Source: Comamonadaceae bacterium
GTDB lineage: Bacteria; Pseudomonadota; Gammaproteobacteria; Burkholderiales; Burkholderiaceae_C
Direction: 5' to 3'
Length of the DNA: 64,000 bases
Assembly: GCA_027485235.1 (NCBI GenBank)
Contig: JAIXRJ010000015.1
Span: forward strand, 1 to 64,000
Under the pieces are notes generated by a model. The model was not told where the DNA came from, searched no databases, and was given only the letters and a program-made list of their open reading frames with translations. The translations under genes and the position numbers were made by a program. Positions 1 to 64,000 of the stretch are shown here, piece by piece. The stretch's first letter is position 1. Each line of letters starts with the position of its first letter.

Positions 1-96
1 GCACCTGCGCCTGCGCCTGCGCCTGCGCCTGCGCCTGCGCCTGCGCCTGCGCCTGCGCCTGCGCCTGCGCCTGCGCCTGCGCCTGCGCCTGCGCCT
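1..96 (+). repeat. GCGCCT hexanucleotide tandem repeat (16 units)
   Basis: Sixteen consecutive hexamers: the first is GCACCT and the next fifteen are perfect GCGCCT. The array continues to the window edge, so its real length is unknown. Read in the frame of the downstream coding region it encodes alternating Ala-Pro, a rigid extended linker. Because the unit is six bases, replication slippage would change linker length without breaking the frame. Confidence 0.95.
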
Positions 97-591
97 GCGT
101 CCCCAGTTGTGACAGAACAGGTGAGCACGTCGGCTGCGATTGAAAACAAAACAGGCATGGACAGAGATCAAATCATTGCCGCTTATCGTTTGTTTTTACG
201 CCGTGATCCTGAATCCGATGAGGTGATTTCGCCGAGATTGGGCATGTCACGCGAAAACTTGCTCAGCACTTTTGTGATGTCTGGCGAATTCCTCCAACGA
301 CCTGAACACGTGAAATTGTTGTTGGAGGTGGCGCAGACCATCGACAACCGAAAGCGGATCCCTGAATCTGTGACGGACATGCCCGCTGTGACGGCGCTGG
401 ACATCGATGCGGCTAAAAAAATCTTCTGGCCTGACTCCAGTTTTTCGCCCTTTGAGCCTCTGCCGGGGCAATCTGCAGAGCAGGCGCTGGCGCTGCTTTT
501 GCGGTCTGAGCCATTTCAGAAAAATGAGTTCAATGCACAGTTGGTCACTGTGGTTGCGCGGCAAATTGTTGAGCGTCTGAGCAAGAAATAG
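1..591 (+). CDS. Partial protein: Ala-Pro linker followed by a DUF4214-like domain
   Basis: The 5' end lies outside the window. The reading frame is open from base 1 through the Ala-Pro repeat, so the GTG at 109 is probably an internal Val and not a start. After the linker (about 34 residues visible) comes a roughly 155-residue region. Its motif AAYRLFLRRDPESDE near position 185-220 bp resembles the helical repeat of DUF4214 proteins (YRLFLGR-x-PD type), a module often attached to bacterial glycosyltransferases and surface proteins. No signal peptide or membrane segment is visible in the part present. It sits directly before a glycosyltransferase-like gene in the same frame, separated by one TAG codon at 589-591. 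A role in surface glycan or flagellin glycosylation is inferred from neighbours only. Confidence 0.6.
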   Translation, partial: APAPAPAPAPAPAPAPAPAPAPAPAPAPAPAPASPVVTEQVSTSAAIENKTGMDRDQIIAAYRLFLRRDPESDEVISPRLGMSRENLLSTFVMSGEFLQRPEHVKLLLEVAQTIDNRKRIPESVTDMPAVTALDIDAAKKIFWPDSSFSPFEPLPGQSAEQALALLLRSEPFQKNEFNAQLVTVVARQIVERLSKK

Positions 592-615
592 CCCCATGTT
601 GAAGCTGTTACGCCA

Positions 616-1302
616 GTGCCGGAGAACCAGGTTTTTGGGGCCCATTTTCCAGGGAGTGGTGTGGTGCAATCGCTCTTGATGCAGGCAGATCAGTTGTCGG
701 CGAATACAAGTCAACTGGTCACCTCAGGCCCTTTGATGGTGATGCCTTGTACCGATGTGCAGCAGGCCGAAAAAGCCATGAATCTGGCCTGCTCACGGGC
801 CAGTGCCCATGGCTTGATGGTGGCGGTGCATGACACCCAGCGAATCGGCTTTGTCGCGGTGGTGAACCAGGTGTTTCGCCTTTCACAGAGCCCTTTTTTG
901 GGTTATTTGGCGCAAGATGCTTTTGCGGGCCGGGATTGGCTGTCTTTGGCTCTGGGGGCTTTGAGTCGACCATCGGGCAGTTTGCTGGGTTTCAACGATG
1001 GCAAATGGCATGGTCAGTTGGCCTCATTTGGCTTGGCCTCGCGTTCATGGGCGCAGACGGTGTACGGTGGTGATTTATTCTTTCCGGGTTATCGCAGTCA
1101 CTTTGCCGATGTGGAGTTGACTTTGATCGCGCGGCACCAGGGGGCATATGTGTACGAGCCCGACAGTGTGTTGATGGAGGTCGACTGGGGCAAAGACCAA
1201 GCCAAAGTGGCGTCATCGGATCGACAATTGTTCTTGCAACGGATCCGGCAAGGTTTGGGTCAGCGGGTCAATGATCCCGCGCTTTTGGGCTTGTTCCAAT
1301 GA
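616..1302 (+). CDS. Glycosyltransferase-like protein
   Basis: A 228-residue protein if the GTG at 616 is used. No good ribosome site precedes it, and GTG codons at 658/661 are alternatives. It has motifs that I associate with the C-terminal part of GT-A-type glycosyltransferases of surface-glycan loci: QDAFAGRDW around residues 95-105, GFNDGKW at about 125, and FFPGYRSHFADVELT at about 155-170 (an acidic pair after an aromatic patch). A nucleotide-binding N-terminal Rossmann half is not convincingly present, so it may be a truncated enzyme. It is in the same frame as the preceding partial gene with only a TAG between them, so the two may once have been one polypeptide. The stop overlaps the next start (ATGA), indicating translational coupling. 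Confidence 0.5.
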   Translation: MPENQVFGAHFPGSGVVQSLLMQADQLSANTSQLVTSGPLMVMPCTDVQQAEKAMNLACSRASAHGLMVAVHDTQRIGFVAVVNQVFRLSQSPFLGYLAQDAFAGRDWLSLALGALSRPSGSLLGFNDGKWHGQLASFGLASRSWAQTVYGGDLFFPGYRSHFADVELTLIARHQGAYVYEPDSVLMEVDWGKDQAKVASSDRQLFLQRIRQGLGQRVNDPALLGLFQ

Positions 1303-1898
1303 GCATCCGTCAACTCAATGCCAGTTATGTGCTCGAAGAAGATCGCGTGCTCATGCGTTTGACCACCTTGCGCAACGAGGAGTATCGGCTGTGGCTGACG
1401 CGTGCCATGGTGGGCGTCCTGCTGCAACAAACCCAAGCGCTGGCGGTGAAGAAGCTGGCCCAAGACCCCCACGTCACCCATGCGCCTGCCGTGGCCAAAA
1501 TTCAGCAACAGGCCTTGGTGCAGGGTGTCCAATACGCTCAGTTTGAAAGTGCGGCCCGATTGCCTTTGGGAGCGGAGCCCGTGTTGGTCAAAGCCGTTTC
1601 GGCGAATCTGCAGGAGTTGGCCCCTTTGTTGATGCTGCAGTTGACGGGTGGTCAAAATCTGCAATTGCAATTGAGTGATGATGCGCTTGGCAAAATTCAA
1701 CTGCTGATGCAGCGCATGAATCAAGCGGCACGCTGGGCACTTGAGTCGGATATCCAAGGCGTGCCCGCATTGGCCGCTCCGGGGGCAATCCATCAGACCT
1801 CCAAGATGCGGCGAGGAAGCACAGAGTCCCCTGATGTGTCTGAACCAGAGAATGAGGAAGACCACGGCAAGTTCCCACCAGAGCGATTGCTGCATTGA
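1299..1898 (+). CDS. Conserved-type hypothetical protein of the glycosylation locus
   Basis: 199 residues, starting at the ATG that overlaps the stop of the previous gene by four bases. The N-terminus reads LNASYVLEEDRVLMRLTT followed by EEYRLWLTRAMV, a beta-strand then helix pattern that I recognise only as a recurring unknown family in betaproteobacterial flagellar or glycan loci. The middle is rich in Gln and Leu and looks helical. The last 40 residues are charged and low in complexity (many Glu, Asp, Ser, Lys). There is no signal peptide, membrane segment or catalytic motif, so I assign no function. The stop overlaps the start of the TPR gene (TGATG), so the three genes form one transcription unit. 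Confidence 0.6.
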   Translation: MSIRQLNASYVLEEDRVLMRLTTLRNEEYRLWLTRAMVGVLLQQTQALAVKKLAQDPHVTHAPAVAKIQQQALVQGVQYAQFESAARLPLGAEPVLVKAVSANLQELAPLLMLQLTGGQNLQLQLSDDALGKIQLLMQRMNQAARWALESDIQGVPALAAPGAIHQTSKMRRGSTESPDVSEPENEEDHGKFPPERLLH

Positions 1899-3340
1899 TG
1901 GATTTGCAAACGCTTGCCGCTGATGACTTGTTGCGTCATGCCCAGCAAGCCATGAACGATAGCCGTTGGTCAGAGGCTCACCGTGGATTTTTGCAAGCCT
2001 TGTCGCATTCACCGCAACGACCTCAGTTGCACCACAACCTTGCGTTGTGTGCGCTGGCTATGGGACAGCCACAGGCCGCGCTGGCCAGTGCACAGATCGC
2101 CTTGCAATTGATGCCTTCACTGTGGCAAAGCCGCTTGGTGGTGGGGCATGCGCTGGCGGCATTGAAAAAGCCGGAAGCCGCTGACGATGCCTATGCCTCA
2201 GTGTTGCAGTGGCAAGCCGGCCACGGTGAGGCCATTTTGGCCCGAGCGGATTTGGCGATGAATGTGTTCGGGTGCCCTGTGCAGGCGGCAGCGTGGGTGC
2301 AACCTTTGCTGAGCCACCCACAACACGCCCAAGATGCACAGCTGACCCTTTTGATGGCCAGTGTCTATGACCGCGACATCACAGCCCATGCCTTGAGCCA
2401 ATCCGTGATGAAATTCTCGGGGCAACACTTGCGATTGCCTTGCGAGACATTGGCGGCAACTGCCCGGCCGCGGCTTGAGCGCAGGGCAGGTCCCTCGGGA
2501 TTGCGCCCCCGTGTGGCATTGATTTCTCCACATTTTTCGGCATCGCCCGTTTATTTTTTGACCATTGCCGGTTGGCGTCATGTGGCCGCAGGGTCCGATA
2601 TCGTGGTCTTCAATCGAGGGCATCAGCGTGATTGGGCGACAGAGCAATTCAAGGCATTGGCGCATGAGTGGATCGATGTGCAGGCCTTGCCTGCGGAGGC
2701 TCTGGCCCAGCGTATTCATGCAGCCGATATCGATGTGCTGTACGACCTGGGTGGTTGGATGGACCCGGTGGCACTCAAAGCACTTTCATGCAAACCGGCA
2801 AACAAAATGTACAAATGGGTCGGGGGGCAAAGCCTGACAACCGGGTTGCGCACTTTTGATGGTTGGATAGGCGATGCGTGGCAATCACCCAAACGCTTTC
2901 AGCATTTGTACACCGAGACCTTGGTCAACATACCCGGCGGTTATGCGACCTACACACCACCGCCCTACATGCCTTCTGTCCCCTTGCACAAGGATTCAAC
3001 GCCGGTGATTTTTTCCAACCCAGCCAAGTTGTCTAGGTCATTTTTGGCTTGGCTGGCTCGCTTGCCGGGTCGCAAGCGTTTTGTCCATCACCAGTTTCGT
3101 TTTGAGCGTACCCGAGCCAGAGTTTTGCAGGTCTTGGATGCGCAGTCAGTCGAGTTCATTTGCCCCAGCAGTCACCGCGAGGCCCTGGACATTTTGGGGC
3201 GGCATGAGTGGATGATTGACACATTTCCGTACAGCAGCGGCCTGACGGCGCGCGAAGCCGTGGCCATGGGCATGAAAGTCAAAGTCTTTGCCGGTGAGTT
3301 GTTTTGCGAACGCCACAGCTTGCACCTGCAAAAAAACTGA
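1898..3340 (+). CDS. TPR protein with GT41 (SPINDLY/OGT-like) glycosyltransferase domain
   Basis: 480 residues from the ATG at 1898; a TTG three bases upstream is the less likely alternative. Residues about 1-130 show tetratricopeptide-like helical pairs (for example ALASAQIALQLMP). Residues about 205-480 match the catalytic half of GT41 enzymes: PRVALISPHFSASPV opens the domain, and DIDVLYDLGGWMDP plus FDGWIGDAWQSP are typical of the family. GT41 enzymes transfer GlcNAc or another sugar from a nucleotide sugar to Ser/Thr of proteins. In bacteria they commonly sit in flagellin or adhesin glycosylation loci, with which the coupled upstream genes agree. The target protein is not in the window. 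The C-terminus is short (ends about residue 480), so the nucleotide-sugar-binding region may be abbreviated. Confidence 0.7.
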   Translation: MDLQTLAADDLLRHAQQAMNDSRWSEAHRGFLQALSHSPQRPQLHHNLALCALAMGQPQAALASAQIALQLMPSLWQSRLVVGHALAALKKPEAADDAYASVLQWQAGHGEAILARADLAMNVFGCPVQAAAWVQPLLSHPQHAQDAQLTLLMASVYDRDITAHALSQSVMKFSGQHLRLPCETLAATARPRLERRAGPSGLRPRVALISPHFSASPVYFLTIAGWRHVAAGSDIVVFNRGHQRDWATEQFKALAHEWIDVQALPAEALAQRIHAADIDVLYDLGGWMDPVALKALSCKPANKMYKWVGGQSLTTGLRTFDGWIGDAWQSPKRFQHLYTETLVNIPGGYATYTPPPYMPSVPLHKDSTPVIFSNPAKLSRSFLAWLARLPGRKRFVHHQFRFERTRARVLQVLDAQSVEFICPSSHREALDILGRHEWMIDTFPYSSGLTAREAVAMGMKVKVFAGELFCERHSLHLQKN

Positions 3341-3363
3341 GGAGGTGGTCAATCCTCGACGGA

Positions 3364-4545
3364 TCACAGCCCCGCAGACGTCCGCAGCGCAGCGGCTTTG
3401 TCGGTGCGCTCCCAGGTGAAGTCGGGCTCGTCTCGGCCAAAGTGGCCGTAGGCGGCGGTCTTGCTGTAGATGGGGCGCAGCAGGTCGAGCATCTGGATGA
3501 TGCCTTTGGGGCGCAGGTCAAAGTGCTCGGCCACCAAGGCGGACAATTTTTCGTCAGAGATCACGCCGGTGCCTGCCGTGTTGACGGTGATGTTCATGGG
3601 GCGTGCCACACCAATCGCGTAAGCCACCTGCACTTGGCACTGGGTGGCCAGGCCGGCGGCCACGATGTTTTTGGCCACATAACGGGCGGCGTAAGCGGCT
3701 GAACGGTCCACCTTCGACGGGTCTTTGCCACTGAACGCGCCACCGCCGTGCGGGCAGGCGCCGCCGTAGGTGTCGACGATGATCTTGCGGCCAGTCAAAC
3801 CGCAATCGCCTTGGGGGCCGCCGATGACAAATCGGCCGGTGGGGTTGATCAGGTATCGGGTGTCCAGCAGCCATTCTTTGGGCAGCACGGGCTTGATGAT
3901 CTCTTCGATGATGGCTTCGGTGAAGCTGGCCTTCATCTTGGTGGCGGTTTCCGATTGGTCAGGGCTGTGTTGTGTGGACAGCACCACGGTGTCGATGCTG
4001 TGGGGCTTGCCATCCACATAACGCAGGGTCACTTGGCTCTTGGCATCCGGGCGCAAAAAGGGCAGGCGACCGTCTTTGCGCAGCTGGGCCTGGCGCTCAA
4101 CCAAGCGGTGCGCGTAATAAATGGGAGCGGGCATCAACTCAGGCGTTTCAGTGCAGGCGTAGCCGAACATCAGGCCCTGGTCACCTGCGCCAATGTTCAG
4201 GTGGTCGTCAGAGGCGTGGTTCACGCCCTGAGCGATGTCGTTCGATTGCTTGTCGTAGCAGACCATCACGGCGCAACCTTTGTAGTCGATGCCGTACTCG
4301 GTGTTGTCGTAGCCGATGCGCTTGATGGTGTCGCGGGCGACCTGGATGTAGTCCACATGCGCGTTGGTGGTGATCTCACCCGCCAGCACCACCAGGCCCG
4401 TGTTGGTGAGGGTTTCGGCGGCCACGCGGCTGCGGGGGTCTTGCTCAAAAATCGCGTCCAGGATCGCATCCGAGATTTGGTCAGCGACCTTGTCGGGGTG
4501 GCCTTCCGAGACGGATTCGGAGGTGAAGAGGAAGTCGTTGGACAT
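3364..4545 (-). CDS. metK: S-adenosylmethionine synthetase
   Basis: 393 residues, the usual length for MetK. It makes SAM from methionine and ATP in the cytoplasm, releasing phosphate and pyrophosphate. The family signatures are clear: [15 protein letters not shown] at residues 9-23, the [12 protein letters not shown] hexapeptide region near 118-129, and the glycine-rich [19 protein letters not shown] loop near 270. The start is fixed by a Shine-Dalgarno AGGAG eight bases upstream. The gene stands alone on the minus strand and faces the end of the glycosylation locus. It has its own strong sigma70-type promoter and a structured leader that buries the Shine-Dalgarno sequence, so translation-level control is likely. 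Identity is certain. Confidence 0.98.
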
Positions 4546-4551
4546 GAAAAA

Positions 4552-4667
4552 GGCTCCTAAAGTTTCAGCGGTTTGTCGGCGTTGCCGACCCTGAAAACCC
4601 GGAGCCTGGCGAACGCTTTAGCAGGATTTGTGAATCGCCCTGCAAGTAGTTCAGATAACTCGGCGAT
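4552..4667 (-). promoter_or_regulatory. Structured 5' leader of metK (candidate cis-regulatory RNA)
   Basis: Between the metK promoter and start codon the transcript can form three coaxial helices: 4552-4557 with 4601-4606 (GGCTCC/GGAGCC), 4563-4568 with 4591-4596 (TTTCAG/CTGAAA), and 4575-4580 with 4584-4589 (GTCGGC/GCCGAC, 3-nt loop). Most of the metK Shine-Dalgarno (complement of 4554-4558) lies in the outer helix. Further upstream, 4634-4639 pairs with 4662-4667 (ATCGCC/GGCGAT) and 4621-4625 with 4639-4643. It does not match any named SAM or SAH riboswitch consensus that I can recall. Helices are read directly; regulation is inferred. Confidence 0.55.
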
Positions 4668-4673
4668 CGTGTG

Positions 4674-4702
4674 ATTATAAAAGAAGGCAGAACCCGTTTC
4701 AA
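4674..4702 (-). promoter_or_regulatory. Sigma70 promoter of metK
   Basis: On the minus strand: -35 TTGAAA (4697-4702), a 17-nt spacer, and a perfect -10 TATAAT (4674-4679). The predicted transcription start is near 4667, giving a leader of about 120 nt before the metK ATG. Confidence 0.8.
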
Positions 4703-4722
4703 AATCATGTCCAATACAGCCC

Positions 4723-4944
4723 ATGGACATTCCCACCCCGATTGAAAATCGCCTGGTCGACCTTGAAATCAAGGCCGGTTTCAGCGAAGACTTGCTCGAC
4801 CAACTCAATGCGCTGGTGTACCGCCAGCAGCAGCAAATCGATGCGCTGATCAACGAGTTGCGCCAGATGCGCGAGCGCCTGCCCGAGTCGGGAGGTGGCG
4901 CCGAGCTGCGCAACCTGCGCGACGAGATTCCGCCGCATTACTGA
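4723..4944 (+). CDS. slyX: SlyX family protein
   Basis: 73 residues, the normal SlyX length. The sequence is one long heptad-like helix (IENRLVDLEIKAGFSEDLL then LNALVYRQQQQIDALINEL), followed by a Pro-Glu-Ser-Gly linker and the conserved ending IPPHY. SlyX proteins are small cytoplasmic coiled-coil proteins of unknown biochemical role, named from their position next to slyD in E. coli. Here the gene is divergent from metK and five bases upstream of the rlmN-like gene, so the two are probably co-transcribed. Confidence 0.9.
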   Translation: MDIPTPIENRLVDLEIKAGFSEDLLDQLNALVYRQQQQIDALINELRQMRERLPESGGGAELRNLRDEIPPHY

Positions 4945-4949
4945 AAGCC

Positions 4950-5993
4950 ATGCAGAGCATTCAGGACGTCCGCGACCACTTGCGCGCCTTGGGGGCCAAT
5001 GCCCTGCACGAGCAGCGCGTGCTGCGCCTGTGGGCGCAGGCCAAGCCCCAAGACAGTGGCCGCAGGCCGCTGCACAGTTTCATGCCCACGGCGGTGCGCG
5101 AGGCCTTGCCAGCGCTCAGCCAAACGTTCGCAGGCCTGGCCACGCTGCGCGAGCAGCACCCGGGGCAAGACGGCTCGGCCCGTTTGCTGGTCGGCTTGCA
5201 AGACGGCCTGACGGTGGAAAGCGTGCTCTTGCCGCGTGACGGGCTCTGCGTCTCCAGTCAGGTGGGCTGCGCGGTGGGCTGCGTGTTTTGCATGACCGGG
5301 CGTGAGGGCCTGATCCGCCAGGTGGGCAGCGCCGAGATCGTGGCGCAAGTGGCGCTGGCGCGTACGCTCAGGCCGGTCAAAAAAGTGGTCTTCATGGGCA
5401 TGGGCGAACCTGCGCACAACCTGGACGCGGTGATGGAGGCCATCGACCTCTTGGGCACGGTGGGCAACATCGGCCACAAGAATCTGGTGTTTTCCACGGT
5501 GGGTGATGTGCGGGTGTTTGAGCGTTTGCCGCAAGGCCGGGTCAAACCCGCGCTGGCGCTGTCACTGCACAGCACGCGCTCCGATGTGCGGGCGCAACTG
5601 TTGCCGCGTGCCCCGCGTTTTGAGCCGCAAGACTTGGTGGAGGCGGGCGAGGTTTACGCCCGCACCACGGGTTACCCTATCCAGTACCAGTGGACGCTGA
5701 TCGAGGGCGTGAACGACGGCGATCAAGAAATTGACGGCATCGTGCGTTTGTTGAAGGGTAAATATGCCTTGATGAACATGATCCCCTACAACGCGGTGCC
5801 CGATCTGCCTTTTGCCCGGCCGAGTTGGGAGAAGGCGGCGGCCATTGCCCGCTCGCTGCACCAGCGCGGGGTGCTGACCAAATTGCGCCAGTCAGCAGGG
5901 CAGGATGTGGATGGGGGCTGTGGTCAGCTCAGGGCCCGCGATGGGGTCCAGCGCGTGCAGCTTCACCCTCGCGTCATGGCCGCGGCCACCTGA
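4950..5993 (+). CDS. RlmN-like radical SAM RNA methyltransferase (paralogue)
   Basis: 347 residues, somewhat shorter than canonical RlmN (about 380). The radical-SAM cluster motif is the triad Cys107, Cys111, Cys114 in GCAVGCVFCMTG. SAM-binding segments VVFMGMGEPAHN and LALSLHS follow, and the C-terminal Cys324 in GGCGQL corresponds to the methyl-carrying or resolving Cys of the RlmN/Cfr family. RlmN methylates C2 of A2503 in 23S rRNA and A37 of some tRNAs. The long, family-atypical N-terminal part and the tail ARDGVQRVQLHP suggest the second paralogue that many Comamonadaceae carry beside a true rlmN, so the target base is uncertain. The 3' end overlaps the convergent EamA gene by 20 bp. Confidence 0.85.
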   Translation: MQSIQDVRDHLRALGANALHEQRVLRLWAQAKPQDSGRRPLHSFMPTAVREALPALSQTFAGLATLREQHPGQDGSARLLVGLQDGLTVESVLLPRDGLCVSSQVGCAVGCVFCMTGREGLIRQVGSAEIVAQVALARTLRPVKKVVFMGMGEPAHNLDAVMEAIDLLGTVGNIGHKNLVFSTVGDVRVFERLPQGRVKPALALSLHSTRSDVRAQLLPRAPRFEPQDLVEAGEVYARTTGYPIQYQWTLIEGVNDGDQEIDGIVRLLKGKYALMNMIPYNAVPDLPFARPSWEKAAAIARSLHQRGVLTKLRQSAGQDVDGGCGQLRARDGVQRVQLHPRVMAAAT

Positions 5994-6870
5994 GCAGACC
6001 GCTGGACAAAGCCGTCCCCAGCAAAATCACCGCCCCGCACAGCAGCATCCAGGCGGTGACACTCTCGCCCAAAAACAGCACGCCATAAGCGATGGCAAAG
6101 ACCGGCACCAAAAAGGTGACGGTCAAGGCGCGTGCAGGTCCGGCGCTTTCGATCAGCTTGAAATACAAGATGTAGGCCACACCGGTGCACATGACCCCCA
6201 CCATGATCAAGGACCACCAGACCGGGGCACTGGGCCAATGGTCGGGGTGAAACCACAGGGCGGGCAGGGCCAAGGCCAGGGTGGCGCCGATCTGGCTGCC
6301 GGTGGCCGTGACCAGGGGCGGCAGGCTGGGGAGGTGTTTTTTGGTGAAACTGGCTGCGAGCGCATAACACGTGGTGGCGCCCAGGCAGGCCAGCACGGCC
6401 CAAGCGGGGGCAATGCCCGAGGCATTGGGCTTGAAGCTCGCTTGCCCACCTGTCAGCAAGACCACACCCCCAAAACCAACGGCCAAGCCCAGGGTGCGCG
6501 ACTGGCTGGGTTTGTCGCCCAGCCAAGCCCAAGCCACCACCGCGCCAAACAAGGGCACGGTGGCGTTCAGGATGGATGAAAAACCGGTGGTGATGTGCAT
6601 GACCGCAAACGAATACAGCACGAAGGGGATGCCGCTGTTGAGCACGCCGACAAACAGCACCGGCTTCCAGTGTTGACGCAAGGCCCCCCAATGGCCTCTG
6701 GCCAGCATCAGGGGCAACAAGAACAGCGCGGCGATGCCAACGCGAAGTGCGGCGGTGGGCAAAGCACCCAGTTCCTGTGCGGCAATGCGCATGAACAAAA
6801 AGGATGAGCCCCAAATGGCGGCCAAGATCAGGAAATCGGGCAGCCAGCCTTTGGCGTGGGAAGCGCTCAT
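5974..6870 (-). CDS. EamA/DMT family transporter
   Basis: 298 residues from the ATG at 6870; an upstream in-frame TTG/GTG region is discounted because it lies inside ogt. The protein has about ten hydrophobic helices in two five-helix EamA repeats: the first begins FLILAAIWGSSFLFMRIA and the second near GIAPAWAVLACLGATTCYALA. Members export metabolites or amino acids by proton exchange at the inner membrane, and the substrate cannot be read from sequence. It is preceded by ogt with 10 bp between them, so they form a two-gene minus-strand operon. The 3' end overlaps the rlmN-like gene on the other strand. Confidence 0.85.
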   Translation of the reverse strand: MSASHAKGWLPDFLILAAIWGSSFLFMRIAAQELGALPTAALRVGIAALFLLPLMLARGHWGALRQHWKPVLFVGVLNSGIPFVLYSFAVMHITTGFSSILNATVPLFGAVVAWAWLGDKPSQSRTLGLAVGFGGVVLLTGGQASFKPNASGIAPAWAVLACLGATTCYALAASFTKKHLPSLPPLVTATGSQIGATLALALPALWFHPDHWPSAPVWWSLIMVGVMCTGVAYILYFKLIESAGPARALTVTFLVPVFAIAYGVLFLGESVTAWMLLCGAVILLGTALSSGLLRWPRP

Positions 6871-6880
6871 TGAACCGGGG

Positions 6881-7381
6881 TCAAAGGGCCGGATGGCCCT
6901 CGAGGGTGAGCAGCGCTTGTTTGCGCCACAGCCCACCGGCATAACCCCTCAGTTGGCCACCGGCACCCAAGATGCGGTGGCAGGGCACGATGATGCTGAC
7001 CGGGTTGCGGCCCACGGCAGCGCCCACGGCGCGCACAGCGCTGGGTCTGTTCAGCCGCGCTGCCAATTGGCCGTAGCTTTGGTGCTGGCCGCAGGGCACC
7101 GTCAACAGGGCTTGCCAGACGGCCTGCTGGAAGTCGGTGCCATGGGACAGGTCCAGCGGCAAGTCGAACTGGCTGCGCTGACCTGCCAGGTAAGCCGTCA
7201 CCTGATCGGCCGCTTGTTGCAGCAGGGCATCGCCTGGGTTGCGCGGCCAGTGGCGCACTTGCTGGGGGCTGGGGCCGTGGCGTTGCTCGTCAAACCACAG
7301 GCCGCAAAGCCCATGCCCACTGACGGCCAGGGTGATGGGTCCCAAGGGACTGTCGATGCTCAGGGTGTTGTGGACGTTCAT
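6881..7381 (-). CDS. ogt: Methylated-DNA-protein-cysteine methyltransferase
   Basis: 166 residues from the second in-frame ATG (7381); another ATG nine bases upstream is possible. It removes methyl groups from O6-methylguanine in DNA by a suicidal transfer to its own Cys. The acceptor motif VPCHR is at residues 132-136 (Cys134), preceded by the helix-turn-helix region FQQAVWQALLTVPCG and the Arg-containing RAVGAAVGRNP segment that contacts DNA. The length matches Ogt/MGMT-type single-domain enzymes and lacks the Ada regulatory domain. It is co-oriented with the EamA gene, 10 bp apart. Confidence 0.95.
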   Translation of the reverse strand: MNVHNTLSIDSPLGPITLAVSGHGLCGLWFDEQRHGPSPQQVRHWPRNPGDALLQQAADQVTAYLAGQRSQFDLPLDLSHGTDFQQAVWQALLTVPCGQHQSYGQLAARLNRPSAVRAVGAAVGRNPVSIIVPCHRILGAGGQLRGYAGGLWRKQALLTLEGHPAL

Positions 7382-7534
7382 GGGGAGCAAAGTTTGGAAC
7401 TGGATGCATCGTTTGGGGTGATGTTAGCGGGAAATGGGGGGGATGGCATGCTGGGCTGGCCGGACAGGGGACGGGCTGACAGGGGCGGATTTGGGCTGTG
7501 GCCACCTACAATGCGGGCTGAACACTGGAGTCGT

Positions 7535-7560
7535 CCCGGCCTTGCCGGGGTGTTTTTTTT
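7535..7560 (+). terminator. Intrinsic terminator upstream of the phosphomannomutase gene
   Basis: CCCGGC (7535-7540), loop CTT, GCCGGG (7544-7549), then TG and eight T residues (7553-7560): a textbook Rho-independent terminator for the plus strand. It lies only 20 bp before the phosphomannomutase start. The nearest plus-strand gene upstream ends at 5993, so it is either an attenuator in the leader or the end of an unannotated short or antisense transcript. Confidence 0.8.
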
Positions 7561-7579
7561 AGTTATTTGAATTAGTCCT

Positions 7580-8983
7580 ATGCAAGTCACCCCTTCGATT
7601 TTCAAAGCCTATGACATCCGCGGCGTGGTGCCCGCCACGCTGAACGAGGCGGTGGCCGAGGGCTTGGGCAAGGCCTTTGGCACCGTGGCCTTGGCCGAGG
7701 GGCAGACCCGCGTGGCCGTGGGCCGTGACGGCCGCTTGAGCGGGCCGGGGCTGTCTGCTGCGCTCGTGCGCGGTCTGGTGGCCGTTGGTATCGAGGTCAT
7801 TGACGTGGGCATGGTCACCACACCCATGCTGTATTTCGCGGCCAACACCGCTTGCCAGAGCGGCATCCAGGTCACGGGCAGCCACAACCCCAAGGACTAC
7901 AACGGCTTCAAGATGGTGCTGGGCGGCCGCGCCATTTATGGCGATGAAATCCAGGCCTTGCGCCAGATGATGGAAGGGGAAACTTGGCAACTCAAGGGTG
8001 GCGGCAGCGTGAAGCACTTGGACGTGTTGGCCGACTACGCGCAGCGCATCGTGAGCGATGTGAAGTTGTCGCGCCCCATGAAGATCGTGATCGACTCGGG
8101 CAATGGCATCGCTGGCGCGTCGGCCCCTGGCATCTTCCGCGCCCTGGGCTGCGAAGTGATCGAACTGTTCAGCGAAGTGGACGGCGAGTTTCCCAACCAC
8201 CACCCTGACCCCAGCAAGCCGGAAAACCTGCAAGACCTGATCGCGGCCCTGAAGACCAGTGGGGCCGAATTGGGCTTGGCTTTTGACGGGGACGGCGACC
8301 GATTGGGCATCGTCACCCAAGACGGCCACAACATTTACCCCGACCGCCAGATGCAGTTGTTTGCCCAAGACGTGCTCAGCCGTGTGCCCGGCGGCACCAT
8401 CTTGTTTGACGTGAAGTGCTCTCAGCGCTTGGCACCGGCCATTGAGGCGGCAGGCGGCCAAGCCCTGATGTACAAGACCGGCCACTCGCTGATCAAGGCC
8501 AAGATGAAAGCCATCGAGGCCGCAGGCGGTCAGGCCCCCTTGGGCGGCGAGATGAGCGGGCACATCTTCTTCAAAGAGCGCTGGTATGGTTTTGACGACG
8601 GCACCTACGCCGGTTGCCGCTTGCTCGAGATCGTCAGCAAAGCGCCCGATGCCAACGCGGTGCTCAATGCCCTGCCCAGCAGCTTCAGCACGCCCGAGCT
8701 GAACGTGGCCTGCGCCGAGGGTGAGCCGCACAGCGTGACCCGCGCCCTGCAAGCCAAGGCCGCCAGCGCCTTCCGTGCGCCCGCCCAGGTGTCGGACATC
8801 GATGGACTGCGTGTGGACTGGCCCGATGGCTTTGGCCTGATCCGCGCCTCCAACACCACGCCGGTGCTGGTGCTGCGCTTTGAGGGTCAGACCGAGGACG
8901 CCCTGCACCGCATCGAGGCCGAGATGCTGGCCCTGCTGCGCTCGGTCAAGCCCGATGCGCAGATTCAGGCGGCGGCGCATTGA
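7580..8983 (+). CDS. Phosphomannomutase/phosphoglucomutase
   Basis: 467 residues, matching the bifunctional AlgC/ManB type. It interconverts hexose-1- and hexose-6-phosphates, feeding nucleotide sugars to LPS and capsule synthesis, which fits the adjoining LPS genes. The four alpha-D-phosphohexomutase domains are marked by the phosphoserine loop TGSHNP (Ser101), the metal loop DGDGDR (236-241), the sugar-binding GEMSGH (323-328) and the phosphate-binding RASNTTP (422-428), all intact. The ATG at 7580 gives the conserved N-terminus IFKAYDIRG. It is monocistronic on the plus strand, with the LPS genes that follow on the opposite strand. Confidence 0.95.
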   Translation: MQVTPSIFKAYDIRGVVPATLNEAVAEGLGKAFGTVALAEGQTRVAVGRDGRLSGPGLSAALVRGLVAVGIEVIDVGMVTTPMLYFAANTACQSGIQVTGSHNPKDYNGFKMVLGGRAIYGDEIQALRQMMEGETWQLKGGGSVKHLDVLADYAQRIVSDVKLSRPMKIVIDSGNGIAGASAPGIFRALGCEVIELFSEVDGEFPNHHPDPSKPENLQDLIAALKTSGAELGLAFDGDGDRLGIVTQDGHNIYPDRQMQLFAQDVLSRVPGGTILFDVKCSQRLAPAIEAAGGQALMYKTGHSLIKAKMKAIEAAGGQAPLGGEMSGHIFFKERWYGFDDGTYAGCRLLEIVSKAPDANAVLNALPSSFSTPELNVACAEGEPHSVTRALQAKAASAFRAPAQVSDIDGLRVDWPDGFGLIRASNTTPVLVLRFEGQTEDALHRIEAEMLALLRSVKPDAQIQAAAH

Positions 8984-9064
8984 GCATGGCCTCATGACAT
9001 TTCAAATGTCAAGCACCAATCGGGAAGCTTTGAAAGTCTATTCCACTGTAATTTTAAATACTGC

Positions 9065-10354
9065 TTAAGAACATTTTGGCTGTTGCACGCTGCTTTTTTC
9101 TTTGCCAAAGCCTTGCGGTTCGAGCCTTGTGAGCCATAAGCTCAATCCTATAAAAAGTGACAGGCTTGCTGTGTAGTAGTTGTGCGCAAAATTGACGTTG
9201 GTCAGGCTGGTTGTCATGTGAATAAATGCCATGCCAGCAACTGACAAAGCAGAGACGTGGTGATTTTTTTTCAGCAGTTGCCAAACAATAATGACCCATG
9301 CAACAAGATAAAAAATTTGGCTACTCAGCCCCCAGAGGCCGTGATCAATCAGTTGATGCAAGTATTCGTTATGAACGTGTCCCAAGCGTTTGATTTCAGC
9401 CGATTGAGCGGCTTCTGCCCATTCGAGAAGGAATTTTTTGCGGGCGTCATGACCGTGGCCTATCCAAGGTGATTCTTCTATGGCGGTCAGGCTTTTTTGC
9501 CACATGTATAGCCTGGCCCCGACCGAACTGTTGGAGCCTGCTTCTCTTGACTCCTGAGAGATGCGGATCTCATTGATAGCATCTTGCGTAGATTTTACCG
9601 GTCGCTGAAACACAGGTGTCTGGCTCAAGGCGGCCAAGCCGATGAGAATTGCACCAAGCAGAGCCCATTGACCAGAGGTGCTTGATCTGAAAGAACGGGA
9701 GGCGTGAAGACATGGCTGTCGACGCCAAAGATGGTACAGGCCGACTGCCAGCCACCAAAAAGCAATGCCATACGCGCCGCGACTTTGGCTTGACAACACC
9801 GCCAATAAAGCTAAGGTGCCGCCAAAAAACCACAAGCGTCTTTGCAGCCGTGAGAAGTCCAAATGGTATGAAAGTGCCAACAGGAATGCGCTGACCATGG
9901 CCATGGATCCCGCCCAAGGAATGGGGTGTGTGGGCACTGCATCACGCCCATAAAAAATGACCCACGCAAGGCCTACAGCACTGCTAATCGTCATGCTCAA
10001 GGCGATCATTGACAGAGTATTGCGTTTCATGTCTTTGGAATCTAGAAAACCATATAACGCCAATGCACCTAAAAAAAGTCTCAGTTCGCCATGCCTCTCT
10101 GACCAAGGGTCAGTCCAGTAAAAGGTGGCGATAGATTTGATGAGTAACGCCAATGAAGCAGTTAAAAGCCAAGTTTTGGCCCAGGGTTGAGCTGAAATTG
10201 CACTGAGTCGCCCTTGGTTTTGTAAAGCAACCCAGGCTCCTGTCAGCACGAAAAGCAGCCACGCCAAGCCCATGGCCTTGCTGTTGAGTGAGGAAAAAGC
10301 CAGCAAAAGAGCCAGTAACAGACACCACAAAGGCTGAAATAAAAACCGCACCAT
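9065..10354 (-). CDS. O-antigen ligase-like / Wzy_C domain membrane protein
   Basis: 429 residues with about ten to twelve hydrophobic helices, starting FLFQPLWCLLLALLLAF. The large periplasmic loop near residues 270-340 contains the Wzy_C features SSVGARLYMW and, after PWIGHGHD, the HVHNEYLHQ motif whose His and Glu are typical of WaaL ligases. Such proteins attach undecaprenyl-linked O-polysaccharide to lipid A-core on the periplasmic face. WaaL, Wzy polymerases and protein O-oligosaccharyltransferases share this domain, so the exact reaction is open, but the neighbouring core glycosyltransferases favour WaaL. Base composition drops sharply here relative to both flanks. It is the last gene of the minus-strand run 13060-9065. 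Confidence 0.8.
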   Translation of the reverse strand: MVRFLFQPLWCLLLALLLAFSSLNSKAMGLAWLLFVLTGAWVALQNQGRLSAISAQPWAKTWLLTASLALLIKSIATFYWTDPWSERHGELRLFLGALALYGFLDSKDMKRNTLSMIALSMTISSAVGLAWVIFYGRDAVPTHPIPWAGSMAMVSAFLLALSYHLDFSRLQRRLWFFGGTLALLAVLSSQSRGAYGIAFWWLAVGLYHLWRRQPCLHASRSFRSSTSGQWALLGAILIGLAALSQTPVFQRPVKSTQDAINEIRISQESREAGSNSSVGARLYMWQKSLTAIEESPWIGHGHDARKKFLLEWAEAAQSAEIKRLGHVHNEYLHQLIDHGLWGLSSQIFYLVAWVIIVWQLLKKNHHVSALSVAGMAFIHMTTSLTNVNFAHNYYTASLSLFIGLSLWLTRLEPQGFGKEKSSVQQPKCS

Positions 10355-10415
10355 TGGGCTTGGAGCTTGTGATGAATTAAAAAAATAGGTGCGGATTGAT
10401 GTTCGCGATGGTCAA

Positions 10416-11396
10416 TTACTTCTTCCAAGGAAGCCGGGCAGCAGGTTCTTGCCTGATGGGAGGGGCGTTGTTGATCACTTCGCGTGACATGATCCGTGCA
10501 TAAATTGTCAAGTATCGAAGAGTCATGAGCTCAGCATTGAAAAGCTCAACAGCTCTTTGATGGCAAGATGCCTTGTTAAATTCCATGGATTGAATCGCTT
10601 CGGAGAGTTCGATTAAATGGTGGGACATAAAACCGCATTCATGTGAAACGATTTCTGGTAATGCACCATAAGGAGTGCAAAAAATAGGACAACCAAAATA
10701 CAGACTTTCAATGACCGCCAAGCCAAATGGCTCATGCCATCGAACGGGGAAAATCAAACCTTTTGATTGTTGCAAAGTTGAAAACTTGATGTCACCACCG
10801 ACCATGCCCAAGAACTTTACATGTCTAGACCATGTGAAACGAAAGCCGCGTTTCAAATTAAGTCTTTTACCACCCATGACAACTAAAGGCACATTGGCAT
10901 GCTTGCTAACGTCAATGGCGCCTTGCACATTTTTGACCCGCCAAGCTGCCTTGCCAAGAAAATGATAGTGCTGACGTTCTGTAAGGAGATTGGCGGGGCC
11001 GTAGGCCTTCCAATCAAGACCATTGTGAACGTAGCATTGCGAACCATGTCGACGGGCATGGTCGCTTGATACAAAAACAGTATTGATGGGTAAGAGCTCG
11101 TCGGAAATGGAGTTCCCGTGCTGAGTCATCAACCAGGGTTTAGAGCATTCAAAAGTAGGGCCAGGATTGAAATGAAAATGTACCAAATCGACATCTTCTG
11201 GTATCTGGTCTTTTAAGGTTTTGCGTGGATCAAGTGGCAAGACTCTGGCGAATGAGCATTGTGAGTTTTCTGGCACCAAAAAACTAACGATGTGACCTTT
11301 GGCGATCAGGCCTTTGGCAAGATCCCAAATGACCCTTTCGGTTCCACCGTAAGCAAATACTGGAACAGGAGAGTGATTGCAAATCAGGATGTGCAT
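10416..11396 (-). CDS. Family 4 glycosyltransferase
   Basis: 326 residues with a GT-B fold pattern. The N-terminal domain opens MHILICNHSPVPVFAYGGTER, giving the Gly-Gly nucleotide loop. The C-terminal domain carries the retaining-enzyme E-x7-E signature in HEPFGLAVIE (Glu222 and Glu230). Such enzymes transfer a sugar from an NDP donor to a growing LPS core or O-unit at the cytoplasmic face. A middle segment is short, so the protein is smaller than usual GT4 proteins (about 370). It lies 12 bp upstream of nothing on its strand except the ligase-like gene (61 bp gap) and 12 bp downstream of a GT2 gene, so all four genes are probably one operon. It is AT-rich compared with the chromosome. Confidence 0.85.
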   Translation of the reverse strand: MHILICNHSPVPVFAYGGTERVIWDLAKGLIAKGHIVSFLVPENSQCSFARVLPLDPRKTLKDQIPEDVDLVHFHFNPGPTFECSKPWLMTQHGNSISDELLPINTVFVSSDHARRHGSQCYVHNGLDWKAYGPANLLTERQHYHFLGKAAWRVKNVQGAIDVSKHANVPLVVMGGKRLNLKRGFRFTWSRHVKFLGMVGGDIKFSTLQQSKGLIFPVRWHEPFGLAVIESLYFGCPIFCTPYGALPEIVSHECGFMSHHLIELSEAIQSMEFNKASCHQRAVELFNAELMTLRYLTIYARIMSREVINNAPPIRQEPAARLPWKK

Positions 11397-11408
11397 GGTG
11401 TAGAGATG

Positions 11409-12206
11409 TCAACGACTGACGTCAGTGTCCAGCATATCTCGGTCGTAGTGCAGAGCAACATAACGGAAAAAGCATTCAAGTGCCACAAAAAAGCAATAAA
11501 GGAAGCCGGGACCTCCATCCATAAATGCACGACGGAAAAAATAAGTTCGGATGAATATCACCAGTGCCGAGGCCATGCCTCTGAGTACACCGCCCCTTTT
11601 GCCGGCGGCGTGCCGTTTGACTGCGCCAAGCATGGCGTATTGGGTGAGCTTTTCGAGGCTGGACCGAATGCTCTGGCGCGAGTGGTGAAGTAGACGGTGT
11701 TTGAGTACACCCCGGATTGCGGGTATGTGTGATTTGAGTATGGCAGTCTCGTGTACCACCCCCTCATAGCAATCAATCAAGTCGGTGCTGAACAGCCTCT
11801 CCATGCTCGAGCTTGACTTGAAGTGGCGAAGCATATGGCCGAATGCGATAACGGTCCAACTCACGCGCCAGACCCCTGACTTCCCTGTGTTCACCTGGGC
11901 GATGATTTCGTCACGCAATTGGGGAGTGATGATCTCGTCGGCATCGAGGAAGAAAATGTATTGACCCTTCGCGAGTGCTAAAAGACGATTGCGTTGTACT
12001 GCAAAACCTTGCCAATCGTCGTTCGTGAAAGTTTGGGCACCAAGGCTGATGGCGATTTCCAGTGTGTTGTCTGTGCTCCCACTGTCAAGCACGATAACTT
12101 CGTCAGCAAACGCTGCGCTTTCAATGCATCGGCCGATAAGTTTAGATTCGTTTTTGGTGATGATGCCAATACTCAGGCGGGGTAAATTGGGGTAATCACT
12201 TGTCAT
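11409..12206 (-). CDS. Family 2 glycosyltransferase, WaaE/KdtX-like
   Basis: 265 residues from the ATG at 12206, three bases after the upstream stop; a TTG at 12212 is the less likely start. The GT-A core begins LSIGIITKNESKLIGRCIES, with the donor-site DSGSTDNT and the metal-binding DxD in FFLDADE. The domain organisation and the motif YEGVVHE resemble WaaE/KdtX LPS-core glucosyltransferases. The C-terminal 60 residues contain a Phe/Arg-rich amphipathic segment (IRTYFFRRAFMDGG) that probably anchors it to the membrane. Sugar and linkage cannot be read from the sequence. Confidence 0.85.
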   Translation of the reverse strand: MTSDYPNLPRLSIGIITKNESKLIGRCIESAAFADEVIVLDSGSTDNTLEIAISLGAQTFTNDDWQGFAVQRNRLLALAKGQYIFFLDADEIITPQLRDEIIAQVNTGKSGVWRVSWTVIAFGHMLRHFKSSSSMERLFSTDLIDCYEGVVHETAILKSHIPAIRGVLKHRLLHHSRQSIRSSLEKLTQYAMLGAVKRHAAGKRGGVLRGMASALVIFIRTYFFRRAFMDGGPGFLYCFFVALECFFRYVALHYDRDMLDTDVSR

Positions 12207-12208
12207 GC

Positions 12209-13060
12209 TCAACCTTGGATCAATGGGTTAGGTGAATCGACTTTCACAATGCCCTTGGGGGTCCAAGTTTTGCCTGAACGTCGTACCGACTTCATGTACC
12301 GCTTGTTGTTGGCGGCCACAATTGGGTCGGCGTAGCTTCGAGAATGCTCGATGTGCAGCAGCGGGGCGGTGTAACGGTTGTGCCTTCCGATTACGCCAGC
12401 ATTGTTCAGACGTACGCCCATTTCAACGTCTTCTGCGCCATATTTCATGGACTCATCAAAACCATTGACCTTGAGCAAATCGCTGCGCCAGCCACCACTG
12501 TTGCAGCCGTTCCAGACTTTTTTAACAGGTGAGATTTTCTCAAGAAAATCTGCCAATGCGAGCGGCAATGTGCCCGTTTTCAGCCAAGATCCAAATCGGT
12601 TGATGCAGCCATGGGCCTTGAGCCAGTTGACCTTAAAAATCGTTCCTGTGGTGATCAATCTGTCGTTGATCAGATCATTGACCAGCAAGGGCATTCGAAT
12701 AAGACTGCCGCTAACGAATTGACCTGGCAGGCGCAGGTCTAAGTGTCGTTGGATGTACCCTGGGGATGCCACACAGTCGCCATCAATGAAGATGAGGTAA
12801 TCGGCTTGCGAGCTGGCGATGGCCTTATTCAGGATCTCGTTCTTGGCAAAACCGTTGTCTGGATGCCAGATGTGTCGAAATCGTGTCTCGCCGAAATTTT
12901 TGCGCCAGTTTTCCACAATTTCCTGAGTCGCAGACCCTGATCCATCGTCTGCCACGCACACCGAGAATGCTTGGGTAATTTGCCCTGAAAGGCCCAGCAT
13001 GGCAAAGTGCAAAGCTTGGGGGTTGTTGTAGGTGGTGACGATGACTTCTGTGGAAACCAT
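12209..13060 (-). CDS. Family 2 glycosyltransferase with galactosyltransferase-type C-terminal motif
   Basis: 283 residues. The N-terminal GT-A domain shows VIVTTYNNP, CVADDGSG and the DxD motif IDGDC (near residue 95). The C-terminal part NSGGWRSDLLKVNGFDE followed by YGAEDVEMGVRL is the Glyco_transf_7C signature that places the catalytic Glu-Asp in such enzymes. Its role is likely in LPS core or O-antigen assembly. It is the first gene of the AT-rich minus-strand LPS run, and its promoter should lie in the 220-bp gap with the divergent GT4 gene, where no clear minus-strand promoter can be picked by eye. Confidence 0.85.
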   Translation of the reverse strand: MVSTEVIVTTYNNPQALHFAMLGLSGQITQAFSVCVADDGSGSATQEIVENWRKNFGETRFRHIWHPDNGFAKNEILNKAIASSQADYLIFIDGDCVASPGYIQRHLDLRLPGQFVSGSLIRMPLLVNDLINDRLITTGTIFKVNWLKAHGCINRFGSWLKTGTLPLALADFLEKISPVKKVWNGCNSGGWRSDLLKVNGFDESMKYGAEDVEMGVRLNNAGVIGRHNRYTAPLLHIEHSRSYADPIVAANNKRYMKSVRRSGKTWTPKGIVKVDSPNPLIQG

Positions 13061-13280
13061 GTTTTTTGATTGTTTTTGGAGATGTACTGCTTCCCCTACT
13101 TTGAGTTGGTAAGCCGTACTGTCATAAAAGATTCGGCTATCCGTTTTATGGTGACGGGACAGACTTTGAGAATGCGATTTTAGAGGCTAAATACCTTCAA
13201 GGCTTACGGCTTGGTGGGCCACCGCCTGTGCCCGATGGCGCTCCCTATAATTTGCCGATACCTACTCAGCCCCGGACCCC
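13061..13280. other. Divergent intergenic region of the LPS genes
   Basis: 220 bp between the two divergent LPS transcription units, the longest gene-free stretch of the window. It moves from AT-rich at the left to GC-rich at the right, which marks the compositional boundary. A perfect plus-strand -10 hexamer TATAAT lies at 13246-13251, 30 bp before the GTG start at 13281, but no good -35 is at the right distance. No coding potential or inverted repeat is evident. Confidence 0.4.
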
Positions 13281-14336
13281 GTGCGCCATCCCAACCCCGA
13301 CGTCATTGTCTTCAACATCAAACAGCGTTACACGGGTGTGTCCGCCACCATCAACGCTTTGGTCCCTTTGCAAATGCAGCAATGGCGTCTGGGCTATTGC
13401 GGCACCACCCTGTCCAATGGCGTGGTGGGCATGAGCGCTTGGCAGGCCCTGGCTTTGTCGCGCCAGCCGCCGCCTGGGCGGGCGTTCCGCATCTGGCATG
13501 TGCGGCGAGACCCTGAAATGATGCTGGGCATTTTTGCGCGCGATGTGTTGCGTTTGCCGATCCAACTGGTTTTCACCTCGGCGGCCCAGCATTTGCATGG
13601 TGCTTTTCCACGTTGGTTGATTTCCAAAATGGACGCGGTCATCTCGACCACGCCGTTGGCGGCTTCTTTTGTGCCCAACACCACGGCCGTGGTGACGCAC
13701 GGCATTGACCTGTCGCGTTTTGCGCCGTCGCCCGACAAGCGCAAGGCCTGGGCCGATTCCGGCCTGCCCGGGCAGTACGGTATTGGCGTTTTTGGCCGCG
13801 TCCGGCCCGACAAAGGCAGCGATGTGTTTGTGGACGCCATGATCGAGGCGCTGCCGCAGCTGCCGGGCGCCACGGCCGTGATTGCCGGGCTGGCCCAGCC
13901 CCAGCACCAAGCCTTCCAACAAGCCCTGGTCGACAAGATCGCACAGGCCGGTCTGTCTGAGCGCATCGTGTTTCTGGGCGAAGTGCCCGCCGGCGAGGTG
14001 CATCGGTGGTACCAGCGCTGCCTGCTGTGTGTGGCTTGCCCGCGTTACGAACCCTTTGGCCTGACCCCTTTTGAGGCGGCTGCCACCGGCTGTGCGCTGG
14101 TGTGTTCGCGCACCGGGGCGTTTGACCAGCTGGTGCTGCCGGGCGTCACGGGCGAGTTGGTCGACACAGGCGATGCACCCGGTTTGGCCACAGCGGTGCG
14201 CCAGGTGTTGGCCGATTTGCCTGCGGCTGTGCAAATGGGGCAGGCCGCGCGCGCGCGGGTGTCGCAAGAGTTTTCTTTGGCCAAAGAAGCCGATGGCATT
14301 GGCCGCGTGTATGCGCAGTTGTTTGCGGGTGCGTGA
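13281..14336 (+). CDS. Family 4 glycosyltransferase (LPS core mannosyltransferase-like)
   Basis: 351 residues starting at a GTG. The GT-B fold is shown by the early PDVIVFNIKQRYTGVSATI segment, GVFGRVRPDKGSDVF at the second Rossmann domain, and the E-x7-E signature RYEPFGLTPFEAAA. The overall pattern is that of the LpcC/WbaZ-like group that adds mannose or a related hexose to Kdo in the inner core. Composition has returned to chromosomal GC, unlike the minus-strand LPS genes to its left. waaA follows 12 bp downstream, so the pair is very probably co-transcribed and acts on Kdo-lipid A. Confidence 0.8.
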   Translation: MRHPNPDVIVFNIKQRYTGVSATINALVPLQMQQWRLGYCGTTLSNGVVGMSAWQALALSRQPPPGRAFRIWHVRRDPEMMLGIFARDVLRLPIQLVFTSAAQHLHGAFPRWLISKMDAVISTTPLAASFVPNTTAVVTHGIDLSRFAPSPDKRKAWADSGLPGQYGIGVFGRVRPDKGSDVFVDAMIEALPQLPGATAVIAGLAQPQHQAFQQALVDKIAQAGLSERIVFLGEVPAGEVHRWYQRCLLCVACPRYEPFGLTPFEAAATGCALVCSRTGAFDQLVLPGVTGELVDTGDAPGLATAVRQVLADLPAAVQMGQAARARVSQEFSLAKEADGIGRVYAQLFAGA

Positions 14337-14348
14337 GCATTGAGCGCC

Positions 14349-15704
14349 ATGCCGCTGCCGTTCTTGTCATGGGCTGAGCGTTTGACGCTGTGGGCTTATG
14401 GCCTGTTGATGCGCGGCCTGCAGCCCCTGTTGCGCCGCAAACTTCAGCGGCGTGGCCAACAAGAGCCCGGCTATCTGGAGCAGATCCCGCAGCGTTGGGG
14501 CGTTTACGACAGCCCGGCTTCGGCGCCTGGCTGCGTCTGGGTGCATGCGGTGTCTCTGGGCGAGACCCGTGCGGCGGCTTTGTTGGTCCAGGCTTTGCGT
14601 CAACACCTGCCAGGCATGCGCTTGCTGCTGACCCACGGCACCGCCACCGGTTGGGCGCAAGGCCTGGGTTTGCTGCAGCCAGGCGATGTGCAAGCGTGGT
14701 TGCCCTGGGACACACCCGAGGCCACGCGGCGCTTTTTGCAACACCACCGCCCGCTTGGTGGTCTCTTGATGGAAACCGAAGTCTGGCCCAACCTGGTGCA
14801 GGCTTGCCAACAGCAAGCGCTGCCTTTGGTCCTGGTCAATGCGCGGCTCAATGACAAATCCCTGCGCTCGGCCCAGCGCTGGTCCTTTTTGTCTGGGCCG
14901 GCTTACCGGGGACTGGCGGGTGTGCTGGCGCAGTCCGAGGCCGATGCACAGCGCTTGCGCGCCTTGGGCGCTCATGTGGGGGCGGTGCTGGGAAACCTGA
15001 AATTCGATGTGCAGACCTTGCCGCAGGCACAAGCTGTGGCGCAAACCTGGCGTGCGCAGTGGGCCCGGCATGGCCAGAGCCGGCCCGTGCTGATGCTGGC
15101 CAGCACCCGTGAAGGTGAAGAGGCTTTGTGGCTGGATGCCTTGGCCGCCAAAGCGGCACGCAGGCAAGCCTTTGCCGATGCCGGTGTGTTGTGGTTGTTG
15201 GTGCCGCGCCATCCGCAGCGCTTTGACGACGTGCAGCAACTGGTGCGGGCCAAAGGCTGGTCGGTGTTTCGGCGCAGTGCGCTGCCGGCACAGGGCGCTT
15301 GGCCTGCGGCGGCTTGTGAGGCACAAGTTTGGCTGGGCGACAGCGTGGGCGAGATGCCGCAGTACTTCCATGCCGCCGACATGGCTTTGCTGGGTGGCAG
15401 CTTCATGCCGCTGGGTGGGCAAAACCTGATCGAGGCCGCTGCTTTTGGCTGCCCGGTCATCATGGGGCCGCACACCTTCAACTTTGCAGAGGCTTCAGCG
15501 CAGGCCGAAGCGGCAGGCGCTGCGCTGCGCGTGGCCGACATGGACGGGGCGCTGGACCAAGCGTTGGCCTGGCTGAACGACCACGCTGCGCTGGCGCTGG
15601 CGCAAAAAGCGGGCTTGGGCATGGTGGCGCAAGGCCGAGGGGCCGCCGACCGCTATGCGCAAGCGGTGGTCAGCGCATGGACGCCAAAAACAGTTCAGCC
15701 CTGA
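14349..15704 (+). CDS. waaA: 3-deoxy-D-manno-octulosonic acid (Kdo) transferase
   Basis: 451 residues from the ATG at 14349; an in-frame TTG at 14340 is less likely. WaaA adds one or two Kdo residues from CMP-Kdo to lipid IVA at the inner membrane. It has an N-terminal membrane-associated helix (ERLTLWAYGLLMRGLQPLL), the catalytic segment VHAVSLGETRAA with the essential Glu, METEVWPN, and the CMP-Kdo-binding GGSFMPLGGQNLIEAAAFG near residue 345. All are intact and the length is normal. It lies downstream of the GT4 gene. Its 3' end contains the left arm of the terminator used by the convergent tolC operon. Confidence 0.96.
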   Translation: MPLPFLSWAERLTLWAYGLLMRGLQPLLRRKLQRRGQQEPGYLEQIPQRWGVYDSPASAPGCVWVHAVSLGETRAAALLVQALRQHLPGMRLLLTHGTATGWAQGLGLLQPGDVQAWLPWDTPEATRRFLQHHRPLGGLLMETEVWPNLVQACQQQALPLVLVNARLNDKSLRSAQRWSFLSGPAYRGLAGVLAQSEADAQRLRALGAHVGAVLGNLKFDVQTLPQAQAVAQTWRAQWARHGQSRPVLMLASTREGEEALWLDALAAKAARRQAFADAGVLWLLVPRHPQRFDDVQQLVRAKGWSVFRRSALPAQGAWPAAACEAQVWLGDSVGEMPQYFHAADMALLGGSFMPLGGQNLIEAAAFGCPVIMGPHTFNFAEASAQAEAAGAALRVADMDGALDQALAWLNDHAALALAQKAGLGMVAQGRGAADRYAQAVVSAWTPKTVQP

Positions 15705-15731
15705 CAGCCGGCGAGGGCGGTCAGGGCTGAA
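15686..15731 (-). terminator. Intrinsic terminator of the efflux/tolC operon
   Basis: A 12-bp perfect inverted repeat, 15694-15705 (TTCAGCCCTGAC) with 15720-15731 (GTCAGGGCTGAA), has a 14-nt loop. In the minus direction it is followed after three bases by five T (complement of 15686-15690). It terminates the tolC transcript inside the last codons of waaA. On the plus strand no T-run follows, so it is one-directional. Confidence 0.75.
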
Positions 15732-15752
15732 GGCTTAGGCTGAAGTGGCGGC

Positions 15753-17105
15753 TTACTTCTGCAGCAGGGCGTTGATGCTTTGCAGGTCTTCGGCCTTGAG
15801 GGTGCCACTGGCCTGACGCAGTTTGAGCTGGCCGAGCAGCACGTCGTAACGGGCTTTGGCCAGATCGCGTTTGGTCTGGAACAACTGGCTTTGGCTGTTG
15901 AGCACGTCAATGTTGATGCGCACACCGACTTGGTAGCCCAACTTGTTGGCGTCCAGGGCCGCTTGGCTCGAGACTTCGGCTGCTTCCAGCGCCTTGACTT
16001 GACCAAGGCCCGATTGCAAGCCCAGATAAGCCACACGGGTGGCTTGGGCGACTTGGCGCTGCGCACCTTCCAGATCGTTGCGGGCTTTGTCTTCCAGGGC
16101 CAGAGTTTCGCGGATGCGGTTTTGGGTGGCAAAGCCGGCAAAGATCGGCATGTTGGCGGTGATGCCTGCGCTGGCGATGGTGATCTGGTTGTTGGCCGAG
16201 AGCGCCGCAATCGAGGTGCCGCCAATGTTCTTTTGGATGTTGTAGCCCAAGGTGAAGTCCACCGTGGGTTTGTGGCCGGCTTCGGCTTTGCTGGTTTCGA
16301 GTTTGGCGATGTCCAAGTTGATGCGCGCCTGCTGCAGGGCCGGGTGTGATTGCTCACCTTGGGCAATCCATTCCTCGGCATGGGCCCCAGCCACGGGGGG
16401 CAGCTTCGCTTGTGCGCTCAGGCTCAAAGGTGCGATGCCCGATTTGCCGACCAGCAGTTCCAAGGCCACTTTTTTGACCCGCAGATCGTTGTCGGCCGCG
16501 ATTTCTTGGGCGATCACCAAGTCGTAGCGGGCTTGGGCTTCGCGGGTGTCGGTGATGGTGGAGGTGCCCACTTCAAAGTTGCGTTTGGCGCTGGCCAGTT
16601 GTTCGGCCACCGCGGCTTTTTGGGCCTGCACAAAGGTCAGGCTTTGCTGCGCGGCCAGGACTTCGAAGTAGGCCTGTGTGGTGCGCACGATCAAATCTTG
16701 CTCGGCCTGTTTCAGGCTGAACTGGGCAATGTCCAGCGCTTTTTGGCTTTGCTGGTAAGCGGCGAGGTTGGCAGGGCGGTACAGCGGTTGGCTGGCATTG
16801 AGGCCTGTGGTGCGCGTGGTGTAGCCGTAATCGGAACTTGTTTGAGGTGAGATCTCCCGGTTCGAGCGAGTCACGCCCCCATTCAGGTTCACCGTGGGCA
16901 ACAAGGCCGCTTTGCCTTGATCGGCCTTGGCCTGGTTGGCCAAGAACTGCGACTTGGCCGATTGGTAAACCGCGTCATGCGTTTTGGCCATCTCGTACAT
17001 CTCAACCAGGCTTTGCGCCTGACCGGTGCCAGCGCAAGCCAGAGACACAAGCACCGCCAACGGCAATCGTTTGAACAATGGAGGAGTTGAGCGTTGGTGC
17101 TGCAT
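15753..17105 (-). CDS. tolC: TolC family outer membrane channel protein
   Basis: 450 residues from the ATG at 17105. The signal peptide is LPLAVLVSLACAGTGQAQS with cleavage after AQA. The two long OEP repeats of TolC follow: the first starts LVEMYEMAKTHDAVYQSAKS and the second at about residue 230. Alpha-helical barrel segments are rich in Ala, Gln and Lys, as expected for a trimeric periplasmic tunnel and outer membrane beta-barrel. Here it completes the AcrAB efflux pump encoded upstream in the same transcription unit and may also serve type I secretion. It is the last gene of the run and is followed by a strong terminator. Confidence 0.95.
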   Translation of the reverse strand: MQHQRSTPPLFKRLPLAVLVSLACAGTGQAQSLVEMYEMAKTHDAVYQSAKSQFLANQAKADQGKAALLPTVNLNGGVTRSNREISPQTSSDYGYTTRTTGLNASQPLYRPANLAAYQQSQKALDIAQFSLKQAEQDLIVRTTQAYFEVLAAQQSLTFVQAQKAAVAEQLASAKRNFEVGTSTITDTREAQARYDLVIAQEIAADNDLRVKKVALELLVGKSGIAPLSLSAQAKLPPVAGAHAEEWIAQGEQSHPALQQARINLDIAKLETSKAEAGHKPTVDFTLGYNIQKNIGGTSIAALSANNQITIASAGITANMPIFAGFATQNRIRETLALEDKARNDLEGAQRQVAQATRVAYLGLQSGLGQVKALEAAEVSSQAALDANKLGYQVGVRINIDVLNSQSQLFQTKRDLAKARYDVLLGQLKLRQASGTLKAEDLQSINALLQK

Positions 17106-17154
17106 GGGGTGCTTTCTGAGTGAGCGAAGAGGTGGCACGGTTCAGTGAACCGAA

Positions 17155-17484
17155 TCAATACACGGGAACCGTGGGGTCAACTTGCAAGGACCAGGCGTGG
17201 ATGCCGCCGGCCACGTTGACCACGTCATAGCCTTGTTGGGCCAAAAAGTGGGCGACTTGCTGGCTGCGTGCGCCGTGGTGGCACAAGCAGGCGATGGGCC
17301 GGGAGGCATCGAGTTCGGCCAGCCGGCCGGGGATGCTTTGCATGGGCATGTGCACCAGGTCCAAGTGCTCGGGTTTGGTGCTGGCGGTCTCGCATTCCCA
17401 GCTTTCGCGCACGTCCAGCAGCACGGGGCGCTGGCTTTGTTGCGCAGCCCAGTCCTTGAGTTGAGCGGGGGTGATTTGTTGCAT
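17155..17484 (-). CDS. Rhodanese-like sulfurtransferase domain protein
   Basis: 109 residues from the ATG at 17484, a single rhodanese domain. The substrate loop is CLCHHGARS, in which the first Cys after IA and the following C-x-H-x-G-x-R arrangement form the persulfide-carrying active site. LLDVRESWECE is the CH2A-type motif and VVNVAGGIHAW the C-terminal strand. It is cytoplasmic, with no signal peptide. It is sandwiched between the isoaspartyl methyltransferase-like gene and tolC, an arrangement I recall from other Burkholderiales, but its physiological sulfur acceptor is unknown. Confidence 0.9.
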   Translation of the reverse strand: MQQITPAQLKDWAAQQSQRPVLLDVRESWECETASTKPEHLDLVHMPMQSIPGRLAELDASRPIACLCHHGARSQQVAHFLAQQGYDVVNVAGGIHAWSLQVDPTVPVY

Positions 17485-17489
17485 GGCGA

Positions 17490-18149
17490 TCAGAACGTGA
17501 AGCGGGAAGGTTCGGCAAAACCGCACAGGCGCGGGGCGTTGCAGTCCCATGGCTCGGCGGTGGTGAAGCTGCTGTCGCTGCTGCGGGTGACCACGGTGGC
17601 GCGCATCATGGGCTCGTCGCCCACGATGGCGACCAGTTTGCCGCCCACTTTGAGCTGTTGCAGCAAAGCGGCAGGCACTTGTGCGACCGAGCCGCTGAGC
17701 AAAATGGCGTCAAAAGGACTGTCGGCGGCAGCGCCCAGACTGCCGTCGGCCACGCGCACGGTGGCGTTGCTGACGCCGGTTCTTTGCAAATGCGCTTGGG
17801 CCTGTGCTGCCAAAGCCGCATCGATTTCCAGGCTCAAGACGCTGGCCGCTTGGTGGGCCATCAAGGCGGCCATGAAGCCGGAGCCGGTGCCCACCTCCAG
17901 GACTTTGTCGGATTTTTGCAGGGCGAGTTCTTGCAGCAAGCGGGCTTGCACGCGGGGGGCCAGCATGGCTTGGCCGGTGCCTGCGCCCAAGGGGATCTCC
18001 ATGTCCACAAAGGCCAAGGCTTTGTGCGCCAGCGGCACAAAGTCTTCGCGGCGGACCACCGACAGCAGGCTCAGCACCTGGGTGTCCAGCACTTCCCAGG
18101 GGCGGATTTGCTGTTCGATCATGTTGAAACGGGCCTGGTTCAGATCCAT
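17490..18149 (-). CDS. Protein-L-isoaspartate O-methyltransferase family protein
   Basis: 219 residues. The SAM-binding motif I is VLEVGTGSGFMAA near residue 85, and LDTQVLSLLSVVRREDFVP at the N-terminus is typical of the PCMT family. True PCMT repairs isoaspartyl residues in aged proteins. This branch has a shorter N-terminus and the ending PRLCGFAEPSRFTF, so repair activity is probable but not proven. A Shine-Dalgarno GGAG precedes the start by about 7 bases. It lies 38 bp after acrB and 5 bp before the rhodanese gene, so it belongs to the efflux operon. Confidence 0.85.
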   Translation of the reverse strand: MDLNQARFNMIEQQIRPWEVLDTQVLSLLSVVRREDFVPLAHKALAFVDMEIPLGAGTGQAMLAPRVQARLLQELALQKSDKVLEVGTGSGFMAALMAHQAASVLSLEIDAALAAQAQAHLQRTGVSNATVRVADGSLGAAADSPFDAILLSGSVAQVPAALLQQLKVGGKLVAIVGDEPMMRATVVTRSSDSSFTTAEPWDCNAPRLCGFAEPSRFTF

Positions 18150-18187
18150 TTTTTTACTCCAGAGGGATTGTCAATGTCTGCACGATT

Positions 18188-21100
18188 TTACCGGTCTGAC
18201 CCTGCCGAGCCCTCAGCAGCGGGGGGCAGGCCCGCTTTTCGGCGCAGCCATTGCGCCAGATCGTCCATGTAGCAGTAAACGACCGGCACCACCACCAAGG
18301 TCAGCAGCGAGGAGGTGATGACCCCGCCAATCACGGCCTGCCCCATGGGCGCGCGTTGCTCGGCACCTTCGCTCAGTGCAAAGGCCAGCGGCACCATGCC
18401 AAAAATCATGGCCAAGGTGGTCATCAAAATGGGGCGCAGCCGCACTTTGGCCGCCAGCAGCAAGGCTTCGCTGCGCGCCAGCCCGTCCTCGCGGGCGCGG
18501 ATGGCAAAGTCCACCAGCAAGATGGCGTTTTTGGTGACCAGGCCCATGAGCATGATCACGCCGATGAGGGAGAACATCGACAAGGTTGAACGGAACGCCA
18601 TCAAGGCCAGCACCACGCCGATCAGGGTCAGCGGCAGGGAAGTCATCAAAGCCAGGGGCTGCAAGAAGCTTTTGAACTGGCTGGCCAAGATCATGTAGAT
18701 GAAGATCACCGCCATGGCCAGGGCCGACAAGGCGTAGCCAAAGGACTCGCCCATGTTTTTGGTCGCGCCACCAAAGCTGTAACGGTAGCCGGGTGGCAGG
18801 TTCAGGCTGTCCATGGCTTGGCGCACCTCGGCCGAGACCTCGCCCGGCGAGCGTCCGAACACGTTGGCGTTGATGGCGACCTCGCGCATCATGTCGCGGC
18901 GGTTGATCTGGTTGGAACCGGTGGTCTCACTCACGCGGGCCACCTGCCCCAGGCGCACGGTGCGCGCACTGCCATCGGGCGCGCTCACCATGAAAGGCAA
19001 GCGCTCCAGGTCTTGCGGGCTGTTGCGGGCCTCGGGCGCCAGGCGCACGTTCACGTCGTAGGTCTGGTCATTTGGGGCACGCCAGTTGCCCACGGTTTGC
19101 CCCGCCACCAAAATGCGCAGCGGTCCGGCCAGCTGCGCTGTGCCCAGCCCCAAGTCCGATGCCCCGTCGCGCAGCACTTCCACGCCGATGACGGGTTTGT
19201 TGGGTTTGACGCTGGAGTCCAGGTCCACCAAGCCGGGAATGCCCTGCACCTTGGCCAGGGCCAGCAGCGCCAAGCGCTCCAGCTCTTTTTGATCCGGCCC
19301 CTGCAGCGAAAACTCCACTTGCTTGTTGCCGCCAATGGCGTCGAGCAAACCGGCGTGCGTGACCGCGATGCCGGGCACCTGTTTGAGGCGCTCGCGCAGT
19401 GCAGCCGACATCTGGTCGGCGTTGCGGCTGCGGTTTTTGCGGTCGACCAGTCGGATGTAGAGGTTGACGTTGTTCTTGCCCTGCGCGTTGGCGGTGTTGA
19501 TGGTGCTGACGGTGTAGCGCACTTCCGGGAAATCGCGCAGGATGGCTTCGACTTGGCGGGTTTTGGCCTCGGTGGCTTCGAGCGAGGTGCCCACCGGGGT
19601 TTCGAACCTGACCGAGGTTTCAGAAAAGTCGGCTTTGGGCACGAACTCGGTGCCCAGCAAGCGGACCATGAAGACGCTGGCCACAAAAATGCCCAGCGCC
19701 ATCAACACGGTGGATTTTTTGTGCACCAGCGCCCAGCGCAAGATGCCTTGGTAGCCATCGGCCAAGCGCTCGGTGCCCCGCTCAAACCAGCCGGTCACGC
19801 GGCCAATGCTTTGGTTGTACCAGCCCACGGGGGCCTGGTTTTTGCCCAAGGCGTCGATCGCCGGGTCGTGCCAGATGCTCGAGAGCATGGGGTCGAGCGT
19901 GAAGCTCACAAACATCGAGATCATCACGGCCGCCACGATGGTGATGCCGAACTCGTGGAAGAACTTGCCGATGATGCCTTCCATGAAGCCGATGGGCAAA
20001 AACACCGCCACGATGGACAAGGTGGTGGCCAGCACAGCCAGGCCAATTTCTTGTGTGCCTTCCAGTGAAGCGCGGTAGGCGTTTTTGCCCATCTGCACAT
20101 GGCGCACGATGTTCTCGCGCACCACGATGGCGTCGTCGATCAAGAGGCCCACGCACAGGCTCAGGGCCATCAGGGTGATCATGTTGATGGTGAAGCCGAA
20201 CATCTGCATGAACATGAAGGTGCCGATCAGCGAGATCGGCAGCGTCAGGCCCGTGATGACGGTGGAGCGCCAGGAGTTGAGGAACAAAAACACGATCAGC
20301 ACCGTGAGGATGGCCCCCTCGATCAAGGTCTGGCGCACGTTGTTCACCGACACGCGGATGGGCCGCGAGCCGTCGGTGATGGGTTCAAGCCGCAGGCCCG
20401 CAGGCAGTTGGGCTTGCAACTCGGCCACGGCTTTGACCAGGCCATCGACCACCTGGATGGTGTTTTCGTCCTGTGACTTTTGCACCGACATCAAGAGCGT
20501 GCGCTGGCCGTTGTAGAGCGCCAGGTTTTCCAGCTCTTGCGCACCGTCTTGCACCGTGGCCACTTGCGACAGGCGAATGGGGCTGCCGTTTTTGCGCGCC
20601 ACGATGATGCGGCCAAAGTCCTCGGGTCTTTGCATGCGTGAGGTGATCTGCACCATGCGCTCTTGCTGCAGCGAGCGGATCGCGCCCACGGGCAAGTCCT
20701 GGTTTTCGTTGCGCACGGCAGTGACCACTTGTTCGGCTGTGACGCCCAGCGCTTCCATGTTGCCTGGGTTCAGATACAGGTTGATCTCGCGTTTGCTACC
20801 GCCCACCAAGGTGACCGAGCCCACACCACGCACGTTTTCGAGGCGTTTTTTGAGCACTTGCTCGGACCAGTTGGTCAACTCCACGGCGCTGAGCTGGTCA
20901 CCTTCCGGAATCACAGCCAGCGACCACACGGCGCGGCTGGAAGGGTCAAAGCGCAGCACCCGGGGTTCTTTGACTTCGGTGCGCAACAAGGGGCGCAGCG
21001 AGGCGACTTTTTCCCGCACATCTTCGGCCGCCTTGCGACCGTCGATTTGCAATTGGAATTCGATCACCACCACCGACTGGTTTTCGTAGCTGCGTGAGAT

Positions 21101-21340
21101 CAGGGCGCTGATGCCGGCGATCGAGTTGACGCCTTCCTCGATTTTTTTGGAGACCTCGCTCTCCACGATTTCGGGGGATGCGCCCGGGTATTCGGTGCTG
21201 ATGACCACCGCCGGGAAGTCGATGTTGGGAAATTGATCGACTTTGAGGCGCTGGAAAGAAAAAATGCCCATCACCACCAAGGCCAACATGACCATGGTGG
21301 CAAACACCGGGTTTTGCAAACTGACGCGGGTGAACCACAT
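18188..21340 (-). CDS. RND efflux transporter, inner membrane pump (AcrB/MexB/MdtB type)
   Basis: 1050 residues from the ATG at 21340, the normal RND length. It is a trimeric drug/proton antiporter. There are two six-helix halves, each with a large periplasmic loop: TM1 is near residues 10-30 ([20 protein letters not shown]), and TM4 carries the proton-relay [17 protein letters not shown] (paired Asp). SGSAEI-like loops and the second-half [16 protein letters not shown] are also present. It extrudes hydrophobic compounds from the periplasm through TolC. It is 13 bp downstream of acrA in the tetR-acrA-acrB-pcm-rhodanese-tolC operon. Substrate range cannot be read; the plain hydrophobe (HAE1) group is favoured over heavy-metal pumps because metal-binding Met/Glu motifs are absent. 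Confidence 0.93.
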
Positions 21341-21353
21341 GCTGTAAACCCTC

Positions 21354-22472
21354 TCAGCGGGCCGTGGCCGTGATCTTGATCTGCACACCTTCGCGCAAGG
21401 CCCCCGCGCTGGCCGTCAGCACTTGCGCGCCTTCGCTCAGGCCTTCGACGGCCACCAGGGTTTGGCCTCTGACTTCAGAGCGGGCGCCGAGTTTGACGGG
21501 CACGTGGCGCACCGCTGCTTGTTCGATCACTTGCACATAAGGCTGCGGTTTGTCGGTGCGCACGCTGCCCATCGGCACGGCCATGGCCTGCACGCTTTGG
21601 GTGCCCAACGACCCTTCGGCAAACAAGCCTTGGCGCAAACCTTCGCGACCGGCCACGCCCAGGTAAACCAGCACACTGCGGCTGCCGGCTTGGGCGCTCG
21701 GGTTGATGCGCAGCACACGGGCCTCCACCGGGACGCTCAGGCCTTCGACTTGCAACTGGGCCTTCATGCCGACGCGCACCTGGGCGGCCTCGATGGCGGG
21801 CAGGGCGGCTTCGAGCTCGAGTTGCGAGAGGTTGACGATCTCGACAATGCGGGCATCGATGCCCACGCGCTCACCGGCTTGCGCCAAGCGCTGCGCAATC
21901 TGCCCGGCAAAAGGGGCTTTGAGGCTGGCGTCGTCGAGCGCCTTGGTGGCCACATCGAGTGCGGCCACGGAGGCCATGTGGGTGGCTTTGGCCCCGTTCA
22001 AAGAAGCTTGCGAGGTGATCAAGGCGGTCTGCGAGATGAAGCCTTGCTCCACCAGCGACTTGTTGTTGTCGAATTGGCGTTGGGCGATGTCGACCTGCGC
22101 CTTGGCGGCATCGGCTTGCTGTTGGGCTTGGCGTTGTCGGGCTTGGTATTCGACAGGGTCCACACGGGCCACCACCTGACCGGCTTGCACGGTGTCGCCT
22201 TCACGCACGCTCAGGGCCACCAGTTCCCCGGCGACGCGGGCCTTGATGAAAGCGCTTTGCGAGGCCTTGAGGGCGCCGGACACCGGCAGCCCCAAGGCAA
22301 AGGCTTGGGTTTGGGCGGTGAAGACATCGGTGCGGGCCAACTCCATCACGGGTGCGGCGCTGGTGACGGCGGGTGGCTTGGTCGCTTGGCGTTGGCCCAG
22401 CAGACGGACGCCTCCGGCCAGCAGCACAGCGATGGCCACACCCGACAAGATCCAAAGGGTTGATTTTTTCAT
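21354..22472 (-). CDS. RND efflux membrane fusion protein (periplasmic adaptor)
   Basis: 372 residues. The N-terminal signal anchor is LWILSGVAIAVLLAGGVRLL. The biotinyl-lipoyl-like half SAFIKARVAGELVALSVREGDTV follows, then a long helical hairpin rich in Gln and Ala (about residues 105-170), the second lipoyl half APFAGQIAQRLAQAGERV, and beta-barrel and membrane-proximal domains to the end. It bridges the RND pump and TolC. No lipobox Cys is present, so it is anchored by its N-terminal helix and not by lipid. It is encoded 6 bp after the TetR regulator and 13 bp before the pump. Confidence 0.93.
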   Translation of the reverse strand: MKKSTLWILSGVAIAVLLAGGVRLLGQRQATKPPAVTSAAPVMELARTDVFTAQTQAFALGLPVSGALKASQSAFIKARVAGELVALSVREGDTVQAGQVVARVDPVEYQARQRQAQQQADAAKAQVDIAQRQFDNNKSLVEQGFISQTALITSQASLNGAKATHMASVAALDVATKALDDASLKAPFAGQIAQRLAQAGERVGIDARIVEIVNLSQLELEAALPAIEAAQVRVGMKAQLQVEGLSVPVEARVLRINPSAQAGSRSVLVYLGVAGREGLRQGLFAEGSLGTQSVQAMAVPMGSVRTDKPQPYVQVIEQAAVRHVPVKLGARSEVRGQTLVAVEGLSEGAQVLTASAGALREGVQIKITATAR

Positions 22473-22478
22473 GGCAGC

Positions 22479-23120
22479 TCAAGCAGTAGACAAACCGCGC
22501 ACCAGCAACTGGGCGTGTTGGGAAATGAATTGTTCGGGATCGATCTGTTCGCTCGCCGGACAGCAAGGGCCCATGGAGTGTTTCCACATGACCAGAAACA
22601 GCAGGGGTGCCATCAGGGAGTGCAGGGCCAATTCGATGTTCATGCGGCGCAATTCGCCCCGCTCAAGGCCTCTTTGCAAGGCATAACGCACCAGCGCTTG
22701 CCCGGGCTCGATCACTTCATGGCGGTAAAAAGCGGCCAGCTCTGGAAAGTTGCTGGCTTCGCTCATCACCAGTTTGGAGATGCCCGAGGCCTTGGTGGCA
22801 CCATAACGACGCCACCACTGGAGCAGCATCCATTCCAGCAATTCGCCCGTGGGCCCTTGGAATTGCGCGACCTCGGCAGCGCCTTGCGTGACGGGTGCGA
22901 CCACGTTCTCGCGCACCACCGCTTTGAAGAGGTCTTCTTTGCTGGGGAAATACAAAAACAAGGTGCCCTTGGAAACGCCAGCCCGGGCAGCCACCTCTTC
23001 CACGCGCGTGGCCGCATAGCCTTTTTCGACGAACAAATCCAAAGCCGCCTCCAGGAGTTCTCCGGGGCGGTCTTGTTTGCGGCGTTCGCGTTTGGGGTGG
23101 GCAGATGCTTCGGTGTTCAC
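22479..23120 (-). CDS. TetR/AcrR family transcriptional repressor
   Basis: 213 residues if translation starts at the GTG at 23120; a longer frame upstream would run through the operator and promoter, so it is rejected. The N-terminal helix-turn-helix is AATRVEEVAARAGVSKGTLFLYF followed by KEDLFKAVV, the TetR signature. The C-terminal ligand domain is helical and ends with a Leu/Met-rich dimer helix (LALHSLMAPLLFLVMWKHSM). It heads the efflux operon and has a palindrome directly downstream of its -10 box, so it most likely represses itself and the pump until an effluxed ligand binds. Confidence 0.9.
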   Translation of the reverse strand: MNTEASAHPKRERRKQDRPGELLEAALDLFVEKGYAATRVEEVAARAGVSKGTLFLYFPSKEDLFKAVVRENVVAPVTQGAAEVAQFQGPTGELLEWMLLQWWRRYGATKASGISKLVMSEASNFPELAAFYRHEVIEPGQALVRYALQRGLERGELRRMNIELALHSLMAPLLFLVMWKHSMGPCCPASEQIDPEQFISQHAQLLVRGLSTA

Positions 23121-23139
23121 ACAAACCAGATGGCTAATG

Positions 23140-23153
23140 ACTAACTGGTTAGT
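23140..23153. promoter_or_regulatory. Palindromic operator for the TetR-type repressor
   Basis: ACTAAC-TG-GTTAGT is a perfect 6-bp inverted repeat with a 2-nt centre. It begins at the base next to the -10 box, spans the likely transcription start and lies 20 bp before the regulator's GTG. Size and position fit autoregulation by the AcrR-like protein. Confidence 0.7.
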
Positions 23154-23182
23154 AATGTAGTGCTTGCCCCAAAGTCCGTCAA
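23154..23182 (-). promoter_or_regulatory. Promoter of the tetR-efflux-tolC operon
   Basis: On the minus strand: -35 TTGACG (23177-23182), a 17-nt spacer and -10 TACATT (23154-23159), adjoining the palindromic operator. Confidence 0.65.
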
Positions 23183-23218
23183 GCCGATGGGACACCCCCG
23201 CAGGTCAAGCGCAGGACA

Positions 23219-23239
23219 AGAAAAAGGGGCCGAAGCCCC
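23219..23239 (-). terminator. Intrinsic terminator of gcdH
   Basis: In the minus direction: GGGGC, tetraloop TTCG, GCCCC (complement of 23226-23239) followed by five T. It lies 22 bp after the gcdH stop and separates it from the efflux promoter. Confidence 0.8.
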
Positions 23240-23261
23240 AGAGTCGGCTTGCGTTCGGCGC

Positions 23262-24449
23262 TCAATTCGAAAAAGCAGGAATCCCGGTGATGGCGCGGCC
23301 CAAAATCAGGGCGTGCACATCGTGCGTGCCTTCGTAGGTGTTGACCACTTCCAGGTTCACCAGGTGGCGGGCCACACCGTATTCGGCGCTGATGCCGTTG
23401 CCGCCCATCATGTCGCGGGCCAGGCGGGCGATGTCCAGCGCCTTGCCGCAGCTGTTGCGCTTGAGGATGGAGGTCAGGTCCACCGAAGCGGTGCCTTCGT
23501 CCTTCATGCGGCCCAGGCGCAGGCAGCCTTGCAGGCCCAGGCTGATTTCGGTCAGCATGTCGGCCAGCTTTTTCTGGATCAGCTGGTTGGCAGCCAAGGG
23601 GCGGCCAAATTGCTGGCGGTCCATCACGTACTGACGGGCGCGGGTATAGCAGTCTTCAGCAGCGCCCAGAGCGCCCCAGGCGATGCCGTAGCGGGCGCTG
23701 TTCAGGCAAGTGAACGGGCCTTTCAAGCCGCGTACTTCGGGGAAGGCGTTTTCTTCAGGGCAGAAGACTTCGTCCATGACGATCTCGCCGGTGATCGAGG
23801 CGCGCAGGCCGACCTTGCCGTGCACGGCGGGGGCGGACAGGCCTTTCCAGCCTTTTTCGAGGATGAAGCCGCGAATGGCCCCTTCATCGTCCTTGGCCCA
23901 GACCACAAACACGTCGGCGATGGGGCTGTTGGTGATCCACATCTTGGCGCCGCTCAAGGAGTAGCCGCCGGGCACTTTCTTGGCGCGGGTGATCATGCTG
24001 CCGGGGTCGGAGCCGTGGTTGGGTTCGGTCAAGCCAAAGCAACCAACCCACTCGCCACGGGCCAGCTTGGGCAGGTACTTTTGCTTTTGGGCTTCGGTGC
24101 CGAAGTCGTTGATGGGCAACATCACCAAAGAAGACTGCACGCTCATCATCGAGCGGTAGCCCGAGTCCACGCGCTCAACTTCGCGCGCGACCAGGCCGTA
24201 GCAAACATAGTTCAGTCCCGCGCCGCCGTACTGCTCGGGGATGGTGGCACCCAAGAGGCCCAGCTCGCCCATTTCGTTGAAGATGGCGCGGTCGGTGGTC
24301 TCGTTCAAAAAGGCGTCGGTCACGCGGGGCAACAGGCGTTCCTGGCAGTAGGCGCGGGCGGCTTCTTGCACTTGGCGCTCGTCGTCGGTCAGTTGTGCGC
24401 TGAGCTGAAAGGGGTCTTCCCAGCTGAAGGTGTTTTTGGGGGCGGCCAT
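23262..24449 (-). CDS. gcdH: Glutaryl-CoA dehydrogenase
   Basis: 395 residues. This FAD-dependent acyl-CoA dehydrogenase oxidises and decarboxylates glutaryl-CoA to crotonyl-CoA in lysine, tryptophan and aromatic-acid breakdown, passing electrons to ETF. Features are [19 protein letters not shown], the FAD-contacting [17 protein letters not shown] near residue 135, and the catalytic base in [11 protein letters not shown] near residue 370 (Glu). The Arg in [13 protein letters not shown], which distinguishes glutaryl-CoA from simple acyl-CoA dehydrogenases, is also present. A GGAG site stands about 8 bases before the ATG. It is divergent from a LysR gene that probably controls it, and it ends at a strong terminator. 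Confidence 0.95.
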
Positions 24450-24511
24450 GGTGGGTGTCTCCGTAAAAAAATCTTGATTGGATTGTCATGCTGAGATGAA
24501 TAGTTGTCTAA

Positions 24512-24534
24512 TATTGATTACCTATCCATCAATA
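24512..24534. promoter_or_regulatory. Inverted repeat between gcdH and lysR (LysR-type binding site)
   Basis: TATTGAT-N9-ATCAATA is a perfect 7-bp inverted repeat containing a T-N11-A core typical of LysR regulators. It lies 15 bp before the lysR start and overlaps a weak plus-strand promoter (TTGATT at 24515 with TATTTT 18 nt on), so autorepression of lysR and activation of gcdH are both possible. Confidence 0.6.
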
Positions 24535-24548
24535 CATTATTTTAATTC

Positions 24549-25439
24549 ATGGAATTTCGTCACCTGCGCTATTTCCTCATGCTGGCCGAAGAGCTGCACT
24601 TTGGCCGCGCGGCCCAGCGCCTGTCCATCTCGCAGCCGCCGCTCAGCCTGAACATCCAGCAGCTCGAAGCCTCGGTGGGTGCGCAGTTGTTCACCCGCAA
24701 CAGCCGGGGCGTGCAGCTCACGGCGGCGGGCCAGACCTTTGTGCCGGCTGCTCGGGCTTTGCTGGCGCAGGCCAGTGCCGTGGCGCGTGAGGCACGCGAT
24801 GTGGCAGAGGGCCAGTCGGGCCAGCTGCACATCGGTTTTGCCGGGACCATGTTGTATTGCGGCCTGCCGCAAATCTTGAGCCGTTTTCAGCTCAGCCACC
24901 CGCGTTTGCGTTTGGTGCTGCGCGAGCTGAGTTCGACCGAGCAATTGTCGGACTTGCTGCGCGATCGCCTGGATGTGGGCTTTGTGCACACGCCCCGGGT
25001 GCCGCCGGGTTTTGAGCAGATTCTGGTGGCCAGCCAGACCTGGGTGGCGTGTTTGCCTGCCAGCCACCCTTTGGCGGGCGCGTCCAGCATCGGCCTGGGG
25101 GAGCTGGCCGGGCAAGACCTGGTGGTGGTGTCCCGCACCGTGTCGCCCGATTACCACGAACGCATCGTGATGCTGTGCGAACAGGCCGGTTGGATGCCGC
25201 AGGTGGTGCACGAGCTGCGCCATTGGCTGAGCGTGGTGTCTTTGGTCTCGCAAGGCTTGGGCGTGGCCCTGGTGCCGCAGGCCCTGCAGCAGTCGGCCCT
25301 GGCGGGCGCGGTGTTCGTCCCGCTGCGCGAGGTGGATGCCCGTTACGACACCCGATGCTTGTGGCGCAGCGACCGAGACCAGACCGCGCTGGGGGACTTT
25401 GTGCAGGCGGTGCAGGGCGGGCTGCTCCCTCACGGATAA
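24549..25439 (+). CDS. LysR family transcriptional regulator
   Basis: 296 residues, normal LTTR length. The N-terminal winged helix-turn-helix MEFRHLRYFLMLAEELHFGRAA, then LSISQPPLSLNIQQLE and LFTRNSRG, is typical of the BenM/CatM-like branch (FGRAAQRL). The effector domain runs from about residue 90 to 290. It is divergent from gcdH with a T-N11-A palindrome between them, so glutarate or aromatic-acid-derived CoA metabolism is its likely regulon. The inducer is unknown. msrA follows 28 bp downstream on the same strand and may be read through. Confidence 0.9.
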   Translation: MEFRHLRYFLMLAEELHFGRAAQRLSISQPPLSLNIQQLEASVGAQLFTRNSRGVQLTAAGQTFVPAARALLAQASAVAREARDVAEGQSGQLHIGFAGTMLYCGLPQILSRFQLSHPRLRLVLRELSSTEQLSDLLRDRLDVGFVHTPRVPPGFEQILVASQTWVACLPASHPLAGASSIGLGELAGQDLVVVSRTVSPDYHERIVMLCEQAGWMPQVVHELRHWLSVVSLVSQGLGVALVPQALQQSALAGAVFVPLREVDARYDTRCLWRSDRDQTALGDFVQAVQGGLLPHG

Positions 25440-25467
25440 TCCTAACCCTGTGCAACAAGGAACCCAC

Positions 25468-26001
25468 ATGACACAAACTCTGGTTTTGGGCGGCGGCTGC
25501 TTTTGGTGCACCGAGGCGGTCTTCGTCAAGGTGCGCGGTGTGACCGATGTGGAGTCGGGCTACTGCAACGGCCAGACCGTGGCCCCCACCTATGATGAAG
25601 TCTGCACCGGCCGTACCGGTCACAACGAGGTGGTCAAGCTGGTGTACGACCCGGCCGAGATTGGCACCCGCGAATTGCTGGAAATCTTTTTTGTGATCCA
25701 CGACCCCACGACTTTGAACCGGCAGGGCAACGACGTGGGCACGCAGTACCGCAGTGGCATTTACTTCACCACACCCGAACAGGCCGAAATGGCCCGCGCC
25801 CTGATCGCCGAGCTGACGGCTGGCAACGCTTTTGGCCAGCCCATCGTGACCGAGGTGTTGCCATTGGCCAATTACAGTGCGGCTGAGGACTACCACCAGG
25901 ACTTCTTCGAGCGCAACCCCTACCAAGGCTATTGCCTCGCCGTGGCCGCGCCCAAGGTCGCCAAGTTCCGTCAGACCTTTGCGCGCTGGGTGCGCGCTTG
26001 A
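25468..26001 (+). CDS. msrA: Peptide methionine sulfoxide reductase A
   Basis: 177 residues from the ATG at 25468, preceded by AAGGAA; a longer in-frame opening runs back into lysR but lacks family similarity. The enzyme reduces Met-S-sulfoxide in proteins and free methionine with thioredoxin. The active site GGGCFWCTEAVF carries Cys11 (catalytic) and Cys14. Other conserved segments are GYCNGQ, YDEVCTGRTGHNEVV, the substrate-binding GTQYRSGIYF and EDYHQDFF near residue 140. It is complete and cytoplasmic, with no signal peptide. Confidence 0.96.
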   Translation: MTQTLVLGGGCFWCTEAVFVKVRGVTDVESGYCNGQTVAPTYDEVCTGRTGHNEVVKLVYDPAEIGTRELLEIFFVIHDPTTLNRQGNDVGTQYRSGIYFTTPEQAEMARALIAELTAGNAFGQPIVTEVLPLANYSAAEDYHQDFFERNPYQGYCLAVAAPKVAKFRQTFARWVRA

Positions 26002-26054
26002 GCGCGGTGGCCGAGTGCTCGGTGTGGCCACGGTGTTGACCCTGACATAGCGGT

Positions 26055-26426
26055 ATGCAGTTTCTCCCCCCGTACCGCCGCCTTGCACTGACCTTGGCCT
26101 TGGTCTGTGCCGTGTTGTGGGCGCCCGTGTGGGGTCAGTGGCACGGGATGGCCCACCAGTTGCATCCAGCCGGCACCGTGACGGCCACTGCTTCGGCGCA
26201 GGCCGTGTCGGTCGCGCAATTGGCCGCAGACGACGGCCATGAAGTGGGCTCTGCGTTGTGCCAGGTGCTGGGCCACTTGGGCCACGCCAGTGCCCTCACG
26301 GCTTGGCCGGTGTGGGTCGGTTTGGCCATTTTGCCCACAGCGACACCTGCAGGGCATTGGCTGAACAACCATGTTCAGCAGCCTTGGCGTCCCGCGCAAG
26401 CCAGAGCCCCACCGTATCGGATTTGA
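26055..26426 (+). CDS. Small exported or membrane protein, DUF2946-like
   Basis: 123 residues with an N-terminal signal or anchor (LALTLALVCAVLWAPVWG). The remainder has scattered His and one Cys (HGMAHQLH, LCQVLGHLGHAS) and a second hydrophobic stretch VWVGLAILPTA. The pattern recalls the poorly described DUF2946-type proteins found near copper or zinc genes, but the resemblance is weak. It stands 76 bp before a TonB-dependent receptor of the ZnuD type, which suggests a periplasmic metal-related role. I assign no function. Confidence 0.5.
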   Translation: MQFLPPYRRLALTLALVCAVLWAPVWGQWHGMAHQLHPAGTVTATASAQAVSVAQLAADDGHEVGSALCQVLGHLGHASALTAWPVWVGLAILPTATPAGHWLNNHVQQPWRPAQARAPPYRI

Positions 26427-26502
26427 ATCCCTGATCGCTGTCTGCACGACTGGCCCCGAGGCCTTGCTGTGCGGACGAGTTCCAGTTTTTCACATCCGAA
26501 CC

Positions 26503-28506
26503 ATGAAAACATCCGCACCCCTTTCCTTGCTGGCGTTCGCCAGTGTCTCTGCCCTTGGCGCCTTGCCCGCTGTTTGGGCGCAAAACGCGTCCCCTGAGAT
26601 CGTCATCACCGGCAACCCGCTGGGCCGCGACTCGACCACTGTGCCCGTCAATGCCCTGGGCCGTGCCGATTTGCTCGAACGCGGGCAAAGCACGTTGGGC
26701 GAAACCTTGAGCGGTTTGCCCGGCGTGTCCAGCACCTACTTTGGCCCGAACGCGAGCCGCCCCATCATCCGCGGGCTGGACGGCGACCGCATCCGTGTCT
26801 TGAACAACAGTGCCGCCAGTCTGGATGTGTCGGCCCTGAGTTTTGACCATGCTGTGCCGCTGGATGTGTTGTCGACGGAGCGCATCGAGGTCTTGCGCGG
26901 CCCGGCGGCCTTGCAGTACGGCGGCAGCGCGGTGGGTGGGGTGGTCAATGTGATCGACAACCGCATCCCGCGTGCAGGCTTGTCGGGCGTCTCGGGAGTC
27001 TCGGGCAAAGCCCAGCTGCAGGCCGGCACCGGCAACGACGAGCGCAGCGCCGCAGCTTTGCTGGAAGCGGGCAACGCGCGTTGGGCCTTGCATGTGGACG
27101 GCTTCGATCGCCGCACGGGCGATGTGGGTGTGCCCGTCTCATTGGACTGCGACAAACCGGGTTCACCAGCCCAGGCCCGTCGCATTTGCAACTCGGCCAG
27201 CGCGTCCCGTGGCGGTGCCATCGGGGTCAGCACCTTTTGGGACCACGCTTATCTGGGGGCCTCGGTCAACAATTACCAAAGTGATTACGGTACCGTGGCC
27301 GAAGACCGGGTGACGATTGGCATGAAGACCACGCGTTATGCGCTGGAGGGCCAAGTGCGTCAACTGCCGGGCTGGTTGGAGAGCGTCAAAGCCCGCTTGA
27401 GCCACACCGATTACCAACACACCGAGTTGGACACCGGTGCCCCCGGCACCGTGTTTGCCAACAAGGGCCAGGACCTGCGTGTGGAAGCACGCCATCGCCC
27501 AGTGGCCGGCTGGCAAGGTGTCTGGGGCTTGCAGGTGGAGTCCAGCCGTTTTTCTGCCGTGGGGGACGAAGCTTTCGCCCCGTTCAGCCACACGCGCAGT
27601 CAAGCCTTGTTTTTGCACGAGGAGTTGCCCACCGCCTGGGGACAATTCAATGCAGGAGCCCGTTGGGAATCGGTGCGGGTGCAGTCTTTGGGGAACCCGG
27701 CGGTGGAACGGTTTGAGGTCGGGACACGCGATTTTTCACCATTCAGCATCGCGGCTGGCGCAGTGCTCAAATTGTCTTCCACATGGGGGCTGAGCGCTAA
27801 CGCCGCCCTGACACAACGTGCCCCCAAAGCGCACGAGTTGTTTGCCAACGGACCGCATTTGGCGACCCATGCCTGGGAAGTGGGCCGCAGCGGTCTGGGA
27901 CTCGAAAAATCCAAGAGCATGGACTTGGGCCTGCATTGGAAGGCGGGCCCGAACCGCCTGGCCCTCACGGCATTTGCCAGCCAGTTTGCCCATTACATCG
28001 GCCTGATGGCCACCGGTGAGATCGAGGACGACTTGCCTGTGCAACGCTACCAAGGCGTGAGGGCCCAATTCCAGGGCCTGGAAGTCAACGGTCGTCAGCG
28101 CCTTTGGCAATCCGCCTCGACGCTCGATCTGGATTGGCGAGCCGATACCGTGCACGCCACCAACAGCAGCACAGGCGAGCCCTTGCCCCGCATCCCGCCC
28201 ATGCGCTTGGGCGCAACGCTGGTCTATGGCCAAGGCCCTTGGGCTGCCAAACTGGGGGCCGACTGGCATGCCGCACAAAAGCGCGTGCCCGATGGCAGCG
28301 TGGCCACGGGTGCTTACACCCTGGTCAACGCCAGTGTGTCTTACCGCCAGCAGCTGGACACCACGGTGCTGCAGTGGTTTGCCCGTTTGGACAACCTGAC
28401 CGACCAACTGGCCTACAGCGCCAGTTCCATCCTGAGCAGCACGGCTTTTGGCAAGTCGCCTTTGCCGGGACGCAGCGTCAAGCTGGGTGTGCAAGCCAGC
28501 TTTTGA
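26503..28506 (+). CDS. TonB-dependent outer membrane receptor, ZnuD-like
   Basis: 667 residues from the ATG at 26503; the frame is open farther upstream, but this Met gives a proper signal peptide (LSLLAFASVSALGALPAVWAQ). The plug domain contains ASRPIIRGLDGDRIRVL, SFDHAVPLDVLSTERIEVL and GPAALQYGGSAVGGVVNVI, the arrangement of ZnuD zinc/haem receptors. The TonB box is probably EIVITGN near the mature N-terminus. The barrel ends in the terminal Phe of QASF needed for BAM insertion. The His-rich external loop of neisserial ZnuD is missing, so the ligand may differ. No Zur-type palindrome could be found upstream by eye. Confidence 0.85.
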   Translation: MKTSAPLSLLAFASVSALGALPAVWAQNASPEIVITGNPLGRDSTTVPVNALGRADLLERGQSTLGETLSGLPGVSSTYFGPNASRPIIRGLDGDRIRVLNNSAASLDVSALSFDHAVPLDVLSTERIEVLRGPAALQYGGSAVGGVVNVIDNRIPRAGLSGVSGVSGKAQLQAGTGNDERSAAALLEAGNARWALHVDGFDRRTGDVGVPVSLDCDKPGSPAQARRICNSASASRGGAIGVSTFWDHAYLGASVNNYQSDYGTVAEDRVTIGMKTTRYALEGQVRQLPGWLESVKARLSHTDYQHTELDTGAPGTVFANKGQDLRVEARHRPVAGWQGVWGLQVESSRFSAVGDEAFAPFSHTRSQALFLHEELPTAWGQFNAGARWESVRVQSLGNPAVERFEVGTRDFSPFSIAAGAVLKLSSTWGLSANAALTQRAPKAHELFANGPHLATHAWEVGRSGLGLEKSKSMDLGLHWKAGPNRLALTAFASQFAHYIGLMATGEIEDDLPVQRYQGVRAQFQGLEVNGRQRLWQSASTLDLDWRADTVHATNSSTGEPLPRIPPMRLGATLVYGQGPWAAKLGADWHAAQKRVPDGSVATGAYTLVNASVSYRQQLDTTVLQWFARLDNLTDQLAYSASSILSSTAFGKSPLPGRSVKLGVQASF

Positions 28507-28580
28507 AACCGCGCTTGGCTGGACAGTTCTACGTGGTATCCGTGGCGCCAGGGGCATGAGGGGCCGGGATAATCCCCGGC

Positions 28581-29534
28581 ATGAACCTGGATCATCCCGT
28601 CCTTTCCTCACTGCTTCCGGTGGTGTTGCTGATTTTTGTCGGCTTCATCGCCGGGCGTGCCAAGCTGGTGCGACCCGAAGCCGTGCGCGATTTGTCCAAC
28701 CTCGTGTTCTTGGTGCTCACGCAGGCCATGCTGTTTCGCACCATGAGTTCGGTGCACCTGGAGCGCTTGGAGCTGAGGCCGGTGTTTCAGTACTTCGCTG
28801 TGGCCACCGTCTTGTTTTTTGCCATGCTTGTGGCTTATGGCCGCGACTCACGGGCCTCGGTGCTGGCGCTGGCCGGCATTTTCAGCAACACCTTGATGAT
28901 CGGTGTGCCCTTGATCGGCCTGGCCTATGGGCAAGAAGGGCTGGTCTTGCTGTTCACCTTGATCTCCTTGCACGCACTGGTGTTGCTGACCCTGGCCACC
29001 TTGGTGCTGGAGCTGCAAATGGCGCACGAGCATGCCGCTGAGACCGGCGAGCGGCGGCATTTGTTGGCCACCTTGTTTCAGGCGGTGCGCAGCGCCATTT
29101 TTCATCCGGTCCCCTTGCCCATCCTGGCTGGCTTGCTGTATGCCCAAACCGATTGGGGCCTGCACCCGGTGGTGGACAAACCACTGCAGCTGTTGGGCAG
29201 TGCTTTTGGTCCCGTGGCTTTGGTGCTGGTGGGCATCACCTTGTCGCAGACCGCCATCGGTGTGCGGTTGAAGGACGCCGTGCGCCTGTCCCTGGTCAAG
29301 ACCGTGGTTCACCCGCTGCTCATGGCGGCAGTGGCTTGGGCGCTGGGCCTGCGCGGCTTGCACCTGTCGGTCATGGTGGTGGTGGCCGCATTGCCGATCG
29401 GTGCCAATGTGTTTTTGTTCTCGCAGCGATACCGCAAGGAAGAGGACACCGTCACCGCGGCGGTGGCGGTCTCGACGGCCATGGCCTTGCTCAGCGTGTC
29501 GGTGGTGTTGGCGGTGATGCCTTTGCTGGCTTAG
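28581..29534 (+). CDS. AEC (auxin efflux carrier) family transporter
   Basis: 317 residues with about ten hydrophobic helices in two halves. The first is SSLLPVVLLIFVGFIAGRAKLV and the second half begins near residue 175 with IFHPVPLPILAGLLYA. It shares the fold of bacterial malonate or amino-acid exporters (MdcF/YfdV-like), and the substrate is unknown. The start codon abuts a GCCGGG/CCCGGC hairpin (28563-28580) containing GATAAT, so no ordinary Shine-Dalgarno precedes it. It is the last gene of the plus-strand series msrA to AEC. Confidence 0.85.
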   Translation: MNLDHPVLSSLLPVVLLIFVGFIAGRAKLVRPEAVRDLSNLVFLVLTQAMLFRTMSSVHLERLELRPVFQYFAVATVLFFAMLVAYGRDSRASVLALAGIFSNTLMIGVPLIGLAYGQEGLVLLFTLISLHALVLLTLATLVLELQMAHEHAAETGERRHLLATLFQAVRSAIFHPVPLPILAGLLYAQTDWGLHPVVDKPLQLLGSAFGPVALVLVGITLSQTAIGVRLKDAVRLSLVKTVVHPLLMAAVAWALGLRGLHLSVMVVVAALPIGANVFLFSQRYRKEEDTVTAAVAVSTAMALLSVSVVLAVMPLLA

Positions 29535-29566
29535 CGGCTGCGGTCTGCGCGTTCAGAGGGACGCTG

Positions 29567-29621
29567 TCGCGCGCAGGGCGCTGCTCCCACGAGTCCTGTA
29601 GGAGCCGCACCCTGTGCGCGA
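29567..29621. repeat. Head-to-head REP-like element pair (REPIN-like)
   Basis: Two 24-nt copies face each other: 29567-29590 (minus orientation) and 29598-29621 (plus), 7 nt apart, matching at 20 of 24 positions. The shared core is GAGCNGCNCCCTGNGCGCGA preceded by GTRG. The format resembles REP doublets spread by REP-associated tyrosine transposases. The 153-bp gap between the AEC gene and pdxH contains nothing else recognisable. Confidence 0.7.
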
Positions 29622-29687
29622 TGAATCAAGTTGGCCTGTGCGATGGGCTTGGTGCAACAGCCCCTCAAACACTTGCTCAGACAGCCA

Positions 29688-30320
29688 TCAAGGTGCCAAG
29701 CGCTCACGCCGCCAGTGGTCGCCGTCTGGCGTGTAGCGCAGGCGGTCATGCAAGCGGCTTTTGCGGCCTTGCCAAAACTGCCATTGGTCTGGCACCAGCC
29801 GGTAGCCACCCCAATGCGGTGGGCGGGGCGGTTGCAGCATGAATTGCGCCGCGTATTTGGCGGCGTTGCTCACCAGCACGGTGCGCCCTTCAATGACCTG
29901 GCTTTGCGGTGAGGCCCAAGCGCCGATCCGCGAATCGAGCGGGCGGCTGAGGAAATACGCGTCGCTTTCCTCACCTGAGATTTTTTCCACCCGGCCTTCG
30001 ATGCGCACCACGCGTTCGAGCTCGACCCAGTGAAACTGCAGCGCCGCAAAAGGGTTGCCCGCCAGCTCTTGCCCTTTTTGGCTCTCGTAGTTGGTGTACC
30101 AGACGATGCCACGTGCGTCGCAGCCCTTGATCAGCACCACCCGCGTGCTGGGACGCAGCTGGCTGCTCACGGTGGCCAGTGTCATGGCGTTGGGCTCAGG
30201 CACTTCCGAGGCGATGGCCTCTTGCAGCCATTGTTCAAATTGCTTCAAGGGGTCCGCATGGGACATGTTTTCGTTGAGCTCTGCTTTTTCGTAGCTCTTG
30301 CGCAGGTCGGCGATGTTCAT
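29688..30320 (-). CDS. pdxH: Pyridoxamine 5'-phosphate oxidase
   Basis: 210 residues from the ATG at 30320; upstream in-frame Met codons give a non-conserved Pro-rich extension and are rejected. PdxH is an FMN enzyme that oxidises pyridoxine/pyridoxamine phosphate to PLP. Conserved segments are [65 protein letters not shown] and the C-terminal [15 protein letters not shown] with the substrate-binding Arg-x-His. It is flanked by REP-like elements on both sides and is probably transcribed alone. Confidence 0.96.
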
Positions 30321-30406
30321 GGCTTGCAGTATAGGCAGCGTGCTGCGCTGATGAGTCGGTGTGGGGCGTGGTGGGCTTGAACGGGGCAAGGGCATGCCGA
30401 AGTTGA

Positions 30407-30424
30407 GCGCGCAGGGCGCAGCTC
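30407..30424 (-). repeat. Solitary REP-like core
   Basis: The complement reads GAGCTGCGCCCTGCGCGC, identical at 17 of 18 positions to the minus-orientation copy at 29567-29590. It lies between pdxH and the ChaC-like gene and overlaps the latter's stop codon. Confidence 0.55.
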
Positions 30425-31040
30425 AGTCGGCATGGCGCAGCAAAGCCGCCAAGGCCCGGTCTTCGATGCCATGGGCGAGCAAACTTTCATAGGTTTGCAG
30501 GGCATAGTCCCGCGTGCTGCCGAAGCGTCCGCTGGCCTGTTGGAAAATTTGCCGGTAAGTTTCGGCGGGCAGTTGGCCGGTGAAGCTGGGGCTGCTGCGC
30601 GGCAGGGTGAAAGCCAGGGCCTTGACCAAGCCTTGGGGGGTCTGACAGCTCAACCAGCTCGGGGTGTAAACGTCCATGGGCATCTCGCGAGCCCACAAAC
30701 GCTGCAGCACCTCGTCGGCTTCGCTTGGGGCCACCCGGTACACCACGCCATGACAACTGCCACCAGGCAGCAAGGCAAACACCAAACCCGGACATTCGGG
30801 GCTGCCGCGGTTCAGGCGGCTCCACATTTTCAAAGCGCGGTGCCAGCCCCAGACGCGGCTCGCTTGCTGCTCTTGCGCCACAAATTCAGGCCGCCAAAGC
30901 AAGGAGGCGTAGCCAAATATCCACAAATCCTGGCCTGCTGCCTGCGCCCGGAAACGGTCCAAGGAATCGCTTCGATCGGTCTTCCATGGGCCTGTGCGCT
31001 GCTTGCCCAGCTTGTTTGCGTTTCTGTCGGTGTCGGTCAT
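30423..31040 (-). CDS. Gamma-glutamylcyclotransferase (ChaC-like)
   Basis: 205 residues. The substrate loop DLWIFGYASLLWRPEF (GYGSLIW-type in ChaC) appears near residue 38, followed by RVWGWHRAL and LWAREMPMDVY, in which the Glu of REM is the expected catalytic acid. ChaC enzymes release 5-oxoproline from glutathione in the cytoplasm. The N-terminal 30 residues are charged and variable. It is preceded on the opposite strand by a small membrane-protein gene and followed by a REP core and pdxH. Confidence 0.88.
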   Translation of the reverse strand: MTDTDRNANKLGKQRTGPWKTDRSDSLDRFRAQAAGQDLWIFGYASLLWRPEFVAQEQQASRVWGWHRALKMWSRLNRGSPECPGLVFALLPGGSCHGVVYRVAPSEADEVLQRLWAREMPMDVYTPSWLSCQTPQGLVKALAFTLPRSSPSFTGQLPAETYRQIFQQASGRFGSTRDYALQTYESLLAHGIEDRALAALLRHAD

Positions 31041-31091
31041 GTGCCATCACGCCCCATTACAATTTGGCCTTCATTTTCGGAGAAAAGAAAC

Positions 31092-31325
31092 ATGTCGAAC
31101 CCTCAAGATGACAACCAAGCTGTGGTGTGGGCCGTTTTGTTGGCCGTGATCGTGCTGGCCATCGGCTTGGCCATGGGTTTTGGCCTTGCCAAGAGCCAAA
31201 AAGCTGCGCCCGCCACTGTCACAGCACCTGCAACACAAGCCTCTGCCCCAGCCCTTGACGCATCGGCCCCCGTTGCTGCCGCTCCAACTGCTGCACCTGC
31301 TGCCGACGCTTCTGCTGCCAAGTGA
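31092..31325 (+). CDS. Small single-pass membrane protein with Ala-rich tail
   Basis: 77 residues, starting at the ATG eleven bases after CGGAG. Residues about 11-33 form one transmembrane helix (VVWAVLLAVIVLAIGLAMGFG), followed by a low-complexity tail almost entirely of Ala, Pro, Thr and Ser. The topology is probably N-in with the tail in the periplasm. It resembles other small tail-anchored envelope proteins of Comamonadaceae, but I know no function. It is followed immediately by a strong terminator, so it is a complete single-gene transcript. Confidence 0.7.
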   Translation: MSNPQDDNQAVVWAVLLAVIVLAIGLAMGFGLAKSQKAAPATVTAPATQASAPALDASAPVAAAPTAAPAADASAAK

Positions 31326-31344
31326 CACGCCGCAGGCACCTTGG

Positions 31345-31370
31345 AAAACCCGCTTCGGCGGGTTTTTTTG
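31345..31370 (+). terminator. Intrinsic terminator of the small membrane protein gene
   Basis: ACCCGC (31348-31353), tetraloop TTCG, GCGGGT (31358-31363), with flanking A and T runs that extend the stem and supply seven T (31363-31369). Confidence 0.9.
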
Positions 31371-31456
31371 CGCCCGCAACGGTCCCCCTGCAGCTTGTAC
31401 CCACCTTGTAACCGATGGACGACTCCAAAGCGCATGAACACGGTTACCATCGTCTT

Positions 31457-31471
31457 TGTAATTTAGTTACA
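31457..31471. promoter_or_regulatory. HexR-like operator upstream of edd
   Basis: TGTAATTTAGTTACA is a 15-bp palindrome (TGTAA-N5-TTACA) close to the HexR consensus TGTARTWWWAYTACA as I remember it. It is 22 bp before the edd start. HexR (RpiR family) represses Entner-Doudoroff genes and is relieved by KDPG. A second inverted repeat, GTAACCG (31408-31414) with CGGTTAC (31441-31447), flanks the presumed promoter. No hexR gene is in the window. Confidence 0.5.
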
Positions 31472-31493
31472 TCCTCCGAACAGGCGCAAGAAC

Positions 31494-33359
31494 ATGAGAC
31501 TTCAACCCACCGTGGCCGCCGTCACGGCCCGCATCACCCAGCGCAGCCGCCCGACCCGCCAGGCCTATTTGCAGCAGGTCGATGCCGCTGCCCAGCGCGA
31601 CCCCGGTGCCCAGCGCCTGGGTTGTGCCAATGTGGCCCACGCCTTTGCCGCCATGCCCGATGGCGACAAAAGTCGCGCCACCGCCTTGGACAAAATCAAG
31701 GTGGTGGCGCCACGCGCACCCAACATCGGCATCGTCAACGCCTACAACGACCTGCTCTCGGCCCACGCGCCGCTGCAGCATTACCCCGACCTGATCAAGG
31801 ACGAAGCCCGCAAGCTGGGGGCCACCGCCCAGGTGGCCGGAGGCGTGCCCGCCATGTGCGACGGCGTGACCCAGGGTACACCGGGCATGGAACTGAGCTT
31901 GTTCAGCCGCGACGTGATCGCCATGGCCACAGCCGTGTCGCTCAGCCACGATGTGTTTGACGCGGCCCTGATGCTGGGCGTGTGCGACAAAATCGTGCCG
32001 GGTCTGTTGATTGGGGCGCTGCAGTTTGGCCATCTGCCCACGGTGTTTGTGCCCGCAGGCCCCATGACCAGCGGCCTGTCGAACAGCGAAAAATCCAAGG
32101 TGCGTGAACAAGCGGCGCTGGGCTTGGTGGGACGGCCCGAGTTGCTGGAGACCGAGTCCAAGGCCTACCATGGCGAAGGCACTTGTACCTTTTACGGCAC
32201 GGCCAACAGCAACCAGATGCTGCTCGAAGCCATGGGCCTGCATGTGCCGGGCACGGCCTTCATCAACCCGGGCGAGGGCGTGCGCCAAGAGCTCACCCGC
32301 GAAGCCGCCCGCACCGTGCTGGCGCTGGTCAAGGGCCAAAACTTCACGCCCATCGGGCATGTGGTCGACGAGCGCTGCATCGTCAACGCCATGGTCGCTT
32401 TGCTGGCAACGGGCGGCTCGACCAACCACCTGATCCACTGGGTGGCGGTGGCGCGTGCGGCGGGCATCGTGATCGACTGGGACGACTTCTCGGCCTTGTC
32501 GGATGTGGTGCCACTGCTCAGCCGCGTTTACCCCAACGGCAGCGCCGACGTGAACCAGTTTCAGGCCGCAGGCGGCCCGGGTTATGTGATCCGCGAGTTG
32601 CTCGACGCAGGCCTCATGCACGCCGATGTGCTGACGGTGCGGGCCGGGGGCTTGCATGAATTCACCCGCATCCCGTCTGCCCCGAATGGCCAATTGGTCT
32701 GGACTGATACCGGGGTCAGCCAAGACGACACCGTGGTGCGCCCGGCGTCCAGCCCTTTCAGTGTCTCGGGTGGCCTCAAGTTGTTGCAAGGCAATTTGGG
32801 CCGCAGCGTGATCAAAATCTCGGCCGTGCCCGAAGCACTGCACACCATCGAAGCGCCGGCGCGCGTGTTCGATTCGCAAGACGCATTGCAGCATGCTTTC
32901 AAGGCGGGCGAGCTGGAGCGCCTGTGCATGAGCCACCCTTCGGGTGGGGTGGTCTGCGTGGTGCGCTGGCAAGGCCCGCAAGCCAACGGCATGCCCGAGC
33001 TGCACAAACTCACACCCCCGCTGGCCGTGTTGCAGGGCAAGGGCTTCAAGGTGGCGCTGGTCACCGATGGCCGCATGAGCGGTGCCTCGGGCCATGTGCC
33101 CGCCGCCATCCACGTCTCGCCCGAAGCGGCCGCTGGTGGCCCGCTGGCCAAGGTGCTTGATGGTGACCTGATTCGCCTGGATGGCCTGACGGGCACCCTG
33201 CAAGTGCTGGTGAGCGAGGCCGAATGGGCAGCCCGCCCACTCGCTCAAATGCCCGCTGAGCTTTGCGCCGCCAACGGCGTGGGCATGGGCCGTGAACTGT
33301 TTGCCAACCTGCGCCGCAATGCGCTCAAAGCCGAAGAAGGAGCCTGCACATGGCTTTGA
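31494..33359 (+). CDS. edd: Phosphogluconate dehydratase
   Basis: 621 residues, the usual Edd length. It dehydrates 6-phosphogluconate to KDPG, the committed Entner-Doudoroff step, using a labile [4Fe-4S] cluster. Cluster and substrate motifs are [22 protein letters not shown] and [27 protein letters not shown] and the C-terminal [12 protein letters not shown] are also typical. It is distinguished from the IlvD-like dehydratase at 51-53 kb by its length and by these Edd-specific segments. The stop overlaps eda by 10 bp. A HexR-like palindrome precedes it, suggesting carbon-source control. Confidence 0.96.
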
Positions 33360-33991
33360 ACCTGAGCTCCCTGCAAGTGATGCAGGACGCCCCCGTCATC
33401 CCCGTGATCGTGCTCCACGACGTGGCCCATGCCGTGCCCATGGCCCGTGCCTTGCTGGCCGGTGGCATCCGCATGCTCGAAATCACCTTGCGCACCCCCC
33501 AGGCCTTGGCCTGCATGGAAGCCATTGCCAACGAAGTCGAAGGCGCGGTGGTCGGTGCTGGCACCGTGCGCAGCCCGGCCGATGCCGCGGCAGCCGTCAA
33601 GGCCGGTGCCCGCTTTGCCGTCAGCCCCGGCTACACCCCCGCCGTGGGCCAAGCCTGCAAGGACTTGGGTTTGGCGCTGCTGCCCGGTGTGGCCACCGGC
33701 AGCGAAATCATGATGGCGCAAGAGGGCGGTTACACCGAACTCAAATTCTTCCCCGCCATGCAAGCCGGCGGCCCGGGCATGCTCAAGGCCTGGAGTGGCC
33801 CGTTCTTTGATGTGAAGTTCTGCCCCACGGGCGGTGTGACCCCTGGCAATGCCTTGGATTTTTTAAGCCTGCCCAATGTGGCTTGTGTAGGCGGCTCGTG
33901 GTTGGTGCCACCCGATGCGCTGGCCCAAGGCGACTGGGCGCGCATCGAAAAGCTCGCGCGCGAGGCCAGCCAGATTCAGCGCAAGCCCTGA
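33350..33991 (+). CDS. eda: KDPG aldolase (2-dehydro-3-deoxy-phosphogluconate aldolase)
   Basis: 213 residues. It cleaves KDPG to pyruvate and glyceraldehyde-3-phosphate. The Schiff-base Lys132 lies in ELKFFPA, and the catalytic Glu45 in [18 protein letters not shown] and the phosphate loop PTGGVTP are intact. The usual FPAE is FPAM here, a modest change near the active site. Its start lies within the 3' end of edd, so the two are translationally coupled. The 3' end overlaps the convergent gloA by 16 bp. It can also receive KDPG made by the sugar-acid island kinases at 46-49 kb. Confidence 0.96.
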
Positions 33992-34386
33992 CCCGCCGCG
34001 TATTCGGCCCGCTGGATCAGCTCGACCTTGTAACCATCGGGGTCTGTCACAAACGCGATCACCGTGCTGCCGCCTTTGACGGGGCCCGCTTCGCGGGTGA
34101 CCTGGCCCCCTGCGACCTTGATTTTTTCGCAGGCCGCATAGGCATCGGGCACACCCAGAGCGATGTGGCCGTAGGCCGTGCCCATGTCGTAGCTTTCAGT
34201 GCCCCAGTTGTAGGTCAGCTCGATTTCGGCATGGTCCGGGTTGTTGCCGTAGCCGACAAAGGCGAGCGAGTATTTGTACTCGGGGTTTTCCGAGGTGCGC
34301 AAGAGTTGCATGCCCAAGACTTGGGTGTAGAAATCGATGGAGCGTTGCAGGTTGCCCACGCGCAGCATGGTGTGAAGGAGTCTCAT
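33976..34386 (-). CDS. gloA: Lactoylglutathione lyase (glyoxalase I)
   Basis: 136 residues, normal for bacterial GloA. It isomerises the methylglyoxal-glutathione hemithioacetal to S-lactoylglutathione. The VOC fold and metal ligands are visible: His5 in [10 protein letters not shown], Glu56 in [10 protein letters not shown], His74 in [11 protein letters not shown] and the final Glu in GYKVELIQR. Placement beside the Entner-Doudoroff genes makes sense because triose phosphates generate methylglyoxal. It is convergent with eda and overlaps it by 16 bp. It is followed upstream, 74 bp away on the same strand, by an SDR gene. Confidence 0.95.
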
Positions 34387-34460
34387 GGTTGTTTTCCTGG
34401 GGTTGAAGCGAGTGACATTTTTTCAAGCGGGGATGAGCTGTTCACACAATCCGGGCTTTT

Positions 34461-35255
34461 TCAAACCGGTACCGTGTAATTGAGCGCCATGCGCCCGCCG
34501 TCCACGGTGACGATTTCGCCGGTGATGTAGCTGGCCGCATCGCTGGCCAAAAAGGCCACCACCTTGGCCACCTCGTCGGGCTCGCCCAAGCGCTTCATCG
34601 GGGTGCGCATCATGATTTTCTTTTCGGCCGCCTCGCTGGTCAGCACCGCCTGGCGCGCCAGCTCGGTGGCAATCGTCCCGGGCGCCACCGCGTTCACCCG
34701 GATGCCGAAGTCGGCCAGAGCCAAAGCCATGGCCCGCGTGAGCTGGTTGATGCCGCCCTTGCTCACGTTGTAGCTGGCGATGTTGGGGATGGCCAGCACC
34801 GCGTTGACCGAACTCATGTTGACGATGGAACCCCCGCCGGTGCTCTTCATGGCGCGGGCCGCGGCCTGGCCCATCAAAAACGAGCCCTTGATGTTGACGT
34901 TGATCACGGCATCGAAGTCTTCTTCGGTCACGTCCAGAAAATCGGCCGCTTTAAAGATGCCCGCGTTGTTGACCAGCACGTCGATGCGGCCAAAGGCCTG
35001 CAGCACATGCTCGACCAGGGCGTCCACATCGGCCTTGCGCGAGACATCGCAGGCCATGAAGCCGGCGCTGTGGCCCTGGTTGCACAACTCGGCGGCCACG
35101 GCCGTGCCCCGCTCGCTGTTCACGTCGGCCAGCACCACATGGGCTTGCTCGTCGGCAAAGCGTCGGGCGCAGGCTTCGCCAATGCCATTGGCCGCACCCG
35201 TGACGACGACGACACGGCCTTGCAGGCCGAAACATAGGGTTTTGGATGGAATCAT
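34461..35255 (-). CDS. SDR family NAD(P)-dependent oxidoreductase
   Basis: 264 residues, a classical short-chain dehydrogenase. Features are the TGAANGIGEA cofactor loop near residue 20, an Asp-rich acidic residue after ADV favouring NAD, LVNNAGIFK, the catalytic Ser of NMSSVNAV, and the SYNVSKGG Tyr-x3-Lys pair. The C-terminal GEIVTVDGGRMALNYTVPV is typical of the family that oxidises sugar alcohols, sugar acids or 3-hydroxyacyl groups. The substrate is not readable. It is divergent from the VOC-RIO-DTW operon, and no operator is evident in the 95-bp gap. Confidence 0.85.
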   Translation of the reverse strand: MIPSKTLCFGLQGRVVVVTGAANGIGEACARRFADEQAHVVLADVNSERGTAVAAELCNQGHSAGFMACDVSRKADVDALVEHVLQAFGRIDVLVNNAGIFKAADFLDVTEEDFDAVINVNIKGSFLMGQAAARAMKSTGGGSIVNMSSVNAVLAIPNIASYNVSKGGINQLTRAMALALADFGIRVNAVAPGTIATELARQAVLTSEAAEKKIMMRTPMKRLGEPDEVAKVVAFLASDAASYITGEIVTVDGGRMALNYTVPV

Positions 35256-35350
35256 GGCCGGTCTCCTGAGTCTGGCTGAACGCCCAAGTGTGCATCAAGT
35301 AACATTGACTTGAATCAATCGCCCGACACAGGGTTTGCAAGGAGAAAGCA

Positions 35351-35728
35351 ATGTTCAGTCATGTCATGGTCGGGGTGAAAGACCTCGAAGCCTCTAAAAA
35401 GTTTTACGACGCCGTGTTGGGCAGCTTGGGACAGGCCCCGGGGGTGGGCAACAACAGCCGTTATTTTTACCGCAATGCCGCAGGCACGTTTGGCATCACC
35501 ATCCCCATCAATGGCGAAGCCGCCAGCGTGGGCAACGGCAGCACTTATGGGTTCAAGGCGACGTCGACCGAGCAAGCCGATGCCTTCCATGCCGCAGGCC
35601 TTGCCCATGGTGGTGTGACTTGCGAAGACCCACCGGGTTGGCGCGAAGGCCCTGCAGGCAAGTTGTACCTGGCTTACCTGCGTGACCCGGACGGCCACAA
35701 AATCTGCGTCGTGCATCGCCCTGGATGA
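35351..35728 (+). CDS. VOC (glyoxalase/bleomycin-resistance) family protein
   Basis: 125 residues with two beta-alpha-beta-beta-beta modules: FSHVMVGVKDLEASKKFYDAVL and the second module near residue 65. His4, the Glu-poor middle and the C-terminal AYLRDPDGHKICVVHRP resemble small stand-alone VOC proteins of unknown substrate. Members bind a divalent metal or act as thiol-ligand-binding proteins. A GGAG stands about 8 bases before the ATG. The stop overlaps the RIO-kinase start (ATGA), so the three genes downstream form one unit. Confidence 0.8.
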   Translation: MFSHVMVGVKDLEASKKFYDAVLGSLGQAPGVGNNSRYFYRNAAGTFGITIPINGEAASVGNGSTYGFKATSTEQADAFHAAGLAHGGVTCEDPPGWREGPAGKLYLAYLRDPDGHKICVVHRPG

Positions 35729-36606
35729 AGGCTCCGCCAAGGCTGCAAAACCTGCTTGAAGAGGGTTTGATCGACACCGTGGTCCGCCAACTCATGAGCG
35801 GCAAAGAGGCCATGGTGTTTGTGGTGCGATGCGGCGACGAGACCCGCTGCGCCAAGATCTACAAAGAGGCCACCCAGCGCAGTTTTCGCCAAGCGGTGGA
35901 TTACACCGAAAACCGCCAAGTCAAAAACTCGCGCTCGGCCCGCGCCATGGCCAAAGGCAGCAAGTTTGGCAAGCAAGAGCAGGAAGCCGCCTGGCAAAGC
36001 GCCGAGGTCGACGCGCTGTACCGCCTGGCCGCAGCGGGTGTGCGGGTGCCCCGGCCTTTCCACTTTTTTGATGGCGTGCTGCTGATGGAGCTGGTGACCG
36101 ACGCCCACGGCGACGCCGCGCCGCGTTTGAACGATGTGGCCTTCACCCCTGATCAAGCCCTGCAACACCACGCCACGCTGATCGGCGAAGTGGTGCGCAT
36201 GTTGTGCGCGGGCGTGGTGCATGGCGACTTGTCGGAATTCAATATTTTGTTGGCACACATCCCCGGTGAGGGTGACTTGCCCGGCGTGGACGAGCCAGTC
36301 ATCATCGACCTGCCGCAAGCGGTGGACGCGGCCGGTAATAACCACGCCCAGCGCATGCTGCTGCGCGATGTGGGCAACCTGCGCGACTTCTTTGGGCAAT
36401 ACGCGCCCGCGCTGCTCAAGACCGACTACGGCCCCGAAATCTGGAGCCTGTACCAAGCCGGATTGCTCAGCCACGAGACAGCGCTGACGGGCCGTTTTGA
36501 ACGCTCCACCGCCGATGTGGACATGGCTGCGGTGCTGCGCGAGATTGACGATGCGCGTGACGCAGAAGCCGCGCGCCGATTGCGCATGGCCACCTCTGCC
36601 GCTTGA
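35725..36606 (+). CDS. RIO-type serine protein kinase
   Basis: 293 residues with a RIO1-like kinase domain. The nucleotide loop LMSGKEAMVFVV (residues 23-34), Lys44 in CAKIYK, the catalytic loop VVHGDLSEFNIL (Asp168, Asn173) and the metal-binding IIDLPQAVD (Asp195) are all intact. In eukaryotes and archaea RIO kinases act in small-subunit ribosome maturation; bacterial members are poorly studied. Activation and substrate loops of canonical kinases are absent, as expected for RIO. It is coupled with the VOC gene upstream and with a DTW tRNA-modification gene downstream, which hints at a link to RNA or ribosome maturation. Confidence 0.85.
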   Translation: MKAPPRLQNLLEEGLIDTVVRQLMSGKEAMVFVVRCGDETRCAKIYKEATQRSFRQAVDYTENRQVKNSRSARAMAKGSKFGKQEQEAAWQSAEVDALYRLAAAGVRVPRPFHFFDGVLLMELVTDAHGDAAPRLNDVAFTPDQALQHHATLIGEVVRMLCAGVVHGDLSEFNILLAHIPGEGDLPGVDEPVIIDLPQAVDAAGNNHAQRMLLRDVGNLRDFFGQYAPALLKTDYGPEIWSLYQAGLLSHETALTGRFERSTADVDMAAVLREIDDARDAEAARRLRMATSAA

Positions 36607-37376
36607 AGGACGCATCGGGTTTGAAAGCGCCCCACGCCGTCTCGCGCCTGCGCTCTGAGCGTCTGGCCCGCAGCGCCAAGCCCTTCATGGCCCGTGGTGG
36701 CATCAAGGGCGAGCGCTGCCCCGGTTGCCGTTTGGTGCCCAGCCACTGCCTCTGTGCGCTGCTGCCTGAGCTGCCCACGCAAGCGGGCGTGTGTTTGCTC
36801 ATGGCCGACACCGAGCCCCTCAAGCCCAGCAACACCGGTTGGCTGATCGCCGATGTGGTGCAAGACACTTTTGCCTTTGGCTGGGCCCGCACCGAGGTGG
36901 ACCCGGCCTTGCTGGCGCTGCTGGCCGATCCGCAGTGGCAAGCTTGGGTCGTGTTCCCGGGTGAGTTTGTTGAGCCCGAGCGGGTGGTGCACGGGTTGCC
37001 GGTGCTGCCGGCAGGCCAGCGCCCCTTGTTCCTCTTGCTCGACGCCACCTGGCCCGAAGCCCGCAAGATGTTCCGCAAGAGCCCTTACCTGAGCCACTTG
37101 CCTGTGCTCAGTCTGCAGCCTGAACAGGTCTCGCGTTACCAATTGCGCCGCTCAAGGCGGGATGACCATTTGTGCACCAGTGAAGTGGCCTCGCTGTGCC
37201 TCGAGATGGCGGGCGAGCGCCAAGCTTGCGAGACTTTGCAGGCCTATCTGGCGGTGTACACGCACCATTATCTGCAAGCCAAACACCAGCTGCCGCCGGA
37301 CCTGCACGGCGCGGCCTATGCCCAGTGGCGTGCGCTCGGTCGTGCGATCAACCCTCCGATCCCGCTGGAGCTTTGA
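36603..37376 (+). CDS. DTW domain protein, tRNA-uridine aminocarboxypropyltransferase (TapT-like)
   Basis: 257 residues from the TTG at 36603, which overlaps the RIO stop; the ATG at 36687 would give 229 residues and also keeps the whole domain. The Cys cluster CPGCRLVPSHCLC near residue 40 and the eponymous LDATWPEARKM near residue 150 identify the DTW family. E. coli TapT (YfiP) uses SAM to place acp3 on U47 of tRNA. The RYQLRRSRRDDHLCTSE segment provides the basic substrate surface. Start choice is uncertain, function is fairly sure. It is the last gene of the VOC-RIO-DTW unit and is convergent with the thioesterase gene 10 bp away. Confidence 0.85.
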   Translation: MKDASGLKAPHAVSRLRSERLARSAKPFMARGGIKGERCPGCRLVPSHCLCALLPELPTQAGVCLLMADTEPLKPSNTGWLIADVVQDTFAFGWARTEVDPALLALLADPQWQAWVVFPGEFVEPERVVHGLPVLPAGQRPLFLLLDATWPEARKMFRKSPYLSHLPVLSLQPEQVSRYQLRRSRRDDHLCTSEVASLCLEMAGERQACETLQAYLAVYTHHYLQAKHQLPPDLHGAAYAQWRALGRAINPPIPLEL

Positions 37377-37385
37377 GGGCGCGTC

Positions 37386-37928
37386 TCAGGCAGGTGTTTG
37401 CCCGGGCATTTCAAACACCAGGCAGGCGGTGCTGGCGTGGGCGTACAGGGTGCCATCGGGTCCGACCAAGCGGGCCTCGGCGGTGGCCAGTTGGCGACCG
37501 CAGTGCACCACTTGGCCAATGGCCCGCACGCGCTGCACTTGGGGCGTCAGGGCTTTGACCAGTTTCACGCTCAGGTCGGCCGTGGTGTAGCCCCGGCCCG
37601 GCGGCATCATGGTGTGCACCGCGCAGCCCAGCGCCGAGTCGAGCAAGGTGGCAAACCAGCCGCCGTGCACGGTGCCCAAAGGGTTCATGTGGTCCAAACC
37701 GGGTGTGCCCTGAAAAACGGCCAGCCCAGGACCGATCTCCATCACCACAAAGTTCAAGGTCTTGGAGATGCTGGCGTAAGGCAATTCCCCCGACAGCAAG
37801 CCCTGCATCACCTCCAGCCCGGTCTTGCCTGCAATTTGCTCGCGTGTGGCCACCCCGGGGCCAACGCCTGCTTCCAGGCGGGCCCGCACGATGCGTTCTT
37901 CTTCGATCCAGGTCTCCAGCGCATTCAT
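37386..37928 (-). CDS. PaaI-type hotdog-fold thioesterase
   Basis: 180 residues. The hotdog core is marked by HMNPLGTVHGGWFATLLDSALG, with the HGG turn and following Asp forming the active site, and by YTTADLSVKLVKAL. Such enzymes hydrolyse aryl- or acyl-CoA esters, rescuing CoA from dead-end intermediates. The first 60 residues are an unusual N-terminal helix segment. It overlaps the dioxygenase gene by four bases (ATGA), so it is the last gene of the minus-strand unit 41276-37386. Confidence 0.85.
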   Translation of the reverse strand: MNALETWIEEERIVRARLEAGVGPGVATREQIAGKTGLEVMQGLLSGELPYASISKTLNFVVMEIGPGLAVFQGTPGLDHMNPLGTVHGGWFATLLDSALGCAVHTMMPPGRGYTTADLSVKLVKALTPQVQRVRAIGQVVHCGRQLATAEARLVGPDGTLYAHASTACLVFEMPGQTPA

Positions 37929-38821
37929 TTCAGGGCATCGGTCATGACGAAGTTGTATTCCAGTGTGAAGAAATCCCGGTCCATGACTTTGCCGTCTGGG
38001 GCTTGGCCAGGGGCTTGGGGCTTGAAGTCGGCAATCAGGGAGGGGCGCACGCCAAAGACGGCATCGCTGTACAGGTTCTGGCTGGTGCGGTCAAAGATGT
38101 GGGTGATCAGTGGGCGCTGGCCAGGGGCCTGGATGCGGAAATGCAAATGCGCAGGACGCCAGCTTCTGCCGGTGGTGGCTTGCAGCATTTGGATGGCGGT
38201 ACCGTCTTGCGGGACGGGGTAGTCCACTGGCAAAACCGACCAGAAGCTGTAGCGCCCGTCGGCACCGGTGGTGAGCACGGCCCGCGCCCAGGGACCGTTT
38301 TCTTCAATCCCGTCTTGCACGTCGTACAGCCCCCGATCGTCGGAGTGCCAGACGTCGATGACCGCGTTGGCCACCGGTTGGCCGTGGATGTCCAAGATCT
38401 GGCCTTGGGCATACATGGGTGTGCCGGCTGCACCCGCACTGATGTCTTCGCCCATCGCAAATTGGGGCGCATTCTCGAGCAGGAACGGACCGACCAAGGT
38501 GGGCTCGGTGGCGTGTTCCGGGCGGGGGTAGTCTTGCGTCACGGTCAGCATGGACAAGCCAAAGGCGTCCGAGAAGATCATGAACTCGTTGCGGCCTGGC
38601 GAGCACCATTTGCCGGTCTCTTCCAGAAAACGCATGGTGAAGGCCCACTCTTCAGCGGTCAGTTTGACCTCTTTGGCAAAGCTGTGGATGTGCTTGATCA
38701 AGGACAGCATCAGCTCGCGCAGGCGGGGGTCGGGCGTTTTGGCATAACGCGCCAGCACCTCTTCGGTGATCAGGTGCAAAGCGTCGTAGCGGTGTTCGGT
38801 GGTGTTGGGGGTGTCGCTCAT
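37925..38821 (-). CDS. Intradiol ring-cleavage dioxygenase (hydroxyquinol/catechol 1,2-dioxygenase-like)
   Basis: 298 residues. It cleaves a catechol- or hydroxyquinol-type ring between the two hydroxyls with Fe(III). The four iron ligands are visible: Tyr166 in GLYDVQ, Tyr201 in PVDYPVP, and His225 and His227 in PAHLHF. The N-terminal helical dimerisation domain (about residues 1-105) is the type found in catechol and hydroxyquinol dioxygenases and is absent from protocatechuate dioxygenases. MIFSDAFGLSMLT and the acidic loop favour a hydroxyquinol-like substrate, though chlorocatechol is possible. No maleylacetate reductase or muconate cycloisomerase accompanies it. It is preceded by the CoA-ligase gene, 11 bp away. 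Confidence 0.88.
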   Translation of the reverse strand: MSDTPNTTEHRYDALHLITEEVLARYAKTPDPRLRELMLSLIKHIHSFAKEVKLTAEEWAFTMRFLEETGKWCSPGRNEFMIFSDAFGLSMLTVTQDYPRPEHATEPTLVGPFLLENAPQFAMGEDISAGAAGTPMYAQGQILDIHGQPVANAVIDVWHSDDRGLYDVQDGIEENGPWARAVLTTGADGRYSFWSVLPVDYPVPQDGTAIQMLQATTGRSWRPAHLHFRIQAPGQRPLITHIFDRTSQNLYSDAVFGVRPSLIADFKPQAPGQAPDGKVMDRDFFTLEYNFVMTDALK

Positions 38822-38832
38822 GATGGAACTCT

Positions 38833-40449
38833 TCAGGTTGAAAAATCGGTGGCCTGCTGGCGCAAATGGTCGGCGGGTTTGAGTCTGAATTTGGCAATTT
38901 TCATGGAGCCGGTGTGGGGCAGGCTGTCGACCATGACGATGTAGCGGGGGCGTTTGATGGGTGACAGCTGCAACTGGGCGTAAGCATGCACCCCTTCCGG
39001 CGTGATGTCGGTGCCGGGGCGGGGCACCACGGCCAGCAGGATCTCTTCTTCACCCAGATCAGAGGCCACACCGATGGACGCGCATTCAAGGATGTCCGGG
39101 TGGCTGCCGATGGCCGAGTCAATTTCAGCACCCGAGATGTTCTCCCCGCGGCGGCGGATGATGTCTTTCTTGCGGGTGAAGAAAAACAGGAAATCATCGG
39201 CATCGCGGCGCACCAAATCACCGGTCAAAAACCACCCGTCTTTGAAACTGGCCGCTGTCTGTTCCGGGTCTTTGAAGTAGCCCTGCATCAGGGTCGGTGT
39301 CTTCACCGCCAGCTCACCCACTTCGCCGATGGGCAGCTCTTGGCCGTCCTCATCGATCACCCGCACTTGCGGCCGTTCAATGGCCGGGTCGGGGTGCGGC
39401 GAAATGCAGCCCATGCTGCCCAATTTGTGAGGCCCCAGGAAGGGGTTGCTCAGCACACCGGGAATTTCGGTCATGCCGTAGCACTCGATGAGCACGGGCA
39501 CGTGAAAACGCGTGTGGAAAGTGTCCAGCAAATCGCGGTTCAGGGGCGCCAGAAACATTTTGCGGATGTTGTGCTGGGGCGCAAATTCTTCAATGGGCCT
39601 GCGCGCCAGAATGGCCGCAGCCGACATGATCACATTCACTTCGGTGGCTCGGGTCTCAGCGGCCTGTTGCCAGAAAGTGGAGGCCGAAAATCGGCGGATC
39701 AAAATCAAAGTACCGCCACAGGCCATGGCGCCGCCCAGCGAGTACATCAGGGCATTGATGTGGAACAGCGGCAGCACACACATCAGCCTTTCATCGGGCT
39801 GCAGGAACATGCGGTGCACAAAGGCCTCGGCCGTGAGCAAATAGCTGCGTTGGCTGTGCATCACCCCCTTGGGAAAGCCCGTGGTGCCCGAGGTGTAAAT
39901 GATCATGCAGGTGCTGTCGGCCGTGCCTTTGCGTGTGCTGTGGTCGGCTTGGCAGTCTTGCCACTGATGCAGCAAGGACATTTCACCACCGGCTTGATCT
40001 TGCTCGACCACCACCTGCCAGGGGGCCGGGTCCATTTGCCCGGTCGCTTCTTGCACTTTGGCCAGCGCTTCGGGCGAACAAATCACGCCACGTACACCGG
40101 CGTGTTCAAAAATGTATTGGGCCTCGCGGGCTTCGAATTCGGGGTTGCAGGGCACCAAAATGGCGCCCGTTCGAGCGCAAGCGATGAGCAAGACCACCGT
40201 GGCCGGATGGTTGTAGGCCATCAAACCGATGCGGTCGCCGGCTTGCACCCCCCGCTCCAGCAGCCAGCTCACGGCGCGGTCGGCTTGTTCAGCACAAGAT
40301 TGCCAAGACATGACATCGCCTTGGTATTCCACCATGGGCAGTGCGCTCAACCGTCGCAGGCGGGCCTGAAAAAATTGATCGATGGAAAAATCGTGCGCGT
40401 CAAATTGGCGCAAGACCGACAGGGGCGGCAGGAGATCGGAGGAGGCCAT
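38833..40449 (-). CDS. Class I adenylate-forming acyl-CoA synthetase
   Basis: 538 residues from the ATG at 40449; a TTG seven codons upstream is unlikely. It activates a carboxylic acid as acyl-AMP and then acyl-CoA. The phosphate loop is IIYTSGTTGFPKG, followed by CYGMTEIPG (motif A5), GWFLTGDLVRRD, the hinge RRGENISGAEID and the catalytic Lys in GSMKIAKFRL near the C-terminus. It resembles the CaiC/BadA-like group for short or cyclic acids. Position between the dioxygenase and the citrate-synthase-like gene suggests that it charges the ring-cleavage product or the substrate imported by the divergent ABC system. Confidence 0.85.
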   Translation of the reverse strand: MASSDLLPPLSVLRQFDAHDFSIDQFFQARLRRLSALPMVEYQGDVMSWQSCAEQADRAVSWLLERGVQAGDRIGLMAYNHPATVVLLIACARTGAILVPCNPEFEAREAQYIFEHAGVRGVICSPEALAKVQEATGQMDPAPWQVVVEQDQAGGEMSLLHQWQDCQADHSTRKGTADSTCMIIYTSGTTGFPKGVMHSQRSYLLTAEAFVHRMFLQPDERLMCVLPLFHINALMYSLGGAMACGGTLILIRRFSASTFWQQAAETRATEVNVIMSAAAILARRPIEEFAPQHNIRKMFLAPLNRDLLDTFHTRFHVPVLIECYGMTEIPGVLSNPFLGPHKLGSMGCISPHPDPAIERPQVRVIDEDGQELPIGEVGELAVKTPTLMQGYFKDPEQTAASFKDGWFLTGDLVRRDADDFLFFFTRKKDIIRRRGENISGAEIDSAIGSHPDILECASIGVASDLGEEEILLAVVPRPGTDITPEGVHAYAQLQLSPIKRPRYIVMVDSLPHTGSMKIAKFRLKPADHLRQQATDFST

Positions 40450-40466
40450 GTTGTGCACTTGAAAAA

Positions 40467-41276
40467 TCAACGTGCCACCGGAGGGCCGTCGTAGGTCATG
40501 GCATTTTCGGCCGCACTGGCCAGCTTGAAGCCAATGGGTCGGGTTTGCTCCTCAAGAATGTGCGCGACCAATGAGGCGGTGCGGGCCAGCAAGGGAATGC
40601 CCTTGAGTGCGCCTGCAGGGTAGCCCGCGTCCAGCAGAACCGCAGGAATGGCCGCAGACACGTTCATGGGAAATGGCCGGCCGTAAACGCCTTCGACCTG
40701 TGAAGCCAAGGCCTGCAAGGCGCGCACATGGTCGCCTGCGACGCCCCATGATTGGGCCAATTCAATCAATTTGGTGGCACGCGGGTCGCCCAATTTGTGC
40801 ACCGGGTGGCCAAAGCCGGGCAAGGCCTGTTTGGCTGTACGAAAGGCTTGCAAGCGCGCGCGAGAGACCTCTTCCAGGGACAGGCCTTGTTTGGCCGATT
40901 CGGCCAACAGGTCGATCAACAGCAGACCAGCCGTTTCGGACGCCCCCAGGATCACCGGTCCGCAACCGAGCAGGCCTGCGGCCACTGCCCCCTGCACGGA
41001 TTCGGGGGCGGCCGCCAGGGTCATGCGCGCGGCCTGCACCGAGGGCACCAAACCATGCTCGGCCAAAGAGACCATGGTGGCATCGGCGACGCGCACCAGA
41101 TTCTCGCTCGGGGTCTCACCCGTCAATAAAAACAAAAAATAGGCGGTGAACGATTGTTGGCCAATCACGTCGCGGCAAAGGTCTTTGCCACGCACGACGA
41201 TCCGGTCGACCTCGGCAATCGCCATGTGCGTGGAGCCAGAGGGGGTGAAGGCGCTGGAGGTGGGCGTGGTGCTCAT
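40467..41276 (-). CDS. Citrate-synthase-fold protein (annotated-type citryl-CoA lyase), atypical active site
   Basis: 269 residues from the ATG at 41276; the frame is open upstream, but that part is not family-like. It is clearly homologous to the C-terminal two-thirds of citrate synthase: the segment PGFGHPVHKLGDPRA keeps the second catalytic His (His157). The GPxHGGANE segment that carries the first catalytic His reads GPVILGASE, with Ile109 in place of His. The NVDF segment with the catalytic Asp reads NVSAA, with Ser207. Two of the three catalytic residues are thus replaced. Small proteins of this kind are often labelled citryl-CoA lyase. A C-C lyase or CoA-ester-binding function in this catabolic cluster is an inference. 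It is the first gene of the minus-strand unit. Confidence 0.7.
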   Translation of the reverse strand: MSTTPTSSAFTPSGSTHMAIAEVDRIVVRGKDLCRDVIGQQSFTAYFLFLLTGETPSENLVRVADATMVSLAEHGLVPSVQAARMTLAAAPESVQGAVAAGLLGCGPVILGASETAGLLLIDLLAESAKQGLSLEEVSRARLQAFRTAKQALPGFGHPVHKLGDPRATKLIELAQSWGVAGDHVRALQALASQVEGVYGRPFPMNVSAAIPAVLLDAGYPAGALKGIPLLARTASLVAHILEEQTRPIGFKLASAAENAMTYDGPPVAR

Positions 41277-41495
41277 GTGATCGAAAAGTTTGAAAATAAA
41301 CAGGGTGAAAACCACGTTGTCCATGGTGGGAAAAGATCCAAACAGCTCTGCACTGTGAATGGCTTGCTTGTTGCTTCGCAAGCGCCTTCGCGACAGCTGC
41401 ACAGCGGGTTAGTCCTGATGGGGCGTTCGTGATTGCCTTTCATAATGATTTGACAAATTTGCGAGTTCCAATTTTTTAATCCTGAGGATTCAACC

Positions 41496-42689
41496 ATGCA
41501 AAAACGGCCTTTCCTGAAAGCACTCGGCTCGACCTTGTTGCTCACGTCCACGTCCTCTTGGCTGCACGCGCAGCCCAAGCCGATCCGGGTGGGCAGCACC
41601 TTGTCCTTGACAGGCCCTTTGGCGGGTACGGCCGTGATGCACAAGATTGCCGGCGAAATTTTCATTGAGCAACTCAACAAACGGGGTGGCTTGCTGGGTC
41701 GCCCGGTCGAATGGGTGGTCAAGGACGACCAGTCCAAGCCCGATCTGGCGCGCACCTTGTATGAACAGCTGATCTCCGGCGACAACGTCGACCTGTTGAT
41801 GGGCCCTTACGCCACAGCCAACTCCTTGGCCGCCATGGGCGTGGCCCAGCGCAATGGCAAAGTGCTGATCACCAACTCGTTTGGCATCCCCTCTTTGGCC
41901 AAGTACGACATGCACTTCCCGGCCTATGTCATGGGCATTGACCCGGGCACCACCGTGCCCAACACCTTGCTCGACGCCATCGCGGCCAGTGGTGCCAAGC
42001 CCCAGTCGGTGGCCTTGGTGAGCAGCAAGTTTCCGTCCGTGGTGTTCTTGTCGGCGGGCGCGCGTGAGGTCTTCAAAAAACGTGGCATGCGCGAAGCATT
42101 GTGGTTGGAATGGGAATTTGGCAACCGCGACTTTGGTCCCATTGCATCGCGCCTGAAGGAGGCCAATGCCGATGTGGTCTGGGTCGGATCGATCGGTGCA
42201 GAAAGCTTGCAGTTGCTCGAGGCCATGAACAAGATCGATTACAAGCCCAAGATCCATTTCCACGTCTACCCCACGCCGGGCCCGCTGGCGCAATCGCCTT
42301 TGGCCGCCAACGCCTTGACCTTGACCACTTTCGAGCAGCACGCGCCATTCACCAACAATCCGGCTTATGCGGAAGCGATCAAGATGTACAACGAGCGCGC
42401 TGCCAAAGCCAATTTGCCCGACACCGTGTTCGAGTTGCAGGCGGCCAACGCCTTCACGGGCTGGCAATTTCTGGAGGCCGGCGTCAAAGGTGCGGGCAGT
42501 CTGGAAGACGCCAAGATCTCGGCATGGCTCAAGAAAAACCGCGTGGACACCATCGTGGGCAAGGTTCGCTTCGATGGCCCCAACAACTACGGTGACGATT
42601 TGAACCGCATCAAGCAACTGCAAGGTGGCAAGTGGGTGGTGATCCATCCGAAGGATGTCGCGCTGCCTGGCAGCAAGATGCAGTTCTGA
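41496..42689 (+). CDS. ABC transporter substrate-binding protein, LivK-like
   Basis: 397 residues. The signal peptide is FLKALGSTLLLTSTSSWLHA with cleavage after HAQ. The periplasmic-binding-protein type I fold starts IRVGSTLSLTGPLAGTA, with MGPYATANSLAAM and VGSIGAESLQLLEAM as characteristic ligand-loop segments. The HAAT group binds branched-chain amino acids but also aromatic acids, amides and urea. Because it is divergent from an aromatic-type catabolic unit, an aromatic or aliphatic acid ligand is favoured. A GAGGA ribosome site precedes the ATG; TTGACA at 41450 is a possible -35, but the -10 is poor. It is the first of four transporter genes. Confidence 0.88.
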   Translation: MQKRPFLKALGSTLLLTSTSSWLHAQPKPIRVGSTLSLTGPLAGTAVMHKIAGEIFIEQLNKRGGLLGRPVEWVVKDDQSKPDLARTLYEQLISGDNVDLLMGPYATANSLAAMGVAQRNGKVLITNSFGIPSLAKYDMHFPAYVMGIDPGTTVPNTLLDAIAASGAKPQSVALVSSKFPSVVFLSAGAREVFKKRGMREALWLEWEFGNRDFGPIASRLKEANADVVWVGSIGAESLQLLEAMNKIDYKPKIHFHVYPTPGPLAQSPLAANALTLTTFEQHAPFTNNPAYAEAIKMYNERAAKANLPDTVFELQAANAFTGWQFLEAGVKGAGSLEDAKISAWLKKNRVDTIVGKVRFDGPNNYGDDLNRIKQLQGGKWVVIHPKDVALPGSKMQF

Positions 42690-42690
42690 C

Positions 42691-43542
42691 ATGCCCAGCG
42701 CAGGGCTTTTACTCCAAGCTCTGGCCTCTGGTGTCTTTCTCGGTGCCCTGTATGGCCTCATTGGCCTGGGCATCGGGTTGGGCTGGGGCCTGCTCAGGCA
42801 AATCAACCTGGCGCATTTCGCCTGGGTGTTCCTGTCAGCTTACATCACCTACGAGCTGAAAACCCGATTGGGAATTGACCCCTTGCTCTCGCTGGTGGCC
42901 TTGGTGCCCTTGTTTGCTTTGCTGGGCATGGGCTTGCAAGCCGTCTTTGCCCGATTTGCCATCACCCCGTTCAATTCCTTGCTGGTCACGTTTGGCATCA
43001 CGGTGTCTGTGGAGGCCTTGCTGCAGTGGATCTGGAGTGCCGACTTCCGTCGCATGTCCTCGCTCTATGACGAGCACAAATTCCGCCTGGGCAGCGTGGT
43101 GGTCACTTATTCTGAGGCCTTGACTTTGGCCATGTGCCTGGTCGCGGTGGCCTTGGTGTGGTGGATGTTGCACCGCACCGATGTGGGCAAGTCGGTTCGG
43201 GCCAGTGCCGAAGACCCGGCCATCGCCACAGCCTTTGGCATCAACGCCAAGCGCCTGGCCGTTTTGCTGGCCGGTCTTTGTGCGGCTTTGGCCGCCTGTG
43301 CGGGGGTGTGTGTGGCCTTGACATTCACTTTGGCACCTTCCCAAATCTTCGCTTGGGTGGGGGTGGTGTTTGCGGTGGTCATGATCGGTCGCCTGGGCTC
43401 GGCCTTGACCCCCTTGCTGGGTGGTTTGGCCATTGGCATCAGCGAGTCCATGACCCAGGCCTTGATTGCGCCAACCTGGGCGCCCTTGGTGGCGTTCACA
43501 GTGTTGATCCTGATTCTTTTGCTCAGGCGTGGTGATGAATAA
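42691..43542 (+). CDS. ABC transporter permease, LivH-like
   Basis: 283 residues from the ATG at 42691, two bases after the livK-like stop. About eight transmembrane helices are visible; the first is LLQALASGVFLGALYGLIGLG and the conserved GLCAALAACAGVCVALTF is near residue 200. The cytoplasmic coupling loop RASAEDPAIATAFGINAKRL is the EAA-like motif that contacts the ATPases. It forms one half of the membrane channel with the fused permease-ATPase downstream. The 3' end overlaps the next start. Confidence 0.9.
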   Translation: MPSAGLLLQALASGVFLGALYGLIGLGIGLGWGLLRQINLAHFAWVFLSAYITYELKTRLGIDPLLSLVALVPLFALLGMGLQAVFARFAITPFNSLLVTFGITVSVEALLQWIWSADFRRMSSLYDEHKFRLGSVVVTYSEALTLAMCLVAVALVWWMLHRTDVGKSVRASAEDPAIATAFGINAKRLAVLLAGLCAALAACAGVCVALTFTLAPSQIFAWVGVVFAVVMIGRLGSALTPLLGGLAIGISESMTQALIAPTWAPLVAFTVLILILLLRRGDE

Positions 43543-45319
43543 GATCCAGAGAATTTCTGTCGTGCTGGGGGTGTTGCTGCTCTTGTTCGCGGCCCCTTAC
43601 ATCGGCCTTCCAGTTCACTTGCAGTCCTTGCTCTATGTGATCTTCTTTTGGATCACTCTGGCCACCTCCTGGAACATGCTTTCGGGCTACTCCGGTTATT
43701 TTTCGTTTGGCCATGGGGCGTTTTTTGGTGTGGGCATGTATGGCATGGCCACGCTGGCTGCCAAGGCCGACTGGCCTGTGGTGCCTGCTGCGCTGGGCAG
43801 TGGTGTGTTGGCGGCGCTGTTGGCCTTGGCCATTGGCGCCTTGGTCTTCAAGGTACGCAAGATCCGTGGCGAGTCTTTCGCCCTGATCACCTTGGCCGTG
43901 GGTTTTGTGCTGGCCACGGTGGTGGTCAACACGCCGATCGATGGTGGCCCCGGGGTCTACCTGATGGGCGTCCATTTGCCTCAGTGGGGCCCCAAGCCTG
44001 CCTCCACTTTTTATTACGCCAGTTTGGTGCTGACGGTGCTGTGTGTGGCCACCGCTTGGTGGTTGTTCCATGCCCGCGCCGGACTGGGTTTGTTGGCGAT
44101 CCACGACGATGAAGATGCCGCCGAGGTCAATGGTGTGCCCAGTTTCTGGCTCAAGATGGGGGCCTTTGCCCTGTCCAGCTTCTTTGCGGGCGTGATGGGG
44201 GCCATCCACGCTTTGTACGTGTCTTACGTCACGGTGGGCGAGACCTTCAACATCACCGTTCCTTTGACCGTGGTGCTGATGAGCGTGTTGGGCGGCAGCC
44301 GCCATTGGGCAGGCCCCATGCTGGGCGGCATTTTGATCACGCTCTTGCTCAACGCCTTCACCGCAGGTGAGAGCGCGCTGATCGGCAAGGTCATCACCGG
44401 CGTGGTGTTGGCGGCAGCGGTGCTGATCATGCCGCGGGGCATTTTGGGCACCTGGCAGTTGCGCCAACACAAGCGGCTGATCCAGAAAACCCATGCTGAT
44501 GCAGCGCCAACGGGCAACAATGCACATGCACACGAAGAGCCTCTGGTGCTGGAGCGGCCAGCCACCCGTCCTGCCGATGCGGCGGACCGTGTCAAAGTGC
44601 TGGAAGTGCGAGGCTTGAGCAAGCACTTCTCGGGCATTCGGGCTTTGAACGAGGTGGACCTGGATTTGTACCAAGGCGAGATTCTGGGTCTGCTGGGCCC
44701 CAATGGTTCAGGCAAGTCGACCTTCATCAACGTTGTGACAGGCCACTACCGACCCACTGCCGGGACGGTCATGCTGCGGGGCCAATCGTGCGCGGGCTGG
44801 CAGGCCCACCGCATCCGCCGGCAGGGTTTGTCGCGCACCTACCAAATTCCTCGCCCCTTCAATGGCCTGACGGTGCTGCAAAACGTGACCCTGGCCGCGC
44901 ATTACGGCGGCGCGCGTCTGACGGATGCACAGGCCTTGGCCGAGGCGCAAGAGTGGATGCTGTTCACCGGTCTGCAAGACAAGGGTGATCACTACCCCGA
45001 CGAGTTGAACTTGCACCAGCGCAAGTTTTTGGAACTGGCCCGCGCTCTGGCAGCACGGCCGCAAGTGCTCTTGCTCGACGAAGTCTTGTCGGGCTTGACG
45101 CCCTCTGAGATCGCCGCTGCCGTGCAGACGATTCGGCGCATTCGAGAGCGTGGTACTTCGATTGTGTTTGTCGAGCACGTCATGAGCGCCGTGCTGGCTT
45201 TGTCCGACCGCTTGGTGGTGCTCAACCAGGGCGAAGTCATCGCGGAAGGTCACCCGCAGGATGTGATGGCCCGAGCCGAGGTGGTGCGGGCTTATCTGGG
45301 CGATGAGGCGGCGGTGTAA
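43535..45319 (+). CDS. Fused ABC permease-ATPase (LivM-LivG fusion)
   Basis: 594 residues from the ATG at 43535; the GTG six bases earlier is less likely. Residues 1 to about 315 form the LivM permease (SYSGYFSFGHGAFFGVGMYGMA region, then about nine helices ending at MPRGILGTWQ). A charged linker of about 45 residues (His, Ala, Glu, Pro-rich) follows, then a LivG-type ATPase. Walker A GPNGSGKST is near residue 387, Walker B LLLLDE near 512, and His of the switch near 540 (VEHVMSA). The ABC signature LSxGQ is replaced by LNLHQ near 490. It couples ATP hydrolysis to import with LivH and LivF. The upstream gene overlaps by 8 bp. Confidence 0.88.
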   Translation: MNKIQRISVVLGVLLLLFAAPYIGLPVHLQSLLYVIFFWITLATSWNMLSGYSGYFSFGHGAFFGVGMYGMATLAAKADWPVVPAALGSGVLAALLALAIGALVFKVRKIRGESFALITLAVGFVLATVVVNTPIDGGPGVYLMGVHLPQWGPKPASTFYYASLVLTVLCVATAWWLFHARAGLGLLAIHDDEDAAEVNGVPSFWLKMGAFALSSFFAGVMGAIHALYVSYVTVGETFNITVPLTVVLMSVLGGSRHWAGPMLGGILITLLLNAFTAGESALIGKVITGVVLAAAVLIMPRGILGTWQLRQHKRLIQKTHADAAPTGNNAHAHEEPLVLERPATRPADAADRVKVLEVRGLSKHFSGIRALNEVDLDLYQGEILGLLGPNGSGKSTFINVVTGHYRPTAGTVMLRGQSCAGWQAHRIRRQGLSRTYQIPRPFNGLTVLQNVTLAAHYGGARLTDAQALAEAQEWMLFTGLQDKGDHYPDELNLHQRKFLELARALAARPQVLLLDEVLSGLTPSEIAAAVQTIRRIRERGTSIVFVEHVMSAVLALSDRLVVLNQGEVIAEGHPQDVMARAEVVRAYLGDEAAV

Positions 45320-45321
45320 AC

Positions 45322-46026
45322 ATGCTCCAAATAGAAAAAATCCAAGTCAATTACGGCGCAGCCCCGGCTTTGTGGGATGTGTCCTTGCACATCCAGTCGG
45401 GTGAAATGGTCTCGGTCATTGGCCCCAATGGCGCAGGCAAGACCACCTTGATCAATGCCGTCATGGGCCTGAGTCCCTTGAAGTCTGGCCAGATCGTCTG
45501 GGAAGGCGAGACGGTTTCGGCCTTGCCACCCCACCGGCTGTGTGAAAGAGGTCTGGCCTTGGTGCCCGAAAGCCGCAGGCTGTTCACCGGCATGACGGTG
45601 CGCGAGAACCTGGAACTGGGGGCCATGCACCCAGCAGCGCGCGCGGTGCGCGACCGAACTTTTGAGCAGGTGTGTGAGCTCTTTCCCGCCGTGCGTGCCA
45701 AGCTCAACCAGCTTGCAGGCACCTTGTCGGGCGGTCAGCAGCAAATGGTGGCCATTGGCCGGGCCATGATGGCTTTGCCCCGGTTGTTGTTGCTCGATGA
45801 ACCTTCTCTGGGCCTGGCGCCCAGCATCGTGGCCGAGATGTTTCGGGCCATCGGGTCGATCCACCTCAGCGGCACGGCCGTGCTGTTGGTGGAGCAAAAC
45901 GTCAGCCGTGCTTTGGCCATTTCGCAACGCACTTATGTGTTGGAAAACGGTCGTGTGGTCACCTCGGGTGTTTCATCCGAGCTGAGCCGCCGTGACGAAA
46001 TCCGCAAGGCCTATCTGGGCATTTGA
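45322..46026 (+). CDS. ABC transporter ATP-binding protein, LivF-like
   Basis: 234 residues, the usual LivF length. Walker A is GPNGAGKTT near residue 35, the signature LSGGQQQMVAIGRAMM near 137, Walker B LLLLDEPSLGLAP near 155, and the switch His region LLVEQNVSRAL. Unlike the fused partner it keeps a canonical LSGGQ, so it probably carries the fully competent ATP site of the heterodimer. It is two bases after the fusion gene and is the last gene of the transporter operon, convergent with the KDPGal aldolase gene 26 bp on. Confidence 0.92.
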   Translation: MLQIEKIQVNYGAAPALWDVSLHIQSGEMVSVIGPNGAGKTTLINAVMGLSPLKSGQIVWEGETVSALPPHRLCERGLALVPESRRLFTGMTVRENLELGAMHPAARAVRDRTFEQVCELFPAVRAKLNQLAGTLSGGQQQMVAIGRAMMALPRLLLLDEPSLGLAPSIVAEMFRAIGSIHLSGTAVLLVEQNVSRALAISQRTYVLENGRVVTSGVSSELSRRDEIRKAYLGI

Positions 46027-46052
46027 TCTCGGCCTTTGATTTTGGCCTTTGT

Positions 46053-46688
46053 TCAACCCCGCAGGGCCTGAACGAAGCGTTGCGCAGCTTCGCGGACCTG
46101 CAGCGCTGAACTTCCAGGCTTGTACAAAGCCGATCCCAAACCAAAGCCATTGGCGCCTGCGCTCAGGTAGGCGGCCATGTTGTCTGGCGTGATGCCGCCC
46201 ACGGGCATCAAGGCGACGTCTTTCGGCAGCACCGCGCGCAGGGCTTTGAGCACGGTGGGGTTGATCAACTCCGCAGGGAAGAGCTTGAGCGCATGCGCAC
46301 CCGCAGCCAGTGCCGCAAAGGCCTCGCTGGGTGTGGCCACACCTGGCATACAGGCCAAGCCCAGGCGCACGGCTTCGTGCACCACGGCGGGGTCAAAGTG
46401 GGGCGAGATGACGATGCGCCCGCCAGCGGCGTGCACCTCGCGCACCTGTAACGCGCTCAGCACGGTGCCTGCACCGATCAGGTGGTCCGGGTGTTGCGCA
46501 GCCAAAGCCGCAATGCTGTCCAGGGGGCGCGGCGAATTGAGCGGTACTTCGATCAGCGCAAAACCGCTGTCCACCAAAGCTTGGCCGATGGCCGGTGCTT
46601 CTTGCGGTGTCAGGCCCCGCAAGATCGCGACCAGCGGCAGTTGCTGAAGGGCGCGAGAAAAATGTTCAGGGATGGCGAGGGTGTTCAT
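46053..46688 (-). CDS. dgoA: 2-dehydro-3-deoxy-6-phosphogalactonate aldolase
   Basis: 211 residues of the KDPG/KHG aldolase family. The Schiff-base Lys135 is in LKLFPAE, the catalytic Glu47 in LIEVPLNSP. LVAILRGLTPQEA, IGAGTVL and PVGGITPDN are intact. The ILRG N-terminus and VPLNSP motif (rather than the ITLRT of Eda) place it in the DgoA branch acting on KDPGal, though many members also accept KDPG. It forms the 3' end of the minus-strand unit kdgK-dgoK-dgoA, 10 bp after the kinase, and releases pyruvate and glyceraldehyde-3-phosphate. Confidence 0.9.
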   Translation of the reverse strand: MNTLAIPEHFSRALQQLPLVAILRGLTPQEAPAIGQALVDSGFALIEVPLNSPRPLDSIAALAAQHPDHLIGAGTVLSALQVREVHAAGGRIVISPHFDPAVVHEAVRLGLACMPGVATPSEAFAALAAGAHALKLFPAELINPTVLKALRAVLPKDVALMPVGGITPDNMAAYLSAGANGFGLGSALYKPGSSALQVREAAQRFVQALRG

Positions 46689-46698
46689 GGTGTGGCGT

Positions 46699-47613
46699 TC
46701 ATGCGTTCAGTTGTTGGGCCAGTGCGGCATGCCCAGCCCAGGTGGCTTCGTCGCCCAGGCTTTGGCTGCTCAGCCCCATGCTGTGCAAAGCCGTCGCGTA
46801 GCGCTGCGCGAGCAAGGCGCTGCCCACCAGCAGCACGGTGCTGCCGGGGCGTGCCATGGCGCGCAGCTCTTCGCCGATCAAAAGGCCGGACAAAAAAGAC
46901 GGGTGTTGCGCAGCAGGCAGGCTGCCAAACAGCGCCAGGGTGCGGGTGGTGAAGATGCTGGACAAGACACTGGGTGTGCGCTGCGCCAACTGCACGCCGT
47001 GCACGAAAGCGCCTTCGTGCCAGGGCGCATCGGCAGGCAAGGTGCGCGAGAGGATGGACTGCTGGCTCAGCAGCGCAAACACTTCGCCCGTCATGAAGCT
47101 GCGAAAACCTTGCACGCGTCCCGCTTCCACTTGTGCCCATTTGCTGTGCGTGCCGGGCAAAACCACGCTCGCGTCTTTCTGACCGGTCAAAGCCAGCGCC
47201 CCAAAAATCTGGATTTCTTCGCCGCGCATCACATCGTGCTGCGGCACCGGCAAACCGGCGTCGTGCAGGCAGCTCAGGCCGGGCACGATGGCCATGCGGC
47301 CGGGTTGCAGCCACAAAAGGTGCTGGCCCAGCTCGGCAAAGCCAGCAGGACAAGGGCAGTAGGGCGCTTCTTGCCAGCCTTGGCGGCTACCGGCCATGCC
47401 CGAGATCAGGCACAAGGCGTTGGTGGCCTGCATCCAGTCGCCGAACAGTTCCCGGAACACCGCTTCAAACTGGCCGGCTGGCACGGTGAGGATGCCGCGC
47501 GGAAATTCGCGTGCTGCCAGCACTTGCCCAGTGCTGTCCAGCCGTGCCCCACGCAGGGAAGAGGTGCCCCAGTCGATGGCGATCAAAGGCCGCCGCGGTG
47601 TTGAAGGGCTCAT
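46699..47613 (-). CDS. dgoK: 2-dehydro-3-deoxygalactonokinase
   Basis: 304 residues from the ATG at 47613. An actin-like ATPase-fold kinase: LIAIDWGTSSLRGA is the phosphate-1 loop, VLPGTHSKWAQVEAG the characteristic DgoK segment, and FMTGEVFALL and LLVGSALLAQRY follow. It phosphorylates 2-keto-3-deoxygalactonate at C6, making the substrate of DgoA encoded next door. It overlaps the PfkB-type kinase gene by four bases (ATGA). Confidence 0.92.
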   Translation of the reverse strand: MSPSTPRRPLIAIDWGTSSLRGARLDSTGQVLAAREFPRGILTVPAGQFEAVFRELFGDWMQATNALCLISGMAGSRQGWQEAPYCPCPAGFAELGQHLLWLQPGRMAIVPGLSCLHDAGLPVPQHDVMRGEEIQIFGALALTGQKDASVVLPGTHSKWAQVEAGRVQGFRSFMTGEVFALLSQQSILSRTLPADAPWHEGAFVHGVQLAQRTPSVLSSIFTTRTLALFGSLPAAQHPSFLSGLLIGEELRAMARPGSTVLLVGSALLAQRYATALHSMGLSSQSLGDEATWAGHAALAQQLNA

Positions 47614-48572
47614 GGGCGTGCGGCTTTCATCAACAAGTTCAACACCTCCTCGCGCCGGGGCAAGGGGGCCACGGCACCATAAGCCTGCACCGACAAAGCG
47701 GCTGCGGCATTGGCATGGGTGGTGGCGTCCCACAGCGTGTCTCCAGCGGACAGACGCGCCAGCAGGTTGCCTGCAAAACAGTCGCCTGCACCCGTGGCGT
47801 CCAGCACTTGAACGGTATGACCTGGCACGGTGCGCTGCGTTTGGCCATCGCTGGCCAATGCGCCGTCTGCGCCCAGTTTAAGCACCACTTGCGCCGCGCC
47901 CTGCGCATGGCTCCAGGCAATGATGTCGGCCGCTTGCGTGAGGCCCGTGAGCGTGGTCATGTCTTCCAGGCTGGGCAAAAACAAATCACACAGGCCCACA
48001 GCCTGGCGGATGCAGGCCTGCGCCCGGGCCAGTGGCCACAGCGACAAACGCAAGTTGGAGTCGAGTGCCACCCGCGTGCCCACGTTCTGCGCGAGTTGCA
48101 TGGCGACAAAGACCGTGTCGCAGGCCGAGGACGAAATCGCGAGCGAGATGCCCGACAGGTGCAGCCACTGGCTCTGGGCGATGGGCGCTTGCCAATGCGC
48201 CAGGTCTTGGGGCTGCATGCGGCTGGCAGCGGACCCGGCACGCGCATAACTGAAATGGTGGCCTTGCGCGTCGTGGCTCACAAAGTACATGCCGGTAGGT
48301 GCTTGTGCGTCGCGCAGCACCGCGGTGGTGGCCACGTTTTCCCGTTGCCACAGGTCCATCAGACGGTCTCCCCAACGGTCGGCGCCCAAGCGGCTCAGGT
48401 AGGCCACACGCGCCCCGGCGCGGGCCGCGGCGATGGCGGCGTTGCTGGTGTCGCCGCCAAAGCCTTGCAGGTAAAGCGGCGGCTCGCCCGGCGCTTGCCC
48501 CTTGGTTTGGTTGAACTCGAGCATGGCTTCGCCAAGGGCCACGATGTCGAGGGTTTTGGCAGGGTGTGTCAT
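47610..48572 (-). CDS. PfkB-family sugar kinase, 2-keto-3-deoxygluconate kinase-like
   Basis: 320 residues of the ribokinase/PfkB fold. Features are ALGEAMLEFN at the N-terminus, the GGDTSNAAIAAARAGA substrate loop, and the catalytic GAGDCFAGNLLARL (anion hole with Asp) near residue 260. The pattern matches KdgK, which phosphorylates KDG to KDPG. Having both a KdgK-like and a DgoK-like kinase in one unit means that the operon can handle both C4 epimers of the 2-keto-3-deoxy acid, or that one acts on a different keto sugar. It is the first gene of the unit, divergent from the PLP-enzyme gene 81 bp away. Confidence 0.85.
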   Translation of the reverse strand: MTHPAKTLDIVALGEAMLEFNQTKGQAPGEPPLYLQGFGGDTSNAAIAAARAGARVAYLSRLGADRWGDRLMDLWQRENVATTAVLRDAQAPTGMYFVSHDAQGHHFSYARAGSAASRMQPQDLAHWQAPIAQSQWLHLSGISLAISSSACDTVFVAMQLAQNVGTRVALDSNLRLSLWPLARAQACIRQAVGLCDLFLPSLEDMTTLTGLTQAADIIAWSHAQGAAQVVLKLGADGALASDGQTQRTVPGHTVQVLDATGAGDCFAGNLLARLSAGDTLWDATTHANAAAALSVQAYGAVAPLPRREEVLNLLMKAARP

Positions 48573-48653
48573 GTAGACAAAAACAGGAAGGACTCAGTGC
48601 GCGGTGGGAGAATTGACGTTGAATTGTCCACGCGGCGAATGGAGCACAGAACC

Positions 48654-49934
48654 ATGGAACCCGATTTTGTACTGAATGCGACTTGCAAAGGTTTTCCCTT
48701 GGCGGCCGAGCCCTGCGCGGTGTCGCAGTTGGGCGAGCGTGGCTGGAACCTGCTCGATGACGCGCTGGCTTACCCGGTGGCCGTTTTGCGGCGCACGGCA
48801 CTGGCGCACAACCTGGCCTGGATGCAGGACTTTGTGCAGCGCAAAGGCGTGGCGCTGGCCCCCCATGGCAAGACCACCCTGTCGCCCGAGTTGTTTCGGA
48901 TGCAGCTGCAAGCGGGGGCCTGGGGCCTGACCTTGGCCAACGTGCACCAGCTGCGCGTGGGTCTGGCGGCCGGTGCGCAGCGCGCCCTCATCGCCAACCA
49001 GTTGGTGACCGATGCAGACCTGGACGGGCTGGACCTTTTGTTGCGCCAGAACCTTGGGGCGCGGGTGTGGTTTTTGGTCGATTCTTTGACCCAACTTGCT
49101 GTGTTGGCCGATTGGGGCCAACGCCGTGGCAACACCCGCCGTTGGGATGTGTTGCTGGAGCTGGGCATTGCCGGTTACCGCACCGGTTGCCGCACGCACG
49201 AGCAAGCCTTGGCTTTGGCACAGGCCATGGCTGCATCGCCTGTGGTGCGTCTGGGCGGGTTGGAGTGTTACGAGGGTGGGCTGGGCCAATGCAACAGTAC
49301 CCAAGACATGGAAGCCGTCAGTGCATTGGTGCGCAGTGTGCAGTCGCTGGTGCAACAAATCGATGCGCAGAACCTCTGGGGCAGCGACGAGGTCTTGTTG
49401 TCGGCCGGAGGCTCTGCGGTGTTCGATTTGGTGATCCCGATGCTCAAAACGAAGGTCAAAAGTCGCCCGGTGCAAGGCGTGTTGCGTTCGGGCTGTTATG
49501 TGACGCACGACCACTGGAACTACGGCCGTTATCTGAAGTTGGTGGAGGCGCGTGAGGGCTTGAGTGCCTCGCTGCAGCCTGCATTGGAGGTCTGGGCCCA
49601 AGTGCAGTCGGTGCCTGAGCCGGGGCTGGCCATTTTGACGGCGGGCAGGCGTGACCTCTCCTTTGACCAGTGCATGCCCATGCCGGTGCGGTGGGCAGCA
49701 CGCGGTCACCGCGGTGCCGGTGCGATGCAGGCCACGCCCGAGTCCTGGAAAGTCAAGGCGCTCAGCGACCAGCATGCGCACATGGTGTTTGACGCGGAAG
49801 GTGTCTGGCCGCAAGTGGGCGACCGCGTGGCCCTGGGCATTTCCCACCCCTGCACCACTTTTGACAAATGGCGCTGGATGGCCCTCATCGAAGACGACGG
49901 CCGCATCAGCGGGGCGATCAGTACACATTTTTAA
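48654..49934 (+). CDS. PLP-dependent amino acid deaminase / D-threonine aldolase-like (DSD1 family)
   Basis: 426 residues from the ATG at 48654, nine bases after GGAG; an in-frame ATG at 48639 is also possible. The fold-type III barrel has the PLP Lys73 in APHGKTT. The C-terminal beta domain carries the metal pair His-x-Cys in ISHPCTTFDKW near residue 395, as in D-serine dehydratase (DSD1) and D-threonine aldolase. Such enzymes split D-3-hydroxy amino acids. Its place within a sugar-acid island is unusual and suggests a hydroxylated D-amino acid, perhaps an aminated sugar acid, as substrate, which is an inference. It is a single plus-strand gene ending at a bidirectional terminator. Confidence 0.82.
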   Translation: MEPDFVLNATCKGFPLAAEPCAVSQLGERGWNLLDDALAYPVAVLRRTALAHNLAWMQDFVQRKGVALAPHGKTTLSPELFRMQLQAGAWGLTLANVHQLRVGLAAGAQRALIANQLVTDADLDGLDLLLRQNLGARVWFLVDSLTQLAVLADWGQRRGNTRRWDVLLELGIAGYRTGCRTHEQALALAQAMAASPVVRLGGLECYEGGLGQCNSTQDMEAVSALVRSVQSLVQQIDAQNLWGSDEVLLSAGGSAVFDLVIPMLKTKVKSRPVQGVLRSGCYVTHDHWNYGRYLKLVEAREGLSASLQPALEVWAQVQSVPEPGLAILTAGRRDLSFDQCMPMPVRWAARGHRGAGAMQATPESWKVKALSDQHAHMVFDAEGVWPQVGDRVALGISHPCTTFDKWRWMALIEDDGRISGAISTHF

Positions 49935-49954
49935 ATGGCGAACCCGTATGAAAA

Positions 49955-49995
49955 AGAAAAGGCCGTCACGCAGCATGAGCGTGGCGGCCTTTTTT
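49955..49995. terminator. Bidirectional intrinsic terminator
   Basis: GGCCGTCACGC (49961-49971) pairs with GCGTGGCGGCC (49979-49989), allowing one T-G pair, with A-rich sequence before and six T (49990-49995) after. It serves both the PLP-enzyme gene (plus) and the denD-like gene (minus), which converge here. Confidence 0.9.
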
Positions 49996-50001
49996 CAAAG
50001 T

Positions 50002-51018
50002 TCAACTCAAACCGTTCAAGGCTTCGGCCGGGTAGCCGGGTCGGGCTTTGCAGTCTTCGATGTACTGCTCAATGATGGCTTCGTAGCTGGCATCGGCCCG
50101 CAGGCCCAGGGCATGCGCACGCTCGAAGGTGCAGCCCTTGGCCCAGTTGTCCACGATGGCGGCAATGCGTTCGTCTTTCTGGAAAGTCACACGGGCGCGC
50201 ACAGCAGAACCGGCCACCTTTTCCAATGCGGCCAGCATGTCGTTGACCTTGACGTTCAGACCCGGCAGGTTCAGCGCCATGCGACCGCCAAACGCTTCAC
50301 GGCTGGCCTCGAACACAGTGATCAGCCCATGCACGGTGTTGCCTGGCGAAGAGATGGGGTGCGACACATGCGCGTCCACGGGGCAGGTGGTGGCGGTGCC
50401 TGCCAAAGGCTCGCGGATGATGCCACTGAAGAACGAAGACGCAGCGCCGTTGGGTTTGCCGGGGCGCACAGCCACCGTCATCAGGCGGGCGGCGCGGCCG
50501 TCGATGTAGCCCTTGCGGGTGTAATCGGCCACCATGTACTCGATCATCAGCTTGTGTGTGCCGTAGGACGTTTGCGGCGTGGGCAAGGTGGTGTCGGCCA
50601 CCAGCGCAGGCATGGGGTTGGCCGCATCCGGACCGAACACCGCGACCGAGCTGGCAAACACCAAGCGTGGGGCTTTTCCCAATCGCTGGGTGGACACGCG
50701 GATGCTGTCCAGCAGCAAACGGCTGCTGTCCACGTTGGAGCGCAGGCCCAGGTCAAAGTCGAGTTCGCACTCGCCCGACACGGCCGAGGCCAAATGGAAC
50801 ACGCCGTCAAAGCCGCTCTTGAACAAGTCGCCTTGCTCCAGCATGGGGCCAGCGTGGCCTTTGACGCGTGGGTCGGCCAGCAGGTCAGCGGGGGCTGGGA
50901 AGAGGTCGGCAATGACCAATTCCGTCACGGTCTGGCCGTTGAGCTGGCCTTTTTTCAAAATCTCGCGGGCCAGTCGCGCACCCAAAAATCCGGCACCGCC
51001 GGTGATCAAAATACGCAT
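50002..51018 (-). CDS. NAD-dependent sugar-acid dehydrogenase, DenD-like
   Basis: 338 residues from the ATG at 51018. It is an extended SDR: MRILITGGAGFLGARLARE (GxxGxxG), SSVAVFG, and the active site SYGTHKLMIEY (Tyr-x3-Lys). The segments VRPGKPNGAASSFFSGIIREPL and SHPISSPGNTVHGL are characteristic of the D-erythronate dehydrogenase (DenD) group, which oxidises C2 of four-carbon sugar acids before kinase steps; partner genes of that pathway (dtnK, otnC, otnI) are absent. The substrate may therefore be a different aldonate. It lies 16 bp after the dehydratase gene in the same minus-strand unit and ends at the bidirectional terminator. Confidence 0.82.
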   Translation of the reverse strand: MRILITGGAGFLGARLAREILKKGQLNGQTVTELVIADLFPAPADLLADPRVKGHAGPMLEQGDLFKSGFDGVFHLASAVSGECELDFDLGLRSNVDSSRLLLDSIRVSTQRLGKAPRLVFASSVAVFGPDAANPMPALVADTTLPTPQTSYGTHKLMIEYMVADYTRKGYIDGRAARLMTVAVRPGKPNGAASSFFSGIIREPLAGTATTCPVDAHVSHPISSPGNTVHGLITVFEASREAFGGRMALNLPGLNVKVNDMLAALEKVAGSAVRARVTFQKDERIAAIVDNWAKGCTFERAHALGLRADASYEAIIEQYIEDCKARPGYPAEALNGLS

Positions 51019-51034
51019 GGTTTTTCCTTGCAAA

Positions 51035-52783
51035 TCAATGGTTGTCTTTGGGCACGGCCGAGCCGCGCTGGCCGACCAAAAAGTCCATGTCTGCGCCTTC
51101 GTCGGCTTGCAGCACATGGTCAATGTAGAGCTTCCAGTAGCCCGAGTTCATGGCGGGGGCGGGCTTTTCCCAAAGGGCCAAGCGCTTGGCCAGCTCTTCG
51201 TCACTGATGAGCAACTGCAGTTTGCGCTCGGGCACGTTCAGCTCAATCATGTCGCCGTTTTTCACCACGGCCAGCGGGCCACCGGCTGCGGCTTCGGGCG
51301 TGGTGTGCAGCACCACAGTGCCATAGGCCGTGCCGCTCATGCGGGCGTCTGAAATGCGCACCATGTCGGTGATGCCTTTGCGCAGCACCTTGGGCGGCAG
51401 CGGCATGTTGCCCACTTCGGCCATGCCGGGGTAGCCCTTGGGGCCGCAGTTTTTGAGCACCAAAATGCAGTTCTCGTCCACATCCAAGCTCTCGTCGTCG
51501 ATGCGTTTGTGGAAGTCGTGGCTGTCCTCAAACACCACGGCGCGCCCGGTGTGCACCATCAGTGCGGGCGTCGCCGCGCTGGGTTTGATGACCGCGCCGC
51601 GCGGGGCCAGGTTGCCGCGCAAGATGGCGATGCCGGCTTTTTCCTTGAACGGGGCTTCGAAGGTCTTGATCACACGCGGGTCATAGTTCACAGCGCCGGC
51701 GATGTTCTCGCTCACGGTCTTGCCGCTCACGGTCACGATGTCTTTGTGCAGCAGGTGCTCGATTTCCTTCATCACCACCGGCAGGCCACCGGCGTAGCAG
51801 AAGTCCTCCATCAAGTGATCGCCCGAGGGCTGCAAATTCAAGAGGCACGGCAGTTCGCTGCCCAGGCGTTCGAAATCGTCTACCGTGAGTTTGAGGCCCA
51901 AGCGGCCCGCAATCGCGATCAGGTGGATCACCGCGTTGGTCGAGCCGCCAATCGCGGCCAAGGTGCGGATGGCGTTTTCAAAAGCTTCGCGGGTCAGCAC
52001 TTGGCTGATGGTCTGGTCGGTGTGCACCATCTCGACAATGCGACGGCCGGCGTCGCGCGCCAGCACATTGCGGCGACCGTCTACCGCCGGGTAGGCGGCG
52101 TTGCCGGGCAGGCCAATGCCCAAGGCTTCGACCATGCTGGCCATGGTGCTGGCGGTGCCCATGGTCATGCAGTGGCCGTGGCTGCGGTGCATACAGCTCT
52201 CGGCTTCAAAGAAGTCGGTCAGCTTGAGCGTGCCCGCGCGCACTTGCTCGCTCATGCTCCAAACGCCGGTGCCCGAGCCGAGTTCCTGGCCCCGCCATTT
52301 GCCGTTCAGCATGGGGCCGCCTGATACACCAATGGTGGGCAGGCCCACGCTGGACGCGCCCATCAGCAAGGATGGCGTGGTTTTGTCGCAGCCCATGAGC
52401 AGCACCACGCCGTCGATGGGGTTGCCACGTATGCTTTCTTCCACGTCCATGGACGCCAGGTTTCGGTACAGCATGGCGGTGGGGCGCAGAAGCGTTTCGC
52501 CGAGCGACATCACCGGAAACTCAAGGGGGAAGCCACCGGCCTCGTACACACCGATCTTGACCTGCTCGGCCAAGGTGCGGAAGTGCGAGTTGCAGGGCGT
52601 CAATTCGCTGAAGGTGTTGCAGATGCCAATGACCGGTCGACCGTCGAATTGGTCATGCGGCACGCCTTTGCCCTTGACCCAGCTGCGGTAAGCAAAGCCG
52701 TCGCGGTCCTGGCGGCCAAACCATTGCTGGCTGCGCAGTTCTTCGGGTTTTTTGCGGGGTGGGCTGCCGTTGTTGTCGCTCAT
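51035..52783 (-). CDS. IlvD/Edd family dehydratase, aldonate (L-arabinonate-type) dehydratase
   Basis: 582 residues, the length of sugar-acid dehydratases of this family. The [2Fe-2S] ligands lie in ICNTFSELTPCN, LLMGCDKTTPS and SHGHCMTMGTAS. RSQQWFGRQDRDGFAYRSW at the N-terminus is typical of L-arabinonate/D-xylonate/D-galactonate dehydratases and not of IlvD. The phosphate-binding sites of Edd are absent, so the substrate is a free acid, and the product is a 2-keto-3-deoxy acid. It heads a two-gene minus-strand unit with the DenD-like gene and has a FadR-type operator within its promoter. Five- or six-carbon specificity cannot be read. Confidence 0.88.
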   Translation of the reverse strand: MSDNNGSPPRKKPEELRSQQWFGRQDRDGFAYRSWVKGKGVPHDQFDGRPVIGICNTFSELTPCNSHFRTLAEQVKIGVYEAGGFPLEFPVMSLGETLLRPTAMLYRNLASMDVEESIRGNPIDGVVLLMGCDKTTPSLLMGASSVGLPTIGVSGGPMLNGKWRGQELGSGTGVWSMSEQVRAGTLKLTDFFEAESCMHRSHGHCMTMGTASTMASMVEALGIGLPGNAAYPAVDGRRNVLARDAGRRIVEMVHTDQTISQVLTREAFENAIRTLAAIGGSTNAVIHLIAIAGRLGLKLTVDDFERLGSELPCLLNLQPSGDHLMEDFCYAGGLPVVMKEIEHLLHKDIVTVSGKTVSENIAGAVNYDPRVIKTFEAPFKEKAGIAILRGNLAPRGAVIKPSAATPALMVHTGRAVVFEDSHDFHKRIDDESLDVDENCILVLKNCGPKGYPGMAEVGNMPLPPKVLRKGITDMVRISDARMSGTAYGTVVLHTTPEAAAGGPLAVVKNGDMIELNVPERKLQLLISDEELAKRLALWEKPAPAMNSGYWKLYIDHVLQADEGADMDFLVGQRGSAVPKDNH

Positions 52784-52825
52784 GGGGTGTCTCCAGTCCA
52801 GGGTCTATAAGTCCAATAACTCAAA

Positions 52826-52853
52826 ATACTATCGTATGACGATTAAAAAACAA
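52826..52853 (-). promoter_or_regulatory. Dehydratase promoter with FadR-type operator
   Basis: On the minus strand: -35 TTGTTT (52848-52853), 16-nt spacer and -10 TAGTAT (52826-52831). The palindrome ATCGT-ATG-ACGAT (52831-52843) fills most of the spacer, a classical repressor position. Its core TCGT-N3-ACGA fits the TNGT-N3-ACNA pattern of FadR-subfamily GntR regulators. Confidence 0.6.
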
Positions 52854-52943
52854 GCGGGTCTTGTAAAGCCAGCGACATGCGGGCACACAGCTGACGCCAA
52901 CATGACTTTTCGAGGGTTTTCCCGAGTCGCAAGTTCAAGTTCA

Positions 52944-52956
52944 ATCATCATATGAT
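52944..52956. promoter_or_regulatory. Second FadR-type palindrome, before the regulator gene
   Basis: ATCAT-CAT-ATGAT has the same 5-3-5 geometry and similar half-sites as the palindrome at 52831-52843, and includes a -10-like TATGAT (52951-52956). It lies 22 bp before the regulator ATG, suggesting autorepression. Confidence 0.5.
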
Positions 52957-52977
52957 AAGGACAGAGCCGCCATCGCC

Positions 52978-53799
52978 ATGACCAAAAATTTTCACAGACA
53001 CACCCTCGACTTGTTGGGTCACGCCATCTTGTCGGGCCGCTATGCGGTGGGCGCGAGCTTGCCGCCTGAGCCCTTGCTGTGCGAAGAATTCGGCGTGAGC
53101 CGCACCGTGGTGCGCGAGGCCATCAAGTCCTTGGTGGCCAAAGGTTTGTTGTTCACTGGCCCCAAGGTTGGCACCCGTGTGCTGCCTGATGCCGACTGGA
53201 ATTGGTTTGATCCCGACGTGGTGGCCTGGCAAGCCGAATGTGGCCTGACACCTGAGTTTTTGAAAGACCTGCAAGAGTTGCGCAGGGTGGTGGAACCTGC
53301 CGCTGTGCGTTTGGCGGCCGAGCGTGCCACAAGCGAAGACATTGTCCAGATCGAAGCCGCCTTTGCCGGCATGAAAAAAGCGGTGGAGGAGGGCGGCGAT
53401 TACGTCACCTACGACATGCGTTTTCACCAAGGTTTGTTGCAGGCCTCGCACAACCGCATGCTGGTGCAAATGAGCAAGGCCCTCAACGCTTTGCTGCGCA
53501 CCAGTTTTGAAATTTCCACCCGCATCAAGGACGGCCCGAAAAATTCGTTGCCGCTGCACCGTGCCGTGCTCAACGCCGTGATCGCGCGCGAGCCTGCCAA
53601 AGCCGAGCGCGCCATCGTGGTCTTGATCGAGGGAGCCAAAGACGACATCGACTTGGTGCTGTCCACTCGCAAAAAACTGCCGGTGGTTTCAGGGCTGGCC
53701 ACACCGATCAAGACCCAAACCAAAGCCAAAGCCCTGGCTCACACCACTTCCAAAATGAACATTTCAAAATCTGGGGCTGCACTTGCACAAAATCATTGA
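52978..53799 (+). CDS. FadR-subfamily GntR transcriptional regulator
   Basis: 273 residues. The N-terminal winged helix is ILSGRYAVGASLPPEPLLCEE followed by FGVSRTVVREAIKSLVAKGL. The FCD ligand domain (about residues 90-235) has the metal or effector residues in RTSFEISTR and HRAVLNAVI (His near 198). The last 35 residues are a low-complexity Lys/Thr/Ala/Ser tail outside the family fold. FadR-type regulators of this kind commonly bind a sugar acid. It is divergent from the dehydratase unit and overlaps the first TRAP gene by 17 bp, so it very likely controls both directions through the two palindromes. Confidence 0.9.
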   Translation: MTKNFHRHTLDLLGHAILSGRYAVGASLPPEPLLCEEFGVSRTVVREAIKSLVAKGLLFTGPKVGTRVLPDADWNWFDPDVVAWQAECGLTPEFLKDLQELRRVVEPAAVRLAAERATSEDIVQIEAAFAGMKKAVEEGGDYVTYDMRFHQGLLQASHNRMLVQMSKALNALLRTSFEISTRIKDGPKNSLPLHRAVLNAVIAREPAKAERAIVVLIEGAKDDIDLVLSTRKKLPVVSGLATPIKTQTKAKALAHTTSKMNISKSGAALAQNH

Positions 53800-54364
53800 T
53801 CTCTTTTTCAAACTGCTGGAATTTCTGGTGGTGGTTTGCCTTGTGGCCATGGTCATCATGGTCTTTGGCAATGTCGTGATGCGTTACGGTTTCAATTCGG
53901 GCATCTCGATCTCGGACGAGATGTCGCGTTACTGCTTCATCTGGCTGACTTACCTCGGGGCCATGGTGGCCATGCGCGACAAGGGCCACTTGGGCGTGGA
54001 CACGCTGGTACGGCGTCTCTCCCTTGGCGGCAAAAAACTGTGCTTTTTCTTGAGCGAAATGATGATGCTGGGCTGCAACGTGTTGTTTTTTTGGGGCACC
54101 TGGAAGATGCACGATTTGCAAGTGACCAACGTTTCTGTCGTGGTGGGCATTTCCATGATCTGGATTTACGGCATCGGTTACGTCACGGCCGGCGTGATGG
54201 CGGTGATGAACCTCAACCAATTGCGCTTGCTGTGGACCGGTCGTTTGAAAGAGGAAGATTTGGTCATGGTGGTGGAATCTGAGGACACGGTGGTGCTGGA
54301 CGACTTGCATCCCAAAGGTGTAACACCTGGCGACATGAGCCCAGAAGTGCGGGGTCGCGCATGA
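53783..54364 (+). CDS. TRAP transporter small membrane subunit (DctQ-like), system 1
   Basis: 193 residues from a TTG start located inside the end of the regulator gene. This start is supported because the N-terminus (HKIIDLFFKLLEFLVV) aligns with the ATG-started paralogue of system 2 (KKINDLFFKLAEF). Four transmembrane helices are visible, with the conserved GNVVMRYGFNSGI and FIWLTYLGAMVAMRDKGHLGVD segments. It binds and stabilises the large permease. A hydrophilic tail of about 35 residues is longer than in typical DctQ. The stop overlaps the DctM start (ATGA). Confidence 0.9.
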   Translation: MHKIIDLFFKLLEFLVVVCLVAMVIMVFGNVVMRYGFNSGISISDEMSRYCFIWLTYLGAMVAMRDKGHLGVDTLVRRLSLGGKKLCFFLSEMMMLGCNVLFFWGTWKMHDLQVTNVSVVVGISMIWIYGIGYVTAGVMAVMNLNQLRLLWTGRLKEEDLVMVVESEDTVVLDDLHPKGVTPGDMSPEVRGRA

Positions 54365-55659
54365 CCATCGCTATTTTTGTATTCAGCTTGCTCGCTGCCA
54401 TGGCCCTGGGCATGCCCATTGCCTACGCCTTGTTGGTGTGTGGTTTGAGCCTGATGGCCTACATGGCCAGCAACGGCATGATCAATGCCTTCGACAGCCA
54501 GATTTTGGCGCAGCGTTTTGTGGATGGCGCGGACAACTTTCCCTTGCTCGCGGTGCCGTTCTTCTTGCTGGCCGGTGAGTTCATGAACGCGGGCGGTCTG
54601 AGCCGCCGCATCGTGAACCTGGCCATGGCCTGGGTTGGCCATTTCAGGGGCGGTCTGGGCTATGTGGCCGTCATGGCCGCGGTCATCATGGCGTCGCTCT
54701 CGGGTTCGGCCGTGGCCGACACGGCGGCGTTGGCGGCCTTGTTGATTCCGATGATGAAACGGGCTGGCTACAACGTGGGCCGATCGGCCGGCTTGATCGC
54801 CTCGGGCGGCATCATCGCACCGGTGATTCCGCCCTCCATTGGTTTCATCATTTTTGGTGTCGCTGCCAACGTCTCCATCACCAAATTGTTTTTGGCGGGC
54901 ATCGTGCCAGGCTTGTTGATGGGCGTGGCGATTGGCTTGACGTGGTGGTGGGTGGCCAAGCGCGAAAACGTGCAGCCGGGACCGCGCATGAAGCTGGCCG
55001 AAAAACTGCAGGCCACCCGTGAAGGCATCCTCGCTTTGGGCTTGCCGGTTTTCATCATCGGCGGCATGAAGTTTGGCGTGTTCACGCCAACCGAGGCGGC
55101 CGTGGTAGCCGCGGTGTACAGCTTTGTGGTGGGTGCTTTTGTTTACCGTGAGCTGCAATGGTCCAAACTCTATGGCTTGATCTTGACGGCCGGCAAGACC
55201 ACCTCGGTCATCATGTTTTTGGTGGCAGCGGCCATGGTGAGTGCCTGGCTGATCACGGTGGCCAACATTCCGGCCGAAGTGGCCCGCATGATGGAGCCGC
55301 TGATGGGCAACAAGACCTTGTTGATGGTCGTGCTCATGCTCTTGGTGGTGGTCGTCGGTACGGCGCTGGACTTCACACCCACGGTGCTGATCCTCACGCC
55401 CGTGCTGATGCCGCTGGTCTTGAAGGCCGGAATTGACCCTGTGTATTTTGGTGTGTTGTTCATCATGAACAATGCGATTGGCCTGATCACACCGCCCGTG
55501 GGCACCGTGCTCAACGTGGTCTGTGGTGTTGCTAAGATCAATATGGACACGGCCTTCAAGGGCGTTCTGCCTTTCTTGTGGGCACAGCTCTGTGTGCTGG
55601 CCTTGTTGGTGGCTTTCCCCGCCATCGTCCTCGTGCCCCTGAAGTGGATGTTGAGTTGA
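54361..55659 (+). CDS. TRAP transporter large permease (DctM-like), system 1
   Basis: 432 residues with about twelve helices and two helical hairpins, the sodium-driven elevator of TRAP importers. DctM hallmarks are PFFLLAGEFMNAGGLSRRIV, MASLSGSAVADTAALAALLI, PVIPPSIGFIIFGV and the C-terminal NNAIGLITPPVGTVLNV. It is strongly similar along its length to the system 2 permease at 60656-61939, except for the soluble loop near residues 200-230. It is coupled to dctQ by an ATGA overlap, with the binding protein 38 bp downstream. Confidence 0.95.
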   Translation: MTIAIFVFSLLAAMALGMPIAYALLVCGLSLMAYMASNGMINAFDSQILAQRFVDGADNFPLLAVPFFLLAGEFMNAGGLSRRIVNLAMAWVGHFRGGLGYVAVMAAVIMASLSGSAVADTAALAALLIPMMKRAGYNVGRSAGLIASGGIIAPVIPPSIGFIIFGVAANVSITKLFLAGIVPGLLMGVAIGLTWWWVAKRENVQPGPRMKLAEKLQATREGILALGLPVFIIGGMKFGVFTPTEAAVVAAVYSFVVGAFVYRELQWSKLYGLILTAGKTTSVIMFLVAAAMVSAWLITVANIPAEVARMMEPLMGNKTLLMVVLMLLVVVVGTALDFTPTVLILTPVLMPLVLKAGIDPVYFGVLFIMNNAIGLITPPVGTVLNVVCGVAKINMDTAFKGVLPFLWAQLCVLALLVAFPAIVLVPLKWMLS

Positions 55660-55697
55660 TTTCGTAACCCTGTGTGTTTTTTTTAAAGGAGACAGTC

Positions 55698-56705
55698 ATG
55701 TTGAAACGCAGAAATCTGGTAGCCCTCATCGCGGGTACTTTCCTGGTGGCATCGAGCGCCATGGCGCAGTTCGCCGATCGCAACATCAAGTTCACCAACG
55801 GTGTGAACGAAGACCACCCGGTGGGCGTGGGCGTCAAGAAAATGCAAGAAGTCTTGGCTGCCAAGACCGGCGGCAAGATGAAGATCACCGCCTTCTGGGG
55901 CGGTGCAGCCGGCGGTGACTTGCCCGCTACGCAGGCCCTGCGTGCAGGCACGCAAGAGATGGTCTGCACTTCCAGCTCGCCGCTGGTGGGCATCATCAAA
56001 GAGTTGGGTGTATTTGACTTGCCCTTCTTGTTTGCCAACGAGAAAGAAGCCGACGCTGTGTTGGACGGTGCGGCCGGCAAGTATTTCAATGCCAAACTTG
56101 AAGCGGTAGGCTTGGTGAACTTGGCTTACTGGGAAAACGGTTTCCGTAACCTGACCAACAGCAAGCGCCCTGTGACCAAGTTGGAAGACTTCGATGGTGT
56201 GAAAGTTCGCGTCATGCAGAACAACATCTTCTTGGACACTTTCAAGACCTTGGGCACCAATGCCGTGCCTATGGCCTTTGGCGAGGTGTTCACTGCCTTG
56301 GAAACCAAGACCATCGACGGCCAGGAGAACCCCTTTGTGACCATTGAAACTTCCAAATTCAATGAAGTGCAAAAGTACCTGAGTGTGACACGCCACGCCT
56401 ACACACCTTTCCTGGTGCTCTACAGCAAGAGGCTGTGGGACCAACTCAACCCGCAAGAGCAGGCCGTGTTGCGTGAAGCCGCCATGGAAGGCCAGAAAGT
56501 GCAACGTGCCGCCAACCGCGCTTTGAATGAAAAATCTTTGGCCAGCCTCAAGACCAAGGGTATGCAGGTCAATGAGGTGAGCGCAGCCGAGCAAAACCGC
56601 ATCCGTGCCAAAGTCGCTTCGGTGTACGACAAGCACAAGGACTCGATCGGTGCCGATGCCATCAAGGTGGTGCAAGACGAGCTGAAAAAAGCGCGAGGCG
56701 GTTGA
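55698..56705 (+). CDS. TRAP transporter substrate-binding protein (DctP-like), system 1
   Basis: 335 residues from the ATG at 55698, preceded by AAAGGAGA. The signal peptide is NLVALIAGTFLVASSAMA with cleavage after AMAQ. The DctP fold is shown by AYWENGFRNLTNSKRPV (the Arg-Asn pair binds the substrate carboxylate) and VRVMQNNIFLDTFKTLG. It belongs to the same general class as sugar-acid (glucuronate, galactonate, gluconate) binding proteins. It is clearly more divergent from the system 2 binding protein than the membrane subunits are from each other, so the two systems take different ligands. It is followed by a terminator. Confidence 0.92.
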   Translation: MLKRRNLVALIAGTFLVASSAMAQFADRNIKFTNGVNEDHPVGVGVKKMQEVLAAKTGGKMKITAFWGGAAGGDLPATQALRAGTQEMVCTSSSPLVGIIKELGVFDLPFLFANEKEADAVLDGAAGKYFNAKLEAVGLVNLAYWENGFRNLTNSKRPVTKLEDFDGVKVRVMQNNIFLDTFKTLGTNAVPMAFGEVFTALETKTIDGQENPFVTIETSKFNEVQKYLSVTRHAYTPFLVLYSKRLWDQLNPQEQAVLREAAMEGQKVQRAANRALNEKSLASLKTKGMQVNEVSAAEQNRIRAKVASVYDKHKDSIGADAIKVVQDELKKARGG

Positions 56706-56739
56706 CCCCTTCCGCTCAGCCTTTTTGCTGAACCCGCAA

Positions 56740-56770
56740 GCTCCACAGCCGCCCGCTGTGGGGCTTTTTT
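56740..56770 (+). terminator. Intrinsic terminator after the system 1 binding protein gene
   Basis: CCACAGC (56743-56749), loop CGCCC, GCTGTGG (56755-56761), then GGC and six T (56765-56770). It partly insulates the enolase-superfamily gene that starts 22 bp later. Confidence 0.85.
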
Positions 56771-56792
56771 AACGACCGAAATGGGTGCTGCC

Positions 56793-57983
56793 ATGAAAAT
56801 CACGCAACTTGAAACCATCCGCTTGGGTGAATTTCCCAACATCATCTGGGTGCGCCTGCACACCGACGAGGGCCTGGTGGGCCTGGGCGAAACCTTCATG
56901 GGCGCGCAAGCGGTCGAGGCCTATTTGCACGAATGGGTCGCGCCCAAACTGGTGGGGCAAGACCCACTGGCCATCGAGTCGCGCCAACGTGACATCACGG
57001 GTTACTTGGGCTGGCGCGGGTCCGGTGTCGAGACGCGTGGCAACTCGGCAGTCGATATCGCGCTGTGGGACATTTTTGGCAAAGCCGCAGGCATGCCGGT
57101 CTACACCGCCTTGGGTGGCAAGAGCCGTGACGAGATCCGCGTCTACAACACCTGCGCGGGTTACCAGTACATCCGCAGCAACGTGAACCAAACCAGCAGC
57201 AACTGGGGGCTGGGCAACAACGCTGGGCCTTACGAAGACTTGCAAGGCTTTTTGCACCGCGCCGACGAGGTGGCCGAGTCGCTGCTGAGTGAAGGCATCA
57301 CGGGCATGAAGATCTGGCCCTTCGATGTGGCCGCCGAAAAATCGCACGGCCAGTACATCAGCCCGCAAGACCTGAACACGGCGCTGGAGCCGTTCCGCAA
57401 GATCCGCAAGGCGGTGGGCGACAAGATGGACATCATGGTCGAGTTCCACAGCCTCTGGCGTTTGCCCATGGCGCAAAAGATTTCACGCGCCTTGCAAGAG
57501 TTCGACACCTTTTGGCACGAAGACGCGATCCGCATGGACAGCCTCGATTTGCTCAAGCAGTACGCGGTGGACTGCAAGGCTTTGATCTGTGCGAGTGAAA
57601 CGCTCAGCTACAAATGGGGCTTCAAGGACTACCTGCAAACCGGTGTGGCCGGTGTCGCCATGCTCGACTTGAGCTGGTGCGGGGGCCTGACCGAAGCCCG
57701 CAAGATCGCCGCCATGGCCGATGCCTGGCAGCTGCCAGTGGCCCCGCACGACTGCACTGGGCCGGTGGTGTGGGCCGCGTCCACGCACTTGTCGCTGCAC
57801 GCGCCCAATGCGCTGATTCAAGAGAGCGTGCGCGCCTTCTACACCGGCTGGTACAAAGAACTGGTGACCGAGTTGCCGCAGGTCAAGAACGGCATGATCA
57901 GCCTGAACGACAAACCGGGCTTGGGCCTGGAGTTGCTGCCCGACTTGCACAAACGACCGGATGCCGTGCTGCGCATCAGCTAA
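56793..57983 (+). CDS. Mandelate racemase-subgroup enolase superfamily enzyme (sugar-acid dehydratase candidate)
   Basis: 396 residues from the ATG at 56793. The three metal ligands are Glu217 (VEFHSLW), Glu243 (HEDAIR) and Glu269 (ASETLS), exactly 26 residues apart, as in mandelate racemase. The general-base dyad Asp292 and His319 (APHDCTGP) is at the mandelate-racemase spacing. The KxK motif is degenerate: Lys173 is kept in GMKIWPF but the second Lys is Trp. Family members dehydrate or epimerise aldonates and aldarates. Adjacent TRAP genes and the idn genes support a sugar-acid substrate, which is not identified. The second strand-bearing loop is enlarged (about 13 residues) relative to mandelate racemase. 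Confidence 0.85.
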   Translation: MKITQLETIRLGEFPNIIWVRLHTDEGLVGLGETFMGAQAVEAYLHEWVAPKLVGQDPLAIESRQRDITGYLGWRGSGVETRGNSAVDIALWDIFGKAAGMPVYTALGGKSRDEIRVYNTCAGYQYIRSNVNQTSSNWGLGNNAGPYEDLQGFLHRADEVAESLLSEGITGMKIWPFDVAAEKSHGQYISPQDLNTALEPFRKIRKAVGDKMDIMVEFHSLWRLPMAQKISRALQEFDTFWHEDAIRMDSLDLLKQYAVDCKALICASETLSYKWGFKDYLQTGVAGVAMLDLSWCGGLTEARKIAAMADAWQLPVAPHDCTGPVVWAASTHLSLHAPNALIQESVRAFYTGWYKELVTELPQVKNGMISLNDKPGLGLELLPDLHKRPDAVLRIS

Positions 57984-57985
57984 TT

Positions 57986-58009
57986 AAAAAGGGGCCGCAA
58001 GGCCCCTTT
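57986..58009. terminator. Bidirectional intrinsic terminator
   Basis: GGGGCC (57991-57996), GCAA loop, GGCCCC (58001-58006), with five A before and three T after. It lies between the convergent enolase-superfamily and SDR genes, stronger in the minus direction (five T). Confidence 0.8.
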
Positions 58010-58038
58010 GACATGGGTGTCAGGGTTGTCAAACCCGA

Positions 58039-58788
58039 TCAGCCGCGACCCACGTAAGGCATGTTGGTCGCCATCACGGTGGTGAAGAGGATGTTGGCTG
58101 ACAAGGGCAAGCGCGACATGGTCAGGAAGGTCTCGACCACGGCCGACATGTCCATGCGTGGTTCGGCTTTGATGCTGCCGTCGGCCTGGGCCACGCCTTT
58201 GGCCATGCGCTCGGTCATGTCCGAGGCCACGTTGCCAATGTCGATCTGGCCCACGGCGATGCCGAAGGCGCGGCCGTCCAGCGAGGCGGCGCGGGTCAGG
58301 CCCGAAACGGCATGCTTGGTGGCGGTGTAGGCGATCGAGCCATAGCGTGGCACGTGGGCCGAAATCGAGCCGTTGTTGATGATGCGCCCGCCCTGTGGGC
58401 TTTGTTCCTGCATCAGCTTGAAGGCGTGCGACAGGCAATAGAAGGCGCCGTGCAGGTTGACGTCCACCATGCGGCGCCAGTCGTCGCCCGTCACATCGCC
58501 AGGCAAGGTGGTGGGCAGCGAGATGCCGGCATTGTTGAACAGCAAGTCCAGGCGACCGAATTGGCTGCGGACGTTGTCAAACAAGGCCTTGACCTGTTCT
58601 TCGCTGGACACATCGGTGGGCATGGCCACAGCGTTGACGCCATGCTCACCGGCTTTTGCAAGGGTCTCTTGCAAGGCGTCTGCACGGCGACCGACCAGCA
58701 CCACGTGCCAGCCTTCTTTGAGCAAACCGAGGGCGCAGGCTTGACCAATGCCAGAGCTGGCACCTGTGACGAGGGCAATTTTTTTCAT
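58039..58788 (-). CDS. SDR family oxidoreductase
   Basis: 249 residues from the ATG at 58788. The cofactor loop is LVTGASSGIGQA, followed by LLFNNAGISLP, the catalytic Ser in NNGSISAHVP, and AYTATKHAV with Tyr-x3-Lys. The C-terminal MSRLPLSANILFTTVMATNMPYVGRG is the ending often seen in SDRs of sugar-acid operons. The preference for NADP is suggested by the GRR basic residues after strand 2. The substrate is unknown. It is the last gene of the long minus-strand unit that begins beyond the right end, 40 bp after the idnD-like gene. Confidence 0.85.
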   Translation of the reverse strand: MKKIALVTGASSGIGQACALGLLKEGWHVVLVGRRADALQETLAKAGEHGVNAVAMPTDVSSEEQVKALFDNVRSQFGRLDLLFNNAGISLPTTLPGDVTGDDWRRMVDVNLHGAFYCLSHAFKLMQEQSPQGGRIINNGSISAHVPRYGSIAYTATKHAVSGLTRAASLDGRAFGIAVGQIDIGNVASDMTERMAKGVAQADGSIKAEPRMDMSAVVETFLTMSRLPLSANILFTTVMATNMPYVGRG

Positions 58789-58827
58789 GGCTGTCTCTTT
58801 CAATAAATGCAAAAACTGGCGTGATTT

Positions 58828-59868
58828 TCACGCATTGGCAAAAGAAATCTGGACCTTGAGGGACTGGCTCTTGTCGGCGGCCAGGTCAAAGGCTTCGATG
58901 GCGCGCGCCACGGGCAAGATGCCGGTGATGACCGGTTTGCCGTTGACCAGGCCTTCGTTCAAAAAGTGCACGGCCGTGGCAAATTCAGCGTGGAAGCGGA
59001 AGGTGCCGCGCAAATCCACTTCTTTGGCCACGATTTGTGTCATGGGCAGGCTGATGTCACCGCCCATGCCCACGGTGATCAGCACGCCACGCGGCACGAT
59101 GGTGTCCAGCCCGACGCGCAAAGCGGCTTCGCTGCCCGAGGCCTCAAACACGGCATCGAACTGGCCTTTGTCCACTTTGTATTGGTCCAGCGCTTCGGGC
59201 TGGGTTTTGAGGCTGATGGTTTCGTCGGCACCCATTTCCTTGGCGCACTTGAGCGGCAAATCGGCGATGTCGGCCGCCACGATGCGCGCTGCACCGGCCC
59301 GGCGCAAAGCACCAATCAGCAGCGAGCCAATCGGGCCGCAACCTGTGACCAGGACTTGCTTGCCCAGCACGCTGCCTGCGCGCTGAATCGCGTGCAGACC
59401 CACCGACAAAGGTTCGGCCAGTGCGGCCTCAGACAGGCTCAGGTGGTCGGCAATCGGGTGGGCCTGGTAGCCCTCGATGATGATTTGCTCTGAAAACGCG
59501 CCCTGGATGTGGGGGAAAGGCATGGCACTGCCGTAAAAACGCATGTGGAGGCAATGGTTGTGCTGGCCTGCTTGGCAAAAACGGCATTGGCCACAAGGGC
59601 GCGAAGGCGAGATGGCGATGCGCTGGCCTTTGGCGATGCCGCTGGCTTGGCTGCCCAAACCATCGACCACGCCCGAGACTTCATGTCCCAGCGCAATGGG
59701 TTGCTTGATGCGCACGGTGCCAAAGCCGCCGTGCTGGTAGTAATGCAGGTCCGAGCCGCAAATGCCGCCATAGGCCACATTCACGCGCAGCTGGTGTTCG
59801 CCCAAAGCGGGCAGTTCGGTGTCTTCGATGCGCAGGTCTTTGGCCGAATGGCAGACGACAGATTTCAT
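58828..59868 (-). CDS. idnD: L-idonate 5-dehydrogenase
   Basis: 346 residues from the ATG at 59868, a zinc-containing medium-chain dehydrogenase. The catalytic zinc site is CGSDLHYYQHG with the GHE motif in ALGHEVSGVV. The structural zinc Cys cluster is PCGQCRFCQAGQHNHC, and the Rossmann motif is VTGCGPIGSLLIGA. The overall pattern and the HYYQHGGFGTVR segment match IdnD, which oxidises L-idonate to 5-ketogluconate. It lies 23 bp after the idnO-like gene, so the two make D-gluconate from L-idonate, which can enter edd/eda after phosphorylation. Confidence 0.9.
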   Translation of the reverse strand: MKSVVCHSAKDLRIEDTELPALGEHQLRVNVAYGGICGSDLHYYQHGGFGTVRIKQPIALGHEVSGVVDGLGSQASGIAKGQRIAISPSRPCGQCRFCQAGQHNHCLHMRFYGSAMPFPHIQGAFSEQIIIEGYQAHPIADHLSLSEAALAEPLSVGLHAIQRAGSVLGKQVLVTGCGPIGSLLIGALRRAGAARIVAADIADLPLKCAKEMGADETISLKTQPEALDQYKVDKGQFDAVFEASGSEAALRVGLDTIVPRGVLITVGMGGDISLPMTQIVAKEVDLRGTFRFHAEFATAVHFLNEGLVNGKPVITGILPVARAIEAFDLAADKSQSLKVQISFANA

Positions 59869-59891
59869 TGTTTTTTCCTTGCAAGCGGTGT

Positions 59892-60659
59892 TCAAAGGGT
59901 GGCGGTCACGCCGCCATCAACGTAGAGGATATGGCCATTCACAAAGCGGGAAGCGTCCGAGGCCAGAAAGACGGCTGCGCCGCCCAAGTCTTGAACATCG
60001 CCCCAGCGGCGGCTGGGTGTGCGGCCCACCAGCCAAGTGCTAAAGGCGGGGTCGTCCACCAGCTTTTGGTTCAGCTCGGTTTTGAAGTAACCCGGCCCAA
60101 TGCCGTTGACGTTGATGCCGAATTGCCCCCAGTCGATGGCCATGCCTTTGGTCAGCATTTTCACCGCGCCTTTGGTGGCGGTGTAGGGCGCGATGCCGGG
60201 GCGGCCCAGCTCACTTTGCACCGAGCAGATGTTGATGATTTTGCCCCGGCCACGCGGGATCATTTTTTTGGCCACCGCTTGGCCCACAAAATACACACTG
60301 TCCAGGTTGGTCTTCATGATCGTGTGCCAGTCGGCGTCCTGGTACTCGTGCAGCGGGCCACGGATTTGCACGCCCGCGTTGTTGACCAGGATGTCGATCG
60401 GGCCTTCGGCCTCGATCTGCTCGACGGCCGTACGCACGCTGTTGGCATCGGTCACGTCAAACACCGAGGTGCTGACCGACAAGCCTTGGGCCTTCAATGT
60501 CTGCGCAGCGGCCTCCACTTTGCGGGCGGTGCGGCCGTTCAAAATGACATGGGCGCCAGCCTGTGCCAGGGCTTCGGCCAGTGCCAGGCCAATGCCGGCC
60601 GAAGAGCCGGTGATCAGAGCACGCCGGGCGGATAAATGGAAGGAATTCAGAACGCTCAT
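59892..60659 (-). CDS. idnO: Gluconate 5-dehydrogenase-like SDR
   Basis: 255 residues from the ATG at 60659. The cofactor loop is LITGSSAGIGLA, followed by LVNNAGVQIRG, CSVQSELGRPGIAPYTATKGA with the Ser-Tyr-Lys triad, and the ending GHILYVDGGVTATL. PLHEYQDADWHTIMKTNLDS is characteristic of IdnO/Gno, which reduces 5-ketogluconate to D-gluconate (reversible). It is coupled to the upstream TRAP permease by an ATGA overlap (60656-60659). Other 2-deoxy-sugar-acid dehydrogenases share the fold, so the name rests on motif and neighbour. Confidence 0.85.
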   Translation of the reverse strand: MSVLNSFHLSARRALITGSSAGIGLALAEALAQAGAHVILNGRTARKVEAAAQTLKAQGLSVSTSVFDVTDANSVRTAVEQIEAEGPIDILVNNAGVQIRGPLHEYQDADWHTIMKTNLDSVYFVGQAVAKKMIPRGRGKIINICSVQSELGRPGIAPYTATKGAVKMLTKGMAIDWGQFGINVNGIGPGYFKTELNQKLVDDPAFSTWLVGRTPSRRWGDVQDLGGAAVFLASDASRFVNGHILYVDGGVTATL

Positions 60660-61939
60660 CGTGCAATCAACCACTTGAGGGGGGTCATCACCAAGCTCGG
60701 GAAGGCGATCAAAGCACCCATGACGACCACTTGAGAGGCCAGGAAAGGCATGACGCCACGGATGACATCGTGCATGGGGATGCGGCCCACGCCGCAGACC
60801 ACGTTGAGCACCGTGCCCACGGGCGGCGTCAGCAAACCGATGGCGTTGTTGATGATGAACAGCACGCCAAAGTAGACCGGGTCAATGCCGGCCTCGCGCA
60901 CCAAGGGCATCAGCACGGGCGTGAGGATCAGCACCGTGGGCGCAAAATCCAGCGCGGTGCCCACAATCATCACCAGCAGCATCAGCATGACCATCAGCAG
61001 GGTTTTGTTCTCGATGAACGGCCGCAAAATTTCAACAATCTGGGCCGGAATATTGGCCACCGTGATCAGCCAGGCCGAGACCAAAGCGGCCGCCACCAGG
61101 AACATCACCACAGAAGAGGTTTTGGCGGCCGACAAAATGATGCGGTACAGGTCTTTGAACTTGATTTCGCGGTAAATGAACAAACCCACAAACAAGGAAT
61201 AGACCACGGCCACCACAGCGGCTTCGGTCGGTGTGAAGATGCCCATTTTCATGCCGCCAATGATGGTGACGGCCAGCAGGTAAGACCAAAAGGCGTTGAT
61301 GGTCACGGTGATGCGCTCCTTGAAAGGCACCCTGGCAGCGACCACCACTTTGTCTTTGCGCGCCACGATCCACCAGGTCACGATCAAGGCGAAACCCATC
61401 AAGAGGCCTGGGAAAATGCCCGCCATGAAGAGCTTGGAGATCGACACCCCTCCGATCACACCAAACAAGATGAAGCCAATCGACGGCGGAATCACGGGCG
61501 CGATGATACCGCCTGCCGCAATCAGGCCAGCCGAACGGTCCATGCGGTAACCCGCGTCGCGCATCATGGGCATGAGCACGGCGGCCAAGGCGGCGGTGTC
61601 GGCTACGGCAGAGCCCGACAAGCTGGCCATGACGATGGCGGCAAAGACCGCCACATAGCCCAAACCACCTCGAAAGTGGCCGACCCAGACCATGGCCGAA
61701 TTGACGATGCGCCGGCTCATGCCGCCTGCGTTCATCAACTCACCGGCCAGCATGAAAAAGGGCACGGCCATCAGTGGAAAGTTGTCGGCCCCGTTGATCA
61801 GGTTTTGCGACACGATTTGGGTGTCGAAGTTGTCCATGTGCAGCATCAAGGCCACACCCGAGACGATGAGCGAAAAAGCCAGCGGCATGCCCAGCGCCAT
61901 GGCCGCCAGCAGCGAAACAATGAACACAATGACGGTCAT
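60656..61939 (-). CDS. TRAP transporter large permease (DctM-like), system 2
   Basis: 427 residues. About twelve helices, with the DctM hallmarks PFFMLAGELMNAGGMSRRIV, SLSGSAVADTAALAAVLMPM, VIPPSIGFILFGV and NNAIGLLTPPVGTVLNV. It is clearly the paralogue of the system 1 permease but on the opposite strand. The start overlaps the DctQ stop by four bases, and the stop overlaps the idnO-like start. It forms the sodium-coupled channel that takes substrate from the periplasmic binding protein. Confidence 0.95.
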   Translation of the reverse strand: MTVIVFIVSLLAAMALGMPLAFSLIVSGVALMLHMDNFDTQIVSQNLINGADNFPLMAVPFFMLAGELMNAGGMSRRIVNSAMVWVGHFRGGLGYVAVFAAIVMASLSGSAVADTAALAAVLMPMMRDAGYRMDRSAGLIAAGGIIAPVIPPSIGFILFGVIGGVSISKLFMAGIFPGLLMGFALIVTWWIVARKDKVVVAARVPFKERITVTINAFWSYLLAVTIIGGMKMGIFTPTEAAVVAVVYSLFVGLFIYREIKFKDLYRIILSAAKTSSVVMFLVAAALVSAWLITVANIPAQIVEILRPFIENKTLLMVMLMLLVMIVGTALDFAPTVLILTPVLMPLVREAGIDPVYFGVLFIINNAIGLLTPPVGTVLNVVCGVGRIPMHDVIRGVMPFLASQVVVMGALIAFPSLVMTPLKWLIAR

Positions 61940-62475
61940 TTGGCGACCTCTGGGGTGTGCGCGGTCACGACTTCTTCGGAGTCCTGCACCTGGATCAAAT
62001 CGGATTCATTGAAATTGCCTTTGGCCAGTTGCACCAGCTTGCCCACGATCATCAGGCCCATGGCCACGCTGGTGATGTAACCCACGCCATACACCCAGCT
62101 CATGGGGATTTCAGTGACAGCCGAGCGTGTGGTGGCGTTGATGCCATGCTGTTTCAAGGTGCCGTAAAACATCAGGACGCAGCAGCCCAGCATCAGCACA
62201 TTGGAGAGTGCAAAGGCCAGCTTCTTACCGCCGAGGCTCAGCTTGCGCACAATGGAGTCGAGACCCAGATGGCCGTTTTCTCGCATGGTGACGATCGCGC
62301 CCAGGAAAGTGATCCAGATGAACAAAAACCGCGACAACTCTTCCGAGCTGATGATGCCGTCGTTGAAGCCGTAGCGCAGCACCACATTGCCAAACACCAT
62401 GATGACCATGGCCGACAACATGATGACCAGCGTGAACTCCGCCAGCTTGAAGAAAAGGTCGTTGATTTTTTTCAT
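61936..62475 (-). CDS. TRAP transporter small membrane subunit (DctQ-like), system 2
   Basis: 179 residues with four transmembrane helices. NVVLRYGFNDGIISSEELSRF and FIWITFLGAIVTMRENGHLG are shared with the system 1 paralogue, and the 25-residue acidic tail is short. The start is the ATG at 62475, which aligns with the TTG start of system 1. It is separated from the binding protein gene by a strong hairpin with a T-run, so its level is probably lower than that of the binding protein. Confidence 0.92.
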   Translation of the reverse strand: MKKINDLFFKLAEFTLVIMLSAMVIMVFGNVVLRYGFNDGIISSEELSRFLFIWITFLGAIVTMRENGHLGLDSIVRKLSLGGKKLAFALSNVLMLGCCVLMFYGTLKQHGINATTRSAVTEIPMSWVYGVGYITSVAMGLMIVGKLVQLAKGNFNESDLIQVQDSEEVVTAHTPEVAK

Positions 62476-62486
62476 ACGTCATTCAC

Positions 62487-62512
62487 AAAAAAGCCCCCTC
62501 CAAAGAGGGGGC
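62487..62512 (-). terminator. Intra-operon terminator/attenuator between dctP and dctQ of system 2
   Basis: In the minus direction: GCCCCCTC, loop TTTG, GAGGGGGC, then six T (complement of 62487-62512). It lies 18 bp after the dctP stop and 12 bp before the dctQ start, so some transcripts should end here, giving more binding protein than permease. Confidence 0.85.
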
Positions 62513-62529
62513 GTGAGCTCACTCCAACA

Positions 62530-63504
62530 TCACTTGGTGTCTTCGATGGCCTTGAGCAAAGCCGGGCCGTTTTTCTCACCGAAGGTCTTGGCGATTTCGG
62601 CCGACACGATCTTCTGGAACGGGGCCATGTCCACGTTTTCGACCACCTGCATGCCTGACTTCTTCAGGTCGGCCACCACCTTGCCCGCGTTGGACGCGTT
62701 CAAGCTGCGCTGGAAGGTGGCCGCTTCACGGGCCGAGTCGACGATCACTTTCTGGAAGTTGGCCGGCAGGCTGTCGAACTTGGCTTTGTTCATGGCCACC
62801 ACCAGGGGCGAATAAACGTGGTTGCTCACCGTCAGGTGCTTTTGCACTTCGTAGAACTTGGACGACCAGGTCACGTTGATCGGGTGCTCTTGGGCGTCAA
62901 AGGTGCCGGTTTCAAGCGCGGTGTAGAGCTCGGCGATCGGCATGGGCGAGGGGTTCATGCCCAGCAGGCGGAAGGCCTGGATGTGGTACGGGTTGGGCGT
63001 GGAGCGGATCTTCAGGCCCTTCAGGTCATCGGGCTTGTTGACGGGGCGCTTGTTGTTGGTGAAGGCACGCCAGCCGTTTTCCCAGTAGGCCAGGCCTTTC
63101 ATGCCATGGGGGGCCAATTCGTTCAGAACACCGGTGCCCACAGCGCCGTCCAGCACGTTGTAGGCGTGTTGCGCGTTGCGAAACACAAAGGGCAATTCCA
63201 TGGCCGCCGTGTTGGGCACGATGCCGTTGTAGTTGGATGCACCGCTCGAGACGATGTCAATCGTGCCGCCGCGCACGCCGTTGATCATGGCCGCATCGTT
63301 GCCCAGCTGATTGGCCGGGAACACGGTGATCTCCACATCGCCATTGGTGCGTTGTTTGACCAATTCGGCCAGCTTCAGGGCGGCGGCGTGCTGGCCATCG
63401 GTGGCGTTGACCGCGTGGCCCATTTTCAGGTTGAACTTGGCAGCAAAGGCACTGGTGCCAGCAGCAGCCACGAGGCAGGCGAGAAGGACGCGGGAAAGTT
63501 TCAT
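62530..63504 (-). CDS. TRAP transporter substrate-binding protein (DctP-like), system 2
   Basis: 324 residues. The signal peptide is VLLACLVAAAGTSAFA with cleavage after AFA. The DctP fold begins FNLKMGHAVNATDGQHAAAL. LAYWENGWRAFTNNKRPVNKP carries the carboxylate-binding Arg, and LKIRSTPNPYHIQAFRLLG the second lobe. It is similar to hexuronate or aldonate-binding proteins, with the ligand consistent with L-idonate or gluconate through its operon. It is the first TRAP gene of the minus-strand unit, 33 bp after the small alpha/beta protein gene. Confidence 0.92.
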   Translation of the reverse strand: MKLSRVLLACLVAAAGTSAFAAKFNLKMGHAVNATDGQHAAALKLAELVKQRTNGDVEITVFPANQLGNDAAMINGVRGGTIDIVSSGASNYNGIVPNTAAMELPFVFRNAQHAYNVLDGAVGTGVLNELAPHGMKGLAYWENGWRAFTNNKRPVNKPDDLKGLKIRSTPNPYHIQAFRLLGMNPSPMPIAELYTALETGTFDAQEHPINVTWSSKFYEVQKHLTVSNHVYSPLVVAMNKAKFDSLPANFQKVIVDSAREAATFQRSLNASNAGKVVADLKKSGMQVVENVDMAPFQKIVSAEIAKTFGEKNGPALLKAIEDTK

Positions 63505-63537
63505 GGTGTTGTCTCCAGGTTAAAAAAATAGTTGAAA

Positions 63538-63876
63538 TCAATCGGTGGGCAGCGCGTATTCGTCCGCGCTGAAGACGGTGTGAAACACAGTGCCATCGAA
63601 CATGGCGATCATGTCTTTGGACACTTCCTTGCTTTTCATGCGCACCTCAGAGGCCAAAGCTATTTCAATCGATTCGCGGCTCGGGTAGCGCACCGACAGC
63701 ACCATGCCAAAGTGTGGGTCGGCCACATCGCTTTCGACTTGGCGCAAGACGCGCACTTCTTGTGCGCCTGGAAAGCGTGTCCAAAGTGGCACGAGGTTAT
63801 CGCGGATGTAGCGGTTGAACGCGTCTTCCATGCCGGGTTTGACCTGGCCTTGGAAAAATGCACAGCGGATGAACAT
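63538..63876 (-). CDS. Small dimeric alpha/beta-barrel-like protein (Dabb/EthD/ABM type)
   Basis: 112 residues, probably complete with the ATG at 63876. The pattern MFIRCAFFQGQVKPGMEDAFNRY (strand then helix), HFGMVLSVRYPS (strand) and a second helix is that of small ferredoxin-like dimers such as EthD or antibiotic-biosynthesis monooxygenase domains. No catalytic motif can be named. Membership in the sugar-acid unit suggests an auxiliary role, for example tautomerase or ring-opening assistance, but this is inference. Confidence 0.6.
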   Translation of the reverse strand: MFIRCAFFQGQVKPGMEDAFNRYIRDNLVPLWTRFPGAQEVRVLRQVESDVADPHFGMVLSVRYPSRESIEIALASEVRMKSKEVSKDMIAMFDGTVFHTVFSADEYALPTD

Positions 63877-63895
63877 GAGGGATCCTTTAAAAAAA

Positions 63896-64000
63896 TCAGA
63901 GAGCAGGGTGCAAGCTCGAAGACGATCTCGCTTGCAAAGCCAGGACCGCCTGTGCGACCACGTCTTGTACCGGCTCGGTAATTGGCAGGCGGATCACATC
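63896..64000 (-). CDS. C-terminal fragment of a gene cut by the window end
   Basis: An open frame runs from the last base of the window to TGA at 63896-63898, 34 residues, starting VIRLPITEPVQDVVAQA and ending SLHPAL. The ending VIRLPIT followed by a helix resembles the C-termini of dihydrodipicolinate-synthase-family lyases (KdgD type), which would suit the cluster, but this is a guess from very few residues. It lies 19 bp upstream of the small alpha/beta protein gene and is surely part of the same operon. Confidence 0.45.
   Translation of the reverse strand, partial: DVIRLPITEPVQDVVAQAVLALQARSSSSLHPAL

Follow-up and report, generated by a model that had tools for sequence, protein, structure and literature searches.

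Citrate synthases use two histidines and one aspartate in catalysis, which we take to be His274, His320 and Asp375 in the numbering of these enzymes. Known relatives include the citryl-CoA lyase of Hydrogenobacter (6hxp) and the citrate synthase modules of ATP-citrate lyases, of which the Chlorobium module (6qcl) has a Phe at the first His position and keeps the Asp in our profile alignment. For human ATP-citrate lyase, which also has a synthetase module, one study reports that exchange of Asp1026 for Ala inactivates the enzyme, that it is debated whether this residue serves as general base or has a more remote effect, and that in one model CoA loading and acetyl-CoA unloading are the only tasks of the citrate synthase module (PMC10115795). 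Proteins of the NCBIfam family NF004868 (PRK06224.1-5) are likewise named citryl-CoA lyase. In the hydroxyquinol pathway, the ring-cleaving dioxygenases normally feed maleylacetate reductase.

Here we describe an NF004868 member, hereafter the CCL-like protein, that is encoded next to genes for CoA activation and ring cleavage in a 64,000-nucleotide stretch of a Comamonadaceae genome (the window). Although the protein has a known fold and belongs to a known family, its type of active site, its gene context and its probable function appear to be undescribed in the literature that we searched: judged by titles and the beginnings of abstracts, none of the articles listed was about this gene set, and searches for maleylacetyl-CoA and related terms returned nothing.

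Fold and active site

The CCL-like protein is a direct member of NF004868 (316.1 bits at a cut-off of 193) and contains the C-terminal domain of citrate synthase (PF00285) as its single Pfam domain. Its top match among solved chains is 6hxp (99.2 bits), which is also the best fit to a predicted model of mean pLDDT 92.4 (Z 24.6, rmsd 2.5, 247 aligned residues, 29% identity), and the model thus points to the citryl-CoA lyase fold at lyase length. The ATP-citrate lyase modules 6qcl and 6hxm come second with Z of 21.8 and 21.7, but the CCL-like protein, with 269 residues and one Pfam domain, has no synthetase module in its chain. Citrate and 2-methylcitrate synthases share the homologous C-terminal domain (Z 16.3 to 19.2 among the matches listed) yet are longer, with roughly 350 to 440 residues in the listed chains.

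Likeness to 6hxp extends over the whole length of the fold and includes the size, His157, Arg166, Arg232 and the GxGH and DPR motifs; the differences are Ser in place of the catalytic Asp, Ile in place of His and His160 in place of Tyr. In the alignment of the two, Ile109 (in GPVILGASE) faces the His of SAHGGA, Ser207 (in NVSAA) faces the Asp of NVDGA, and His157 (in GFGHPVHK) faces the His of GYGHRYYK. The register is unchanged in a profile of 71 relatives, the Asp column being matched via 6hxp and 6qcl and not via the human chain. These alignments confirm the initial annotation of this gene, which had read Ile109 and Ser207 as replacements of the catalytic His and Asp beside a retained His157. 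With two of the three catalytic residues missing, its view that the protein is no ordinary citrate synthase is supported as well. Its doubt about the name citryl-CoA lyase is supported, too, but on narrower grounds: because 6qcl also has a hydrophobic residue at the position of Ile109, the lost His is no evidence and only the loss of the Asp, which 6qcl keeps, argues against the label. The annotation had further considered that a functional His or Asp might be supplied from nearby, and no neighboring residue obviously replaces the lost Asp. His160 as a replacement catalytic residue is unsupported and no clear substitute for the Asp, because relatives that keep the Asp carry His160, too.

Operon and transporter

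The CCL-like gene comes first in a tight minus-strand operon, with the ligase gene 17 bases behind it, the dioxygenase gene another 11 bases on and the thioesterase gene overlapping the latter by 4 bases; a divergent ABC transporter lies upstream (Table 1). The dioxygenase is nearer to solved hydroxyquinol dioxygenases (236 bits for 1tmx, 220 for 3n9t) than to catechol dioxygenases (96 bits for the best), suggesting hydroxyquinol as its putative substrate. It is the sole intradiol dioxygenase of the window genome (95.85% complete), in which a maleylacetate reductase query found no match at E ≤ 1e-20; the maleate isomerase profile PF17645 had no match there, though its control matched nowhere either. 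None of the other three operon genes resembles citryl-CoA synthetase in the family search. Scans for regulatory sites returned 0 promoter-like sites (0.7 in shuffles) and 6 terminator-like sites (5.2 in shuffles, sd 2.3).

Table 1. Genes and active-site codons at the locus of the CCL-like gene (window coordinates).
Feature	Coordinates	Strand	Basis
Hotdog thioesterase (PF03061, TIGR00369)	37386..37928	-	Family search; 4-base overlap with dioxygenase
Intradiol dioxygenase, nearest solved relative hydroxyquinol 1,2-dioxygenase 1tmx	37925..38821	-	Search of solved chains
Acyl-CoA ligase (PF00501, PF13193)	38833..40470	-	Pfam; likelier ATG start at 40449
Citryl-CoA-lyase-fold protein (CCL-like), NCBIfam NF004868	40467..41276	-	One open frame, 269 aa; family score and predicted model
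Ser207 codon, catalytic Asp position	40656..40658	-	Alignments
His160 codon, conserved; Tyr in 6hxp and L163	40797..40799	-	81/81 rows; Asp-keeping relatives too
His157 codon, retained (presumably His320 of citrate synthase)	40806..40808	-	81/81 rows
Ile109 codon, citrate synthase His274 position	40950..40952	-	Alignments
Periplasmic binding protein (PF13458) of ABC transporter, divergent	41496..42689	+	Pfam
LivH/UrtB-like permease	42655..43542	+	All matches under curated cut-offs
LivM/LivG-like permease-ATPase	43529..45319	+	Named by eye from translation; homologs at other loci
LivF-like ATPase	45322..46026	+	Named by eye from translation; homologs at other loci

Conservation of the substitutions

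The initial annotation had proposed to check whether the substitutions are fixed in orthologs beside the same CoA ligase. They are fixed, with the neighbor being more broadly a CoA-activating gene, either a ligase or a class III CoA-transferase. Among 299 genomes of the same family, including that of the window, 59 match the CCL-like protein at E ≤ 1e-20. The window's protein and 21 others form a band at about 50% identity (48% to 53%), separated from the next matches at 41% and below with the exception of a contig-end fragment at 46% (G281), and all 22 full members of this band have Ile or Val at position 109 and Ser at position 207. A second set, the named loci, holds the best 80 of 477 pattern-matched relatives from a species-representative genome collection. 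Ser at position 207 is favored among them because [LM]NVS[AG]AIPA was one of the two patterns used to draw them, a bias from which the family search and a search of 398 genomes of the phylum are free. Over 81 rows including the 80 named loci, position 109 is Ile in 53, Val in 26 and Met in 2, position 207 is Ser in 78, Gln in 2 and a gap in 1, and His157 and His160 are present throughout.

In the phylum search, proteins from 17 of the 398 genomes (the window's included) exceed the NF004868 cut-off, and 16 of them lack both residues, with Ser, Asn or Thr at 207 and Ile, Val or Phe at 109. The remaining one, at locus L168, scores just above the cut-off (208 bits) and has retained the His as well as the Asp; NF004868 therefore mixes two active-site types. 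L168 groups with 6hxp in our tree, on long branches, and the 13 loci that we read just under the cut-off (L169 to L181) all keep His and Asp.

This maximum-likelihood tree was built from 88 chosen rows (with 29 of the 80 named loci, and omitting L002, L154 and L157 as another citrate synthase or duplicates). A single branch (100/98) parts 73 Asp-less from 15 Asp-keeping rows, though long branches meet at this split, so that one origin is compatible with the tree rather than proven by it; we read the change as a loss of the Asp because citrate synthases have an acid there. The residues at positions 109, 160 and 207 are IHS in 37 rows, VHS in 15, HHD in 14, FHT in 12, VHN in 6, MHQ in 2 and HYD and IYS in 1 each. 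The Asp-less rows thus have a hydrophobic residue at the His place and, in 73 of 73, a polar one (Ser, Asn, Thr or Gln) at the Asp place. In 71 rows from both Asp-less clades, no variation occurs at His74, Arg84, His157, His160, Arg166 or Arg232, while L163, outside this set, has Tyr at 160; we take the invariant His and Arg residues to match the oxaloacetate ligands of citrate synthase. Among 14 close orthologs, dN/dS has a median of 0.043 and a maximum of 0.085 (78 of 91 pairs usable, median dS near 1). The double substitution is a fixed trait of a widespread, well-conserved group under purifying selection, and decay to a pseudogene is ruled out by the dN/dS of about 0.04 together with the invariant active-site residues. 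A fusion to a second domain, considered for the long frames of L118, L049 and L146, was rejected since they contain no second Pfam domain at E ≤ 0.001.

Could the label still be right, with Ser or some other group doing the work of the Asp in an ordinary citryl-CoA lyase? The top structural match to 6hxp and the NF004868 name would suggest so, the His is evidently dispensable in Chlorobium ATP-citrate lyase, and formation of citryl-CoA by a CoA-transferase or ligase is conceivable. We nevertheless regard this as very improbable, because the Asp is needed in human ATP-citrate lyase (PMC10115795) but replaced in every Asp-less row, and because the operon has no citryl-CoA synthetase-like gene while its dioxygenase speaks for a role in aromatic catabolism. 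The NF004868 name finds no support in the active site of the Asp-less members. Having lost the residues for enolization and kept the acid-base His, a presumed carboxylate site and a polar side chain at the Asp place, the protein might instead hydrolyze or isomerize a CoA thioester and leave all C-C bonds intact. This seems improbable as well: to hydrolyze a CoA thioester that has only just been made would create a futile cycle, and a hotdog thioesterase is already part of the window operon.

Gene neighborhoods of relatives

Neighborhoods were compared over fetched stretches of mostly ca. 8 kb on each side, with heuristic gene calls that miss some genes. Of the 16 query proteins, one (LIG_L100) was out of frame; ligases were counted with the window ligase as query, in agreement with the gene listings of the loci. 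A CoA ligase or class III CoA-transferase is found in the fetched stretch of 120 out of 121 loci, a raw count for gene families that are common. These are the window, all 21 family orthologs, 79 of the 80 named loci and all 19 fetched loci of a 38% identity clade (not every such match of the family search); at the exception, L093, the stretch ends inside the CCL gene. Counting midpoints within 3 kb, the partner is a transferase at 20 and a ligase at 1 of the 21 family loci, compared to 45 and 33 of the 80 named loci. A ring-cleavage dioxygenase is present in the window, at 20 of 21 family orthologs and at 55 of 80 named loci (40 intradiol, 16 of LigB type, one locus with both), but at none of the 19 loci of the 38% clade; several of the 25 named loci that show none are cut by contig ends. 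From these counts, neighboring genes for CoA activation are shared throughout the Asp-less group, and those for ring cleavage are peculiar to the clade of the window.

With a ligase or transferase so constantly alongside, the CCL-like protein could also be a non-catalytic subunit or regulator that handles CoA for this neighbor, much as PMC10115795 describes for the human ATP-citrate lyase module in one model. We find this quite unlikely, since invariant His74, His157, Arg166 and Arg232 indicate a maintained active site and a fixed protein contact is less likely with partners from two unrelated families.

Because the group has lost the key Asp and adjoins genes that attach CoA and often cleave rings, its members have probably been misnamed as citryl-CoA lyases, and we find it likelier that they catalyze a CoA-ester reaction in aromatic breakdown that has yet to be named. 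That the CCL-like protein is a CoA-ester enzyme other than citryl-CoA lyase seems rather likely to us. More tentatively, we suggest that the Asp-less proteins act on the CoA thioester made by the neighboring ligase or class III CoA-transferase, usually within a ring-cleavage operon.

Several other features recur at these loci. A LigB-type extradiol dioxygenase takes the place of the intradiol enzyme at 16 of the 80 named loci (L119, L121, L123, L126, L146, L150, L151 and others), where the CoA-transferase and CCL-like genes are present and an amidohydrolase gene often is; by our own reasoning, intradiol and extradiol cleavage of a vicinal triol would lead to one and the same product. A short protein resembling cobalamin-independent methionine synthase (PF01717) is encoded at L036, L038, L046, L049, L050, L105, L106 and L144. 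Small YciI-type proteins, possibly responsible for an isomerase step, occur in beta- and alphaproteobacterial kinds of the cluster (L072:11351-11695, L143, L146:9955-10368). Upstream of the CCL-like gene, L116 (3777-7167) and L124 (6284-7813) have a gene with HMGL-like and PYC_OADA domains, and L116 also has one for biotin carboxylase. In the 38% Asp-less clade, L054, L057, L059, L061 and L063 share a cluster of HpcH/HpaI lyase, acyl-CoA dehydrogenase, MmgE/PrpD and class III CoA-transferase genes.

A possible CoA-dependent hydroxyquinol pathway

What reaction might this be? In the route that we propose, the dioxygenase would open hydroxyquinol to maleylacetate, which the ligase would convert to maleylacetyl-CoA, a 3-oxoacyl-CoA. 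The retained Arg166 and Arg232 would then hold the carboxylate end of this substrate while His157, as base, would help to add water to its ketone, giving a tetrahedral adduct that would resemble the tertiary alcohol of citryl-CoA. Retro-Claisen cleavage of the adduct would expel acetyl-CoA and leave maleate, and maleylacetate reductase would be bypassed. Where a reductase is present, 3-oxoadipyl-CoA could be the substrate instead and yield succinate. We hold the parts of this proposal with different confidence. That the CCL-like protein performs a C-C cleavage releasing acetyl-CoA is slightly less likely than not; the loss of the citrate synthase residues that form and protonate the acetyl-CoA enolate does not favor a reaction of this kind. 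Maleylacetyl-CoA as the actual substrate is doubtful, and we consider it rather unlikely that the whole, a CoA-dependent lower hydroxyquinol pathway in which hydrolytic splitting of the CoA-bound ring-fission product without the enolizing His and Asp replaces maleylacetate reductase, is correct as drawn.

Compared to the hydroxyquinol pathway with maleylacetate reductase, these loci have a homologous dioxygenase of the hydroxyquinol type, but CoA activation and the CCL-like gene often stand in place of the reductase and the dioxygenases group separately. Because iron-containing alcohol dehydrogenases (PF00465) occur in all 22 genomes with the CCL-like gene (one in that of the window), a true relative of solved maleylacetate reductases was taken as query. 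The 299 family genomes contain 85 hydroxyquinol-dioxygenase-like genes that score above 200 bits. Within 10 kb of these, the reductase alone is encoded in 45 cases, the CCL-like protein alone in 16, both in 5 (with two of the five being neighbors in one genome, G097) and neither in 19, an alternation with an odds ratio of 0.13 (Fisher p 2.6e-4) over related and thus not independent genomes. With all 120 genes of at least 140 bits, the counts are 48, 17, 5 and 50, and the alternation is weaker (odds ratio 0.31, p 0.03). Seen from the other side, 21 of the 22 CCL-like genes have a hydroxyquinol-dioxygenase-like gene within 10 kb (all but that of G053). A reductase is encoded somewhere (E ≤ 1e-60) in 15 of the 22 genomes, with the window's among the 7 that have none, and shares the cluster with the CCL-like gene at three family loci (L046, L051, L052). 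The CCL-like gene and maleylacetate reductase thus partly alternate in their presence.

A tree of 58 dioxygenases, in which L047 is represented by its reductase-side copy, separates a type found with ligase and CCL (100/100), a type found with transferase and CCL (100/100) and a reductase-side type (82/88) whose 19 rows all lie within 10 kb of a reductase. The substrates of the three types may differ. The ligase locus L035 falls inside the transferase type, and L183 (genome G161) is in the ligase type though no CCL-like gene is nearby. Its dioxygenase (L183:9108-10547) is 66% identical to that of the window, yet neither a ligase nor a CCL-like gene was found in the fetched 19 kb and no CCL-like gene in the genome at E ≤ 1e-20.

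Distribution in Limnohabitans

Across 90 genomes of the genus, which we take to be Limnohabitans, 13 have the window-type CCL-like gene (one partial), one more has a relative of 51% identity, and seven further genomes have only relatives of 34% to 41%. The window-type dioxygenase is found in 15 (one partial), including 12 of the 13 with the CCL-like gene; in the remaining one of these 13, the contig breaks off within the ligase gene. Three of the 15 (L203, L204, L205) have no CCL-like gene. At L203 and L205 (G714, G783), the ligase, CCL-like and transporter genes are gone as one block while dioxygenase and thioesterase stay; the block is missing where a KDPG aldolase gene follows on the other side of it from the dioxygenase gene (L203:9072-10684 and L205:4395-6116, compared to 37925-46688 in the window). 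At L204, the 19 kb fetched showed neither a CCL-like gene nor a close ligase or a transporter. Since the block is absent while the dioxygenase remains, the dioxygenase can do without the CCL-like protein. In the genus, the CCL-like gene thus goes with ligase and transporter more closely than with the dioxygenase, and no other result speaks as strongly against the position that we propose for its reaction.

The same joint absence would fit a block that worked ahead of ring cleavage, with an imported aromatic or other acid turned into a CoA ester, its side chain shortened by the CCL-like protein in a retro-aldol or retro-Claisen reaction, and the dioxygenase acting on the ring only later. Some relatives fit this order of events, too: at L098, L107, L114 and L115, genes for a TctC receptor and a regulator accompany the one for CoA-transferase or ligase, and our queries detected no dioxygenase. 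We still consider it unlikely, as the invariant arginines of what we take to be the oxaloacetate site suit a dicarboxylate better than an aryl group, and as gene order and the exchange of intradiol for LigB-type dioxygenases suit a shared ring-fission product, which would be the substrate in the CoA-dependent hydroxyquinol pathway proposed above.

The comparison of L203 and L205 with the window offers a natural presence/absence pair for the function of the block. Ten Limnohabitans genomes have dioxygenases of 46% to 50% identity and none of the ten has the window-type CCL-like gene; two encode a true reductase and a third (G782) has only a partial match of 38%. Since 8 of the 10 have neither, the reductase may be absent without a CCL-like protein replacing it, and its absence proves little. 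At L206, L207 and L208, with dioxygenases of ca. 50% identity, neither maleylacetate reductase nor CCL-like genes were found in the fetched stretch, pointing to another unexplained fate of the ring-fission product.

Implications

The curated name of NF004868 spans a large group of proteins that mostly lack a residue thought to be essential for the reaction in this name. If our proposal is true, the citrate synthase fold would gain a further reaction, that of a retro-Claisen 3-oxoacyl-CoA hydrolase, beside the citrate-type aldol and Claisen chemistry, and freshwater Limnohabitans and many other proteobacteria would have a second, CoA-dependent hydroxyquinol pathway.
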